Positions 1 to 64,000 of a stretch of 64,000 nt of DNA are shown one piece after another. The position numbers and the translations under genes were made by a program. How positions within the stretch are numbered: position 1 is the stretch's first letter; every line of letters starts with the position of its first letter. Below the pieces are notes generated by a model, which was given only the letters and a program-made list of their open reading frames with translations, ran no database searches and was not told the origin of the DNA. Source of the stretch: an uncultured Bacteroidota bacterium (GTDB lineage Bacteria; Bacteroidota; Bacteroidia; Flavobacteriales; Flavobacteriaceae). The stretch lies in assembly GCA_902616905.1 (NCBI GenBank), contig CACMUP010000001.1:168722-232721 (forward strand). Reading direction: 5' to 3'.

Positions 1-2
1 GG

Positions 3-1244
3 CAAGAAAAGGTTATTCCTCAAATGAAAGAGCTTTTATCGAATTATGGAGAAATTAGTTTAATTTGGTTTGATATGTGGCTTCACCACGACGAGACAAT
101 AGTAACCAAAAAACAATTAATTCAGTTAAAAAAATTAATACGTAGCATGCAACCGAATTGTTTGATAAATTCTCGTTTAGGCTTATCAATGGAAGAAGAT
201 GCAGATGTTGATTTTAGAACTCTTGGCGATAATGAATTAGGAAAATATAAATACGACTATCCTTGGCAAACTCCGGCTACAGTTGCTCACTCTTGGGGGT
301 ATAATTCAAATGAAAATAAATGGAAATCAACAACATCAATATTAAAATCTTTAATTGGAAATGTGAGTCTTAACGGAAATCTTATGCTCAACATAGGACC
401 TAATTCAAATGGATCAGTACCATATGAAATAATAAAAAGGTTTGATGAGACAGGTAATTGGTTAAATTTTTATGGTAAATCAGTTTATAATTCTGGTGCT
501 TTTGATTTAAGAAATGATCTTCATGATTGGGGTCTCACAACCTATAAAAAAGATAAAAACGGGAAACACTATGTTTTTCTTAACATTTTTGACACCAATC
601 CAGGTAAAATTTTAAAATTTACTGGTATTACTGAAAGTCCTCAAAATGTAAATCTACTTTCAAAAAAATCAAAAATTAATTTGGAATTTAGTTTTAATAA
701 AGCTGTTATATCATTAAAAATTCCTGAGAAACTTCCCGATCCTTATGTCAATGTCGTTGAATTAGAATTTGACAATAAACCTGAGGTTGATGTAAAATTA
801 GTTGCTGAGAAAAAATATGGTGGCCGTTCATTGAATTATTTAAATACAATAACATATCAAGATAAAAGCCTTATGAATAAATCTGAAAGATACGGATCTG
901 TTCCTCCAAATATTGAAATCAAAGATTCACTTAACATGAAGTGGAAAATTTTTGTAGATAAACCATCAGTTTATAATTTAGACACTTCTTACAATTTTCA
1001 AAAAAAAATTACAGATGCATTTTTATCAATTAAAATAAATGACAAATATTTCAAACATAATTTTTGTTATACGGGTAAAACTGTTGGTGAACCAAATCAA
1101 AATTGGATAATAGACAGGTTTAACTCATTTAGATTAGGGCAAATAAAATTTGAATTCCCTGGATATTATATTATTGAAATGAAAATAAAAACCAATCCTC
1201 AGAATCCAATAAAATGGCAATGGTTGTGGATGGGTAAAATTTAA
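3..1244 (+). CDS. alpha-L-fucosidase (GH29), 5' truncated by window edge
   Basis: Frame stays open upstream of the called ATG (QEKVIPQMKELLSNYGEISLIWFDMWL), typical GH29 catalytic-domain segment; LNGNLMLNIGPNSNGSVP motif. Confidence 0.85.
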   Translation, partial: QEKVIPQMKELLSNYGEISLIWFDMWLHHDETIVTKKQLIQLKKLIRSMQPNCLINSRLGLSMEEDADVDFRTLGDNELGKYKYDYPWQTPATVAHSWGYNSNENKWKSTTSILKSLIGNVSLNGNLMLNIGPNSNGSVPYEIIKRFDETGNWLNFYGKSVYNSGAFDLRNDLHDWGLTTYKKDKNGKHYVFLNIFDTNPGKILKFTGITESPQNVNLLSKKSKINLEFSFNKAVISLKIPEKLPDPYVNVVELEFDNKPEVDVKLVAEKKYGGRSLNYLNTITYQDKSLMNKSERYGSVPPNIEIKDSLNMKWKIFVDKPSVYNLDTSYNFQKKITDAFLSIKINDKYFKHNFCYTGKTVGEPNQNWIIDRFNSFRLGQIKFEFPGYYIIEMKIKTNPQNPIKWQWLWMGKI

Positions 1245-1573
1245 ATCTCTTAAAAATAATTTCTTTTACGTTTTCCTAATTTCTGTGATAAAACGTTTCT
1301 CTATATAAACCTTGATAAATTTATAGCAATGAATTAATTTTTAATAAATTTTTCGAAAACCTTTTATGAATTTTAACCCACTTGGATCCTAATTCTCCAC
1401 TCTTTTTTAAAAAAATTAAACCTACCAAATTTTGGTAAATTTTTTTTTGCATTCTCAAAAGCTTATTTTTTTATAATTATTCTGACCACTAAGTCAACAC
1501 TACTTTGGAAATAACTTCAATCTTTATGAGTTGACCAAGCCCCAAAATTTAATTAAGTTTAATTTAACTCTGA

Positions 1574-3103
1574 CTAGTCTCCTGTGTTAGAAGAATTTAG
1601 ATTTACATCAACACATGCCTTTTGATTGACAAATGATTCAGAATTTTCAGTTGAATCATCTTGTAAAGAACCATTATGAGGAAGATTACTAGTGCCTCCA
1701 TTTTCATCAACATATGTAAATGTGAATTTACAGTCTTCATCCCAATTGTAATTAACATAATATTTAATTCCATCAACTGTATATTCAAAAGAGAAAGCAT
1801 TAGTTCCTGTTTGAAAAAAACCTGTTACAGTTGCCCCAGCTACTGGTTTAAAACCATTGGAAGGTCTAATTGGATTTTGAGAGGGTTGAGGTTCAATCCC
1901 ATCGTTAATTATATTTATTTTTCCTACTACATATGGCATATAATAGGGTGAATCAGAGCTTGCATGATACATGTAATTCCCATTTTCGTCATACCTTCCA
2001 AAAGCATTATCTAATGGCTCATTTGTCAAACCATAAACAGGAAATCCGTCAAGACCGAAAGCAAGAGGTTGATTTTTTCCAACAATATCTTCTAAATGAG
2101 TAGGTATCATATGATAATGATAATCATCTCCTCTTCCAAAATGTCCACCCCAGTTATCAAGCTCTCCTTTTTCATATGCATTTTCTCCTCTGTTGTTTAA
2201 AACATTAAATATTGGAACACCGTTTATAGCTATTGCAATTGCACCTCTAAATAAATTTACAGATGTATCTATTGGGGAAACAGATAATTCTGGCTTTAAT
2301 GGAATTTGCCAACTATTATCTCCTGTATAATTTTGAGGTATTGGAACTTGTTCTTGCCAAGATGTAATTCCAACACCCATTTGATGCTCAGGCCAACTAT
2401 ATGAATTTACATAAAAATATTCATCATCATTAGTAATTGTAACCTCTGAAAAATCGTCAAAATATGTTTTTATAGCTTCTAAATAATCGTCCTCGGAACT
2501 TATTTGCGGGTTATTATTATTATTATTATTATTATTGGCTGAAGAAGTGTTGTCACTAGAAGCGTCGTTTTGTGAATCTTCATTTGATACCTGATCTACT
2601 ATTTGTTCATTAGGACCAGATATAACTTCTTCTGAATTGCAGGCAATAAATATAAGAAATGAAAGGGATAAAAAACTAAAAATTAGAGATAATGTTTTGT
2701 TTTGATTAGGCAAAAATTGAAAAATTAGAAATGAAAAAACAATTAAAAAAACAATTAAAAACACATTGTACTTTTTAGCAATAAAACTCTTGTTTATAAT
2801 TCTTTCAATTTTTTTGGATGAAAATTTCCTATTAATTTTTTCTGCTATTTTATGCCTTTTTAAAATAAGAAGCTGGTCTTCCATAGAAAATTCACTCAAA
2901 TCATAATTAAGAACAATATTAGTTTTGAGTTCCTTCAAAAACACACTATTGCCGTCATATGAAATAAATTTGGCTTCCAAAGGCTCTAGTGATTCCTGTA
3001 GAAACCATTTATCGCTTTCATGTGAGTGAATTCTATATTCGTGGGCATTCAAATTAACTGAATAAAATATTAAAAACGTTAAGGATATAAATAGTTTTTT
3101 CAT
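1574..3103 (-). CDS. YHYH domain-containing secreted protein with extra N-terminal region
   Basis: GDDYHYHMIPTHLEDIVGKNQPLAFGLDGFPVYG; signal peptide from internal Met MKKLFISLTF (start trimmed from 3169). Confidence 0.8.
   Translation of the reverse strand: MKKLFISLTFLIFYSVNLNAHEYRIHSHESDKWFLQESLEPLEAKFISYDGNSVFLKELKTNIVLNYDLSEFSMEDQLLILKRHKIAEKINRKFSSKKIERIINKSFIAKKYNVFLIVFLIVFSFLIFQFLPNQNKTLSLIFSFLSLSFLIFIACNSEEVISGPNEQIVDQVSNEDSQNDASSDNTSSANNNNNNNNNPQISSEDDYLEAIKTYFDDFSEVTITNDDEYFYVNSYSWPEHQMGVGITSWQEQVPIPQNYTGDNSWQIPLKPELSVSPIDTSVNLFRGAIAIAINGVPIFNVLNNRGENAYEKGELDNWGGHFGRGDDYHYHMIPTHLEDIVGKNQPLAFGLDGFPVYGLTNEPLDNAFGRYDENGNYMYHASSDSPYYMPYVVGKINIINDGIEPQPSQNPIRPSNGFKPVAGATVTGFFQTGTNAFSFEYTVDGIKYYVNYNWDEDCKFTFTYVDENGGTSNLPHNGSLQDDSTENSESFVNQKACVDVNLNSSNTGD
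2511..2536. repeat. TTA/AAT trinucleotide microsatellite encoding a poly-Asn run
   Basis: ttattattattattattattattatt, encodes NNNNNNNNN in the YHYH protein. Confidence 0.9.
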
Positions 3104-3360
3104 CTGTTTGTTAAAAATAAAAAAATATGTTGAAATTCTTAAAGACTTTAGGATAGTGGGGAACTTCAATCATTTATTTTCCTTACCCTTTAAAACTAAT
3201 CAAATGCGAATAATTTACTTCCTGCGAGATTTTCACTCTCAGGAGTACGAATATCATATTGATCAAAATAATTTTTTTCAAATTGTCTATTTGAAGAAGA
3301 TATAAATTCTAAATAAGTTATACTATTTGTACATTTTATATAGTTAGTTACTAAACATAA

Positions 3361-5538
3361 CTAGTTTAGGGAATAAGCCACATAGGAGTCCCCTGACTTT
3401 GTTCCCATTTTTCCGCCTCCACATGCAATAACAATATATTGCTTTCCGTCTAATTTATAAGTTATTGGTGTTGCATATCCACCGGCAGGTAATTTACTTT
3501 TCCACAACTCTTCTCCTGTTATTTTATCAAAAGCCCTAAAAGATTCATCATTCGTCGCACCTATAAAAATTAGTCCCCCTGCAGTAAGAATTGGGCCACC
3601 ATAATTTTCGGTTCCTGTTTTTGGAAAACCAAGCTTTGTTAATTCATCGTATTCACCTAGTGGAACTTGCCAGACAATCTCACCTATATTTAAATCAATT
3701 GCATTTAGTGTTCCCCAAGGAGGTTTAATTGCAGGATATCCATTCTCATCCATAAAACGGCCATAATAATTAACCGAATAAGGTGAAAAATTAGGATCAA
3801 TTTCTTGTAATGAAGCTACTTTAATATTTACACTATCGTCTTCTAAAAGGTATGCGGATAGAAGATCAATTTGAGTTTTTGAAACTTGAGGCATGGGCAT
3901 CATGCTTCCTTTCCCTTTAGAAATTATAGATGCTAGATTCAGGGCATTATATCTACTCTCGAGATTTTTTAAACTAGGAATATTAGACATTCCGTTTAAA
4001 TCAGCACCATGACATCTCGAGCACTGTTGATTATAAATAACTTTTCCATAATCTTTTATTTTATCTCCATTTTCCAAAGATGAAAAATCAACTTTTTTTG
4101 CAATCGAAACCCATGGCATTTCATTTGAGTTTACATAAAGCCAATTAGTTAAGGGGTCATATGCGGCCCCACCCCATTCAGCACCACCATCTAAACCTGG
4201 AAATGTTACTGATCTCATTTTTTCGCTATGTGGAATAAATTGGCCCTCTGAATTTAAAGTTTCCCAAACCTCTTTAACCGTTTTATCAAGTATTTTATCT
4301 TTTTGAGTTGGAGTCCAAGCAAGCATGGCTTTAGCATTTGGAAACATATCATTAATTAGGTCTTTTGTAAATTCTTGTCTTGCAAAAGGGGGAATGTGAG
4401 TTGGTAAAGGTTGGGTTGGCCAAGACTTTTCTCCATCAAGTTTTGCAGATTTAACGGGAATTTCTTCTATTGGATATATCGGCTTACCAGTTAATCGGTC
4501 AAAAATAAACAGGTGTCCTGACTTTGTTACTTGTGTTATGGCTTTTATCTTATTTCCATTTCGATTTATTTCAACCAAATTAGGTGGAGCCGGCAGGTCT
4601 CTATCCCAGAGATCATGATGAATGAATTGAAAATGCCATATTCGTTCTCCGTTTTTTGCATTAAGTGCGATCAAAGAATTAGCAAATAAATTTTCTCCAG
4701 ACCTGTTACCGCCCCAGAAATCATATGATGCCGAACCTGTTGGAATGTAAGCGATACCAGTAGACTCGTCTAGAGTCATTCCAGCCCACGAATTTGCACC
4801 TCCCATATGTTTCCAAGCATCTTTTGGCCATGTTTCATAACCATATTCTCCGGGGTGTGGGATAGTATTAAACCTCCACACCATTTGACCAGTATTGAGG
4901 TCGTAAGCACGAATGTGACCGGGAGATGCTCCTGGGCCCTCATGGACTCTAGAACCTTGAATTAAAATATTGTCATAAACAACTCCTGGTGTGTTGGCTA
5001 TGACGATCATCTCATTATATGGGCGGCCTAAGTTTTTTCTAAGATCTACTTTTCCATTTTCTCCAAAATTTTTTTCAGACTTTCCTGTCAATGCGTCTAC
5101 AGCGTATATATAGCTTCCGGAGGTGTAGACAATTCTTCCATCTTGACCATCATTCCAATAAATTAATCCTCTGTTGACACCCCACCAACCTGGACCAGCA
5201 TCCCTACCATGATCAAATTCCCAAATTTTTTTTCCAGTTTTTGCATTGATTGCAAAAAGCTTAGTTAAAGGATTTGTACCATACAATATTGTATCAATAA
5301 CAATTGGGCTACATTGTATTTGAGTTGTATTTTTAGAATTATGAATACCTCCAGATTTATATTCCCAAACTTTTTTTAAGCTTTTTACGTTTTTAGTATT
5401 TACCTGACTCAAACTTGAATAATGACTTCTGGATTTGTCACCTAAATATTCATTCCAGCTTTTGAAATCGTTTTCAACTTCAATTGAAGTGCAGTTTATT
5501 AATAAAAGCAGAATAGAAAAGAAAGTTAATTTTCTCAT
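3361..5538 (-). CDS. PQQ-dependent dehydrogenase (quinoprotein) with cytochrome c domain
   Basis: PQQ beta-propeller repeats (GKKIWEF, GEELWKSKLPAGG), heme motif CSRCH. Confidence 0.9.
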   Translation of the reverse strand: MRKLTFFSILLLLINCTSIEVENDFKSWNEYLGDKSRSHYSSLSQVNTKNVKSLKKVWEYKSGGIHNSKNTTQIQCSPIVIDTILYGTNPLTKLFAINAKTGKKIWEFDHGRDAGPGWWGVNRGLIYWNDGQDGRIVYTSGSYIYAVDALTGKSEKNFGENGKVDLRKNLGRPYNEMIVIANTPGVVYDNILIQGSRVHEGPGASPGHIRAYDLNTGQMVWRFNTIPHPGEYGYETWPKDAWKHMGGANSWAGMTLDESTGIAYIPTGSASYDFWGGNRSGENLFANSLIALNAKNGERIWHFQFIHHDLWDRDLPAPPNLVEINRNGNKIKAITQVTKSGHLFIFDRLTGKPIYPIEEIPVKSAKLDGEKSWPTQPLPTHIPPFARQEFTKDLINDMFPNAKAMLAWTPTQKDKILDKTVKEVWETLNSEGQFIPHSEKMRSVTFPGLDGGAEWGGAAYDPLTNWLYVNSNEMPWVSIAKKVDFSSLENGDKIKDYGKVIYNQQCSRCHGADLNGMSNIPSLKNLESRYNALNLASIISKGKGSMMPMPQVSKTQIDLLSAYLLEDDSVNIKVASLQEIDPNFSPYSVNYYGRFMDENGYPAIKPPWGTLNAIDLNIGEIVWQVPLGEYDELTKLGFPKTGTENYGGPILTAGGLIFIGATNDESFRAFDKITGEELWKSKLPAGGYATPITYKLDGKQYIVIACGGGKMGTKSGDSYVAYSLN

Positions 5539-5632
5539 GATATTAAATTAATTAATTGAAAAGTAAAATCATAATAATAAAGTTGATTTGTCTAATCTGA
5601 TATTTTGTCAATTTTAATTTCAAAGCCTTAAA

Positions 5633-6526
5633 TTATCTTTTACCATTTAAATCATATCTAGATAAAAAATTCCAAACTAATTCTGATGTATTTTTATCTT
5701 GGAAAGTTGACACAAACCATAAATGATCTCCACCAATATATTTAAAGTGTTCAACAGAAACTGAGTTATTTCCATTATCATAAACATAATGTTCGATTTT
5801 AATTTCCCCACTATTATCAAAATTTACAATTGGCTCTGAATTTGTGTTATTAAAATTTATCCAGTATTCTATGGTGTTTTGAACTGAATTGTAATAGTCA
5901 TTACCGTTGTAAGGTAAATCGAAATCATCTGTTCCATGCAAATGTATTACTGGCATTGGGTGTGCGGTAGGTCCAGTGCAATCTAGCATTACACCTGATA
6001 CTGAAGCCATTGCAGCAATTAGTTCGCTTTTATGATTGGCAAGTCCATAGGCCATCATTCCTCCGTTAGAATAACCTACTGCGTAAATTCTTTCTAAATC
6101 AATGTTGTAATCGGAGGATATTTTCAAAATAAGAGTTTCAATAAATCCAAAATCGTTAACATCACTTTTATTATCTCCTTCATTAGGACATGCGTTCCAA
6201 TGTGATTCTCCGTCAAGATCAAGTCCTTGAGGGTAGATTAAAATAAAAGTTTCAGATTCTGATAAAAAACGCATATCTGCTTCATTCATATATTGATATG
6301 CATCTCCATTAAATCCGTGAAAATTTAAAACAACAGGAACAGAAATTGAACCATCATACGAATCTGGTACATATAAAATATACTCTCTGTTTACACCCTC
6401 ATGAATTATTGTTTGAAAGTTGGAAGTCGAAATGTCTGATTTTGAATAATTTTTAGCTTCACTATTTACACAACTACATGTTAAAAAAAACGAAATCATT
6501 AAAAAAAATATTTCTTTTTTTTTCAT
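5633..6526 (-). CDS. PHB depolymerase / feruloyl esterase-like alpha/beta hydrolase (lipoprotein)
   Basis: VPVVLNFHGFNG, GYSNGGMMAY nucleophile elbow; signal peptide with Cys. Confidence 0.8.
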   Translation of the reverse strand: MKKKEIFFLMISFFLTCSCVNSEAKNYSKSDISTSNFQTIIHEGVNREYILYVPDSYDGSISVPVVLNFHGFNGDAYQYMNEADMRFLSESETFILIYPQGLDLDGESHWNACPNEGDNKSDVNDFGFIETLILKISSDYNIDLERIYAVGYSNGGMMAYGLANHKSELIAAMASVSGVMLDCTGPTAHPMPVIHLHGTDDFDLPYNGNDYYNSVQNTIEYWINFNNTNSEPIVNFDNSGEIKIEHYVYDNGNNSVSVEHFKYIGGDHLWFVSTFQDKNTSELVWNFLSRYDLNGKR

Positions 6527-6933
6527 TTAAAAATGTTTTTAGTTTTAATGCATAATCAATTTGTCTAACAGAATTTTACTGGAAATTTAGAAATAATCAT
6601 TTTTGAAATTATCAAAACAACTTGCTTTTTCATTTGTAAAACCATACGTTAATAAATTAATCATAATATAATAGAAGGCACGCAAATTATTGTGTGCATA
6701 CAGGGGGACTTAAACACCCCTTGCAATTTCTGTAAATCCTTATAAAATGTGATATTTTTTTGTCATTTTTTAAAGATCAGTGTGTTTAATAATTTCAAGT
6801 CTATCTATGTGCTTTATATCAATTTTCAAATCTTTTAGAAAATTGCTCAATATTTTAAAACTACATTAATAAAATTACATCAAAACTTTCTTTTTATATT
6901 TAATTAAATAACAATAACAACAAATATTTTAAA

Positions 6934-7476
6934 ATGTCACAGGTCAAAGTTCTAATAAATTATGTTGAAAAATCGCGAGCTAGCTATTTAAATACGGTAC
7001 AAAAACTTTCAAAGGATAATATAAAGTTCAAAAAAAACGAATATTCTTGGAATATAATTGAAATAACAGAACACCTTTACTGGGCAGAATTTTTGGGAAT
7101 TGCTGTTATGGCAAAGGTTCTAAATGAAATTTTAGAGGGTAAAAAAGAGCTTAAATATGACTCAAAAAATAAAGATTTGTCGATAGAAAAAATAGTTGAT
7201 TTAACATGGAAAGAAAAGGAAAAAGTTCCTGATATTGCAGCCCCGCGGATTAGGGGGTCATTTAAATTTTGGATCACTTCATTTATTAGTCTTGAAAATA
7301 TTCTTTTTGAATTTGGAAATAAACTAACAGATGATATGTTACGCGTTATTGCCCACGCACATCCTATTTCTGGTGAATTAGACTTTCATCAAAGGCTTGA
7401 ATTTCTTCGATATCATATAGACAGACATCATTTACAAGCAAAAAGGAATATTAAAAATTTTCTTGGAGCTGATTAA
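6934..7476 (+). CDS. DinB family protein
   Basis: WNIIEITEHLYWAE ... FLRYHIDRHHLQAKRN, DinB four-helix His pattern. Confidence 0.75.
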   Translation: MSQVKVLINYVEKSRASYLNTVQKLSKDNIKFKKNEYSWNIIEITEHLYWAEFLGIAVMAKVLNEILEGKKELKYDSKNKDLSIEKIVDLTWKEKEKVPDIAAPRIRGSFKFWITSFISLENILFEFGNKLTDDMLRVIAHAHPISGELDFHQRLEFLRYHIDRHHLQAKRNIKNFLGAD

Positions 7477-7672
7477 AACTTAAATAATTATTTGTTTTTG
7501 GGGGAGTTTTAGAAAAATTAGTTTTTAATATTATTGTATTTTTTATTATTGTATTTGACAAATCTTTAAAAAAAAGAACAAATAATAATTAATATTCAAT
7601 TTTTTACTTTCTCCTAGTAGATTATTATTAATATAGTCGAGGTAATTTATATTTTAGAATCAAACAACTTAT

Positions 7673-9115
7673 TTGAACGATTTACTAGCAAATTACGAGC
7701 AATATCCGAATACATGGGATGAAATGTTTGATGTTTCTGGGAAAGTAAGAACAAATTATTCCCATTTTGGTAAATTTTTGAGTGAGGCTAAGCTTGATAG
7801 TCTCAATCAGATGAAGGAATTCTCAAATCAATTTTTTAAAAATCAGGGAGTAACTTTTACAGTTTATCACGATAATAAGGGTGTCGAAAGAATATTTCCA
7901 TTTGATATAATACCTAGAATAATAAACTTTAATGAATGGGAAATAATTGAAAAAGGTATTATTCAAAGAATCACTGCACTTAATCTTTTTTTGAAAGATG
8001 TATATCATGAAAAATTTATAATCAAAGATGAAGTTATACCTGCAAGTCTGTTAATTAATAATGATTGTTACCTCAGACAAATGATGAGACTTGAAGTACC
8101 AAAAAATATTTATACACACATATCAGGTGTTGATTTAATAAGAGATAAAAATGGCGAATTGTTTGTCTTAGAGGATAATTTAAGAACTCCTTCTGGGGTA
8201 AGTTATATGCTTGAAAATCGTGAGATTACTAGGAGGTTATATCCCAATTTAATGCCAAAACATAAAGTTCAGCCTGTAGACAATTATCCCCAAATTTTGT
8301 ATCAACAACTTAAAACACTAGTTGATAAGAATGATCCAGAAATTGTATTATTAACTCCAGGATTATATAACTCAGCCTATTACGAGCATACAACCTTAGC
8401 AAGGTTGATGGGTGTTGAGTTAGTCGAAGGTAGTGATCTTGTATTAGATAATAATATGGTTTTTATGAAAACAGCTAGTGGTAATAAGAAAGTTGATATT
8501 ATCTACAGACGTATAGACGATGATTTTTTGGATCCATTAAGTTTTAATACTGACAGCATTCTTGGTCTAGCAGGTATAATGGAGGCTTATAGACAAGGAA
8601 ATGTCTGTATTGTTAATGCACCTGGAACTGGAATTGCTGATGATAAAGCAATATATTCTTATGTTCCAAAAATGATCAATTACTATTTAAATGAAAAACC
8701 AATTTTGAAAAACATAGAAACCTATCATTTATCTAACAGTGAACAAAAAGATTACGTTAAAAATAACATAAATAATATGGTAATTAAAAAAACAGATGGT
8801 AGTGGTGGTTATGGAATGTTAATGGGAAATAAAGCATCTGAAGATGAAATAGACATTTACTTTAAGCAAATAAAAAAAAATCCAAACAACTTTATTGCTC
8901 AGCCAATTCTAAACCTTTCAACAAGCCCATGTGTGATTGATAAGAAGTTAGTTCCAAGGTGCATTGATTTAAGACCATTTGCTATCTACGGTTCAGAAAA
9001 AATAAAAGTTTGTCCGGGAGGTCTATCAAGAGTTGCAATGAAAAAAAAATCACTTATAGTGAATAGTTCACAAGGAGGTGGAAGTAAAGATACTTGGGTA
9101 ATCAGAAAACACTAA
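7673..9115 (+). CDS. circularly permuted ATP-grasp type 2 protein (DUF404/407)
   Basis: ERIFPFDIIPRII, LEDNLRTPSGVSYMLENR, GSGGYGMLMG; TTG start. Confidence 0.9.
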   Translation: MNDLLANYEQYPNTWDEMFDVSGKVRTNYSHFGKFLSEAKLDSLNQMKEFSNQFFKNQGVTFTVYHDNKGVERIFPFDIIPRIINFNEWEIIEKGIIQRITALNLFLKDVYHEKFIIKDEVIPASLLINNDCYLRQMMRLEVPKNIYTHISGVDLIRDKNGELFVLEDNLRTPSGVSYMLENREITRRLYPNLMPKHKVQPVDNYPQILYQQLKTLVDKNDPEIVLLTPGLYNSAYYEHTTLARLMGVELVEGSDLVLDNNMVFMKTASGNKKVDIIYRRIDDDFLDPLSFNTDSILGLAGIMEAYRQGNVCIVNAPGTGIADDKAIYSYVPKMINYYLNEKPILKNIETYHLSNSEQKDYVKNNINNMVIKKTDGSGGYGMLMGNKASEDEIDIYFKQIKKNPNNFIAQPILNLSTSPCVIDKKLVPRCIDLRPFAIYGSEKIKVCPGGLSRVAMKKKSLIVNSSQGGGSKDTWVIRKH

Positions 9116-10053
9116 AAATGTTAAGTCGAGTAGCAAATAATTTATTTTGGATGGATAGATACATGGAAAGAAGCTATGGTCTATTAAATCTTATTAAAAC
9201 AAATTATAATTCAACTTTAGATTCTGGCGATTACTTATCTTGGAACAAAATTATGTTCACATATTTAGCAATCCGAAGTGAAAATGAATATAAAAATCAC
9301 CAAGATTCAATATCAACAATATTTTTCATTTTGTTTGACAAAAAAAATCCAAACACCCTATTTAATATGGTAGTTAAAGCTAGAGAAAATGCTAGAAGTG
9401 TCCAAGAACATATTTCTAGAGAACTCTGGTTATCAGTTAACAAATTTTTTCTCCATCTTACTGAGGAAGACATGATTCTTAATTATAAAAAGAGTGACCC
9501 AATAACTATAGTGAACGAACTTCTTCAATTTAGTCACATCTATTATAGCGTTGCGGATATTACTCAAGAAAGAGGAACAGCATATTGTTTTATGAATTTA
9601 GGAAAATATTTAGAACGAGTGGTTCAGAGTATAGATTTTTTAAACCTTAGAATTATTAGTCTTGATGACGAAAAAGAGGATTTATATGAAAGCTATTTCT
9701 TTAAAAATTTATTAATTTCAATAGGAGGGTATCAACTATATTTAAAAACCTATAAATCAATCTATAAAATAGAAAATGTGGTAAAAATGATTGCTGTAAA
9801 TGAAAATTTTCCTAGATCAATTATTTATAGTGTCAATAAATTAAATGTGCATATTGGAAGGCTTAATGAGTTTAATCAAATAAAAGCGAGTGAATTAAAC
9901 TTCACCGTTGGCAAACTAAAAAATCATTTGAAATATTCTACTATTGAGTCAATCAAACAAAATGGCCTTGAGCAGTTTTTAGATGATATTAAGTATGAAT
10001 TAAATAAAATTTCAAATATTATTAACAAAACTTACTTCAATCAGATTTTTTGA
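9094..10053 (+). CDS. alpha-E domain-containing protein (DUF403)
   Basis: MLSRVANNLFWMDRYMERSYGLLNLI; overlaps the ATP-grasp ORF. Confidence 0.9.
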   Translation: MGNQKTLKMLSRVANNLFWMDRYMERSYGLLNLIKTNYNSTLDSGDYLSWNKIMFTYLAIRSENEYKNHQDSISTIFFILFDKKNPNTLFNMVVKARENARSVQEHISRELWLSVNKFFLHLTEEDMILNYKKSDPITIVNELLQFSHIYYSVADITQERGTAYCFMNLGKYLERVVQSIDFLNLRIISLDDEKEDLYESYFFKNLLISIGGYQLYLKTYKSIYKIENVVKMIAVNENFPRSIIYSVNKLNVHIGRLNEFNQIKASELNFTVGKLKNHLKYSTIESIKQNGLEQFLDDIKYELNKISNIINKTYFNQIF

Positions 10054-10054
10054 C

Positions 10055-11014
10055 ATGTTTAAATATTATTTAACACATTCGACACATTATAATTATTCAA
10101 ATCAAATTCAAGAGAATACAAATAGAATCTGCTTGTACCCATACAATGATATGATTCAGCAATTAGTTAGTCATAAATTAGAAATTACGGGTAATCCACA
10201 TGTGTCTACACATATTGATGAGTTTAATAATAGAGTTGGTTTCTTTAACTATATACCACCTCACAATGAGATGACAATCACATCAAAGGCAGAAATAATT
10301 TTGAAGAGCATAAATCTACCAGACGAAGAAGTTGACATTTCGAGAGAATGGGCTAAAATAAATGATATTTCAAAAGATATAGATTATATGCATTTTTTGA
10401 AAATTGAGAACTTTTTTGCTAAAAATAAGTTTAAAAAAATTTTAAATGAGTTAAGGAATGAAAATGATTCTGTGTTAAACTTTTCAAAAGTTCTTTGTAC
10501 ATATGTAAATAAAAACTTTAAGTATAAGAAGGGGGTGACTAACATTAATTCATCTCTTGATGAGGTATGGAAGCTAAAATCTGGGGTATGTCAAGACTTC
10601 ACAAATATTTTTATTCAATTACTTAGATTATCAAAAATTCCCTCCAGATATGTAAGTGGATATGTTTTTTCAAAAGGAGGTTTAATAGGTGCTGGAGCAA
10701 CCCATGCTTGGGTAGAAGTATTCATTCCATTTTATGGCTGGCTTGGATTAGATCCTACCAACAATTGTGTAGCAGATAAATATCATATAAGACTATGTGT
10801 TGGGAGGAATTATGAAGACTGTTCACCTATAAAAGGTGTTTTTAAGGGTAATGAAGAACAGTCTATGAAGGTAAAAGTATATTTAGACACTAAAAGAAAT
10901 TCTAAGTTTGATAAAGTGGAGTTTAATGACTCGGAAAACCAAAGTCAACCGATAGTTACCAAGCCTTTTAATAGTTTTCAAAAAAACTTACAAATAGTTC
11001 AACAACAACAATAA
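10055..11014 (+). CDS. transglutaminase family protein
   Basis: SGVCQDFTNIFIQLLRLSKIPSRYVSGYV ... THAWVEVFIPFYGWLGLDPTNN (Cys-His-Asp triad). Confidence 0.9.
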   Translation: MFKYYLTHSTHYNYSNQIQENTNRICLYPYNDMIQQLVSHKLEITGNPHVSTHIDEFNNRVGFFNYIPPHNEMTITSKAEIILKSINLPDEEVDISREWAKINDISKDIDYMHFLKIENFFAKNKFKKILNELRNENDSVLNFSKVLCTYVNKNFKYKKGVTNINSSLDEVWKLKSGVCQDFTNIFIQLLRLSKIPSRYVSGYVFSKGGLIGAGATHAWVEVFIPFYGWLGLDPTNNCVADKYHIRLCVGRNYEDCSPIKGVFKGNEEQSMKVKVYLDTKRNSKFDKVEFNDSENQSQPIVTKPFNSFQKNLQIVQQQQ

Positions 11015-11155
11015 AACAAAAGAAGTGGTACTTTAGTATTTATTATTGAATTGTTTACTATACTTTTCATTTTGAAACAAACTTTTGAATAAAATGAAGT
11101 CACAAAAATTCAAAACAACAAAACCTGACATTATGTGTTTTTGGATTTAATAAAG

Positions 11156-13360
11156 ATGTCAAATAAACCTATTTTTCTTTTAATCTTTAGCCTTTTTTTA
11201 AATCAAATATTTTCTCAACAAAAGGCTGACTCTACTTATGTTAGATTTACAAATCAAAAAATTATAATTGATGGGATCGATGACGAAATAAATTGGGAAA
11301 AAGCGGAATTAAAGTCTGATTTTTGGCAATGGTTTCCTACAGATTCTATTAAAGCTCTGAAACAAACTGAAATAAAATTTTTGTACGATTCAAATAATAT
11401 TTATGCATTTATTAAATGCTATGAGAGTAAAGATGAAACTATTATATCGAGTCTCAGAAGAGACATGGGTAGGTTCTCCGATTTTTTTCTATTTACTTTG
11501 GATACTTTCAATGATTTAACAAACGCTTATGCTTTTGGAGGAAATTCTGTTGGTGTTAAAAAAGATGAAATCTTATTTAATGGTGGAAGGACACTTGTAG
11601 AAGACTCAAATTGGGATTGGGACACAAAATTTGATTTAGAAACTCAGATCTATGAAAATTTTTATACGGCTGAAATTAGAATACCACTCAGTTCAATAAG
11701 ATTTGCAAATAACAGTAGGTCCTGGAGATATAATGTATCTAGAAGAAGGATTTTTGCTAATGAATTTTCTACCTTATTTAAGGTGCCTCAAGAACAATCA
11801 TTTCTAAACCTTTCATTTACTGAACCACTCGTTTTTGAAAAACCTTTGGGTAAATCAAAAACTCCGATAACAATAATTCCTTACATTAATTTGTTAAAAA
11901 CTAAGATTTTTGATAATGATGATAAAGCTAATAATCTTGAATACGGAGGAGATGGGAGATTATTTATTGGAACAGGTCTTAATTTAGATTTTACAATCAA
12001 CCCTGATTTTTCCCAAATTGAAGTTGATGATCAAATTATCAACTTAACAAGATTTGCTGTTGCTCTACCTGAAAAAAGACAGTTTTTTATTCAGAATAAT
12101 GATCTTTTTAGTGGCTTTGGAGATTTTTATGAGAATAGACCATTTTTCACAAGGCGAATTGGAGTAACAAAAGATCTAAATGGCAAAACAATTCAAAATA
12201 AAATTCACGCTGGTGTAAGATTAAGTGGAAAACTTACTAAACGTCTTAGAGTTGGATTATTGAATATGCAAACAGCAAACGATGAAATTAATTTTATACC
12301 ATCTAATAATAATACAGTCTTATCATTTCAACAGAATGTTTTTTCTAAATCAAACATAAAATTTTTGTTCGTTAATAGGGAAAAAATAGGTCAAGATAGC
12401 TTTGAATCTGAACAAGAGCGTTATAATCGTTTACTAGGTTTTGATTATAATTTTATTTCAAAAGATGATAAAATTACAGGTAAGGTCTTTTTTTATAATA
12501 CATTTTCACCTTCAGAAGAAAATGAGGGTGTATCAACAGGTTTTAGATTTAATTACAATGACAGAAAAAATAGATTTAGGACAGTATTTACAAGAACAAC
12601 TCCAAATTTTAAAAGTGATCTTGGGTTTTCAAGGAGAACAGGATTTAAAAAAAATTATACAAAATATGATAGAGTCTTTTTTCCAAAATCAAAATTTATT
12701 CAAAGTGTAGCAGTAGGTCCTGAATTATATTATATTGATAAACCTAAAGAAAATAATTTAATTACTGACAGAAGATTGAATGCTAATCTTTCTGTCAATT
12801 TTAAAAACAGATCAAGAATTGATTTAGCACTTGTTAATACCTATACATATTTAGAAAACGCTTTCGATCCAACAGGATTAAATTATGATTCTCCAATAAT
12901 CGAAGGTGCCTACGATACTTCTCAATTTGAATTTGGATACACCTCAACAAATAGAAGGAAATTTAGATTTAGCTCTGAAATTAGTTTTGGAGGATATTTC
13001 AGTGGTGAAAAGTTTTCATTTAGTAATAATTTCAATTTTAGGATTGATAAACTTTTGCAAGCAAGTCTTAACTTAAGCTATGATAAAATTAATCTACCTG
13101 AACCTCAAAAATCTGTAGGTTTAATTTTAGTTAGTCCAAAATTAGATTTTACATTTAGTAAAAATATTTTTTGGGCTAGTTTTATCCAGTATTCGAATTT
13201 TTCTAATACACTGGGTATTAACTCAAGGCTCCAGTGGCGTTTTGCACCTTTATCAGACTTATTTTTGGTATATACTGAAAATTCAAATTATCTTGAAAAC
13301 GATTTAGTACCCAATTTTAGGACAATAAATTTGAAAATAACATATTGGATCAATATCTGA
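11156..13360 (+). CDS. DUF5916 domain-containing outer-membrane-associated protein (CBM9-like N-terminus)
   Basis: N-terminal IDGIDDEINWEKAELKSDFWQWFPTD; IEVDDQIINLTRFAVALPEKRQFFIQNNDLF; start trimmed to MSNKPIFLL. Confidence 0.8.
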   Translation: MSNKPIFLLIFSLFLNQIFSQQKADSTYVRFTNQKIIIDGIDDEINWEKAELKSDFWQWFPTDSIKALKQTEIKFLYDSNNIYAFIKCYESKDETIISSLRRDMGRFSDFFLFTLDTFNDLTNAYAFGGNSVGVKKDEILFNGGRTLVEDSNWDWDTKFDLETQIYENFYTAEIRIPLSSIRFANNSRSWRYNVSRRRIFANEFSTLFKVPQEQSFLNLSFTEPLVFEKPLGKSKTPITIIPYINLLKTKIFDNDDKANNLEYGGDGRLFIGTGLNLDFTINPDFSQIEVDDQIINLTRFAVALPEKRQFFIQNNDLFSGFGDFYENRPFFTRRIGVTKDLNGKTIQNKIHAGVRLSGKLTKRLRVGLLNMQTANDEINFIPSNNNTVLSFQQNVFSKSNIKFLFVNREKIGQDSFESEQERYNRLLGFDYNFISKDDKITGKVFFYNTFSPSEENEGVSTGFRFNYNDRKNRFRTVFTRTTPNFKSDLGFSRRTGFKKNYTKYDRVFFPKSKFIQSVAVGPELYYIDKPKENNLITDRRLNANLSVNFKNRSRIDLALVNTYTYLENAFDPTGLNYDSPIIEGAYDTSQFEFGYTSTNRRKFRFSSEISFGGYFSGEKFSFSNNFNFRIDKLLQASLNLSYDKINLPEPQKSVGLILVSPKLDFTFSKNIFWASFIQYSNFSNTLGINSRLQWRFAPLSDLFLVYTENSNYLENDLVPNFRTINLKITYWINI

Positions 13361-13491
13361 ATTTATAATCCTAGGAGGACACAGAGCAATTAACTTGTTA
13401 ATGGAGATGTGACTTTTGGCTATACCATACCCAAAACCATGACTTAAAAAACAAACCCTCACTAAAAGTAAAGATTTTAAAGGATAAAGTA

Positions 13492-13556
13492 TAGAATGAG
13501 GGATTTGAACTCTCTGATGCATTACTCTCATAAGTTTTCAAGAGTTCCGCATTCGA
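13492..13556 (-). pseudogene. degenerate tRNA-Ser(TGA) remnant
   Basis: Collinear, indel-free match to the intact tRNA-Ser at 44242-44326 from D-loop (TCGAATGCGG) through TCTTGAAAACT to T-arm (TTCAAATCCCTC); acceptor and D stems lost. Confidence 0.7.
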
Positions 13557-13575
13557 TAACTTTGGAAAAAGAGGG

Positions 13576-14328
13576 CTAATGAATAATAACTATATCCTTA
13601 TACATTACCTCGTGCGGTACACCGGCATGAGTTTGTAAGCATATTTGCCCTTTAGATATTACATTATTTTTTTCATAATAATTGGCAGTTTCAATACCAT
13701 TAATTTTTATAGATATATATTTCTCTTTTGCGATGATTGTGATATTATTCCAATCATTTGGATTTATAATATTTTCAATTTTTGTCCTGTTAGGAATACT
13801 ATAATATACAATTGGAAAAATGTCTGGGTTTGGATATAGTGTTCTATCAGGTCTATTTTCGTCACACAAACTACCCCAAAGTGGAAAAAGCGTTGGAGAT
13901 GTCATCTCAGTTTCCAAATTAATTCCTAATTCTTTGTGACTTTGATTGTAAAGATATTTTGAAATTGTAGTTGTTTTTTCAAATCCTATGTCAGCCTGAT
14001 AACCCATAACTTCGTTAGAATTGGGAACTCTTTTAGCTCTAAAACATATTCCCCCGTTGACATTTATGTCGTTTGTTTTAAATTTTGCACTTAAACTCAA
14101 TTCAAAATTTTCAAAATCTTCAACTGTACAAAGAAAATAGTTTTTATTAATGGGGGTATTTTGGCTCCCTCCGATAATAACATTCTCTTCAATTCTAAAT
14201 ATTTTATCTGAACCTTCCCATCCATTGAATGTTCTTCCATCGAACAAATGGTATTTCGAGGTTTTTGAAACGCAAGAAGTAAATAATAAAATAGTCAATA
14301 GAATTCTCACAGAGTCAAGTTTTAGCAA
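13576..14328 (-). CDS. DUF1080 / 3-keto-disaccharide hydrolase-like protein
   Basis: LFDGRTFNGWEGSDKIFRIEENVIIGG; GGICFRAKRVPNSNEVMGYQADIG. Confidence 0.85.
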   Translation of the reverse strand: MLKLDSVRILLTILLFTSCVSKTSKYHLFDGRTFNGWEGSDKIFRIEENVIIGGSQNTPINKNYFLCTVEDFENFELSLSAKFKTNDINVNGGICFRAKRVPNSNEVMGYQADIGFEKTTTISKYLYNQSHKELGINLETEMTSPTLFPLWGSLCDENRPDRTLYPNPDIFPIVYYSIPNRTKIENIINPNDWNNITIIAKEKYISIKINGIETANYYEKNNVISKGQICLQTHAGVPHEVMYKDIVIIH

Positions 14329-14513
14329 CTAATGCTTAACAAGTAACTTCATTACCTATTCAAATATACTAAATGATTTGATTTGTTCTAGCCTGTTTGC
14401 TTTAACAGATGAGACTTTTATTTTGTGGACATTAGCAAATTCAAAATTATTTCTACAAGTATCCGATTCTGCTTCTGGTCCTTAATCCTTTTTGAGATTA
14501 TGGACTTCATAAT

Positions 14514-15164
14514 TTATAACAAGGATTCAATATCTTCAATCATACGTGATGTTTCAAGGGGTAAAGTACCGTTGTAAATTGCCCTTATTCTGCCATTTTG
14601 GTCAATAAGAATAAAATTTTCGGTGTGGATAAAATCGTCCATATCAGTTATTAATTTTCCAAATCCTTCATCTGCGAAATATGATTCTCTTGCTATTTTG
14701 TAAATATCATGCTTTGATCCAGTTAGTAAATACCAAAAATTAGAATTTATACTATTCCTTTTTCCATACTCATAAAGTTTTTCTTGGTCATCGATCCATG
14801 GCATAACGGTGTGTGATAATATTTTAACTTTTTCATTTGAAGAAAATTTTTTCTGAACTCTTAATAGGTTCGAAGCCATTTTTGGGCAGACCGTCCCACA
14901 AGAAGTAAAGAAAAAATTTGCAATGTATATCTTACCAAATAAATCATTTTGATTGATCCATTTTCCTTCTTGATTTTGAAAATTAAATGATCTTATTCTA
15001 TGAATTTGGTCTAATTTTTTATTTGATTGATCTAGCCATATTGGTGTGAATGTTGGCTCGTTATAATATGGTAGCTCAATATCTTTTGAATAGATATTGT
15101 TTGGGTTAAACATTTTTTTGCATGAACAGAGAAAAATCAAAAAAATTAAAATTTTATTTTTCAT
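14514..15164 (-). CDS. SCO family protein (SCO1/SenC)
   Basis: IANFFFTSCGTVCPKMASNLLRVQKKF (CxxxC), distal conserved His region FIHTENFILID. Confidence 0.88.
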   Translation of the reverse strand: MKNKILIFLIFLCSCKKMFNPNNIYSKDIELPYYNEPTFTPIWLDQSNKKLDQIHRIRSFNFQNQEGKWINQNDLFGKIYIANFFFTSCGTVCPKMASNLLRVQKKFSSNEKVKILSHTVMPWIDDQEKLYEYGKRNSINSNFWYLLTGSKHDIYKIARESYFADEGFGKLITDMDDFIHTENFILIDQNGRIRAIYNGTLPLETSRMIEDIESLL

Positions 15165-15787
15165 CTTATAACTACATAAGGATTAATAATTTCTTCCTTG
15201 ATATTGATTTTAGTGCATCTTTTAATACCGGCAAGGCCATATCTTCTTCCATTTTCTCTTATGATAAAGTTAGATCTTAATTTACCATCTTTACGCCAAA
15301 TTTTAGTTGCGCCAAAAGGCTTACCATTTAAATAATTAATTTCTGAGTATAATTGGCCATTTTCATACCACTGGTAGTGTGTCTGCTCACTCAGTCCTTT
15401 TTTAAAATAATATTCAAATTTTGTTTGCCCGTTTATATACCATCCTTTATGCGTACCTATTTTTTTTCCACTATCATAATACCTTATAAATTTTAATTTC
15501 CCATTGTCAAAATATCCTACACTTTTTCCTTCAAGATATCCGTTTAAGTAACCTTTTTTTTCAATTATATAACCGTTTAAATTTTTTTTAATTATATATC
15601 CTGAAAACATTTCCCCTTCAAAGATAAGTCTCCCTTTAGAATCAGGATTTAATTTTGCTTCATCAACAGAAATTAATTTATTTGGTATAAAGATTGTTTT
15701 AAAGCTTGAGTTTGTAAATGATATTATAGATAAATATGATATAATTAAAATTAGAGTTACAATAATTGTTTTGATCGTGGTTTTCAA
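15161..15787 (-). CDS. MORN-variant repeat (YwqK-family) protein
   Basis: Repeated GYFDNGKLKFIRYYDSGKKIG / GWYINGQTKFEYYFKKG / QWYENGQLYSEINYLNGK. Confidence 0.8.
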   Translation of the reverse strand: MKTTIKTIIVTLILIISYLSIISFTNSSFKTIFIPNKLISVDEAKLNPDSKGRLIFEGEMFSGYIIKKNLNGYIIEKKGYLNGYLEGKSVGYFDNGKLKFIRYYDSGKKIGTHKGWYINGQTKFEYYFKKGLSEQTHYQWYENGQLYSEINYLNGKPFGATKIWRKDGKLRSNFIIRENGRRYGLAGIKRCTKINIKEEIINPYVVIR

Positions 15788-15803
15788 TTTAAAAGATTTT
15801 GAA

Positions 15804-16613
15804 TTATCTAGTTATATTACCTGGAGTTCCATAAAAACCATCACCATTTATCCAGGGAAGCTCATCAGTAATGTGATAGTGGTATATACCTTCCGTAAAT
15901 TCTGGTGTATCGTGAATATGACCATGATAATCATCAAGATCCTCATTTGTTAGTCTTAGACTATTTTCTACTGGACCGTAAACTGGAAACCCGTCTAATA
16001 AAAGTCCAATAAAAGCATCTTCACCTAGAGTCTGTGTAAGCCAAACAGGCTCAATATGATAATGATAAACACCACCAGGAGCAGGATGCCCTTCATATTG
16101 GTCAAAAGTATTTAACTCTTCTAAAATGTCATCACCTGGAGCAGCCATTTGATTAAATATCGCGACACTATTCACTGCAATTCCCATTGGCCCCATAGGA
16201 GTAGCCTCATGAGAAATGTCGATTTTTGGAAATCTTGGTATAGTCATAACAATATCCTGTTCTAATATATTATTCGGATTTAATTTAAAAGACGGATTAT
16301 TAGGTTCATTATATGATTCATACAGTGGATTATTGGTATTATAATATGCACTTTTGTGATCTGGTAGATCTTTCGTACTTATAACCAAGTTATCGTCATT
16401 TACGACCACTGAAACTGCGTTATTGTAATAAAATTTTTCTGCTAAAATACTTATATCATTTCCACCTACAGAGGGTGTGTCAATAGAAGTTGAATTATTT
16501 GTTGAAGTAGTGGTTGCATCAGATGCACCTGTCGTCTCATTTTGCTCTCCATCTTCTGAGCAAGCTAACAGGAATAAGATTAAAAAAGCTACAAAAAGAT
16601 TTTTATTTGTCAT
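15804..16613 (-). CDS. YHYH protein (lipoprotein)
   Basis: APGGVYHYHIEPVWL ... LLLDGFPVYGP ... GIYHYHITDELPWINGDGFYGTPG. Confidence 0.88.
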   Translation of the reverse strand: MTNKNLFVAFLILFLLACSEDGEQNETTGASDATTTSTNNSTSIDTPSVGGNDISILAEKFYYNNAVSVVVNDDNLVISTKDLPDHKSAYYNTNNPLYESYNEPNNPSFKLNPNNILEQDIVMTIPRFPKIDISHEATPMGPMGIAVNSVAIFNQMAAPGDDILEELNTFDQYEGHPAPGGVYHYHIEPVWLTQTLGEDAFIGLLLDGFPVYGPVENSLRLTNEDLDDYHGHIHDTPEFTEGIYHYHITDELPWINGDGFYGTPGNITR

Positions 16614-16899
16614 TTTTTTTTAATTAAGTAATAGTAGTAAACCAACGTAAGTTTAAAAAAATTATTTTAGTTAGCCTTACCTATTGAAAAAAAATGTTAA
16701 TTGATGATCTAAATAATACAGATATCTATGACAGAATTATTTTTAGTATAAAAAAATTATAACAGTTTAATTTTAACCAATTCAGACAATAAATCACCTG
16801 TTTTTAAAAAATATAATAAAATCAATTTGGTTTATAAATCCTTTCTGAGATTATAAATTTCAGCAAAAACTTTTTTCCTCTGAAGAATCCTTTTCGCAA

Positions 16900-17080
16900 A
16901 TAATCATTTTTCGTCAACCTTGGCATAATTTACTGAGCCCCAAGTTGCAACAATTTAAATATCTGATTTGTATTTATATCATCCAATACTAAACTATTGA
17001 TAGTTTTATCAATAATTTTTTGCATACAAACTTTTATTTCAGATGTTAATTTGTTTGCAGTCACATTTTATTCTCCTCAT
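16900..17080 (-). pseudogene. decayed copy of the MGRKAGVPNK small protein family
   Basis: Minus strand reads NKLTSEIKVCMQKIIDKTINSLVLDDINTNQIFKLLQLGAQ*IMPRLTK, aligns with NKVTTEVKEKLEELIDGIVNSIDIEELNTNQKIKMLQISLQYTLPRMQA; 1-nt frameshift near start and internal TAA. Confidence 0.65.
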
Positions 17081-17097
17081 TTTCTTATTTTAGTTTT

Positions 17098-18945
17098 ATG
17101 AGGTATGTTTTTAGGCTTTTATCTATTTTTTTCTGTACGTTTATGTTTTCACAAAACTGGAGAGAACATCCCAACATTATATGGCTTACTACAGAGGATA
17201 ATTCTGCACAATATATGAAGTTGTATAATGAAGAAGGTGTATCGATGCCAGCTATTGAAAAATTAGCCAGTAAAGGCGTGGTCTTTGATAATGCTTTTTC
17301 AAATGCACCTGTTTGTTCAGTTGCGAGAAGTACAATAATCACCGGTTGTTATGCCCCAAGAATTTTCACACAATACCACCGCCGGGCAATTCATGTTCCA
17401 TTACCAAATGATTTGATGCCAATGCCTTATTATCTCAAAAAGGCAGGATATTATACAACAAATAACCATAAGCAAGATTATAATTTTATTTTACCTGACG
17501 GGGTATGGGACGAATCTTCAATAAAAGCCACCTATAAAAACAGAAAAGCGGGACAACCTTTTTTTCATGTACAAAACTATACAATAACACATGAGGGAAA
17601 CCTCCATTTTAATCAAGAAACTATAGATAAAACTAAAGATGAAGATCTTGAGCACATAAAAGTTTTCCCTTATCATCCCGACACCAAAACATTTAGATTT
17701 TCATACCATTATTTCCAGAAAAGACATGAGCTAGCAGATCAACAGATAGCCGATTTTTTAAAGGAACTTGATGATCAAGGATTAATGGAAGATACCATCA
17801 TATTTTATTACGGAGACCATGGAGGTGTGTTACCAAGGAGTAAAGGATACGCATATGAAAGTGGCTTGCAAATACCTTTGATTGTCTATGTTCCTGAAAA
17901 GTGGAAACATCTAATTCCTTATGATAGAGGCTCAAGAAGCGAAACCTTCGTAGAGTTTATAGATTTGGCACCCACAGCACTCGCTTTAGCTGGAGTTAAT
18001 GTTCCAAAAGGCATGGATGGTAAACCCGTTATGGGAAAAATAGTTCAAAAATCTAAAATAAAAAATAAAAATACTGCTTTTGGTCATGCGGATCGTTTTG
18101 ATGAAAAATACGATTTTGTTAGAACTTTAAGAGTAGGAAAATATAAATATATTCGGAATTATCAGCCTTTTAATATGGATGCATTGTTTAACTTTTATCG
18201 TTATAAGATGCTTGCTTACAAAGAATGGTCGAGCCTTTATAGAGAAGGTAAACTCAATGATGTTCAAAGTCAGTTTTTTAAGCCTAAAAGTCCAGAAGCT
18301 CTATACAATATAGAAGATGATCCACATGAGATTAATGACCTTTCAAATTCAAAAAATCATCAGAAGATTCTTTTACTAATGAGAAAGCAGCTGCAGGAAC
18401 GAATAAAAGAAATGCCCGATTTAAGTTTCTATCCTGAACCATATCTTTTGGATAATGCCATAAAAAACCCAACTCTTTTTGGTCAACTTAATAAAACAGC
18501 CATAGCGGAATTGATAGCTATTGCTGATCTTAATTTAGCACCATATAATTACGTGGAAGAAAAAATTAAATTGGCACTCAAAGATAAAAATCCATGGAAG
18601 AGGTATTGGGGGCTTATTGTTTGCTCTTCTTTTGGTATGCAGGCAAAAGGATTAGTCCCGTTAATACAACAAATACTGCAAACTGATGAAGTAAACTTGG
18701 TTAGAATCCGAGCTGTAGAGTATTTAATGTTGAATAAGATTTCATTTGATCAGAAAAAAATAAAAATTTTATTGGAAAATTCAAGTTCAGAGACTGAGGC
18801 GAACCTTATACTTAACACCATTAGCTTGATCAAGGAATATCAACCCGCAATCAAATTCAATTTTTCCAAAGATATTTTTCCAAGTGAATGGTATGATGAA
18901 CCAAATGATTTGGTTAACAGGAGATTAGAGTATTTAATGAATTAA
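17098..18945 (+). CDS. sulfatase (type I, FGly motif CSVAR)
   Basis: HPNIIWLTTEDNSAQYMKLYN, NAPVCSVARSTIITG, YYGDHGG. Confidence 0.9.
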   Translation: MRYVFRLLSIFFCTFMFSQNWREHPNIIWLTTEDNSAQYMKLYNEEGVSMPAIEKLASKGVVFDNAFSNAPVCSVARSTIITGCYAPRIFTQYHRRAIHVPLPNDLMPMPYYLKKAGYYTTNNHKQDYNFILPDGVWDESSIKATYKNRKAGQPFFHVQNYTITHEGNLHFNQETIDKTKDEDLEHIKVFPYHPDTKTFRFSYHYFQKRHELADQQIADFLKELDDQGLMEDTIIFYYGDHGGVLPRSKGYAYESGLQIPLIVYVPEKWKHLIPYDRGSRSETFVEFIDLAPTALALAGVNVPKGMDGKPVMGKIVQKSKIKNKNTAFGHADRFDEKYDFVRTLRVGKYKYIRNYQPFNMDALFNFYRYKMLAYKEWSSLYREGKLNDVQSQFFKPKSPEALYNIEDDPHEINDLSNSKNHQKILLLMRKQLQERIKEMPDLSFYPEPYLLDNAIKNPTLFGQLNKTAIAELIAIADLNLAPYNYVEEKIKLALKDKNPWKRYWGLIVCSSFGMQAKGLVPLIQQILQTDEVNLVRIRAVEYLMLNKISFDQKKIKILLENSSSETEANLILNTISLIKEYQPAIKFNFSKDIFPSEWYDEPNDLVNRRLEYLMN

Positions 18946-19394
18946 TATATTTAATTTTTTGTATTTCCTGCGTCTTCGAATAAATATTCCCCTGAATAAT
19001 AAGATTTTACATTATGGGGAGTAATTGCATATGATTATAAGGTAGGAAAAATTATGATGGAATTTGATGTTATAAACTTCTTTGGAAGGATAGAAACCGT
19101 AACCCGGACATGTCGTTTCAATTAAAAGAAGATAAAAATTAATTGTAAACCATTAAAAATTACAGATAAATTAGTTGCTTTGGGTGCTATTAAGGAGTTT
19201 CGGTTACAAAATAAAAGTTTGCACCCCACGCCATACCTTTTCCACATATAAGTCCTAAATATCAAGTTCTGTTGCAACGTCCTCTAGGTAGCTTTAGTTT
19301 GTAAACACGATATAACAGTGAAAAAGAATTTATGTTGATATCAGTTTAATACCGAAGCAGATTTTTTATTTTAGTAAGCTAATTAGATTATTAA

Positions 19395-20612
19395 ATGAAA
19401 GAGTATTCTTATGACCTTTTAACAATTACTTTACTATTATTTACCTTAATATTAAGCTGCTCAGATTCTGAAAATCAAATCCAGGATAATACTTCAAATC
19501 TAACTGAACAGACAGATGCAGATACAGATGGTGATGGTGTGGTTGATTCAGAAGATGCCTGGCCTTTAGATTCTTCAATGTCAGAAAATTTATGGGGGAT
19601 TATAAACAATGAAGATGTAGAATTCTTTTTTGCGAATGACGTTTCAGAGAATATTGCACAAGGTACAAGAGATTCTTTTTTGGAAGCTATAGATGAATTC
19701 GGAAATTGGGGCCCTACAGAACTATGGGTAAGCGGACCCGGTAAAGATGGGAGTGTGGAATTAGCCAATCTCTATTGCAATCGAAGAGTAGAAAGAGGAC
19801 AAGTAAAATTTCAATCAGATTCTTACCCATGGACATTAGAAAGCTGCATGCAATTTTCACTTTATCCTACATTAGGATATGACTTAATTCCTCCAGAACA
19901 CATTTCAAATGAAGAAGATGGTAGTATTTATAACGAAGAAGAGGGAACTCTTTTCGAATACTACAGGGGCAAATCAGTTATGTCAATTGAGAATAACCTT
20001 CCAACTGGCTGGGGGAAAAGTCTTAATGGTGAAAGGGCATGGGGAATTAAAATTTTTAATTTTTCTCTGCCTGTAGGTTTTGGTGAGCCTGGTTATAATT
20101 TTGATTATGAGAAAGTAAATGTATTTTACGAATATTTTCATGCTTTGCAGGAAAGTGCTTTTCCAGATGATGCTCTTGGCGATACCTACGAATTTGGAGA
20201 AAATACTAGGAGGGGACCACACTGGTTTTATTCTGGGGCATCAACGTATTATGCTGAATATGCCGTAAGGAAGAGAGATGAAAATCATAATCTTAATTCA
20301 TTGAAAGATAGAATTGAGCAGCAGTTTGGATATGCAATGTGTGATAATATATTACTCTCAGATTTGACTCCAGATAGCGAATGTTTTTTAATGAAATTTT
20401 ATTGGGGGATGCCTGCAATAGCTTATTTGTTAGATAAAGCTAATAATCAAAATGCAATCATAGAAACCTTTTACCCCAATCTATATGAATATGGTTTTAA
20501 AGCTGCATTCGAACTTACGTTTGGGATAACGGTCGAAAAATTCTATGACGAATGGGAAATATACAGGAATCTACCAATGGAAAAAAGACTTGAAATCATT
20601 CCTGATATTTAA
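19395..20612 (+). CDS. lipoprotein with Ca-binding thrombospondin-3-like repeat and gluzincin-like region (first His of HExxH replaced)
   Basis: DADTDGDGVVDSEDAWPLD; VFYEYFHALQESAF ... GPHWFYSGASTYYAEYAVRK. Confidence 0.55.
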   Translation: MKEYSYDLLTITLLLFTLILSCSDSENQIQDNTSNLTEQTDADTDGDGVVDSEDAWPLDSSMSENLWGIINNEDVEFFFANDVSENIAQGTRDSFLEAIDEFGNWGPTELWVSGPGKDGSVELANLYCNRRVERGQVKFQSDSYPWTLESCMQFSLYPTLGYDLIPPEHISNEEDGSIYNEEEGTLFEYYRGKSVMSIENNLPTGWGKSLNGERAWGIKIFNFSLPVGFGEPGYNFDYEKVNVFYEYFHALQESAFPDDALGDTYEFGENTRRGPHWFYSGASTYYAEYAVRKRDENHNLNSLKDRIEQQFGYAMCDNILLSDLTPDSECFLMKFYWGMPAIAYLLDKANNQNAIIETFYPNLYEYGFKAAFELTFGITVEKFYDEWEIYRNLPMEKRLEIIPDI

Positions 20613-20645
20613 ATCATTGTTCGCATATCTTTTTTTGTTCTAGAA

Positions 20646-20673
20646 CCTCAAAACCTGTTTTTCAGGTTTTGTT
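20646..20673 (+). terminator. intrinsic terminator
   Basis: aaaacctgtttttcaggttttgttt hairpin plus T tract after 20612. Confidence 0.7.
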
Positions 20674-20758
20674 TATTTTGGTAATTTGGGAAAGTTAAAA
20701 CCTCTTTTAAAGGTCCTTTTTATAAATTTATTTTGATGATATCAGTCTAATGTGGGCG

Positions 20759-22225
20759 TCATTTTAAAGCAGTAGCAATAATTTTTTCTTTGGGGTCAAC
20801 TGAAACTATTGCATATGATATATTTTTCCCATACTCACTTTCTTTAAAAATTCTTACTTTATTTTTATTCACTTCTATAGTATTGTAATCTCCCTCAAAT
20901 TTAACTTTCCAGATTACTTCTTTCTCTCCCAAATTTTCAAAAATAGTTTCATTCTTACCCTTATGTTTTACACCAATCACAGACCCTATAATGGGTATCC
21001 CCTTAACAGAAGCCCATTTTTGATTTTGTGCTAATCTTGATATTGTTTCTATGCTATTTTGGTTCACATCAATACCCATCAATCCTCTTGTGATGTGTTC
21101 TATTAAAGTAAAACTAATTTCAGGATAATCTCTTCTAGGATTTTTAAAACTACAGAGCTCTTTCAAAAGCTCATTTGCAAGTTCTGAATTACCATACTGA
21201 TAAAACAAAATGGGTAAGTATGATTTTAATTCTATTAGGAGATTATGATGGTTTTCTTGATACCAATTTATAATATCAATTATTTTCTTGTTCTCATCCA
21301 AGACATCGAAATAGATAAGGAAATGATGAAATGCCTCATCTTCTCCAATGGAATAAAAGTCATATGTTTTGTCTTGATAAATAATTGATTTATAGACATT
21401 TTTTGTGTTATCCCACCAGAATGTATTTAAAAAATTAATTTCTCTATGCAACTGTTTTACATATTTATCAATATTACTTTTTTCGCTATTTTGAAGTTTT
21501 AGAATTTCAATTTGAGATTTAATCGCTGCGATATAAGAAGCTGTTAAATCCAGTCCTAAATAACTTGGTATTCTTCCCCTTTCGTAATAAGTTGGAATAC
21601 CTCTGTTATTTCCAAATCTGTTCTCGGGGAATACATCAATTGGTTGCACATGCATATATCTATTTCTTGTTTTTGCATGATTAGAATCTATTTGCCATTC
21701 TTTTACATACTCGTTAAGACTTAATGAAATAAAATTTTGAATTACTGGGTTGTTGATATATTGATCATTTCCAGACCAATTATGTAATCTTTTAATGGCA
21801 TAGATTAAATCAAAATTTGCAGGAAGATTATACCAAAAGTCTTTATCATTCTGATAGTCTACAGGTGCTGGTTTGTTATACCTATTAATTTCCCAATATG
21901 TGGCGTAATTCTTTGATTTGCTAATATTTTCACTAAACTTTAATACCATATTTAAATTGTGTAATTTTAATCCAAGTATCTCTGCCCCGATAGATTGATG
22001 TGAAACATCTCTAACACAAAAAGCCTCTCTATTAGGTAAGGCAGCTTCATACCAGTAGCCAACAGGATCTGTATTGTCATGAGAGAATGATAATGCCTTA
22101 TTTTTTGCCCACTGTACAGTTAATACCAAATCTTTATCTGATGAATTAAAATTAAATAATGAATTTGATTGTGAATAGCCAAAAGAAAAATAAATGACAA
22201 TTAAAAGAAATGATATTATTTTCAT
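20759..22225 (-). CDS. secreted six-hairpin glycosidase-like protein
   Basis: Signal peptide; YWYEAALPNREAFCVRDVSHQSIGAEILGL; alpha/alpha-toroid-like pattern. Confidence 0.6.
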   Translation of the reverse strand: MKIISFLLIVIYFSFGYSQSNSLFNFNSSDKDLVLTVQWAKNKALSFSHDNTDPVGYWYEAALPNREAFCVRDVSHQSIGAEILGLKLHNLNMVLKFSENISKSKNYATYWEINRYNKPAPVDYQNDKDFWYNLPANFDLIYAIKRLHNWSGNDQYINNPVIQNFISLSLNEYVKEWQIDSNHAKTRNRYMHVQPIDVFPENRFGNNRGIPTYYERGRIPSYLGLDLTASYIAAIKSQIEILKLQNSEKSNIDKYVKQLHREINFLNTFWWDNTKNVYKSIIYQDKTYDFYSIGEDEAFHHFLIYFDVLDENKKIIDIINWYQENHHNLLIELKSYLPILFYQYGNSELANELLKELCSFKNPRRDYPEISFTLIEHITRGLMGIDVNQNSIETISRLAQNQKWASVKGIPIIGSVIGVKHKGKNETIFENLGEKEVIWKVKFEGDYNTIEVNKNKVRIFKESEYGKNISYAIVSVDPKEKIIATALK

Positions 22226-22593
22226 TTTAGAATACTTTGTATTAAAATAAAAATATGTAATAAAGTTGCGGGTACCAAATAGGCTTTAAACTTTTTCTAC
22301 CATGTATCCACACAAACCTTAAACGTTAGACCTTATATTGTTTTAAGGTAATCATAGTTTTTGTCAATTATTGTAATGGATTAGAGATAATTTGGTTTAG
22401 CTTCTTCCCAAATCAAATTAAACTGTATCTATTGGAGAATTATTTTATTAGTAAAAAAGGAGCTATAATAATTTTAATTTCTAGTTTATCACAACCTATA
22501 GTTATTACAAAGCTAGAAAAAGCATACTTTCCATTTCTTTTTTTTCTTCTTAACAAGTTTTTTCAAATAGTCTAATTAAGTTTATACCTTAAG

Positions 22594-23553
22594 TTATAGA
22601 TCTTCTATTTTCGATAAGATACTTTTGGAAACTTTAAAAATACTGCCATGACGCGTTCCATGAGGAAATTTAATTTTTTCTGAAATATCTTCCCATTTTT
22701 GAAGATTGCTAGAACTTATTGCTCCAAAAGATCCTTTTTTATATTGATCAAAATAAACGACCCATTCTTCATTAATCTTAGTGATGGTCGGACCCTCTAC
22801 CCAACTCCAAGAAATTGCTTCTGAAACAGGAACATCCCAGTCATAAAGATTATCTGAAAAAAGAATATGAAGAGTTTTTTTGGCCTCAGGAAGATACGTT
22901 TCATTTTTTATTATCATAAAATAGGAGTTTTCATTATTAGATATTGTAGCATCAATAACATTATAACCAGGTTCAACAAAAATTTTTGTTTTTGAAAATG
23001 TCTCAAAATCTTTAGTAACTGTATAATACATCCTGTGATTCCAAGATCCTTCAGATTGGTTTGCAGTTTCAATATATCTGTTAGATACGGTGCTAGCCCA
23101 AAAAATTAAAAATTGTTCTTTCTTTTCATCATAAAACAATTCAGGAGCCCATGAGTTTTTTGTTGATTTTTCATGCTCCATGACAGGAATAAATTTTTGT
23201 TTTGACCAGTTAATTAAATCTACTGAATTTGCATATCCAATTCCTTTTTCATTCCAGCTTACAGTCCAAACCATGTGAAATTTTTCATCAGGACCTTTTA
23301 TAATGCATGGATCACGCATTAATTTATCACTACTTAATTCTGGGATTAAAAATGATTTATCATTTTTTAATGCTTCCCATTTTAATCCATCTAGACTATA
23401 AGCTAGGTGAAGTCCATCTTCTCCATTATTTTTGAAATAAGAGAACATAAAAATTTCATTGTCATTACTCGACTTGCATCCTAATAGAATGGTTAGTACT
23501 AAAATCGATAGTGCTTGAGTTTTTTTCATGTAATTTTTAATAAAGATTAACAA
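22594..23553 (-). CDS. GH43-like five-bladed beta-propeller glycoside hydrolase (lipoprotein)
   Basis: MRDPCIIKGPDEKFHMVWT, NSWAPELFYDEKKEQFLIFWAS, WSWVEGPTITKINEEWVVYFD; start may be MKKTQALS. Confidence 0.75.
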   Translation of the reverse strand: MLIFIKNYMKKTQALSILVLTILLGCKSSNDNEIFMFSYFKNNGEDGLHLAYSLDGLKWEALKNDKSFLIPELSSDKLMRDPCIIKGPDEKFHMVWTVSWNEKGIGYANSVDLINWSKQKFIPVMEHEKSTKNSWAPELFYDEKKEQFLIFWASTVSNRYIETANQSEGSWNHRMYYTVTKDFETFSKTKIFVEPGYNVIDATISNNENSYFMIIKNETYLPEAKKTLHILFSDNLYDWDVPVSEAISWSWVEGPTITKINEEWVVYFDQYKKGSFGAISSSNLQKWEDISEKIKFPHGTRHGSIFKVSKSILSKIEDL

Positions 23554-23628
23554 TATACAAACTGATTAGATTACATATAATAGATTACTAAATCAATTTT
23601 GTACTTTAGATTTTTTTAAAAAATAAAA

Positions 23629-25326
23629 ATGAAAACTATTTTAAAATCTATAATTTTTATAATATTCATAATCCATTTTACGAATGCTCAAGATAGAGTA
23701 ACTGGAAAATCTTTCGCTACACGTTCAGTAGTTTATGCTCAGAATGGTATGGTTGCCACAAGTCATCCATTAGCAACTCAAATTGGACTCGATATTTTAA
23801 AAAATGGAGGAAATGCTATTGACGCAGCCATTGCAGCGAACGCAACTTTGGGACTCATGGAGCCCACGGGGTGCGGTATAGGAGGTGATTTATTTGCTAT
23901 TGTATGGGACGGCAAAACAAAAAAACTATATGGCTTGAATGCTAGCGGACGATCACCAAAAAATTTATCAATCGATTATTTTGAAAAAATTGGAATGACT
24001 AAAATTCCATCATACGGACCTCTTCCAGTAAGTGTACCTGGTGCTGTCGATGGGTGGTTTGAACTTCATGAGAAATTTGGTTCAAAAGCTATGACAGAAA
24101 TACTTGCTCCAGCAATTGATTATGCTAAAAATGGGTTTCCATTAACAGAACTTATTGCCTGGTATATGAGCAGATCTGTTCCTTTTTTTGAATCAAAAGG
24201 ATTTCCTAATATCGATGATACGTATAAATTTCAAAATGGAGGGAAATTACCTAAGGAAGGGGAAATATATAAAAACAATTATTTAGCCAATACTTACAAA
24301 AAAATTGCTGCCAAAGGCAGAGATGTTTTTTACAAAGGTGAAATTGCAAAGACTATTGTTAAATTTATCAAACAGCAAGGAGGTTTTCTTTCATTAAAAG
24401 ATTTTGCTTCTCATTATTCCGAATGGGTAGAACCAGTTTCAATAAACTATAGAGGTTATGATGTTTGGGAGTTGCCACCAAATGGTCAAGGAATAGCTGC
24501 CCTGCAAATACTTAAAATATTAGAAGGTTATGATTTTTCTAACATAGAATTTGGAAGTGCAGAACATTTGCACTTATTCACTGAAGCAAAAAAATTAGCA
24601 TTTGAAGATAGGGCTAAATACTATGCAGATATGGATTTTGTCAAAGTGCCAGTAGAGAAATTGCTTTCGGAGGAGTATGCTAAAGAAAGAAGAAAGCTCA
24701 TCGGCAAACATGCTGGAAAATACAGCGCTGGAGAAATATCTGCTGGGGAAACAATTTACATGACAGTTGCAGATAATCAAGGTACAATGGTTTCACTTAT
24801 CCAAAGTAATTATCGAGGTATGGGATCAGGCATGGCTCCCCCAAAATTGGGTTTTATGTTGCAAGACCGTGGTGAATTATTTAGCCTAACAAGGGGGCAA
24901 GCCAACAGTTTTGAACCAGGGAAAAGACCATTTCACACAATTATACCAGCTTTTGTGACGAAAGACGGAAAGCCATTTTTAAGTTTTGGAGTGATGGGAG
25001 GAGATTTTCAGCCGATGGGGCATACTCAGATTATCATGAATTTGATAGATTTCAAAATGAATCTTCAAGAGGCTGGAGATGCTCCACGATGGGATCACAC
25101 TGGAGGAGCAACTCCAACCGGAAATAAAACTATAAATACAGGAATGGTTAGGGTAGAGTCTGGAATTCCATATACTACAGTTAGAGGTTTAATGGATAGA
25201 GGTCACAAAGTAGGATTTGCAAGAGGCATCTATGGAGGTTATCAGGCAATTTTATGGGATGATTTCACTAAAGTTTATCATGGGGCTTCTGAAAGTAGAA
25301 AAGACGGTCAAGCAGCTGGATATTAG
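23629..25326 (+). CDS. ggt: gamma-glutamyltransferase
   Basis: GMVATSHPLATQIGLDILKNGGNAIDAAIAANATLGLMEPTGCGIGGD; ETIYMTVADNQGTMVSLIQSNY processing-site region. Confidence 0.92.
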   Translation: MKTILKSIIFIIFIIHFTNAQDRVTGKSFATRSVVYAQNGMVATSHPLATQIGLDILKNGGNAIDAAIAANATLGLMEPTGCGIGGDLFAIVWDGKTKKLYGLNASGRSPKNLSIDYFEKIGMTKIPSYGPLPVSVPGAVDGWFELHEKFGSKAMTEILAPAIDYAKNGFPLTELIAWYMSRSVPFFESKGFPNIDDTYKFQNGGKLPKEGEIYKNNYLANTYKKIAAKGRDVFYKGEIAKTIVKFIKQQGGFLSLKDFASHYSEWVEPVSINYRGYDVWELPPNGQGIAALQILKILEGYDFSNIEFGSAEHLHLFTEAKKLAFEDRAKYYADMDFVKVPVEKLLSEEYAKERRKLIGKHAGKYSAGEISAGETIYMTVADNQGTMVSLIQSNYRGMGSGMAPPKLGFMLQDRGELFSLTRGQANSFEPGKRPFHTIIPAFVTKDGKPFLSFGVMGGDFQPMGHTQIIMNLIDFKMNLQEAGDAPRWDHTGGATPTGNKTINTGMVRVESGIPYTTVRGLMDRGHKVGFARGIYGGYQAILWDDFTKVYHGASESRKDGQAAGY

Positions 25327-25379
25327 ATTAAAAAAGAACATTAATTCCAAAGACCTTTCTAAAGAATAATTATGCCATA

Positions 25380-26312
25380 TTAATCATTTTGAAAAAAAGT
25401 TTTTATATATTCTAATTGAGAAACATTAAGTGAGTGTTTAGCATTTCCTTTTACATGAACAACATATCCAGACAGATATGAATATTCAAAAATCTTTGGA
25501 TTGCCAAAAGCTATAACATTTGACAATAATTTATCACCTTTAAATCCTTGATTTTTTGCAATGTAAAAAATAGCATCTTCAGCATTCAAAAAATCCAATC
25601 CAACTTTTGAGTTACCTCCTGAATAAGGGATTGTTGGATCGTTAGTATTACTTATACTTAAATATTTTCTAGAACTAATCGGATAAGCAATTTCTTCATA
25701 TCCGCAAAAAGCAGACATAGGATTTGTGGCAGCTGTATTTTTATAAAAATTGTTATCATGATATTGAGGAACATTTAGATGAGATACCACTGCACAAATT
25801 ATATCAATATTTGGATTTTCATTTTGGATAAAAATATTGTTAGCTAGACCGGCACCATTTGAGTTTCCAAGGATTCTGATTTTGTTCAAATTAATATTTG
25901 AGTAATTGGAAAGAGTATTAATTAGTTCATCTACCATTTCCAAGTCAGGGGCGTTACTTCTTTCATCACAAATATTCCAACTATTTAAATAACCAGTTGG
26001 AGCTATCAAAATGTGGCGGTCTAAAACAGAGGAAAATTGATTGATCATCTTTAATCCATTACCTCCATTACCGTGAAGTAATATGCATATTGGAAATCCT
26101 TCAGTAGGCTTAGGCCCCCCTGGAACTTTTATATTTATCGGGTAAATATAACCGTCGGGTTGTTGTTCCCAAGTTTTTTGAATAATAATTTTTGTTAAAG
26201 AAGTTAATTTATTGTCTGACTCGTATTCAAAGTTTAGTTTCTCATTTGAATTTATAAAACACGAGAAAAATAATACCGAAATAAAAATTAAAATTGTGAG
26301 TAATTTATCCAA
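25380..26312 (-). CDS. alpha/beta hydrolase, esterase/PHB depolymerase-like
   Basis: ICILLHGNGGNGLKMINQ; ILGNSNGAGLANN. Confidence 0.75.
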   Translation of the reverse strand: MDKLLTILIFISVLFFSCFINSNEKLNFEYESDNKLTSLTKIIIQKTWEQQPDGYIYPINIKVPGGPKPTEGFPICILLHGNGGNGLKMINQFSSVLDRHILIAPTGYLNSWNICDERSNAPDLEMVDELINTLSNYSNINLNKIRILGNSNGAGLANNIFIQNENPNIDIICAVVSHLNVPQYHDNNFYKNTAATNPMSAFCGYEEIAYPISSRKYLSISNTNDPTIPYSGGNSKVGLDFLNAEDAIFYIAKNQGFKGDKLLSNVIAFGNPKIFEYSYLSGYVVHVKGNAKHSLNVSQLEYIKTFFQND

Positions 26313-26366
26313 TCTAACATATTAAAACAATAAACCCCTTCAGCTATGGAGGTCATTTATTAATTA

Positions 26367-26837
26367 TTAATTGTTAAGGGCAATTTCACTGTTTATAAAA
26401 GTAGGGTCAAACATGAAATATGCTTGATTTGATTTCATCCCATCCCATTTAAATGCTAAATGAACTGGAACTTTTGTAGTTTTTTTTGATTTTTTTCCTT
26501 CACCAGTCCACCATGCCCAAACGTGAGTCCATATTTGTCCATTTTCATATTTCGACGTGATATTAGCACCAATTTCAAATGTTATATTTTTAAATATTTT
26601 GTGATGTAATTTTTCAAAATCAGCAAGCTCTTCTGGTGAAATTACATTTACACCATTTACATTTATTTTAGATTCAGCAAAAAAAATATTTTTTAACTGT
26701 GATTGATCATTTTTTGGATATAAGTCCATATGTCTTTGGATCATCATAGTTCTTTGGTCATCATTTGATGTTTTTCCTTTCCATTGAGCAGAAACTAAAA
26801 CAGGAAATGATAATAAAAACACTAGAATTTTTTTCAT
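26367..26837 (-). CDS. secreted SnoaL/NTF2-like protein
   Basis: Signal peptide MKKILVFLLSFPVLVSAQ; NITSKYENGQIWTHVWAWWTGEGKKS; start trimmed to conserved leader attataattcaattaaaATG. Confidence 0.65.
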   Translation of the reverse strand: MKKILVFLLSFPVLVSAQWKGKTSNDDQRTMMIQRHMDLYPKNDQSQLKNIFFAESKINVNGVNVISPEELADFEKLHHKIFKNITFEIGANITSKYENGQIWTHVWAWWTGEGKKSKKTTKVPVHLAFKWDGMKSNQAYFMFDPTFINSEIALNN

Positions 26838-27006
26838 TTTAATTGAATTATAATTAATAATACCACTAAAGTAAAAAGATTGGATTACATACCAAATATT
26901 ACATCTTTTATTCAATGGAAAAACTATTTTTAAACCAAATTCAATGTGAAATAAGTCATTATATATACCCTTTTCCGATTATAAAATAAATTTAATTTTA
27001 AGGAGA

Positions 27007-27105
27007 TATGAAAAAAAACTTGACTAGGCATTAGAAAACGCTACTATTGAGAAGAAGGTATTTATCTATAATGTTTCTTTAACTATTATTGAGTTAAGAA
27101 AGTAA
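27007..27105 (+). pseudogene. fragment of DUF91/NucS-like nuclease C-terminus
   Basis: RYEKKLD*ALENATIEKKVFIYNVSLTIIEL, matches 37518-37705 (RYDKKLDYALEYAPNDAEVFIYNVSFTLNEF). Confidence 0.6.
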
Positions 27106-27124
27106 AGTGCAAGAATTAATTTTG

Positions 27125-27165
27125 TAGAGAAGATGGTACTCGAACCCACGACCTTTTGACTGCCA
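27125..27165 (-). repeat. 3'-half duplicate of tRNA-Ala (putative attL)
   Basis: tagagaagatggtactcgaacccacgaccttttgactgcca vs tRNA tggagaagatgggactcgaacccacgacctcttgactgcca, 38/41 identical. Confidence 0.8.
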
Positions 27166-27311
27166 ACCAAAATTAAGCCATGTTTTAAAGAACCCTAAAA
27201 CATAAATTTATGCTTCTTTATTATGCTTTCCAGCGTTTTACTGAAATACAACTTTAAACAAAAGTTAGTCAATTTCTTGGCACTTATTTGGCACTACTCT
27301 ATATATAGAGG

Positions 27312-27512
27312 TCAATCTTCTTTTTCTTTGCTTATAACTGATGCTTGCATTCTTGGCAAAGTATACTGCAATGATATTTGAAGCATCTTAATTTTTTGGT
27401 TTGTAGTGAGTTCTTCAATGTCTATTGAATTTACAATTCCATCAATCAACTCTTCAAGTTTTTCTTTTACTTGTGTTGTTACTTTGTTTGGTACTCCTGC
27501 TTTTCTTCCCAT
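27312..27512 (-). CDS. small MGRKAGVPNK-family protein (unknown function)
   Basis: Near-identical to ORF 38006-38224 in inverted orientation. Confidence 0.7.
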   Translation of the reverse strand: MGRKAGVPNKVTTQVKEKLEELIDGIVNSIDIEELTTNQKIKMLQISLQYTLPRMQASVISKEKED

Positions 27513-27533
27513 ACTTTTTTTATTTTAGTTGTT

Positions 27534-27719
27534 ATGAAAATTTCAAGGTTTTATCTTTCTATTTTTGTTCTTGTTTCTTGGGCATCTTCTTGTCTGTATT
27601 CAGCTTTTAAATTTGGTATTCTGTCTGATGATTCCGTATATACTTTTCTTTGGGGTTTGCCTCTTGCAGTTATACTTATTATCTACCTTTATAGAAACCC
27701 AATACCTAAAAAAAAATAA
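27534..27719 (+). CDS. small two-TM hypothetical protein
   Basis: MKISRFYLSIFVLVSWASSCLYSAFKFGILSDDSVYTFLWGLPLAVILIIYLYRNPIPKKK. Confidence 0.5.
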   Translation: MKISRFYLSIFVLVSWASSCLYSAFKFGILSDDSVYTFLWGLPLAVILIIYLYRNPIPKKK

Positions 27720-28050
27720 ATTCTTGCACTTTATTTTTTAAACTCAAGAAAAGGCAGATGAGATACTTGAAAAGATGGGAATAACACCTAAAGAATTTAA
27801 TGCTAAATGGGTGGATTGTTAGAGGTTTATGTGATCTAAAATATCAATTTTTCAAACTTTTTTGTCCAAGACAAGAGCCAATATATAATTTCACTATTAC
27901 TGTAGAACGACTCCCAACCCCAGTAACCAAAAGCTAACCGAGGTTTAAAAGTATTAAATAACTTTTTTCTGTTATTGGAAATATTATGAAATTTGATATG
28001 TATCACATTCTCCATATCTTTAAAGTATTACAACTTATAAACCAACTAAG

Positions 28051-28338
28051 ATGAAAAAATTTTTAATTAGAAGAGAAATGAAAGGAGCTTCTTCTATTCC
28101 AAAACATGAAATGAATAAGGGTGGAAAAGCTTCGGAGGAAGTACTCGAGGAAATGCGAAATGAAGGGAAAATGATTCAGCAAGAAACAAGTTATGTTGCG
28201 GGTGACAATGTTTATTGTGTTTATAATGCTGAAAACGAAAGTTTAATAAAAGAACATGCGGAGAGATCGGGAGGAGTAGCAACTGAAATCACTGAAATTT
28301 CAACAGTAATTAAACATAATACGTCAGTTGTAAGTTAA
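28051..28338 (+). CDS. DUF4242 domain-containing protein
   Basis: MKKFLIRREMKGASSIPKHEM ... SYVAGDNVYCVYNAENESLIKEHAERSG. Confidence 0.8.
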   Translation: MKKFLIRREMKGASSIPKHEMNKGGKASEEVLEEMRNEGKMIQQETSYVAGDNVYCVYNAENESLIKEHAERSGGVATEITEISTVIKHNTSVVS

Positions 28339-28348
28339 TATCATAAAA

Positions 28349-28378
28349 TGTCCACCTCCAAATTTGAGGTTTTTTTTC
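28349..28378 (+). terminator. intrinsic terminator
   Basis: acctccaaatttgaggtttttttt after the DUF4242 ORF. Confidence 0.65.
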
Positions 28379-28480
28379 TCCAATTGAAAAAATTGTTTTT
28401 GACCTCTTTAATGAAGAAAAACTTAAACAAAAATAGTTTTTCCATAATTGTTTGTGTTCTATGTTATTTTAAAATACAAA

Positions 28481-29347
28481 TTAGTCATTTATGAAAGTCA
28501 AAATCTCTTTTAAAACTTTTTCGTCCCTTAAAATTCTTCTATGACCTAAATTTTTTGTGAAAAATGTTTTTACGTTTTTTATACTTTTTGCAATAAGCTG
28601 AGAATCTTCTAAGGGTATTTCTTTGTCATTCTTATCATGGATAATTAATGTTTGACATTTTAGATTTTCCCCAAACTTTTCAGCTGAAAGATTCTTATCG
28701 ATTTTAATACCAGTTTTTTTGCTGTAAAATTCAATCATCAAATCACCAACCTCCTTACTTACTTGAATTAAATTGAAAAAACTTTGGAAAAGATCATAAA
28801 CGCTATTAAATGGACTAATAAGTACCAATTTTTTAAGTTTTTTATTATTGAAACATGATGAGTACATTGATGCAAATGCACCACCTGAGTAAGCAATTAT
28901 GGCATCGAGAGATTTGATATATAAATGTAACTCATTTATGCAAGCTATGAATTCTGGAATATTTGATGTTTTTGATGGTGAATTTCCATGAGCTGGAGCA
29001 TCAAACGAATATATATCGTATTCTTTTTCAATTAATCCTTTGATTATATAATACATATTACTTGCTCTCCCGCTCCAACCATGAACTAATAAAACTTTTG
29101 GACCTTTTCCAATCCATCTGTAAAATTGAATTTTTTTATTAATACTTTTTATTGATAAAATTGAAGTTTTACATGATTTAAGAATTGGGATTTCTCTTTC
29201 TGGAATCTTGTATTTGATAGGTCTTGTCCAAAGGTAACCAGCAAAACGCATACATAAATATGGATTCAAAAAATCCAAAATTTTTACAAAATAAATTATC
29301 CATTTAGGAATTATTAGACCTCTGCTGTCCTTCCTTTGTTTGTCCAT
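28481..29347 (-). CDS. alpha/beta hydrolase
   Basis: VLLVHGWSGRASNMYYIIKGL; AYSGGAFASMYSS; LIIHDKNDKEIPLEDS. Confidence 0.82.
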   Translation of the reverse strand: MDKQRKDSRGLIIPKWIIYFVKILDFLNPYLCMRFAGYLWTRPIKYKIPEREIPILKSCKTSILSIKSINKKIQFYRWIGKGPKVLLVHGWSGRASNMYYIIKGLIEKEYDIYSFDAPAHGNSPSKTSNIPEFIACINELHLYIKSLDAIIAYSGGAFASMYSSCFNNKKLKKLVLISPFNSVYDLFQSFFNLIQVSKEVGDLMIEFYSKKTGIKIDKNLSAEKFGENLKCQTLIIHDKNDKEIPLEDSQLIAKSIKNVKTFFTKNLGHRRILRDEKVLKEILTFIND

Positions 29348-29402
29348 ATGACCAAAAAATTAATCTAATTTTTTAATAATTTTTAAGTGTTTATATAATT
29401 AA

Positions 29403-29888
29403 AATTACAACTAAAATAATACAATAATTTACTGAAAACTATCAACTTGTAAATACATTGTATAGTATGTTTAATGGTAAAAATTGTATCACAGAATTTT
29501 CATTAATAATAAACATCTACTAACAATACCTTAATAATTATAATGCTAATAAGTAGTATATAAAGTGCTTTAAAAGAAAAGAAAGAAAAAAGAGTAAAAA
29601 AGAAAGAAAAGAAAAAGTCCCCCCATGAAAAAAAATATTCTTTATTTATCTGAACCAAGTACTTAACTAATATGACACAAGTTTAGACAGTTTTTTAGGT
29701 GGTTTTGCATCCTTCCACTATATGTACAATAAAAGTTGGTGGAAAGTGTTAATGATTTATACCTTAAAGTAATTGATAAACCTTAGGTAAGTATCGTTAT
29801 TATTGGGATTATAATATTTCCAACAAAATATAAACATTAGGTACTAATTTGTATATTGGTAATTATTAACTATAAATCAATAAAAATG
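29403..29888 (+). repeat. left arm of ~480-bp inverted repeat (intergenic region)
   Basis: Near-identical by eye to reverse complement of 34678-35162, e.g. tttagacagttttttaggtggttttgcatccttccac, acaataaaagttggtggaaagtgttaatgattt. Confidence 0.9.
29572..29615 (+). repeat. perfect polypurine mirror repeat (20+4+20 nt)
   Basis: AAAAGAAAAGAAAGAAAAAA-GAGT-AAAAAAGAAAGAAAAGAAAA. Confidence 0.95.
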
Positions 29889-30659
29889 AGAAAAATTTTA
29901 ACTTTAATATCTATACTTATTTTTTCCAATTTAAATTCACAAATCGCTTCTATGGAAGCATATGTAATCCAAGATGGTAAAGATAGTGATTATAGAAAAA
30001 TTGAGAGTTTTGTTGCCCCTCTTAAAGCTATGGCAATTAAAGAAGGTAAACTTTTAAGATGGGTTGTAATGAAAAGAAAATCAGGAGGTGACCTTAGCTC
30101 TATCGATAATACGAAAGAAATAGCGAATTATCTTGTTTTCAATGTTTATAAAGATCAATCACAAATGGATTCTGACGATTGGAATAATTATAGAGGATAT
30201 GCTTCTAAAGTATATAAGGGTAAGATGTCAAAAAGTTCTATTAGCAAAATGTTTAATATGGCTGGAGGAAATCAAGTAAAAAAATCCGTGAGACAATATT
30301 TGATGAAAGGCATCTATCAAACCCCATCATATAGGCCACAGATAGGTGATGTTATAAATATAGACCCTATGGAAGCATTAAATGAAGATTATGAAAATTT
30401 TGAATTAGAATATTTTATGCCAAGATGGGAAAAAGTTGTAGATGAAGGTGGTTTAAGAATGTGGGGATTAACAAAAGTAATATCTTCAAATGACAACGCA
30501 TACAAAAACCTAACTCACTTTGTTTTTAAAAATCCAACAGGGACACCAATTAAATTTGGAACAAATTCATTCATAGATTCTAAATTGCAGGAAATGGGAA
30601 CCAAATCAAGAAAAATGTTTAATGGAGCAACTATGGAAATAATCCATATTGAGAATTAA
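29886..30659 (+). CDS. secreted hypothetical protein
   Basis: Signal peptide MRKILTLISILIFSNLNSQ; start trimmed to shared leader actataaatcaataaaaATG. Confidence 0.65.
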   Translation: MRKILTLISILIFSNLNSQIASMEAYVIQDGKDSDYRKIESFVAPLKAMAIKEGKLLRWVVMKRKSGGDLSSIDNTKEIANYLVFNVYKDQSQMDSDDWNNYRGYASKVYKGKMSKSSISKMFNMAGGNQVKKSVRQYLMKGIYQTPSYRPQIGDVINIDPMEALNEDYENFELEYFMPRWEKVVDEGGLRMWGLTKVISSNDNAYKNLTHFVFKNPTGTPIKFGTNSFIDSKLQEMGTKSRKMFNGATMEIIHIEN

Positions 30660-30768
30660 GTTAAACAAGTTTAAATTAAAAGTTAACCCTCCCGAATGGA
30701 CGGTTTTTTTTATATTATCGGTATATCCTTTTAATTAAGTCCAGGTATTATTTGCTTACTGAAAGTAG

Positions 30769-30981
30769 TTAACAGCAACCACAACTTTTTTGGGCAACGT
30801 AGTCTTTAGCCTTTTTAATTTTGCAAGAATACATTGGGTATTTAGAAAGAAAGATTTCACCTAATATAATGTTTGAAATATTATTATCGGCACCGAATTT
30901 GTTCCTTATGGTTGCTCCAAATTCATCAACGCTGTACATCTTATTTTTTAATCCCAATGGATTTTCTCCGCTTTCTTTCAT
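30769..30981 (-). CDS. small hypothetical protein with C-terminal CGCC
   Basis: MKESGENPLGLKNKMYSVDEFGATIRNKFGADNNISNIILGEIFLSKYPMYSCKIKKAKDYVAQKSCGCC; 44 nt downstream of the Cys-rich mini-ORF on the same strand. Confidence 0.5.
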   Translation of the reverse strand: MKESGENPLGLKNKMYSVDEFGATIRNKFGADNNISNIILGEIFLSKYPMYSCKIKKAKDYVAQKSCGCC

Positions 30982-31025
30982 AATGATATCATTCTACAAG
31001 ATATAGATACTAAAAATAACAAATA

Positions 31026-31115
31026 TTAACAATCACAAGGAGAACAATAGCAAGGATCACAAATACAAGCCGAACAATCTAATTCTTTACAAGGGGAACA
31101 ATTACAACTACACAT
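31026..31115 (-). CDS. Cys-rich mini-protein, metallothionein-like (29 aa, 11 Cys)
   Basis: Minus-strand ATG...TAA: MCSCNCSPCKELDCSACICDPCYCSPCDC*; below ORF-track size cutoff. Confidence 0.6.
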   Translation of the reverse strand: MCSCNCSPCKELDCSACICDPCYCSPCDC

Positions 31116-31245
31116 AATCGATTTTTTTATAAAATTACAAAAAAATCCATTAATAGTTTGTGGAAATATAAATCTAATGTAGTTTAAGTTTTTTAGTAGT
31201 TTCGGATTAAATCATCGGCATATCCTCATCATTAAGTTGAAAATT

Positions 31246-31599
31246 TTACAATAGTAATCCCTCTTTGTAAAGTGCACCAAGAATACCAATTAAAATACCA
31301 ACAATAATAGCAGTTCCAACTACTATATTTGATTTTTTCCTATCAGAATGTAATTTTACAGCTATCCTATTTAAAAAGTCTAATTGTTTTGGATATACTG
31401 ATTTATCTTCTAAAGAGCGAAATATCTTCAGAGCTTTTACAATTGTAATTAAGCCAGAAACCTCAAAAACAATAACCCCAATTAACAAGTAAATTTGAAA
31501 TGGGGTGTTTTCTTCAGTAATATAAAGAAGAATAATTCCAGAAAATATTAGTAAATATGATAAACCTATTAACCTCCAAAAATCTCTTTTTGTTTTCAT
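31246..31599 (-). CDS. small four-TM membrane protein, unknown
   Basis: Four hydrophobic segments (e.g. LSYLLIFSGIILLYI, IVVGTAIIVGILIGILGALY); shared leader atataccgatg.../ataaatcaatgtt. Confidence 0.55.
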   Translation of the reverse strand: MKTKRDFWRLIGLSYLLIFSGIILLYITEENTPFQIYLLIGVIVFEVSGLITIVKALKIFRSLEDKSVYPKQLDFLNRIAVKLHSDRKKSNIVVGTAIIVGILIGILGALYKEGLLL

Positions 31600-31681
31600 A
31601 ACATTGATTTATGGTTTAGGTTAAATATACAAATTAGTCACAGAACAAAATGAAGAGTATATACCGATGATATAAAAAGAA

Positions 31682-31704
31682 AAACCCTCCACTTTGGGAG
31701 AGTT
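31682..31704 (-). terminator. intrinsic terminator of cassette gene
   Basis: minus: ctctcccaaagtggagggtttttc. Confidence 0.65.
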
Positions 31705-31711
31705 AATATTA

Positions 31712-32182
31712 TTATTGAGCTGCAAGCTCCATATTAAGTGCAGTTGTGTCAAAATAACAACCCATCTCAACAATTTTCCCGTTCTTCCATCTATAATCAA
31801 AGTGAGACCTATTTGAATACCTAATTCCTGTTTTATTTCCTGTTCCTTCCCAAGTAAACCATTTGTTAGTCCAGATGTTACCATTTTTAAAATAATTTGT
31901 GTGAGCATATCCATCAAGTATCTCTATATCATTAAATATGGTATGATGAGATTTAAATATTTCTTTTACTGTTTTTCCGTCCATAACAGTATTATTTATT
32001 CTAACAATGGCATTATCTGATAAAGTTTTATCCCACAATGTATGTTTATTTGAAGCGTAATCAGCGTCAAGTTCTTGTGCAATTAAACTCAAATCGTCAA
32101 CCTGTGATATTAGTCCTGCAGATTTCTGGCAAAATGTTAAAGCTGGAGTAACTAATAGAAGTAATAAAAGTGTTTTTTTCAT
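31712..32182 (-). CDS. secreted SnoaL/NTF2-like protein
   Basis: Signal peptide; TVMDGKTVKEIFKSHHTIFNDIEILDGYAHTNYFKNGNIWTNKWFTWEGTG. Confidence 0.7.
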   Translation of the reverse strand: MKKTLLLLLLVTPALTFCQKSAGLISQVDDLSLIAQELDADYASNKHTLWDKTLSDNAIVRINNTVMDGKTVKEIFKSHHTIFNDIEILDGYAHTNYFKNGNIWTNKWFTWEGTGNKTGIRYSNRSHFDYRWKNGKIVEMGCYFDTTALNMELAAQ

Positions 32183-32242
32183 TTTAATTGATTTATGGTT
32201 AATAATGTCTTAAACATATTGAGAATATGTTGAAAAGAAAAA

Positions 32243-32259
32243 CCCTCCGCTTGGGAGGG
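32243..32259 (-). terminator. intrinsic terminator of cassette gene
   Basis: minus: accctcccaagcggagggtttttctttt. Confidence 0.75.
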
Positions 32260-32269
32260 TAATTATGTT

Positions 32270-32764
32270 TTATTTTGGGACAGGTTTTCCATTTGCTTGA
32301 TACCAATATATAATTTTTCCCTCATGAATTTGATACCATTCCATTGTAATTGATCCGTCTTTACCTCTAAATTGAGCATTAATCCATTCCCCTAATTGAT
32401 TTCTTACAGATGAGTCTTTGGCCCCGACAGCCTTTACACTAAATGCTGAAATTGTTTCCCAACCCCAACCATAAGTTTTTTCAATCTCTTTGTACTGCTT
32501 CTTAATTTTCTTAATAAAACCCTTTGGTCCTTTGACTTGTGTTCCATCATCGAATCTCATATAAGCATCTTCGGCTATATAAGATTTTAAGGTTTCATAA
32601 TCCCTTTCAGCCCATGCTTTGTCAATACTTTTAAAAATATCAACTGTTACTTCTGAACCCAAAGCAATTGTTTGTCCTTCTGCTGGACCAAAGCCGTTTG
32701 TTTGTTGAGAATAGCTTGAAAACCCAATTGATAGCAGTATAATTGTATATAAAGTTTTTTTCAT
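32270..32764 (-). CDS. secreted SnoaL/NTF2-like protein
   Basis: DIFKSIDKAWAERDYETLKSYIAEDAYMRFDDGTQVKGPKGFIKKIKKQ. Confidence 0.75.
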   Translation of the reverse strand: MKKTLYTIILLSIGFSSYSQQTNGFGPAEGQTIALGSEVTVDIFKSIDKAWAERDYETLKSYIAEDAYMRFDDGTQVKGPKGFIKKIKKQYKEIEKTYGWGWETISAFSVKAVGAKDSSVRNQLGEWINAQFRGKDGSITMEWYQIHEGKIIYWYQANGKPVPK

Positions 32765-32840
32765 TTTAATTGATTTATGATTAGTAACATTAAATATAGA
32801 AATTAGTACCTGAACTTAATGAAGAGGATATGCCGATGAT

Positions 32841-33326
32841 TTAATCTACTCTCGTGTAGTATTCAGCAAAACCGTTACCTAACGAGTCAAGTGCGGAAGG
32901 ATGAAAAGGTGAAATTATTAACTTAGACAAATGGTTTTTTCCATAATCAACTTCAAATTCCATTTCGATGTAATCTTTGTCAGGACCACTCCATTTAACT
33001 AGCCCTTCACCAAGCCAACCTGTCCCATAATACACTTTCTTTTTGAGTTTGTTATCATTTAGCGTGTAAGTTCCAGCTTCTGCAACTCCTTTATCGGTGT
33101 CCTCTCCAGTGATAGAATCAATTTTAATTTCGTTCATTAGAAGCGAAAATGAACCTTTTGTATACACTTCAAAAAATATCCCTTTAAATTCTACTGTATC
33201 TATCGGTTCACCTCCCTTATAATTTATAGTTCCCTTCCTTATCCAAGCACCTTCTAATAACGACTTTTGGTTTTGTTTACAAGAAAATAATAGACCTACA
33301 GATAAGAATAAAATGAAACTTTTCAT
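32841..33326 (-). CDS. lipoprotein, possibly lipocalin-like
   Basis: Lipobox LLFSC; LLEGAWIRKGTINYKGGEPIDT. Confidence 0.55.
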   Translation of the reverse strand: MKSFILFLSVGLLFSCKQNQKSLLEGAWIRKGTINYKGGEPIDTVEFKGIFFEVYTKGSFSLLMNEIKIDSITGEDTDKGVAEAGTYTLNDNKLKKKVYYGTGWLGEGLVKWSGPDKDYIEMEFEVDYGKNHLSKLIISPFHPSALDSLGNGFAEYYTRVD

Positions 33327-33423
33327 TTTTATTGTTTTATGGTTTAGAATAAATATACAAATTAGTCACTAAACAAAATTAAGAGGATATGCCAATGATA
33401 TAACCAAATATTAAATAGTTATA

Positions 33424-34152
33424 TTGCTTAAAAGTATAGATATGTTTAAAAGGAAGTTTTTCTTAAAACTTGGTCTTGAGATTATAGCTATCATTATTGG
33501 TATATCTGCTTCATTCGGGATTAGTAAAATATCAAATGAAAGAGACAAAGAAATCCAAAGAGAAAGAGTTTTAAATAGTATCCTAATAGAGTCAAATGAT
33601 ATCAAAAATTATTGTGATGATAGAATGAAAATATGGAATCAAGATATTGAGATTTACAATATTCTTTTAAAGGATGAACTAAATATTGAAAAACTAAAAA
33701 AAATAGCTATAAGCAAAAATAGAGTTGAGTATAATTTGCTCTATTATCGAGATTTTGACCCTCCAATGAATAGATATAGATCCGCTCTTAACACTGGTGA
33801 TTTAAAATATATTAATTCTGAAAATATCAAAGAATCTATTACTCGTTTACATAATTTAAATTATGGAAAAGTTGTATCAACGGTTGATTATGAAAAAAAA
33901 ATAATAGATCTTATAATTGAGTTGATAACAAAAGAAAAGCCTAGTCTTATCCTAAATGGTAATGACCTTAAAATAAACTTCGACAATTATTTAAAGTTTT
34001 TACATAAGTTAATCCAAGAAAATGAAAAGCTTAAGTCTAATCTTACTGTTCAGCTTAAGTATTTTAAAACAAGGATTTCTTCGTTAAAGATTTATATGAT
34101 AACTTTAGAAGAACTTCAATATGAACTAGAAAGAATTTTGAAATCTAATTGA
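33424..34152 (+). CDS. DUF6090-like membrane-anchored protein
   Basis: KFFLKLGLEIIAIIIGISASFGISKISNERDKEIQRERVLNSILIE. Confidence 0.55.
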   Translation: MLKSIDMFKRKFFLKLGLEIIAIIIGISASFGISKISNERDKEIQRERVLNSILIESNDIKNYCDDRMKIWNQDIEIYNILLKDELNIEKLKKIAISKNRVEYNLLYYRDFDPPMNRYRSALNTGDLKYINSENIKESITRLHNLNYGKVVSTVDYEKKIIDLIIELITKEKPSLILNGNDLKINFDNYLKFLHKLIQENEKLKSNLTVQLKYFKTRISSLKIYMITLEELQYELERILKSN

Positions 34153-34678
34153 CAGGTTGGTATTCATCCACAGTAATGTCACCTTCTGCATTTAATAGCT
34201 GATCAAGCATTGATTTCATATCAAAAAAGTCGTGTTCTTTTGCAATTCTTCCATCACGCATAGTAACAATTGTTGTCCCTGATAAATTCAGCTTGTTACC
34301 AGTAGCAGGTATACCAAAGAAATTTCCTGTATGCTTTCCTTTAAAATTCCAGTGTTTTGTTAGTTTATTTCCTTGTCCAAAGGCATCAATAATTGTCCAT
34401 TCAATGTCTGAAAAACCAGTCAAATAATTGGAGTAATACTCTAAACACGCTTCAATACCAACTAGATCACCATCTGAAGTAACTATAATAATATCTTCAG
34501 TAAAGTTTTTGTCATTTACCACACTCGTGTCTCCAGCTAAAAATGTATTCCATACGTTTTGGTACATCTCAAGATCTGTTTCTAGTTGTATTGCAGAATC
34601 TGATTCTTTTTTTTCTTTCAATTGGTTATTACAGCCTGAAGTATAAATTAAAAATACATATAGAAGTACCCTTTTCAT
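34145..34678 (-). CDS. SnoaL/NTF2-like lipoprotein
   Basis: NVWNTFLAGDTSVVNDKNFTEDIIIVTSDGDLVGIEACLEYYSNYLTGFSDIEWTIID. Confidence 0.7.
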   Translation of the reverse strand: MKRVLLYVFLIYTSGCNNQLKEKKESDSAIQLETDLEMYQNVWNTFLAGDTSVVNDKNFTEDIIIVTSDGDLVGIEACLEYYSNYLTGFSDIEWTIIDAFGQGNKLTKHWNFKGKHTGNFFGIPATGNKLNLSGTTIVTMRDGRIAKEHDFFDMKSMLDQLLNAEGDITVDEYQPVN

Positions 34679-35162
34679 TCTTATTGATTTATAGTTGATG
34701 TTTAAATATACAAATTAGTCCCTAATGTTTATATTTTGGTTGGAAACTTTATAATTTTAATAATTACAATACTTCCCAAAGGTTTGGCAACTACTTTAAG
34801 ATTCAAATCATTAACACTTTCCACCAACTTTTATTGTACATATGGTGGAAGGATGCAAAACCACCTAAAAAACTGTCTAAACTTGTATCATATTTGTTAG
34901 GTACTTGGTTCAGGTAAAATAAGAATGTTTGTTTTTCATGGGGGGGGCTTTTTCTTTTCTTTCTTTTTTACTCTTTTTTCTTTCTTTTCTTTTAAAGCTG
35001 TTTATATACTATTTATAAGCATTATGATTATTATAGTATTGTTAGTAGATGTTTATTATTACTGAAAATTCTGTAATGCAAATTTTACCATTAAACAACC
35101 TATACAATGTATTTACAAGTTGTTAGTTTTCAGTAATTTTTGTTTCTTTTAAGTTGTATTTT
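34678..35162 (-). repeat. right arm of ~480-bp inverted repeat (intergenic region)
   Basis: Reverse-complement copy of 29403-29888. Confidence 0.9.
34950..34993 (-). repeat. perfect polypyrimidine mirror repeat (20+4+20 nt), complement of the left-arm copy
   Basis: TTTTCTTTTCTTTCTTTTTT-ACTC-TTTTTTCTTTCTTTTCTTTT. Confidence 0.95.
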
Positions 35163-35187
35163 TAAGTAAAATAAAACACAAACAATT

Positions 35188-36153
35188 ATGAAAAAACTAT
35201 TTTTGTTTTTTACACTTGCATATCCTTCGTTTTTTGTTGCACAGGAAACTCAAATAATAAAATATCCCTGTAGTTCAATAGCTGACAATCACAAAATAAA
35301 TAAGGGTTTAAGTAAATGGCCAAAATTTAAAAAAGGTCAAACCTTAAAAATTAACAGTTTTATAAATTACCAATATCCTACAGAGGACAGTAAATTAAAT
35401 TCAGAATGGTTTAAACAAAGAAGACCCTGGTGGACTAAAATTGAAAATGATCCATGGAGTGAGTACCCTTTTTTTGGTGAAAAATTTATACCTCCAAAAT
35501 TAGATTTTAAAAAAAATGTTGATGACAATTTAAGGTGGAAATGTGGCTATTCGTATATGATTGACATACCTGTAAATTTTAAAAAAAATAAAACCTATCC
35601 TTTAGTAATATTTTTGCACGGAGGAATTGATACAGATCAAAAAAAGTTTTTGTGGCGTGAGAGACAAAGAAAATCATTTTACATGTCAGAAGACGATCCA
35701 TATGTAATTGCAGCCCCGATAAAGCTTGGTTGGGATTGGGATCCTAAAAAGGTAATTGATATAATTGAGGATATTAAAAAAAATCTAAAAATTGATCCAA
35801 ATAGAATTTATTTGACTGGTTTAAGTATGGGGGGTAGGGGAACTTTTATTGTTGCATCTCAATATCCCAAAGTATTTGCATCAATATTGGCTCTTTCACC
35901 ACACCATACCCCATACAGTTATATTGAATTAATAGATAAAGTTAAAGACATCCCCATTCTCATAAGTCATGGAGATTCTGACACAGTTTCATCATTTCTT
36001 ATTGCAGAAAAAATGTACGAAGGGCTAAAAGATGTTGGCGCTCAAGTTACTTTTAAACCTCGGTTAGGGGTTGGTCACTGGGGTTGGGAGTCATTCTACA
36101 GTAATAGTGAAAATATAAATTGGCTCTTGTCTTGGACAAAAAAGTTTAAATAA
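35188..36153 (+). CDS. prolyl oligopeptidase/esterase-type alpha/beta hydrolase
   Basis: YPLVIFLHGGIDTDQK; RIYLTGLSMGGRGTFIVASQYPKVF. Confidence 0.85.
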   Translation: MKKLFLFFTLAYPSFFVAQETQIIKYPCSSIADNHKINKGLSKWPKFKKGQTLKINSFINYQYPTEDSKLNSEWFKQRRPWWTKIENDPWSEYPFFGEKFIPPKLDFKKNVDDNLRWKCGYSYMIDIPVNFKKNKTYPLVIFLHGGIDTDQKKFLWRERQRKSFYMSEDDPYVIAAPIKLGWDWDPKKVIDIIEDIKKNLKIDPNRIYLTGLSMGGRGTFIVASQYPKVFASILALSPHHTPYSYIELIDKVKDIPILISHGDSDTVSSFLIAEKMYEGLKDVGAQVTFKPRLGVGHWGWESFYSNSENINWLLSWTKKFK

Positions 36154-36585
36154 TTGGAATTACATCAGAAAGGTTTAGCAGGAGAGTATTATGTTTTAGC
36201 ACAACTAACTGCAAGGGGTTATAATGCATCTCTTACACTCGGCAATACCAAAGGTGTAGATATACTTGTATATAATGAGCAAACTAAAAAGGGGTATAAG
36301 TTAGAGGTAAAAACTACAACCAATAAACTAACAAAATTCAAACGTTTTGAAGAATGGCATACTGATAAGGTATTTTATTGGATCATGTCCTCTAAACATG
36401 AAAACATTATTGAAGATGACTTGGTGTATTGTTTTGTTCATATAGAAGATGTGGGTTCACTTCCTAAATTCTTTCTTGTAAAAAGTAAGGATGTAGCAAA
36501 GTATGTGAGAGAGCAACATGTGTTTTACCAAAAAATACCAAGAGAAAAACCTGTTAAAGATGGATCAATCGACAATTTAGAATAG
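36154..36585 (+). CDS. PD-(D/E)XK nuclease-like protein
   Basis: HQKGLAGEYYVLAQLTARGYNAS...GVDILVYNEQTKKGYKLEVKTTT; TTG start directly after TAA of the previous ORF. Confidence 0.75.
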   Translation: MELHQKGLAGEYYVLAQLTARGYNASLTLGNTKGVDILVYNEQTKKGYKLEVKTTTNKLTKFKRFEEWHTDKVFYWIMSSKHENIIEDDLVYCFVHIEDVGSLPKFFLVKSKDVAKYVREQHVFYQKIPREKPVKDGSIDNLE

Positions 36586-36724
36586 ATGTAAATGATCCAA
36601 ATGGGTATGAAAATAATTGGGGCATATTAGATAATTAAACAACCAAAACAGTCAAAGGTTAGAATAACATTAACTACAGAAATGACAGTTAAAGATTTAA
36701 TCTAATCAAAAGTGTAACTGATAT

Positions 36725-37459
36725 TTAATTTATTATTAAACTTAGTGATTTAACAAGTTCTTGGTTTTTTATCTTTATTTCGTTCAAAAGTTTTTTAAAT
36801 GAATTAGTTTTGAGCTTACGTTCAAAGAGTAATTGTTGAAACGCCACTTTTACTAATTGCTCTTCAAGAATTATAGGATTCAGTGGCACTTTTAAATTTT
36901 TATTTGAGGAATCTTGATTATAAAGTGATCTAAGGTTATGCATTCCAACATTGCTTAAATAAGGTCTGATTTTATTATGAACAATGTCAACGTATTCTAT
37001 AAATATATCAGTTACCTGATCTTCCTTTAAGAAATAGTCTTGGATTAGCTCCCTAATAAAATCATCTTCAAGTGTACTTATAGATTCAGAATGATTTCTC
37101 TGAGAAATCGGACGAAAGTCTGAAGAAAATCTAATAAGGCCAATTGAATCATAGTTTATTTTTTTCTTCTCATCAAATATTTTTGAAATCAAATCATCTA
37201 TGAGATTCATTTGATTAGATACTTGCTCTAAAGATTTATTAATGTGAATAAAATCTAATCTTAGATCTTCAATTATGTTTTTAACTAATAGTGCTTGTTC
37301 TAAATCATTCTTTCTGCTTTCATTCCAATTATTAATGCTTAGAGCAATTAGAATTCCAATAACAACCAACACTATTTCTCCAACAGCATATTTAAGATAA
37401 TCTCCTATTTTATTATCCCTGAGCAAATCTTGACGAATTTTTCTAAAGAATTTTATCAT
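36725..37459 (-). CDS. DUF6090 family protein
   Basis: DYLKYAVGEIVLVVIGILIALSINNWNESRKN. Confidence 0.75.
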   Translation of the reverse strand: MIKFFRKIRQDLLRDNKIGDYLKYAVGEIVLVVIGILIALSINNWNESRKNDLEQALLVKNIIEDLRLDFIHINKSLEQVSNQMNLIDDLISKIFDEKKKINYDSIGLIRFSSDFRPISQRNHSESISTLEDDFIRELIQDYFLKEDQVTDIFIEYVDIVHNKIRPYLSNVGMHNLRSLYNQDSSNKNLKVPLNPIILEEQLVKVAFQQLLFERKLKTNSFKKLLNEIKIKNQELVKSLSLIIN

Positions 37460-37517
37460 TATCTATCCGAAGAACATCTAAAATAAATAAAAATTCCGTA
37501 CTTAGATATGGTCAGAT

Positions 37518-37727
37518 ATGTATATGGGATGGGTAAAAAGACATCTTAAAGATGAGAACGTAAAAGGAATAATAATTGCAGGGAGGTATGACAAGAAACT
37601 TGACTACGCATTAGAATATGCTCCTAATGATGCAGAGGTTTTTATCTATAATGTGTCTTTTACTCTTAATGAGTTTAAAATTAAAGTAGCAAGTTTTATT
37701 TTATTGTTTTTTCAATTTTTATTTTGA
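37518..37727 (+). pseudogene. C-terminal fragment of DUF91/NucS-like endonuclease
   Basis: YMGWVKRHLKDENVKGIIIAGRYDKKLDYALEYAPNDAEVFIYNVSFTLNEF; no N-terminal part upstream. Confidence 0.6.
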
Positions 37728-37947
37728 CTTGTCTACTCTGAGAACCCTTCTTAGTTTTAGGATTTTTTTTTCTTTCTATGTGATATCTTTCGTAATAGTT
37801 TTTATAATCCATTCTTAATTTATCTTCGGTTTGTATTTCTTTAAACTGTCCTATTATAAAAAAGAGTGTTATTAAAAATCCTATTAAAAATATAGCTGTA
37901 CTCATAAATTTATTTCTTTTTAAGAAGTAAATAACCACCACCACCAA
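37696..37947 (-). CDS. small hypothetical membrane protein
   Basis: MSTAIFLIGFLITLFFIIGQFKEIQTEDKLRMDYKNYYERYHIERKKNPKTKKGSQS. Confidence 0.4.
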   Translation of the reverse strand: MVVVVIYFLKRNKFMSTAIFLIGFLITLFFIIGQFKEIQTEDKLRMDYKNYYERYHIERKKNPKTKKGSQSRQVKIKIEKTIK

Positions 37948-38005
37948 GACAACAAATTAAAGCTATTAATAAACCTATATCCATAACAACTAAAATATAA
38001 AAATG

Positions 38006-38224
38006 ATGGGAAGAAAAGCAGGAGTACCAAATAAAGTTACCACAGAGGTAAAAGAAAAACTTGAAGAGTTAATTGATGGAATTGTAAATTCAATAGACAT
38101 TGAAGAACTCAATACAAACCAAAAAATTAAGATGCTTCAAATATCATTGCAATATACTTTACCAAGAATGCAAGCATCAGTTGTAAGTAATGAAACTCAA
38201 GATTTACCTTTATTTATAGATTAG
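38006..38224 (+). CDS. small MGRKAGVPNK-family protein (unknown function)
   Basis: Inverted near-identical copy of 27312-27512. Confidence 0.7.
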   Translation: MGRKAGVPNKVTTEVKEKLEELIDGIVNSIDIEELNTNQKIKMLQISLQYTLPRMQASVVSNETQDLPLFID

Positions 38225-38340
38225 TGCCAAATAAGTGCCAAGAAAATGACTAACTTTAAGTTAAACTTAATTGTAAAGAAAAGGTTTCCACTTATATCAT
38301 AGAGCTCATTTATAAAGGGATAAGTGGATAATTTAATTTG

Positions 38341-38414
38341 TGGAGAAGATGGGACTCGAACCCACGACCTCTTGACTGCCAGTCAAGCGCTCTAGCCAGC
38401 TGAGCTACATCCCC
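38341..38414 (-). tRNA. tRNA-Ala(GGC)
   Basis: GGGGATGTAGCTCAGCTGGCTAGAGCGCTTGACTGGCAGTCAAGAGGTCGTGGGTTCGAGTCCCATCTTCTCCA. Confidence 0.95.
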
Positions 38415-38906
38415 AAATTATAACTAATTGATTTTAAAAAATTTATAATAATCAATTTTTTTTACAGCAAATTACGACCTTTACAAATCTATAAAAATTA
38501 GCCTATTTAGTTGAGTTTTGACTGTTAATTTACAGTAAACTAATGGGGGTATGGTTTTTATATTTCGTTTCTCCACGGAGGCTAAGAAGTTTCAATGTAT
38601 ATAAACCCAATGAGAAATGACAGTTAAAAGGGTATTTATATTTTTAATAATGTTGGTACAATTAATAATCTTGTTATTGCCATTTAATTAAGGGATTAGA
38701 TTAATATTATTTGAGGAGATTCCTAGTTAAAGAAAAATTAGTCTTAAACTTTAGAGATTTTAAAATTTTAAAACAAATTTTTAATGTCTATTACAAACTA
38801 ATTATAATATTTTTGAAAAAAAAATGTTGATTTTAACTTATTTTGAAATTAAATTTGAACTTATCAAAAGATCTTTAATTCAATAAATTACCATTATAGA
38901 TATTTA

Positions 38907-39638
38907 GTGAAGAAAACGGCATCCAAACCTACTGTTCAGATATATAAAAATTACACCAGAGAAGACTATAAGGTCTGGAAAATTTTGTTTAATAAGAGGC
39001 TAGAAAATCTAAAAGGAATAGTTGCAGAAGAATTTTTGGTTGCACTAAAGGATCTTAACTTTAAAGCAGAAAAAATCCCCAATTTTGTTGAAGTTAACAA
39101 CATACTAAAAAATAGAACTGGATGGAGAATTAAAACAGTTCCAAATATTAGTCCACCAGAAGAGTTTTTTTCTTTTCTGTCTATGAAAAAATTCGCAGCT
39201 ACATGTTGGCTCCGATCAATAGACCAAATCGATTATTTGGAAGAACCGGACATGTTTCATGATGTTTTTGCACACGTACCTCTTTTGAGCAATAAAGATT
39301 ATACTGATTTTTTTAAAGAAATGGGAGAGATTGCAATGTCGGTAATTGAAGACCCAAAAAAATTGGAAAAACTACAGAGAATTTATTGGTTTACAATTGA
39401 ATTTGGTTTGATTAAAAAAAACAATGACTTCAAGGTATATGGCGCAGGCATTATTTCATCAGATGAGGAATCCAAGAATGCACTTTCAAATAAATCAAAA
39501 AAATGTGAATTTGATGTAAAAAAAGTTATGAATCATTCTTTCAGGATTGATATTGTTCAGGACACTTATTATTACATAAATTCATTCGAACAATTAACCT
39601 CTTCCATAGCTGAGATTAGGGATGATTTTCAAATCTGA
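38907..39638 (+). CDS. phhA: phenylalanine 4-monooxygenase (aromatic amino acid hydroxylase)
   Basis: YLEEPDMFHDVFAHVPLL iron-ligand motif. Confidence 0.9.
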   Translation: MKKTASKPTVQIYKNYTREDYKVWKILFNKRLENLKGIVAEEFLVALKDLNFKAEKIPNFVEVNNILKNRTGWRIKTVPNISPPEEFFSFLSMKKFAATCWLRSIDQIDYLEEPDMFHDVFAHVPLLSNKDYTDFFKEMGEIAMSVIEDPKKLEKLQRIYWFTIEFGLIKKNNDFKVYGAGIISSDEESKNALSNKSKKCEFDVKKVMNHSFRIDIVQDTYYYINSFEQLTSSIAEIRDDFQI

Positions 39639-39916
39639 GTTCTATTTTTAGTCTATTTTAATTCCTTTCTACAACATAGGTCAATAAACTTTAATGATTT
39701 GTTAAAACGGGAAAGATTTTTTTGCATTTTTAATTTAATTGCCTGGTTGATTATAACAATTAGTTGTTTTTAATGGCATTGTAGGAAGTTCCAGAATAAC
39801 TTTTTAAAAGAGTTTGTAAACGATCATTTGTTAATTGATTGTCCTGTTTTACAATTTATATTTATTTTTTGGCAAAAAATTTTAAAGTGGATTTATAGGA
39901 ATCCGATAGCTATGAT

Positions 39917-40193
39917 TTTGGTTTAATCTTTAAGGCATTTTGAATAAACCACCTTGCATTACTTTGTTTTACGAAAAAAGAAGGATCTATTAGTTTATTG
40001 CCATTGTAGATATATTTATAAATTTCTGCTGCAAGGATTTTAGCTTTTGCTTTTCTTTGAAAAAAGGGAAAACTATTTGATTTAAATCAATACCAATTTT
40101 ATCTCCAATGTAGTGTCTAAATCTTTTATGGTTTAGATAAAGAGTAATAAAGTAATTTCCTTTATAATCAAGGCAAACTTTTGAATAGTTCAT
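39917..40193 (-). pseudogene. N-terminal fragment of a tyrosine recombinase/integrase, frameshifted
   Basis: GNYFITLYLNHKRFRHYIGDKIG...VFPFFKEKQK then other frame KAKAKILAAEIYKYIYNGNKLIDPSFF. Confidence 0.6.
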
Positions 40194-40250
40194 CTGATAG
40201 TTAATTTACAGTAGACAATTATGTCTAGTTGTAAATCACTGTAATTATTA

Positions 40251-40313
40251 GGACTCGAACCTACGACCTCTTGACTGCCTGTCAAGCACTCTAGACAGCT
40301 TAGCTACATCCCC
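40251..40313 (-). pseudogene. tRNA-Ala remnant lacking the 3' acceptor strand
   Basis: ggactcgaacctacgacctcttgactgcctgtcaagcactctagacagcttagctacatcccc; U33 lost. Confidence 0.8.
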
Positions 40314-40353
40314 AAATTATAATTAACTCTTTATTTAGATAGATTTATTAAAC

Positions 40354-41988
40354 CTAATTTTTCAATTTTGATGGATTTGTTTGTCTGAAAATTTTTTGTT
40401 CCTCTACCATTTTAGCAACATCTCCCAGTAATTCTTTTGCATCATAAATTATCCCGTCTTTAATAGTATATTTTACTCCCCCTACACGTTCAACTTCTCC
40501 TGTTTTATCATTCAATTTTACGGCACCTGTCCCATATAAAACTTTCATATTAGCTAAAGGGTTCTCATCAATTATTATTAAATCTGCAAGTAATCCTTCG
40601 CGAATTACCCCATATTCAATTGGCTTCTTCTTTGGATAAAAAATTTCTTCAGCACCATTCATTGTTGCAGATCTTATAACCTCTAATGGATGAAATCCTG
40701 CTTCCTGGAGCATTTCCATCTCCTGAATAGTTGTAAATCCATAGGTTTGGTATATAAATCCTGAATCAGAACCAACAGTAACCTTACCCCCTCTATTTTT
40801 GTATTCATTAAGAAATTGCATCCAAACCTGATAAAACTTCTTCCAGGCGATTTCATCATGTGTTGTCCAGTAAAACCAATATGCTCCATGATTTTTTCTA
40901 CTAGGTTGATAATAATCCATCAATGAAGGTAGTGTGTAGTCCTCATGCCAATCAGCATTTCTAGCCCTCATTACATCTCTACCTGCTGAGTAAATCGCCA
41001 TTGTTGGATTTATAAAATAATCCAACTGTAAAAATTCATCAATAAGGCTGTTCCATTTTTCACTTCCTGGTTTTACCATTTTCCATTGCCTTGCAACTTG
41101 TCCAAATCTATGTTGTTCATCATTATAATTCATATCGACAGGCCAGGGTTGTATATCATTATTTTCATACATTGATTCGAAAAGACCATAAAAATGAGTC
41201 ATTCCAGTAAGTCCAAGTCTTGCTGCATCAATAGCATTCATTTGTGCAACACCAGTTTGTCCTAGATGTGCGGTACTGCCCATTCCAAGTTTATTAGATT
41301 CATCTAAAAGGGCTTTCATTATTTCTGGACGAAAAGAACCGAGTTTCAGTCCATCTACTCCTTTTTTGTTTGCATATTGAACCCACTCTTTTGCATCAGA
41401 TGGGGTAAGTATTTTTCTGTTTTTCCACTCTAAACCAGATCCTGGACGATGAAAAGATATAATTCTGGGTGCAGCAATCTTATTTTGCGAACTTCTTTTT
41501 CTCTCTGAAAGAGAAAACTCTAAATCTGATGCAGGTACTCCCCTTACAGTAGTAATTCCGTGAGCAAGCCATAATTTATAAACGTACTCTGCTTCAGGCG
41601 CTTTAGTTTTGGTACCTAAATGAATGTGCAAATCAATAATTCCCGGCATTACATATTTCCCTTCTGCATTTATTTCTTTTGTGGCGCCAGTCGGTCGATT
41701 ACTCTGGTTTATCTCAACTTTTGGAGCCCCAACAGTTTTTATGTCAACGATCCTATTTTCCTCGATTACAATATCTACTGGACCTCTCGGCATTCCTCCA
41801 GTTCCATCAATTAGTGTTGCACCTCTAATTATTAATTTTTTAAAAGGGCCTTCACCTCTCACACGGTCTGGTGCAGGAATTAAATGATACGGCTGATCTA
41901 GATCAGATTGACCATTTAATCCTATTGAACAGATTGAAAAAATTATAATAGGTATTAATCTGTTGTACTTTTTAATAATTAACTGCAT
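40354..41988 (-). CDS. amidohydrolase family protein, secreted
   Basis: GATLIDGTGGMPRGPVDIVIEENRIVDI; VMPGIIDLHIHLG; VGSDSGF. Confidence 0.88.
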   Translation of the reverse strand: MQLIIKKYNRLIPIIIFSICSIGLNGQSDLDQPYHLIPAPDRVRGEGPFKKLIIRGATLIDGTGGMPRGPVDIVIEENRIVDIKTVGAPKVEINQSNRPTGATKEINAEGKYVMPGIIDLHIHLGTKTKAPEAEYVYKLWLAHGITTVRGVPASDLEFSLSERKRSSQNKIAAPRIISFHRPGSGLEWKNRKILTPSDAKEWVQYANKKGVDGLKLGSFRPEIMKALLDESNKLGMGSTAHLGQTGVAQMNAIDAARLGLTGMTHFYGLFESMYENNDIQPWPVDMNYNDEQHRFGQVARQWKMVKPGSEKWNSLIDEFLQLDYFINPTMAIYSAGRDVMRARNADWHEDYTLPSLMDYYQPSRKNHGAYWFYWTTHDEIAWKKFYQVWMQFLNEYKNRGGKVTVGSDSGFIYQTYGFTTIQEMEMLQEAGFHPLEVIRSATMNGAEEIFYPKKKPIEYGVIREGLLADLIIIDENPLANMKVLYGTGAVKLNDKTGEVERVGGVKYTIKDGIIYDAKELLGDVAKMVEEQKIFRQTNPSKLKN

Positions 41989-42233
41989 AAATTATTGTTT
42001 TTAAAAAAAGATATATAAGTAATAAAATTAATGGTTTTTGAACAAAATCTAGTTTTCTTAACAAACTAAATCAAAAAATTAGTTAAAAAAACAAGTACAG
42101 ACTCATTAATAACAGTAAAAAAACAAAAATGTTTAACAAGTGGCAAAAAAATTAATCAAAAAATCTCTATTAAGGAATTGATTTACAGAAATAAAACTGA
42201 TTTTGGATTCTATCCATTGGTGTAAAAGAAAAA

Positions 42234-42250
42234 CCCTCCAATAGGGAGGG
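42234..42250 (-). terminator. intrinsic terminator of cassette gene
   Basis: minus: ccctccctattggagggtttttctttta. Confidence 0.7.
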
Positions 42251-42280
42251 TCTTTATCTTTTTATTAAATAAGTTGTGTA

Positions 42281-42988
42281 TTAATTTACATTATATCTTT
42301 TGATTATTCTTCCACCAAAGACACCAACAATATCTGAAATAGGAGATGTTTTAGAGAAAAAATCTGCAGCTGCTTTAGAGTTAGATATATTTTCTCGAAT
42401 CTTTAGGAATTCAGTAAGATTTGTAGCTCTTGCAGCAAAATAATGTGTTACACCCTTACTTGAACCAGCTATAGCCTCGTGTAGTCCAAAAGTTGCGTTT
42501 TTCATCATTTTTTTAGAATCTTTTTGAAATTTAACAAAAGCATTCGCGTATGTAGCTGCATCTTTAACACCAAATTGCCAAATATTAAAATAATCTAGTC
42601 CCAAACCTTTAACATCAAAAATTAGTGGCGATCCAAGTATAGATTGTTTTACATCAACATACTTTTGGAAGTTCATTTGTAAAATAATTCCTTCTGGAGT
42701 TGGAGGTGGTCCAGACCCCCAGTTAGCCATTGCATCTGCATTTTGAGCAAGGAAACAAAGTTGATGAGTAATCGAATTATTTTCATTTGCAAACATAATT
42801 TCATTTAGAGTAATTACAAATGGCAATTGTTTTGCAGTATCAGAGTTCATGAAATTATCAAGTGACTGAACAAAATCTCCAGCACCGTCAGTATCTACTT
42901 CAACATTGAAACATACCCAATATCCTTTTTCTTGAGCATTAGTTAATGTTGCACAAAAGATTAGTAATAATATTAATATTTTTTTCAT
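42281..42988 (-). CDS. secreted hypothetical protein
   Basis: Signal peptide MKKILILLLIFCATLTNAQ; shared leader atataaatcaattaaaATG. Confidence 0.65.
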   Translation of the reverse strand: MKKILILLLIFCATLTNAQEKGYWVCFNVEVDTDGAGDFVQSLDNFMNSDTAKQLPFVITLNEIMFANENNSITHQLCFLAQNADAMANWGSGPPPTPEGIILQMNFQKYVDVKQSILGSPLIFDVKGLGLDYFNIWQFGVKDAATYANAFVKFQKDSKKMMKNATFGLHEAIAGSSKGVTHYFAARATNLTEFLKIRENISNSKAAADFFSKTSPISDIVGVFGGRIIKRYNVN

Positions 42989-43048
42989 TTTAATTGATTT
43001 ATATTTAGTAATACCTTAAAGATACAGAGATTGGGTGTAAAAGAAAAA

Positions 43049-43065
43049 CCCTCCACTTGGGAGGG
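43049..43065 (-). terminator. intrinsic terminator of cassette gene
   Basis: minus: ccctcccaagtggagggtttttctttta. Confidence 0.75.
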
Positions 43066-43092
43066 CTTCATGTTTAAGAATTATTTTTTTAT

Positions 43093-44004
43093 TCAATCAA
43101 TTGATCTTTCAAACTGGACAACTTGTTCAATAAAACCATCTACATTAAAATAAAAATGCTCAATTAATTCTTTCTTCCAAACTTTGCCATTTTTCATAGT
43201 TCTTTCCTCAACACCATACACTTCAACTCTTGAAGCAGGATCAGTATCAGCGATTTTTAATGGTGCTATCGAAAAAGGTCTCCATTTCACAGAATCAAAA
43301 TCATCAAAATATGTATCCCACATTTTATGGGTAAATGATGTTTTAGATCCATCAGCACCATATAAAGTAGTTCCATCTACAAAAAAAGTCTTGCACGCCT
43401 GAATATCTTTTTTATTGTAAGCTTTCACAAAATCCTCCATTTTTTCTGTCTCCCCTCTATTAGAAAAAACAATTTTTCGACCTGTATATTCGTTATCTTT
43501 TCTTCCAAAATATTTACCTCCTGAGGGCAATCCAAATTCATTATCAGGATAATTTCTTCTCCATTGAACAAAGTTGTTAATTTTTCCGGAATCATCATCT
43601 ATGACAAAAATCTCCATAAGGTTTTGTTTTTGTTTGGATCCATTCTTCCATTTTCTTTCTTCTACAGACCAGCTTAAAACTTGAGTTCGATTATCTCCTT
43701 TAATCTTCACAGGAAAAATAACCCATGGTTTCATATTTAACTTTGATGTTTTTTCATGCCATTCTCTTAGAAAATCACCATTTTTCTTTGCGTACTCATC
43801 AGTGTAAAATGATAATTCGAGATCTGCATCGCCACTATTATATGCTTCTATAGCTTTCATGACTGTTTCCATTGCATCATCTTTTCCAAAAATAATCGGT
43901 TGATTTTGAAATTCCCCTTCTCCCATCCACTTTCCAGCAGATTTTATTTTTTGTGCATTTACGGCAAACACCCCCATAATGATCAGTAGTAATATTTTCT
44001 TCAT
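43093..44004 (-). CDS. secreted protein with two SnoaL/NTF2-like domains
   Basis: Two repeats: ETVMKAIEAYNSGDADLELSFYTDEY and EKMEDFVKAYNKKDIQACKTFFVDGTTL; start trimmed to MKKILLL. Confidence 0.7.
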   Translation of the reverse strand: MKKILLLIIMGVFAVNAQKIKSAGKWMGEGEFQNQPIIFGKDDAMETVMKAIEAYNSGDADLELSFYTDEYAKKNGDFLREWHEKTSKLNMKPWVIFPVKIKGDNRTQVLSWSVEERKWKNGSKQKQNLMEIFVIDDDSGKINNFVQWRRNYPDNEFGLPSGGKYFGRKDNEYTGRKIVFSNRGETEKMEDFVKAYNKKDIQACKTFFVDGTTLYGADGSKTSFTHKMWDTYFDDFDSVKWRPFSIAPLKIADTDPASRVEVYGVEERTMKNGKVWKKELIEHFYFNVDGFIEQVVQFERSID

Positions 44005-44201
44005 TTTAATTGATTTATAATTAATAATGATCACAATTTAGAAAGATTAGGTTATATATCAAATCTCAACCCCCTTGTCCCAATAGAAAAACTGTCTCTA
44101 AACCTAATGCAACTGCAATACCTCATTATATTAACCCTATTTCGAAAAGAAAAATGGATTTAATTTTTATCTAAACCCTCCGTATATTCATCTGTAAAAA
44201 A

Positions 44202-44231
44202 AAGAACCCCTACAATTAGCAGGGGTTTTAA
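44202..44231 (-). terminator. intrinsic terminator downstream of tRNA-Ser
   Basis: minus: aacccctgctaattgtaggggttctttttttt. Confidence 0.65.
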
Positions 44232-44241
44232 AGCAATTAAG

Positions 44242-44326
44242 CGGAGAAAGAGGGATTCGAACCCCCGGAGGTGTGACCCTCAACAGTTTTCAAGACTGCC
44301 GCATTCGACCACTCTGCCATTTCTCC
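44242..44326 (-). tRNA. tRNA-Ser(TGA)
   Basis: GGAGAAATGGCAGAGTGGTCGAATGCGGCAGTCTTGAAAACTGTTGAGGGTCACACCTCCGGGGGTTCGAATCCCTCTTTCTCCG. Confidence 0.95.
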
Positions 44327-44427
44327 AATGTGATAGTAAATATACATCCCTTTTTTAGATTAGGAAATATTAAATCTTTTGCATTATATCATATCAATAA
44401 TGTCTTTTTGTAATTTTATAATTAGAT

Positions 44428-45180
44428 ATGGAAACTGTATTTCAATCACTCTTTCTTGTATTTGTAGGTTTTTTGGCAGGAATAATCAATACTCTAGCTG
44501 GAGGTGGTTCTCTTTTTACACTTCCTGTCCTAATTTTTTTGGGACTCCCACCAACGGTGGCAAATGGTACTAATCGTATTGCTATTATAATTCAATCTTT
44601 ATCTGGAACTTTGGGTTACAAAAGTAAGGGTGTTAGTAGTTTTCCTTTTAATATTTATTTAGGTATAAGTTCAGCTATAGGAGCTTTAATTGGTGCTTCC
44701 ATAGCAATTAATTTTGATGAGCAACTATTTAATAAAGTACTTGCCATTATTATGATTTTGGTTGGAATTCTAATTTTATTTGGAAAGAAAAATATTAAAT
44801 TTAAACTCAATGAACGTCTTGAAGGTAAACACTTATTTTGGACTATAATCGGATTTTTTTTTTTAGGTATTTATGGTGGTTTTATAAATGCGGGAATCGG
44901 TATAGTAATTATGTTAATTTTAAATAGATACAACAATATGACATTGGTAAAGACAAATGCAACAAAAGTCGCTGTAGTTTTAATTTATTCTTTAGTTTCA
45001 TTTATCATTTTCGTAACTAATGATGCTATTGATTGGGAATATGGAATTCTATTAGCCTTTGGCACTATTTTTGGCGCATGGTTCGCTAGTCGTTGGTCAG
45101 TAAGAAAGGGGGATAATGTAATCCGCTTTGCTTTAATTATTTCAGTTTCATTAATGTCAATTAAGTTATGGTTTAGTTAG
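44428..45180 (+). CDS. TauE/SafE family sulfite exporter-like permease
   Basis: FLAGIINTLAGGGSLFTLPVLIFLGLPPTVANGTNR. Confidence 0.9.
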   Translation: METVFQSLFLVFVGFLAGIINTLAGGGSLFTLPVLIFLGLPPTVANGTNRIAIIIQSLSGTLGYKSKGVSSFPFNIYLGISSAIGALIGASIAINFDEQLFNKVLAIIMILVGILILFGKKNIKFKLNERLEGKHLFWTIIGFFFLGIYGGFINAGIGIVIMLILNRYNNMTLVKTNATKVAVVLIYSLVSFIIFVTNDAIDWEYGILLAFGTIFGAWFASRWSVRKGDNVIRFALIISVSLMSIKLWFS

Positions 45181-45185
45181 TCATA

Positions 45186-46319
45186 CTAGTAACTTTTATA
45201 TCCTTCTATATTGATACCATAGCCTGTAATTCCAATTCTTGGTTTTTGTTTTGAATTACTAATTACCTTAAGTTTTTGTATTCCCATATCGTGAAGTATT
45301 TGGGCACCTATACCAAAGTCTTTACTATCCATTTTCATTGGAGGAGTTTCGTCAAGTTTTCCTTCTTTCTGCATTTTTTTAAGTGTATTTATTCTCGCTA
45401 GGAGATTCTCTGAATTTTGCTCTTGGTTGATAAATAACAAAGCTCCTTTTTTTTCTTTATTTATTAAACTAAAAATATCATCAAACCTTTGATGGACAGA
45501 TCCAGTTAACATACCCAGAATGTCATTTGTTATTCTAGAGGATTGAATACGTGTTAAAATTGTTTCTTCTTTTTTCCAGTGTCCTTTGCTAAGTGATAGA
45601 TGTATACTTCCATTTGTAGTTTGTTCATATGCTCGTAATCTAAATTTACCGTAACGTGTTTTTATTTCATGATCGATCTTTTTAACAATTAAGCTATCAT
45701 GTTGCATCCTATATGAAATCAAATCTTCTATAGAAACAATTTTAAGATTGAATTTTTTTGCTACATCTATTAGTTCAGGAAGTCTTGCCATACTTCCATC
45801 ATCATTCATAATTTCAACTATAACCCCAGCTGGTTCGAAACCTGCTAACCTCGCAAAATCTATGGCAGCCTCTGTGTGACCTGTTCTTCTAAGTACACCT
45901 CCAGTTTTTGCAATTAATGGAAATACATGACCGGGTCTAGTAAGATCTTGTGGATTAGTGTTTTTTTTAATTAATGCTTTTACTGTCGTAGCTCTATCTG
46001 ATGCAGAAATACCAGTAGTTATGCCTTTGCCCTTTAGATCTACAGAAACAGTAAATGCCGTTTCCATGGGATCAGAATTATTAGAAACCATTTTACCGAG
46101 TTCTAAATTTTCACAACGTTCTTCAGTCAAAGGAACGCAAATTAGTCCTCTACCGTGGGTAGCCATAAAATTAATAAGCTCAGGCGTTATTTTTTCAGCT
46201 GCAGCTATAAAATCTCCTTCATTTTCTCTGTTTGCGTCATCTACAACAATTACAACTTCACCTTTCTTGATTGCTTTAATAGCCTCAGGGATGCTATCTA
46301 ATATTATTTTATTTTTCAT
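45186..46319 (-). CDS. ribB: 3,4-dihydroxy-2-butanone-4-phosphate synthase with degenerate GTP cyclohydrolase II domain
   Basis: VIVVDDANRENEGDFIAAAEKIT, THGRGLICVPLT, TTGISASDRATTV. Confidence 0.9.
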   Translation of the reverse strand: MKNKIILDSIPEAIKAIKKGEVVIVVDDANRENEGDFIAAAEKITPELINFMATHGRGLICVPLTEERCENLELGKMVSNNSDPMETAFTVSVDLKGKGITTGISASDRATTVKALIKKNTNPQDLTRPGHVFPLIAKTGGVLRRTGHTEAAIDFARLAGFEPAGVIVEIMNDDGSMARLPELIDVAKKFNLKIVSIEDLISYRMQHDSLIVKKIDHEIKTRYGKFRLRAYEQTTNGSIHLSLSKGHWKKEETILTRIQSSRITNDILGMLTGSVHQRFDDIFSLINKEKKGALLFINQEQNSENLLARINTLKKMQKEGKLDETPPMKMDSKDFGIGAQILHDMGIQKLKVISNSKQKPRIGITGYGINIEGYKSY

Positions 46320-47763
46320 TGAACCTCTTATAATGATAGAATTTTTTAATCAATTTTAATAAAGGAGAATATAGAAAATAAAAACTAACAAACCCCTTGT
46401 CAGAAGTGGCCCTTTTTGTTAATATGTAAGAAAATGGAGCTAATAAGATTGTTGGAATCCAAGTTGCAATAATTGGAAGAATACTGTTATCTTCAGCTGC
46501 ATTTTTACTAAATAATCCTATGTAATGATATGTAAGAAAAATAATTACCGATAGCACAAGAGGGAGTCCTAAACCACCTTTCCTGATAATAGCTCCTAAG
46601 GATGCACCGATAAGAAATAATAATAGTGATACAAAGATTAAAGTAAATTTTTCTTGAAAAGTTATTTTATGTAGATTAATAAGCTTTTGAAAAGCAAAAA
46701 ATTGTCTTCTTTTAGCATTTAAGTCACTTAATGAATTTCTAACTTTTGAAATTGCTTTATCATATACAGTAGCTTTTTTCCAATTTTCATCTGTTTTGAT
46801 AAAATTTAAGACGTGTTCGGGAAATCCTCCTCTGTAATTGGAATTATTCTTTTTCTTTAACCAAAAAGAAAATGAATTTTTTTTAGAAAAATTATTATAA
46901 AATATATTTTGTTTTTCTTTAAATGAGGTTTCAAGTGTATCAATACTTATTCTTAACTGATCTATTTTTTTCATTCTATATGAAGTTGTAATATTTTCTT
47001 CATTTAGATTTACATTATTAAACTTAGATAAGTCAATATTCATTTCATACACATCGAATGAAACTTTCGCATGAGGGATACGTAACCTGTCCTTAACATT
47101 TTTTGGAATAAATTCTTCATATCTATTTCCGTTATATAATATTAATTTCAAATTTGGATCTGTAGGTTCATTTTTCATTTCGCCTTTTTCAGCTTTAATT
47201 ACTATATTGTTTTTTTTATTTGGAGTGTATTCGTGAATAATTACATCTTCCAAAAATCGATCATTATCTCCATATTTATTTTTAACCTTAATGTTGTATG
47301 ATCCTATTTCATTAAAAAGTCCCTCTCTAATTGCAAGTGTAGGTTCTAATTTTGCAAGATTTCGTCTAAGATTATATGATTTTAGTTCACCATAAGGAAT
47401 TACATGATTTGAAAAATAAAAAGTTCCTATTCCTAAAATTATATGAAATATAACTAAGCTCAAAAGTGCTCTTAATAGTGAGATACCAGTCGATTTCATT
47501 GCAGCAAACTCATAGTTTTCAGATAAAGTTCCAAATGTCATTAAGGAGGCTAATAGAACAGATAGAGGGAGTACTAGTGGTATCAGTTTGGGTGAATAAT
47601 AAATTAAAAATTTTCCAATAATTATTATATCTAAACCTTTACCAGCAAGCTCATCTATAAATAGCCAAAATGTTTGAATAATAAAAATGAACATACAGAT
47701 TCCAAATACACTAATTAGACGTGTTAAATAACTTGATAATATATAGCGATCTATGATTTTCAT
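46309..47763 (-). CDS. LptF/LptG family permease
   Basis: MKIIDRYILSSYLTRLISVFGICMFIFIIQTFWLFIDELAGKGL; PLVLPLSVLLASLMTFG. Confidence 0.88.
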   Translation of the reverse strand: MKIIDRYILSSYLTRLISVFGICMFIFIIQTFWLFIDELAGKGLDIIIIGKFLIYYSPKLIPLVLPLSVLLASLMTFGTLSENYEFAAMKSTGISLLRALLSLVIFHIILGIGTFYFSNHVIPYGELKSYNLRRNLAKLEPTLAIREGLFNEIGSYNIKVKNKYGDNDRFLEDVIIHEYTPNKKNNIVIKAEKGEMKNEPTDPNLKLILYNGNRYEEFIPKNVKDRLRIPHAKVSFDVYEMNIDLSKFNNVNLNEENITTSYRMKKIDQLRISIDTLETSFKEKQNIFYNNFSKKNSFSFWLKKKNNSNYRGGFPEHVLNFIKTDENWKKATVYDKAISKVRNSLSDLNAKRRQFFAFQKLINLHKITFQEKFTLIFVSLLLFLIGASLGAIIRKGGLGLPLVLSVIIFLTYHYIGLFSKNAAEDNSILPIIATWIPTILLAPFSYILTKRATSDKGFVSFYFLYSPLLKLIKKFYHYKRFNEK

Positions 47764-47765
47764 TT

Positions 47766-48428
47766 TTAGTTATTTATATAAAAATCTGGATATTTATCTA
47801 AGTCAAGTGAAAAAAAGTTTTGACTTAAATTTAAATTAGATCTTATGTTTTTAATGGTTAAGGTCGTTCTGGTATCTGATTTACCGATTTCTATTAGTTT
47901 ATAAATCAATTTTGATCTTATATCAATACCTAACATTAAATAATTAATATCTAAATTTTCTTCAGTTGGTATAAGTTTTATATACTGAATTGGAACGCCT
48001 TTTACATATTGCTTAATATCCCATTGATAGGTATAACCCTTTTTATAAAAAACAAAAAGTTCAGAAGGATTAATACCAAAATCTGAACTATCTTCAGGAT
48101 CACTAATTGTTATTTCCTCATTTTCAGGAACTATTGTATATATTTTCTCTCCATCAAATATCTGTTCGTTTCCTAGAAAAATAATTTTGTATAAATTACT
48201 GCTTATTATCGCAGATCCATTAGTTTCTTGTTTAATGTTTTCTGGACGGTTTTCTAAAACATAGGAAAAGTCAAAACTAAAATTTTCAAATGAGGTTAAA
48301 GTACTTGAAACATCATTTAAGAGTTTTTCTGCATCCTTTTGGTTTTGAGCATTTAAACTGAAAAAAACAAAAAAGTAACATGCAAAAAAAATCTTTATTC
48401 TTTTATTTTTATTATCCATCATCCTCAT
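47766..48428 (-). CDS. lolA: outer-membrane lipoprotein carrier LolA
   Basis: DAEKLLNDVSSTLTSFENFSFDFSYVLENRPENIKQETNGSAIISSNLYKIIF. Confidence 0.8.
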   Translation of the reverse strand: MRMMDNKNKRIKIFFACYFFVFFSLNAQNQKDAEKLLNDVSSTLTSFENFSFDFSYVLENRPENIKQETNGSAIISSNLYKIIFLGNEQIFDGEKIYTIVPENEEITISDPEDSSDFGINPSELFVFYKKGYTYQWDIKQYVKGVPIQYIKLIPTEENLDINYLMLGIDIRSKLIYKLIEIGKSDTRTTLTIKNIRSNLNLSQNFFSLDLDKYPDFYINN

Positions 48429-50709
48429 TTAATAATTTTTCAAGAGAAGATAGATCAGAAATCAATACTTGACGTGCCTTACTACCTTCAAATGGACCAA
48501 CTACACCTGCAGCTTCCATTTGATCTATAATTCTTCCTGCTCTATTATAACCTAATTTTAATTTTCTTTGAAGCAAAGAAGCAGATCCTTGTTGAGAGCT
48601 TACAATTACTTCAGCAGCTTCTTTGAATAGTGAGTCTCTCTCGCTAATATCAATATCAATATTTGAATTTTTTTCCTCACCAATGTATTCTGGTAAAATG
48701 TGTGCATCAGCATAACCTCTTTGTCCACCAATATAAGTGGCAATTCTCTCTACTTCTGGTGTATCAACAAAAGCACATTGAATCCTAGTTAAATCGTTTC
48801 CTTGAGTATACAACATGTCTCCTCTTCCTATAAGCTGGTCAGCTCCACCACTATCTAAAATTGTTCTTGAATCAATTTTAGAGGTCACCCTAAATGCTAC
48901 ACGAGCAGGAAAATTTGCTTTAATAATACCAGTAATAACATTCACTGAAGGTCTCTGTGTTGCAATAATTAAATGAATTCCTATTGCACGTGCTAATTGA
49001 GCTAAACGTGCTATAGGAGTTTCTACCTCTTTTCCAGCCGTCATGATCAGATCAGCAAATTCGTCCACAACAAGAATTATATAGGGAAGATAACTATAAC
49101 CCTCATTGGGATTAAGTTTTCTTTCTTTAAATTTCTTGTTATATTCTTTCAAGTTACGACACATTGCATTTTTAAGCAATTCATAACGGTTATCCATTTC
49201 AATACACAAAGAATTTAAAGTATTGATAACCTTAGAATTATCTGTTATAATTGAATCTTCAGTATCTGGTAGCTTTGCTAGATAATGTCTCTCTATTTTA
49301 CTATATATATTTAACTCTACTTTTTTAGGATCTACAAGTACAAATTTTATTTCAGCAGGATGTTTCTTATAAAGTAAAGAAGTTAAAACAGCATTTAAAC
49401 CTACTGATTTTCCTTGTCCCGTCGCACCAGCCATCAGTAAATGTGGCATTTTTGCAAGATCTACAACATAGGTTTCATTACTAATAGTTTTCCCAATTGC
49501 AACAGGAAGTTCCATTTCAGCATTCTGAAATTTAGATGAGGAAATAACAGACCTCATAGAAACAATGCTAGGCTTTCTATTTGGCACTTCAATACCAATA
49601 GTTCCCTTTCCAGGAATAGGTGCAATAATTCTTATTCCTAAAGCTGATAATGAAAGAGCAATATCATCTTCTAAATTTTTTATCTTAGAAATACGAATTC
49701 CTGCCTCTGGAACAATCTCGTATAGAGTGACTGTAGGCCCTATTGTTGCTTTAATATTTGCAATACCTATTTTGTAGTTATTTAGAGTGTCAACAATTTT
49801 ATTTTTATTTACTTCGAGTTCTTCTTGATTAATTGTAATACTGCTTTCTCCATAATCTTTGAGTAAATCAATTTTTGGCATTTTAAAATTACTTAACTCT
49901 AAAGTAGGATCAAAAAATCCTTTTTTTTCAATTAGAAGGTCAGCTGTTTTTTTATCTAATGTAACTTCATTGTTAGTAGTCTCAATTTGGATTTCAATTT
50001 CACCCGTATCTGCATTGGGATTTTCAAGAAATTTATTTTGTTTTTCTTGGTGATTTTTTAAATCAACCTCACCGTTTTTTTCAGTTTGATTATTCTTTAT
50101 GTCAAAAGAAACTGAAGAATCACTTGGGTCAAAATTTTGAGAAAGTTGACTTTTTTTAAATAAATTATTTATCCAATTTTTCATTTTTTCGGGTGTCCAT
50201 TCAAGTTGAAAAACAATAAAGCACAAAAAAAAGAATACTAAACCCGAAAAAATTCCAATTCTTCCTATATAGTCAATAAGAAACTTATTTATTTCATAAC
50301 CAATAATTCCTGAATATAAGGGTTTTAAAGGTATAAAATAACCTATTGCAATTGTGAGCCATATTGTATGTAAAATTCCCCACGACCACTTAACAATAAG
50401 GGCATTGTTTTTTTTATCAAAAAATAATATAAAACCAGTAAAACTTAGCAAATAAGTTAGAATAAATGATGCTAAACCTACACCCCTGTAAATTAATAGA
50501 TGACTTACAAATAATCCCGTCTTGCTTAAAATATTTTGTACATCAACTGATCTATCAAAAAATGATCCCAAACTGCTATAATCTTCCTTCCAATTTATCA
50601 GGTAGGAAACAAATGATATAAATAAAAGTAGGCTAATTAATAATAATGCTCCCCCAAAGATTACCTGACGTTGCCTTTTGATTTTGGGATTTGAACGAGC
50701 ACTTTTCAT
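48412..50709 (-). CDS. ftsK: DNA translocase FtsK
   Basis: GATGQGKSVGLNAVLTSLL, ILVVDEFADLIM, C-terminal gamma domain GSASLLQRKLKLGYNRAGRIIDQMEAAGVVGP. Confidence 0.95.
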   Translation of the reverse strand: MKSARSNPKIKRQRQVIFGGALLLISLLLFISFVSYLINWKEDYSSLGSFFDRSVDVQNILSKTGLFVSHLLIYRGVGLASFILTYLLSFTGFILFFDKKNNALIVKWSWGILHTIWLTIAIGYFIPLKPLYSGIIGYEINKFLIDYIGRIGIFSGLVFFFLCFIVFQLEWTPEKMKNWINNLFKKSQLSQNFDPSDSSVSFDIKNNQTEKNGEVDLKNHQEKQNKFLENPNADTGEIEIQIETTNNEVTLDKKTADLLIEKKGFFDPTLELSNFKMPKIDLLKDYGESSITINQEELEVNKNKIVDTLNNYKIGIANIKATIGPTVTLYEIVPEAGIRISKIKNLEDDIALSLSALGIRIIAPIPGKGTIGIEVPNRKPSIVSMRSVISSSKFQNAEMELPVAIGKTISNETYVVDLAKMPHLLMAGATGQGKSVGLNAVLTSLLYKKHPAEIKFVLVDPKKVELNIYSKIERHYLAKLPDTEDSIITDNSKVINTLNSLCIEMDNRYELLKNAMCRNLKEYNKKFKERKLNPNEGYSYLPYIILVVDEFADLIMTAGKEVETPIARLAQLARAIGIHLIIATQRPSVNVITGIIKANFPARVAFRVTSKIDSRTILDSGGADQLIGRGDMLYTQGNDLTRIQCAFVDTPEVERIATYIGGQRGYADAHILPEYIGEEKNSNIDIDISERDSLFKEAAEVIVSSQQGSASLLQRKLKLGYNRAGRIIDQMEAAGVVGPFEGSKARQVLISDLSSLEKLLNEDDG

Positions 50710-50822
50710 TAAATTACATTATCAAACAAAAATACAAATTCAATCCCAAAACTATCGATTTTATTAAAGTTTGCTTGATATAAAAAGTAAATTAATTCAC
50801 TTAAAATATTAATTAACAAAAA

Positions 50823-50846
50823 AAAACCCGATTAAAAATCGGGTAT
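50823..50846 (-). terminator. intrinsic terminator of katG
   Basis: minus: acccgatttttaatcgggttttttttt. Confidence 0.75.
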
Positions 50847-50867
50847 AAGATTAAGCGCTTAGTTAAA

Positions 50868-52991
50868 TTAGATTAAATCGAATCGATCTGCATTCATTAC
50901 TTTATTCCATGCTTTTATGAAATCTATAATAAACTTTTCATTATTATCATTTTGAGCATAAACCTCAGCGATTGCACGTAACTCAGAATTTGAACCAAAA
51001 ACCAAATCTGTTCTGGAAGCTGTTCTAACTACTTTTCCTGAATTTCTGTCTTTTGCCTCATAACTATTATAACTTGTTACACTCCATTCTACATCCATTG
51101 ATAGAAGAATCTTAAACCATGTATTATCTAATCTACCATCAGTCCAAATCCCGTCTCCAGTATGAGAAATACCAAGAGATCTCATGCCTCCAATTAATAC
51201 TGTTAATTCTGAGGGAGTAAGACCTAATAATTGTGCTTTATCTAGTAGAATTTCTTCAGGACTGACAGCAAATTCTTTTTCAGAATAGTTTCTAAAACCA
51301 CAGGCCTTTGGTTTGAGTAAATTAAATGAATCTATATCGGTATTCTCTTGGGTAGCGTCACCACGACCAGTAGTAACTGGTACTTTATGACCGCACGCTT
51401 TTTCTATTGCAACCGCAGCTCCTATTACGATTACATCTGCTATGCTAGTATTGTATTTTGTTGCAATTAACTCATATTCATGAAGTACTTTTACCAATTC
51501 TTTTGGGTTATTTACCTCCCAATCTTTTTGTGGAGAAAGTCTTATTCTTGACCCATTTGCGCCCCCTCTGTTGTCTGAGCCTCTAAAAGTACTTGCACTA
51601 GACCAAGCAGTTCTAATTATTTCTTTTATACTAAGTTCAGTATTTAAAATTGCTTCTCTTACGGATTGTTCTTCTGAGGATGTAAGAATTTTACCTGTAG
51701 GTGTTGGGTCTTGCCATATATATTCGACATCTTTGTAATCACCAGTTGTGTAATTAGATCTAGGTCCCATGTCTCTGTGAAGTAACTTGAACCAAGCTCT
51801 CGCAAAAGTTTCTCCAAACTCATCAGGATTTGCAAGAAAACGTTCACATATTTTTTTATATGTGGGATCAGTTTTTAGTGACATGTCTGCAGTTGTCATC
51901 ATAGGTAAAACTTTTTGATCACTTCCATCTACCTGGGGAACCATGTCTTTTTCGCTACAATTTATGGGATGCCATTGCCAAGCTCCTGCAGGGCTTTTTT
52001 TACATTCCCATTCATACTTGAATAACAGCTCAAGATAACCCATATCCCATTGAATCGGATTTGTAGTCCAGGGACCTTCTATGCCACTAGTAATTGTGTC
52101 AACCCCAAGTCCAGAAGCAAATTTATTTTTCCAGCCAAGACCCATTAACTCCATTGGTGCCCCTTCAGGTTCAGCTTCAACAAGTACTTCATCACCAGCA
52201 CCGTGAGCTTTTCCAAAAGTGTGCCCTCCGGCAGTTAAGGCAACTGTTTCTTCATCATTCATAGCCATACGTTTAAAAGTTTCTCTAACATCCTGCGCTG
52301 ACAAAGCAGGATCTGGGTTACCGTTGGGTCCTTGAGGATTGACATAAATTAAACCCATTTGTACTGCAGCTAGTGGGTTTTCTAAAGATTGTCGAGTATC
52401 ACCATAGCGTTTATCTCCTAACCACTCATCTTCAGCGCCCCAGTAAATATCTTTTTCAGGTTGCCAAATGTCTTCTCTACCCATTACTGTTCCATGATTT
52501 GGTCCTCCCATGTCTTCAATCGCAACGTTTCCAACTAAAACAAGTAAATCTGCCCAAGATAATTTATTTCCATATTTTTCTTTGATAGGCCATAATAATC
52601 TTCTTGCCTTATCTAAATTTCCATTGTCAGGCCAAGAATTCAGCGGTGCAAAACGCTGAGCACCTGTAGCGGCTCCACCTCTTCCATCGCCAGTTCTATA
52701 TGTTCCTGCGGCATGCCAAGTCATTCTGATGAAAAATGGTCCGTAATGGCCATAATCAGCTGGCCACCACTGTTTAGAGTCTTTTAACATTATTTTTATA
52801 TCTTCTTTAACAGCTTCAAGATCAAGTTTTTTAACTTCCTCTTTATAGTTTAATTCAGGTAAAGGGTTGCTTTTGTCGCTATGTTGGCGAAGGATTTCTA
52901 GATTTAACTGGTTTGGCCACCAATCTTTATTTTGAGTTCCAAGGTTTGGTGTTGTTGTTGAACCATGGAAAGGGCATTTACTTTCTGACAT
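50868..52991 (-). CDS. katG: catalase/peroxidase HPI
   Basis: [39 protein letters not shown]. Confidence 0.97.
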
Positions 52992-53090
52992 TTTTTAAAT
53001 TTTTTTCTAAAATAAAAATCATTTTTAAAATATAAAATTTACTGTTTTTTAAATTGCTTATTTCTTAATAAGTTTTTCTTATGAAAATAT

Positions 53091-54521
53091 TCAATTAATT
53101 TTTTTAGCTATTCTTATGCTCAGTGCAGCGTAAATTAGTGTCATAAGTGGACTTAACCAATTAAATATTGCAAAAAAGAAATATTCTAATACACTAACCC
53201 CTAATACACCTGATTGATATGCACCACAAGTATTCCAGGGAATAAGAACAGAAGTTACAGTGCCTGAGTCTTCAAGAGTACGACTTAAATTTTCAGGAGC
53301 CAAATTACGATCCTCATATGCTTTAGTAAACATTTTTCCTGGTATTACAATTGATAGATATTGATCTGAGGCAGTCAAATTTATTGCTAAACATGATGCA
53401 ACAGTACTTGCAAAGAGTTGAAATGTATTTTTTGCCCAACTTAATAAAGCATTGCTTATAACCTTAAGTGCACCGATAGCATCCATTATACCACCAAAAA
53501 CCATTGCACATATAATTAACCATATGGTGCCTAACATGCCCTCCATTCCTCCTGAGATAAATAGGTCGTTAAGTATTGCATTATTTGTATTTATCTGGAT
53601 TGAAACAGATATTGCATCTAAAATTGCTTTGTATGCAATATTAGAATTTAAAGTTTTTGAATCTGTTATTTCCAAAAGAATTTGAGGTTGAAAAAAAATT
53701 GCAAATAAAGCCCCCATTAAAGTGCCAATTAATAGTGCTACTAATGGAGGTGTTTTTTTTACTATAAGGATAATAACACTTATTGGAACTAGAAACAACC
53801 AAAAATTTATGGTAAACTTTTCTCTAATTGCAGCTAATAAATCACCTGTGTCTGGAAGCACACTATAATTCTGCGTCAGATTAAGAATTAAAAATACTAT
53901 TAGTGTAATTAATATGCTTGGTACTGTTGTATATGCCATATACTTTATATGATCAAACAACTCACCTCCAGCCATAGCAGGAGCAAGATTTGTTGTGTCT
54001 GAAAGCGGTGATAGTTTATCACCAAAATACGCTCCTGATATAATTGCTCCCGCAACCATACCCAAAGGAATTTTTAAAACACTACCTATTCCAATCAAAG
54101 CAATACCTACTGTAGCTGAAGTAGTCCAACTACTTCCTGTAGAAATAGATATAATCGCACATATTACTATACATGCTGGCAAAAAGATACTTGGATGTAA
54201 GATTTGTAAACCATAATAAATCATAGCTGGTATAATACCGCTTATAAGCCATGTGCCTGAGAGTGCACCAACAAAAAGCAAGATCAATAAAGCTCCAGTA
54301 ACTGATTTTAAATTATCCGCTATTTTTTCTAACATCGAGTCATAAGATATTCTTTTCTTAAATCCAATTATGGCAGCAATTGCACCTCCTATTAGTAATA
54401 TAAATTGGTTTGATCCGTTTAATGCATCATCACCATAAACAATGACATTATAAGAGAGAAGAACAACTAAAAAAAATAAGGGTAATAAAGCAGTTGTTAA
54501 AGAAATTTGGTTTTTTTTCAA
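53091..54521 (-). CDS. nhaC: Na+/H+ antiporter NhaC family
   Basis: GAYFGDKLSPLSDTTNLAPAMAG; ISTGSSWTTSATVGIALIGIG. Confidence 0.9.
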   Translation of the reverse strand: MKKNQISLTTALLPLFFLVVLLSYNVIVYGDDALNGSNQFILLIGGAIAAIIGFKKRISYDSMLEKIADNLKSVTGALLILLFVGALSGTWLISGIIPAMIYYGLQILHPSIFLPACIVICAIISISTGSSWTTSATVGIALIGIGSVLKIPLGMVAGAIISGAYFGDKLSPLSDTTNLAPAMAGGELFDHIKYMAYTTVPSILITLIVFLILNLTQNYSVLPDTGDLLAAIREKFTINFWLFLVPISVIILIVKKTPPLVALLIGTLMGALFAIFFQPQILLEITDSKTLNSNIAYKAILDAISVSIQINTNNAILNDLFISGGMEGMLGTIWLIICAMVFGGIMDAIGALKVISNALLSWAKNTFQLFASTVASCLAINLTASDQYLSIVIPGKMFTKAYEDRNLAPENLSRTLEDSGTVTSVLIPWNTCGAYQSGVLGVSVLEYFFFAIFNWLSPLMTLIYAALSIRIAKKIN

Positions 54522-54641
54522 ATGAAAATATTTAAAATATTATTTAAAAAAACAACTAAATATATATCAATTTATATAATAATTTACACTAAATCCAATT
54601 AACATTTTTATTTTTGGGAATAATAAAAATTGAATTTAACT

Positions 54642-56042
54642 ATGAGTGTTTTTGATGTTGCGATCATAGGATCAGGTCCAGGAGGATATGTTGCAGCCAT
54701 TCGTTGTTCTCAGTTAGGCATGAAAACAGCATTAATAGAAAAATATAATACCCTTGGGGGAACATGCCTCAATGTTGGATGTATACCCTCAAAATCTCTA
54801 TTGGATTCATCCCACCATTTTGAGGATGCTACCCAACACTTTTCAGAACATGGAATTGAAATAAAAGGGGTGGTCAATATTGATTTTAAAAAAATGATTG
54901 AGCGTAAAGCCCAAGTTGTTGAGCAAACAACTAAGGGGATAGATTTTTTGATGGGGAAAAATAATATTGAAGTATTCCACGGCTTAGCAAGTTTTATTGA
55001 TGCTAATAAAATTGAAATAAATGGTAATAAAAAAATAACTATTGAATCTAAAAAAATTATTATAGCTACTGGATCAAAGCCAGGTAGTTTGCCTTTTATC
55101 GAATTAGATAAAGAAAGAATAATTACCTCAACTGAAGCACTTAAACTAAAAGAGATACCTAAACACTTAATTATTATAGGTGGTGGTGTTATCGGTTTAG
55201 AATTAGGTCAAGTTTATAAAAGATTAGGTGCTGAAGTCTCTGTAATTGAATATGCTGATAGAATAACACCATCAATGGACATGTCTTTATCTAGGGAGTT
55301 GTTGAAAGTTTTAAAAAAGCAAGGGGTTAAATTTTATCTTTCACATGGAGTTAGTAATGTCAAACGAAATGGTAAAGAAATTACTGTTACTGCAAATGAC
55401 AAAAAAGGAGTATCCACTGAATTTAAAGGAGATTATTGTTTAGTATGTGTTGGAAGAAAGCCCCACACAAAAGGTCTTAATCTTGAAGCTATAGGAGTAC
55501 AGTTAAATGAGAAAGGCCAAGTAGAGGTAAATGAATATTTACAAACTTCAACTAATAATGTATATGCGATAGGTGACGTCGTAAGAGGATCAATGCTAGC
55601 TCACAAAGCTGAGGAAGAGGGTGTAATGGTAGCTGAATTTATAGCTGGCCAGAAACCTCATATTGATTATAATTTAATCCCTAATGTTATATATACTTGG
55701 CCCGAAGTCGCTTCCGTAGGTAAAACAGAGGAACAGTTAAAAGAAGAAGGGTTAAATTATAAAACTGGACAATTCCCTATGCGTGCATTAGGTAGAGCTC
55801 GTGCAAGCATGGATACTGACGGTTTTGTCAAAATATTAGCTGATAGTGAAACAGATGAGGTTCTTGGTGTCCATATGATAGGTGCTCGTGCAGCTGATTT
55901 AATTGCTGAAGCAGTTACTGCGATGGAGTTTAGAGCGTCAGCTGAAGATATAGCAAGAATGAGTCATTCACATCCTACTTATGCTGAAGCTATAAAAGAA
56001 GCTGCCTTAGCAGCTACTGAGAATAGAGCTCTCCATATCTAA
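54642..56042 (+). CDS. lpdA: dihydrolipoyl dehydrogenase
   Basis: FDVAIIGSGPGGYVAAIRCSQLG, GGTCLNVGCIPSKSLL, HSHPTYAEAIKEA. Confidence 0.95.
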   Translation: MSVFDVAIIGSGPGGYVAAIRCSQLGMKTALIEKYNTLGGTCLNVGCIPSKSLLDSSHHFEDATQHFSEHGIEIKGVVNIDFKKMIERKAQVVEQTTKGIDFLMGKNNIEVFHGLASFIDANKIEINGNKKITIESKKIIIATGSKPGSLPFIELDKERIITSTEALKLKEIPKHLIIIGGGVIGLELGQVYKRLGAEVSVIEYADRITPSMDMSLSRELLKVLKKQGVKFYLSHGVSNVKRNGKEITVTANDKKGVSTEFKGDYCLVCVGRKPHTKGLNLEAIGVQLNEKGQVEVNEYLQTSTNNVYAIGDVVRGSMLAHKAEEEGVMVAEFIAGQKPHIDYNLIPNVIYTWPEVASVGKTEEQLKEEGLNYKTGQFPMRALGRARASMDTDGFVKILADSETDEVLGVHMIGARAADLIAEAVTAMEFRASAEDIARMSHSHPTYAEAIKEAALAATENRALHI

Positions 56043-56163
56043 ATCTTTATTCATTTAAAAAGTTTTTTAAAACACAACAATTTTCAAATTTTAAAGATAA
56101 TTTTAATTAAAATTGATGTTCAAATATATATTTATATAAGTTTAAATTTGAAATCTTATTAAC

Positions 56164-57450
56164 ATGGATAGAAGAGATTTTGTCAAAAAATCAGCTATAA
56201 CACCGATATTTACGATAGTTCCAAGTAGTGTTTTAAGTTTTACAGGTAGATCTCCAAATGATAAGATCCAATTAGGTTTCATTGGAGTTGGAAGACAAGG
56301 TAGAGGATTGATGGAGAATTTTATTAAATATGATTCCGCAGCCATTTTATCTTGTAGTGATGTTGATATTGATAAAATAAATTTATTCGAAAAAACTTAT
56401 CACGAAAAATCAACTGCAGCCAAAAAGCCTGTTCATAGAGTAAAAAAATATTCTCATTACAGAGATATGTTAAATGACAAGGAAATTGATGCTGTTGTCA
56501 TAGCTTCCCCAGATCATTGGCATGCACAAATGTCAATAGATGCAGCAAAAGCTGGTAAAGATATATATTGTGAAAAGCCATTATCGTCATCTGTAGCTGA
56601 GGGAAGAGCAATAGTAGATGCTATAAGAAAATATGATAGGGTATTCCAAACAGGGAGTATGCAACGTTCTTGGAATCAATTTAGGCATGCAGTTGAACTT
56701 ATAAGAAATGGCTACATTGGGACTGTTCAAAGAGTCTATGTAGCTATTGGAGATCCATATAAGCCATGTGACTTACCAACGCAAGAAACACCATCAAATA
56801 TAGATTGGGATTCATGGATTGGACCAACACAGTATCGAGGATATCATAAAGATTTGGCATGCCCTATAGGTGACAAACGTTGGGCTCAATGGAGAGATTA
56901 TTTTCCTTATGGAGGAGGTATGATTACAGATTTTGGAGCTCACATGTTCGATATAGTTCAATGGGCATTAAATATGGATAATTCGGGACCTGTTAACTTT
57001 GAACCACCAAAAATATATTCTAAAAAAGGTCTTAAATTCACCTATCAAAATGGAATCTCTGTTACTCATAAAAAATGGGGAGATTCGAATAACGAAATTC
57101 AATTTATTGGATCAGAGGGACGCCTTGAAGTAAGCCGAAGATACCTTAAATCTTATCCTAATAGTAGTCTTGCTAAAAAACCTATTGACAAAATAAATCC
57201 TAAGAGGGTTTATTTAAGTGAAAACCATCATATTGATTGGTTGCAATCTATTAGAAAAAGGAAAAAACCTATATGTGATGTAGAAGTTGGTCACAGAACA
57301 GCCACAGTTTGTAATATTGCAAACATAGCTTATGCACTTCAAAGATCATTAAAATGGGATCCCATTAATGAAAAGTTCATTAATGATCCTGGTGCAAATT
57401 TAATGTTAGATAGAACCTATAGATCTCCTTGGAATTATAGAGATTTTTAA
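56164..57450 (+). CDS. Gfo/Idh/MocA family oxidoreductase
   Basis: IQLGFIGVGRQGRGLMENF, CEKPLSSSVAEGRAIVDAIRK; N-terminal Tat-like MDRRDFVKK. Confidence 0.9.
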   Translation: MDRRDFVKKSAITPIFTIVPSSVLSFTGRSPNDKIQLGFIGVGRQGRGLMENFIKYDSAAILSCSDVDIDKINLFEKTYHEKSTAAKKPVHRVKKYSHYRDMLNDKEIDAVVIASPDHWHAQMSIDAAKAGKDIYCEKPLSSSVAEGRAIVDAIRKYDRVFQTGSMQRSWNQFRHAVELIRNGYIGTVQRVYVAIGDPYKPCDLPTQETPSNIDWDSWIGPTQYRGYHKDLACPIGDKRWAQWRDYFPYGGGMITDFGAHMFDIVQWALNMDNSGPVNFEPPKIYSKKGLKFTYQNGISVTHKKWGDSNNEIQFIGSEGRLEVSRRYLKSYPNSSLAKKPIDKINPKRVYLSENHHIDWLQSIRKRKKPICDVEVGHRTATVCNIANIAYALQRSLKWDPINEKFINDPGANLMLDRTYRSPWNYRDF

Positions 57451-58730
57451 GATAAAAAGGGTTTAATTTTTTCTTTTATTTTATCTAAACTTAAATTACC
57501 TATACTTCCAATATGTGTATGTTTTATTTTTCTATTTGGAACATATTGTCCTTCTTCAATAGATTTTCCTAAATCTTGGTAGGCCTTTCTGAAAGGTTTA
57601 CCAGAAATAACATCATTATTGAGAGTGTCCACACTAAAGAGATAATCATATTTTTCCTGATCAGTAATTTTATTTTTAACTTTAATTTTAGGTAGACTAA
57701 AGAGAATAATTTCTAGACATGCCTTTGTATCCTCAATAGCATCTATTATTATTCCTTTTGCCAATTGAAAATCTCTATGATATCCACTAGGTAGATTACC
57801 TGTTAGTAAAGTTAATTGACTTGGTAATGATTGTAAAATATTGCACTTTCCTCTTACAAGCTCAAATAGGTCAGGATTCTTTTTATGAGGCATAATACTA
57901 GATCCTGTAGTAAGATTATCGGGAAAACTTATGAAATCAAAATCTTGACCCATGTAAAGGCAAATATCCATACAAATTTTTGAAAGAGTGGCGCCGATTG
58001 AAGATAAAACGACAGCAATACTTTTTTCCAGTTTTCCTCTACTCATCTGAGCAGCTACTGAATTAACTTTTAAATTTGTAAATTTCAATTCATTCGTTGT
58101 AAATTCCCTGTCTATTGGAAAAGCACTTCCAAATCCAGCGGCACTTCCAAGTGGATTTTGATCAGCAATCTGATAAGCACTTTTCCAGAAATATAGATCA
58201 TCTATCAAACTTTCTGCGAAAGCTGAAAACCAGAGCCCAAATGAAGAGGGCATGGCTACCTGAAAATGTGTATACCCAGGAAGTAAATGATCTTCGTATT
58301 TTTCTGCTAATGAAGTCAAAACTTCAAATAGTTCTATAATTTTATCTTTTATGATATTTAATTCTTTTTTACAGTAAAGGTGTAAGGCAACTAATACTTG
58401 GTCGTTTCTTGACCTTGCAGTATGTATTTTTTTTCCAAGATCTCCTGAATTTTGAATTAAAATATGCTCAATTTTTGAATGTATATCCTCAAATTCGTCT
58501 TCAATTGTTAGACTTTTATTTTCAGCCTGTATTTTAATTTCGTTTAATTTTGATGTGAGTTGATTTACTTCTTCAATAGAAAGGATCCCAATCTTACCTA
58601 ACATTTTTGCATGAGCAATAGAAGCTTGACAATCATATTCAGCTAAATATAAATCGTATTCTCTGTCTTTCCCAACAGTGAATAAATCTACTTTTTGATG
58701 GGCAGTAGACCCTTTTTTCCAGAGTTTCAT
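57447..58730 (-). CDS. argH: argininosuccinate lyase
   Basis: EDIHSKIEHIL, TARSRNDQVLVALHLY, GSSIMPHKKNPD. Confidence 0.95.
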   Translation of the reverse strand: MKLWKKGSTAHQKVDLFTVGKDREYDLYLAEYDCQASIAHAKMLGKIGILSIEEVNQLTSKLNEIKIQAENKSLTIEDEFEDIHSKIEHILIQNSGDLGKKIHTARSRNDQVLVALHLYCKKELNIIKDKIIELFEVLTSLAEKYEDHLLPGYTHFQVAMPSSFGLWFSAFAESLIDDLYFWKSAYQIADQNPLGSAAGFGSAFPIDREFTTNELKFTNLKVNSVAAQMSRGKLEKSIAVVLSSIGATLSKICMDICLYMGQDFDFISFPDNLTTGSSIMPHKKNPDLFELVRGKCNILQSLPSQLTLLTGNLPSGYHRDFQLAKGIIIDAIEDTKACLEIILFSLPKIKVKNKITDQEKYDYLFSVDTLNNDVISGKPFRKAYQDLGKSIEEGQYVPNRKIKHTHIGSIGNLSLDKIKEKIKPFLS

Positions 58731-58731
58731 T

Positions 58732-59784
58732 TTAAAGTATTTGTTTTAATAAATCAATATATAGTTTTACACCTTCTTCAATTTCATGAATATAAATAAA
58801 TTCATCTGCTGTATGTGACCTTTTTGAATCACCTGGGCCTAACTTTAGAGAAGGGCAACTTAGTGCAGCTTGATCAGAAAGGGTAGGTGATCCATAGGTG
58901 CTTCGGCCTAATTTTTTACCTGCAATAACAAGAGGGTGATTATCATCTATCGAAGAACTTTCTAAGTGAAGTGATCTTGCTTTTACATCACAAGGAAGAG
59001 AATTAACAATAAAATTATTTATTTCTGAATTTTTATAATATTCATTAACCCTTACATCCAAAACCATTTTGACTTCAGATGGAACAACATTATGCTGATT
59101 ACCTGCATTGATTTGTGAGAGTGTAATTTTTACAGGGCCTAAAAGAGGAGAATTTTTTTCAAAAGAAATGTTTTTTATTTTTTCAATAACATGTGAAATT
59201 TTCATTAAAGGATTATCTTCATTTGGGTGCGCTGCATGACTTGGTGTTCCTTTTATACTTAAATCAAAAACGATTAATCCTTTCTCTGCAACTGCTAACT
59301 CCATATTAGTAGGTTCACCAATTATTGCTAAATCAATTTTTGGAAGGTAAGGGATTAATGATCTCAAACTTTTTTTTCCAGCTATTTCTTCTTCTGCGGA
59401 TGCTATCATTAATAAGTTATATGCTGGGTTTTCGTACTCATAGTAATGAGTAAATAATGCTATTAAGGAAACTAATGAACCTCCAGCATCATTGCTTCCA
59501 AGTCCAAATAATTTGCCATTAATAATATCTGCCTTAAATGGATCCCTAGTGTAAGCTTTATTTGGAAATACCGTATCATGGTGAGAATTTAATAATAATG
59601 TAGGTTTTTTATGGTCATAATTTTTGTTAACTGCCCATATGTTATTATCTCTCTTATTATATGTAATATTATGATTTTTAAACCATTTCTCAATACGCTT
59701 GGCAGTTAGAGCCTCGTTTTTTGAAAAAGATTCTATTTGAATCAAATCTTTTAATAGTAGTATGGCATTTTGAGTTAATTTCAT
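58732..59784 (-). CDS. M20 metallohydrolase, predicted N-acyl-ornithine deacylase of arginine pathway
   Basis: LLLNSHHDTVFP, GLGSNDAGGSLVSLIAL, ASAEEEIAGKKS; location in arg cluster. Confidence 0.85.
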   Translation of the reverse strand: MKLTQNAILLLKDLIQIESFSKNEALTAKRIEKWFKNHNITYNKRDNNIWAVNKNYDHKKPTLLLNSHHDTVFPNKAYTRDPFKADIINGKLFGLGSNDAGGSLVSLIALFTHYYEYENPAYNLLMIASAEEEIAGKKSLRSLIPYLPKIDLAIIGEPTNMELAVAEKGLIVFDLSIKGTPSHAAHPNEDNPLMKISHVIEKIKNISFEKNSPLLGPVKITLSQINAGNQHNVVPSEVKMVLDVRVNEYYKNSEINNFIVNSLPCDVKARSLHLESSSIDDNHPLVIAGKKLGRSTYGSPTLSDQAALSCPSLKLGPGDSKRSHTADEFIYIHEIEEGVKLYIDLLKQIL

Positions 59785-60557
59785 AATACTATTTTAGTGT
59801 GTTTGTTATCAGATAAAATATTAAAGCTTCCAATCCTTATTTCTTTAACTCCTTTTAAAAGAGCTTGATAACAATTATGAAGTTTAGGTAACATTCCTGC
59901 TTGAATTAAACCTTTATTTTTTAATTCTTCATATTTTTCGGTATTTATAATGGGAATTACGGAATTTAGGTCTCCAATATTTTCTAGTACACCTTTTTTT
60001 TCAAAGCAATAAGTCAAATTAACTTCAAAATTTTCTGAAAGAGCTGAAGCAATATCAGAAGCTATGGTATCTGCATTTGTATTTAGTAACTGCCCATTCC
60101 CGTCATGTGAAACTGAACAACATACCGGAATAATGTTATTTTTTAAAAGTTTTTTAAAAAAACTTTTATTTATATGAGTTATATCACCAACAAAACCAAA
60201 ATCAATCTCTTCAACTGTTCTTTTTGATGCCATGTAAGCATTTCCATCTGCACCACAAATACCAATTGAATCACACGATAAAGCTTGTAACTTAGAGACT
60301 ATTCTTTTGTTAATTTTTCCTGCATATACCATTGTAATAATATCAAGAGTTATAGCGTCTGTAATTCTTCTGCCATTATTTAATTTTACAGGAATTCCTA
60401 ATTGATTTGATACAGCTGATGCTTCTTTACCACCACCATGAATTAGAATTTTTGATTCATTGAGAGAAGAAAAATCCTTAAGAAAAGAGTGAAGTCTACT
60501 TTCATTATCAACAATATTACTTCCTATTTTAAAAATATGTAATCTATCCATTTTCAA
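59781..60557 (-). CDS. argB: acetylglutamate kinase family (N-acylglutamate kinase)
   Basis: ILIHGGGKEASAVSNQLGIPVKLNNGRRITD; VCCSVSHDGNGQLLNTNADTIASDIASAL. Confidence 0.9.
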   Translation of the reverse strand: MKMDRLHIFKIGSNIVDNESRLHSFLKDFSSLNESKILIHGGGKEASAVSNQLGIPVKLNNGRRITDAITLDIITMVYAGKINKRIVSKLQALSCDSIGICGADGNAYMASKRTVEEIDFGFVGDITHINKSFFKKLLKNNIIPVCCSVSHDGNGQLLNTNADTIASDIASALSENFEVNLTYCFEKKGVLENIGDLNSVIPIINTEKYEELKNKGLIQAGMLPKLHNCYQALLKGVKEIRIGSFNILSDNKHTKIVL

Positions 60558-61503
60558 GTATTTTTTTTAATACTATTTGAGCGGCATAAGTTCTGTTATT
60601 TGCTTGCTGAATTACTAAAGAATTTGGAGAATTCAAAACTTTATCCGTAGCGACAACATTCCTTCTAATGGGCAGACAATGCATGAACTTAGCTGAGTTA
60701 GTGAATTTCATTTTTGATTCAGTTACCATCCAATCTCTATCTATTTTTAAAATTTCACCATATTTATTATAAGAACACCAATTCTTTGTATATACGAAAT
60801 CAGCATTTTTAAATGCATTTTCTTGATTATATTCAATTAAAGTATCACCTGTTATTCTAGAATCAAGCTCATAACCTTTAGGATGTGTAATCACAAAATT
60901 AGCATCTAGTTTTTTTACCATTCGAATAAAAGAATTCCCCACAGCATGAGGTAAAGCTTTTGGGTGTGGTGCCCATGATAAAACAATTTTTGGTTTATTT
61001 AAGGGGTGATTTTCTTTAATTGTCATAGCATCTGCTAATGCTTGTAAAGGGTGCGCAGTTGCACTTTCCATATTGACTACAGGAATACTTGCATACTTAA
61101 TAAAACTATTTAATACAATTTCTTGTTCATCTTTTATTTTATTTGTCAGACTTGCAAATGCTCTTATTGCAACAATATCAAAATATTGAGAAACAACAGC
61201 TGCGGCCTCTTTTATATGTTCTGATTTTGATCCATTCATCTGAGTTCCATCCTCAAATTCAAGAGCCCAAGATTCATTAGAAAAATTCATTACCATTGTT
61301 TTTAAACCCAAGTTTTGAGCTGCTCTTTGAGTGCTCAAACGAGTTCTTAAACTAGGGTTAAAAAAGAGCATTCCTAATGTTTTTTGATTACCGAGGAGTT
61401 CAAATTTGTTAGGATTTTTTTTAAGTTTAATTCCCTCAATTATGGTTTGTTCAAAATTTGAAAGATCATCTAAGTTTAAAAACTGTTTCATAACATTAAT
61501 CAT
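60544..61503 (-). CDS. argF': N-acyl(succinyl)ornithine carbamoyltransferase
   Basis: MLFFNPSLRTRLSTQRAAQNLGLKTMVMNFSNESWALEFEDGTQMNGSKSEHIKEA; FMHCLPIRRNVVATD. Confidence 0.88.
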   Translation of the reverse strand: MINVMKQFLNLDDLSNFEQTIIEGIKLKKNPNKFELLGNQKTLGMLFFNPSLRTRLSTQRAAQNLGLKTMVMNFSNESWALEFEDGTQMNGSKSEHIKEAAAVVSQYFDIVAIRAFASLTNKIKDEQEIVLNSFIKYASIPVVNMESATAHPLQALADAMTIKENHPLNKPKIVLSWAPHPKALPHAVGNSFIRMVKKLDANFVITHPKGYELDSRITGDTLIEYNQENAFKNADFVYTKNWCSYNKYGEILKIDRDWMVTESKMKFTNSAKFMHCLPIRRNVVATDKVLNSPNSLVIQQANNRTYAAQIVLKKILENG

Positions 61504-62632
61504 TTGAAATTAAAATTTTTGATATGGCAACAAAAAACTGATCAAAATGCTTTTCTTTTATTGTTAGTGGGGGCAAAATTCTTATAAGATTTTTGTTACT
61601 ACTTCCACCGGTAAAAATAAACTGTTCGTAAATGAGTTTCTTTCTAAGATCTGATACCTCAAAATCAAATTCTAATCCAAGCATTAAGCCTCTACCTTTA
61701 ATTTTCCTTACTTGTGGTATTTGAGAGGCCTTTTTTTTAAAATAAAATTCTAGAGATTTGGTTTTTTCTTGAAGGCTTTGCATTTTTAAAATATCTAAAA
61801 CTGCTAGAGAAGCTACACAAGCAAGATGATTACCCCCAAATGTGGTCCCTAGCATTCCATAAGAAGCTTTAATGTCTGGATGAATTAAAATTCCACCAAT
61901 TGGGAATCCATTTCCCATTCCCTTAGCCATAGTAATTATGTGAGGGCTGATTTTGTATTTTTGAAATGCAAAGAACGTTCCTGATCTTCCAAAACCTGAT
62001 TGAACTTCGTCAGCAATGAGACAAGCATTATACTTTTTGCATAACCTTTCCATGGCATAAACGAAATCTTCCTCAGGTTCATCTAAACCACCAACCCCTT
62101 GAATAGCTTCAAAAATAACAGCGCAAACATCTCCTTTTGATATTTCTATCTCTAATGCTCTAACGTCATTAAATGGCAAAAAACTCACTTCTTGTTGGAG
62201 ATTCAATGGAGAAGATATTTTTTGGTTGTCTGTTGCGGCTACTGCAGCTGAAGTTCTACCATGAAAAGCGTTTTTAAATGCAATAATTCTTTTTTTATTA
62301 GTGAAAAAAGAGGCAACTTTTAAAGCATTTTCAATTGCTTCAGCACCACTATTGCATAAGAAAAGTTGATAATTATGAAGACATGACTGTTCTCCAATTT
62401 CATCAGCTAACTTTTTTTGAAGTGGATTTTGAATAGCATTACTATAAAAGCCTATTTTTCCTAATTGTTGCTTTAATAATTTTATGTAGTGTGGATGACT
62501 ATGTCCAATTGAAATTACCGCATGCCCACCATATAGATCTAAATACTTGTTATTTTTCTCATCATACACATAAACATCTTTAGCCTTTTTTGGTACTACA
62601 TTATAAAGCGGATAAACATCAAATAAATTCAT
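61496..62632 (-). CDS. argD: N-acylornithine aminotransferase
   Basis: YLDLYGGHAVISIGHSHPHY, LCNSGAEAIENALK, IADEVQSGFGRSG, MAKGMGNGFPIGG. Confidence 0.92.
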   Translation of the reverse strand: MNLFDVYPLYNVVPKKAKDVYVYDEKNNKYLDLYGGHAVISIGHSHPHYIKLLKQQLGKIGFYSNAIQNPLQKKLADEIGEQSCLHNYQLFLCNSGAEAIENALKVASFFTNKKRIIAFKNAFHGRTSAAVAATDNQKISSPLNLQQEVSFLPFNDVRALEIEISKGDVCAVIFEAIQGVGGLDEPEEDFVYAMERLCKKYNACLIADEVQSGFGRSGTFFAFQKYKISPHIITMAKGMGNGFPIGGILIHPDIKASYGMLGTTFGGNHLACVASLAVLDILKMQSLQEKTKSLEFYFKKKASQIPQVRKIKGRGLMLGLEFDFEVSDLRKKLIYEQFIFTGGSSNKNLIRILPPLTIKEKHFDQFFVAISKILISND

Positions 62633-62677
62633 GTGTATATAAGATTAATTATTTTAAATTGTTCCCATTTAATCATT

Positions 62678-63649
62678 TTAAAAAGTTGATGCTTTAAGTT
62701 CCAAACCGAGTTTTTCCTCCCAACCCATAATAATATTTGTATTTTGGATTGCCTGACCTGAAGCTCCTTTTATAAGATTATCAAGTATACTTGTTATCAA
62801 TAATAAGTTATCATGTTTGTGAAGATGTAAAAAACAATTATTACTATTAATTACTGACTTTAAACTTAAATTTTCATCTGAAACATGAGTAAAAGGATGT
62901 TTGTGATAATAATCTACATATAGATCCTTAACACTCTTAAGACTTCCATTAAATTTCGTATATGCAGTAGCAAAAATTCCTCTGGTAAAGTTTCCCCTTT
63001 GAGGTAAAAAATGAATTTTAGATATACATCCTAGAGAATCTAAACTTTGATTAATTTCCTCTAGATGTTGGTGATTGAAGGGTTTATACCATGATAAATT
63101 ATTATTCCTCCAACTAAAATGACTTGTTGAAGCTAGTCCAACTCCAGCACCAGTACTTCCAGTAGTAGCGTTTGCATGTATATCTGAGATAAGTTTGTTA
63201 CTTTCGGCTAAAGGTAAAAGAGCTAATTGAATTGCAGTAGCAAAACACCCTGGATTTGCGATTGAATTGCTTTTTTCTATTGATTCTCTTTGGAGTTCTG
63301 GTAATCCATAAACAAATTTTCGACTATTAAAATTTTTATCATTTTTTAAACGAAAGTCATTTCCTAAATCTACGATCAATGTGTTTTCACTAAAACTATT
63401 TTCCTTTAAAAATGAAATTGAATTTCCGTGACCTAAACATAAATATAATATGTCAACGTTCAAATTTACAATTTTTGTAAACTTAAGATTTGTCTTACCT
63501 AATAGGTCTTGATGAATATTTTTTAATGGAATATCTGGTTTTGTAGAGCTATAAACAAAATCTAAGTGTAATTCTGGATGAGCTAAAACCAATCTTATTA
63601 ATTCTCCACCAGTATATCCAGATCCACCTATAATTCCAACTTTTTTCAT
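62678..63649 (-). CDS. argC: N-acetyl-gamma-glutamyl-phosphate reductase
   Basis: VGIIGGSGYTGGELIRL; SNSIANPGCFATAIQLAL. Confidence 0.95.
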   Translation of the reverse strand: MKKVGIIGGSGYTGGELIRLVLAHPELHLDFVYSSTKPDIPLKNIHQDLLGKTNLKFTKIVNLNVDILYLCLGHGNSISFLKENSFSENTLIVDLGNDFRLKNDKNFNSRKFVYGLPELQRESIEKSNSIANPGCFATAIQLALLPLAESNKLISDIHANATTGSTGAGVGLASTSHFSWRNNNLSWYKPFNHQHLEEINQSLDSLGCISKIHFLPQRGNFTRGIFATAYTKFNGSLKSVKDLYVDYYHKHPFTHVSDENLSLKSVINSNNCFLHLHKHDNLLLITSILDNLIKGASGQAIQNTNIIMGWEEKLGLELKASTF

Positions 63650-64000
63650 TTATTTTTATTTGTATTTTGATATATTCTTGAAGCATTAGAAAATATTTTT
63701 ATAAATCCTTTAGCTTCTTCTGAAGACCAACCCTTATTCATTTCTCCATAACTTCCAAACTTAGCTTGCATTAAATCGTTTGGTGAATCAATTCCAAGAA
63801 GTTCAAATCTATATGGATGTAATTTAATAAATACCTTTCCATTTACATTACTTTGACTACTTTTCATATAATTTTCAATATCTCTCATTACAGGATCTAA
63901 ATAATGACCTTCGTGTAATTGCATTCCATAAAAATTTGCTAATTGGTCTTTTTGAAATTGTTGCCATTTACTTTGGGTATGTTTTTCTAAAAGATGGTGA
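63646..64000 (-). CDS. argG: argininosuccinate synthase, C-terminal part (continues beyond window)
   Basis: Open frame to the window edge: HHLLEKHTQSKWQQFQKDQLANFYGMQLHEGHYLDPVMRDIENYM. Confidence 0.88.
   Translation of the reverse strand, partial: HHLLEKHTQSKWQQFQKDQLANFYGMQLHEGHYLDPVMRDIENYMKSSQSNVNGKVFIKLHPYRFELLGIDSPNDLMQAKFGSYGEMNKGWSSEEAKGFIKIFSNASRIYQNTNKNK

Follow-up and report, generated by a model that had tools for sequence, protein, structure and literature searches.

A 64-kb stretch of flavobacterial DNA, here called the window, contains two copies of a long purine tract with perfect mirror symmetry. The locus raises the question of whether this tract is kept by selection, and for what use, or has been copied along with its surroundings as a passenger. 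The left tract consists of AAAAGAAAAGAAAGAAAAAA GAGT AAAAAAGAAAGAAAAGAAAA, a 44-nt perfect mirror repeat with a 20+4+20 layout, in which the first 20 nt are the last 20 nt reversed (symmetry at 20/20 positions). Purines occupy 43 of the 44 positions, and the sole non-purine is the T of the GAGT spacer. The right tract is the exact reverse complement of the left, with its purines on the minus strand. The 48-nt core sequence is TAAAAAACTGTCTAAACTTGTATCATATTTGTTAGGTACTTGGTTCAG.

29572-29615, plus strand: left mirror tract (exact match and mirror test)
34950-34993, minus strand: right mirror tract, letter-identical to the left copy

The initial annotation had described a perfect 20+20 polypurine mirror repeat with an identical second element, and both descriptions are exact to the base. 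Its remark that the flanking sequences differ also holds. The arms in which the two tracts lie are 79-90% complementary in ungapped blocks, and the G-run that touches the tract is longer on the right (8 nt) than on the left (6 nt).

No other mirror repeat in the window is as long; the runner-up, a (TTA)n run, has 15-nt arms. In 20 simulated sequences of 64 kb with third-order composition, the best mirror arm reached 9-13 nt, and pure purine arms reached 10 nt at best. The tract is not explained by composition alone. When its A-runs were shuffled, 20-nt symmetry was obtained in 121/20000 trials, and when its letters were shuffled, in 2/20000; symmetry this long is uncommon even for an A/G tract of the same make-up. 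Within the genus, a survey of 39 genomes found purine tracts this long only in the window's genome and in the single-cell genome AG-891-I06, taken to be G030. Across the family, 49 of 400 genomes have a purine tract of such length, and many among those listed are simple tandem repeats. These counts bear out the earlier description of the structure as unusual. Purine mirrors that combine such length with perfect symmetry and no periodicity are rare in Flavobacteriaceae, and this one is preserved without a single change in two species. In most prokaryotic phyla, mirror repeats and long purine runs occur at approximately the expected frequency (PMC4060949).

The tract forms one end of a dispersed, non-coding element of ~210 bp. 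This element sits between an inward-facing gene, which usually encodes a secreted protein, and an outward arm with an end module, the last gene of which encodes a 73-aa protein. All four copies share one arrangement, in which the secreted gene is followed by the element, by the cargo if there is any, by the end-module gene and lastly by an attachment repeat or tRNA.

34794-35003, plus strand: right copy of the ~210-bp element (extent from homology to the G030 C1 copy described below)
29560-29771 (G000:C1:198281-198492), minus strand: left copy of the ~210-bp element, 93% identical to the right copy
34145-34678, minus strand: gene for a SnoaL-like, probably secreted protein, diverging from the right element (Pfam)
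29856-30659, plus strand: gene for a putative secreted protein, diverging from the left element (ORF; no Pfam match)
35188-36153, plus strand: esterase-like alpha/beta hydrolase, cargo of the right arm (Pfam and comparison; absent here in G030)
28481-29347, minus strand: alpha/beta hydrolase, cargo of the left arm, without a right-arm counterpart (Pfam and comparison)

Two other identities for the element were considered and rejected. A structured non-coding RNA was discarded because folding against shuffled sequences gave no structure signal in the element on either strand (z between -0.5 and +0.9), and because Rfam, searched over the window, returned only two tRNAs and no family at the element. 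A plasmid or phage element was discarded because PLSDB and INPHARED contain no match to the element minus its tract.

A separate motif, ATCATCGGYATATCC, is repeated between the two arms at 30714, 31211, 31657, 32826 and 33385, where it lies in a shared region of 75-100 bp upstream of small secreted-protein genes. Exact copies are present in 26 of the 39 genus genomes and are often clustered (G028 C1 has six within 6 kb and G031 C2 five within 5 kb); the reversed control gave none. The motif looks like an operator or a cassette boundary.

Both tract copies sit in an inverted duplicate of about 480-486 bp that is 88% identical, and outward of this duplicate more matching blocks connect the left and right arms. 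The region 27121-38342, 11.2 kb long, is read as a genomic island that is linked to a tRNA and has two arms in inverted orientation; duplication of these arms explains the origin of the two tract copies.

27121-27165, plus strand: 45-nt repeat of the tRNA-Ala 3' end, left island boundary (93%)
38340-38414, minus strand: intact tRNA-Ala(GGC), the 3' end of which is the right island boundary
38003-38224, plus strand: intact 73-aa gene of the MGRxxGxPNKVT... family, with the tRNA about 115 bp away
27297-27512, minus strand: left 73-aa gene copy, interrupted by a premature TGA

The direct repeat at the far border is thus present, as 27121-27165 and 38337-38381 match at 93% over 45 nt in the same orientation. 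Of the proteins tested from the island, several lack a Pfam match; the remainder are hydrolases, SnoaL-like, DUF6090 and SCO4226-like proteins. No integrase was found in the island: Phage_integrase (PF00589) matches are located on contigs 3, 5 and 15 of the genome, and none is on contig 1, to which the window belongs. An empty site for the tRNA-Ala island was sought through the neighboring amidohydrolase, the nearest relatives of which (84%) do not lie beside tRNA-Ala. The island architecture may matter more than the tract for the exchange of small secreted-protein genes within the genus.

Traces of further rearrangement are visible at this locus. Esterase remnants at 28425-28483 (start) and 27840-27953 (end) match 35188-36153 at about 90%, with the middle gone; together they are a decayed copy of this cargo in the left arm. 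A degenerate, near-complete third tRNA-Ala copy (40251-40322, 93% over 72 nt) delimits a second segment, 38415-40250, which carries a biopterin-dependent hydroxylase gene and is possibly a tandem second island.

The end-module gene belongs to a family with the signature MGRxxGxPNKVTxEVKxKLExLIDG... and no Pfam match. The family is found in 24 of the 39 genus genomes, where it is frequently multicopy and frequently broken. A tRNA gene lies inside the ~3-kb locus at 14 of 25 73-aa loci, versus 2 of 31 controls, and the 73-aa gene can be taken from its gene context as a marker of tRNA-linked islands; perhaps it is also part of island mobility. Among these 25 loci, no tract lies within about 1.5 kb of the 73-aa gene except in G030 C1. 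Therefore, the mirror element is an addition in few islands. A degenerate third copy of the gene is located near 16912-17061. In another genome of the genus, a phage-type integrase gene (G031:C1:126528-126983) and a broken 73-aa gene are separated by about 0.7 kb; this integrase is a candidate for the enzyme that moves such islands.

Four copies of the tract are known, all letter-identical, in two species: two in the window's genome and two in AG-891-I06. A search for the exact 46-mer in GTDB r220 species genomes, from which records of the window's own genome may be omitted, found only two contigs, both from AG-891-I06. The G030 C10 copy is the counterpart of the right arm, with 95% identity over 472 bp, and resides beside the same tRNA-Ala. 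It has no esterase gene between the element and the next ORF; cargo therefore differs at the same site. The G030 C1 copy is in a different place, probably in a separate island, beside a repeat of the mnmE 3' end. Its common ground with the right arm is only the ~210 bp of the element and the 73-aa gene, and its homology to the element ends about 10 bp past the tract.

The repeat adjoining the 73-aa gene of G030 C1 is TTCTGTATTGGTAAATGA (L055:1908-1925, 18 nt). It is identical, bar one difference, to the end of mnmE in G031, where mnmE runs directly into the next gene. No integrase was found at the mnmE-repeat end of G030 C1, which is also where that contig stops. SGI1 uses the 3' end of trmE/mnmE as its attachment site. 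Because of this fact and the mnmE 3'-end repeat, we infer that the G030 C1 module belongs to a second island of AG-891-I06, at mnmE.

Searches of the 37 remaining genus genomes did not detect the element, which is therefore not a general island part. When a profile of the non-tract core was run against all 39 genomes, only the four copies were recovered, and other scores were near background; no more distant relatives emerged from these genomes. Family-wide BLAST matches fall almost wholly on the low-complexity tract.

Comparison of the four copies bears on whether the tract is constrained. In their alignment, variable columns number 0/44 in the tract versus 22/103 in the adjoining core (Fisher p = 2.5e-4, or p = 8.4e-4 without gapped columns), a test that rests on few independent changes because there are only four copies and two of these are near-orthologues with 3/103 core differences. 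Between the left and right copies of the window, 15/103 core columns differ and the tract is perfect, though the left arm is decaying, with a broken 73-aa gene. The tract is apparently more constrained than its surroundings, and these changes, few as the independent ones are, suggest that selection acts on it. The initial annotation had proposed "constraint or recent duplication," and both halves are upheld by the variable-column counts and by the duplicate nature of the arms.

A common recent origin is, however, a serious rival to selection. The tract could be an A/G-biased low-complexity stretch with a single origin that was copied with the arms and remains identical by recent descent or gene conversion, in which case its symmetry has no function. 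The arms are indeed duplicates, low-complexity purine tracts recur in the 49 of 400 family genomes mentioned above, and Tandem Repeats Finder also detects in the tract an imperfect repeat with a 9- or 17-bp unit. However, up to 18/103 columns differ within about 100 bp of a tract that is unchanged. Similarly, the adjoining G-run varies (5, 6, 6 and 8 nt across the four copies), which makes slippage possible at the tract edge, yet the A-runs are constant. We consider this passenger origin possible but rather unlikely.

The variable G-run also bears on whether the pyrimidine strand carries a coding frame for a short hydrophobic membrane peptide, rich in Phe, Leu and Ser and possibly switched by the G-run. 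ATG codons located 8-23 nt upstream open short frames through the tract, and the C10 and C1 copies yield the same 22-aa product, MFVFHGGLFLFFLFYSFFFLFF. However, the frame into the tract varies between copies because the G-run is 5, 6, 6 or 8 nt long, and the left copy has ATA in place of the upstream ATG. Moreover, an invariant tract offers no synonymous changes that would favor coding. Such a peptide seems very unlikely, and coding on either strand was rejected because the frame through the tract differs between copies.

We lean instead, with some reserve, toward the explanation that the tract is the invariant edge of an island-arm element under purifying selection and acts in cis between divergent units. 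The element would travel in the arms of tRNA- and mnmE-linked islands in one genus of marine Flavobacteriaceae. It would be copied with these arms, as in the inverted duplicate here and in the two separate islands of AG-891-I06. Two divergent transcription units flank the tract, and purifying selection would then preserve it as a site that acts in cis between them. Most likely the A-rich purine/pyrimidine tract would act through its stiffness and ease of melting, or through its U/C-rich transcript, and so part the inward promoter of the secreted gene from the outward cargo. Alternatively, the spacer might work by means of a bound protein. Selection over chance is something that we infer, as is any cis action of the tract. 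The tract has a defined setting, in arms copied within and between genomes, which makes the question of selection answerable with metagenomes and a plasmid assay.

A more specific proposal is that negative supercoiling folds the tract into a pyrimidine-type intramolecular triplex (H-DNA), which might absorb supercoils between the divergent promoters or serve the exchange of island arms. Formation of H-DNA is possible on primary-sequence grounds, given the perfect 20+4+20 homopurine mirror. Most triads would be T.A:T, and such triads need no acid pH. The symmetry is above the run-shuffle expectation, and the tract is located where homology runs out in the G030 C1 copy. However, in no copy is the symmetry kept by paired changes. 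The four copies are letter-identical, and sequence conservation alone explains the kept symmetry. We therefore regard a triplex with either role as improbable. The fuller claim, that the tract is a selected H-DNA switch or recombination site of integrase-poor flavobacterial islands that insulates promoters or promotes arm exchange, appears more doubtful still.

Compared with known systems, the tract resembles H-DNA-capable homopurine mirror repeats at the level of sequence only, in that it has a homopurine strand, perfect mirror arms of >15 nt and a short spacer (PMC4666352). Its homopurine strand and mirror arms fit the primary requirement for H-DNA described in that work. Unlike such repeats, the tract belongs to a longer intergenic element that is conserved and resides in genomic islands. 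Bacterial intrastrand triplex motifs of the BoxC/PIT type, which have been linked to genome rearrangement (Holder et al. 2015, PMC4666352), are also triplex-capable repeats, as the tract would be by its sequence. However, an intrastrand triplex motif (ITxF) needs purine and pyrimidine blocks on one strand that folds back twice, whereas the tract strand is all purine except one T.

The islands themselves also have known counterparts. As in SGI1-type integration at the 3' end of trmE/mnmE, a copy of the final 18 bp of mnmE, differing at one position, adjoins the G030 C1 module. Unlike SGI1, this module shows only the attachment-like repeat and the end module, with no integrase at that end, where the contig stops. 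The tRNA-Ala island resembles fGI-2 of Methylopumilus (PMC10872708) and the tycheposons in having variable cargo by a tRNA and repeats of the tRNA 3' end. A tyrosine recombinase within the element, which is expected of a tycheposon, was not found in the island, and the window's contig differs from both systems in having no Phage_integrase match. The island here is further set apart from fGI-2 and the tycheposons by its inverted arms, its 73-aa end gene and its mirror element.
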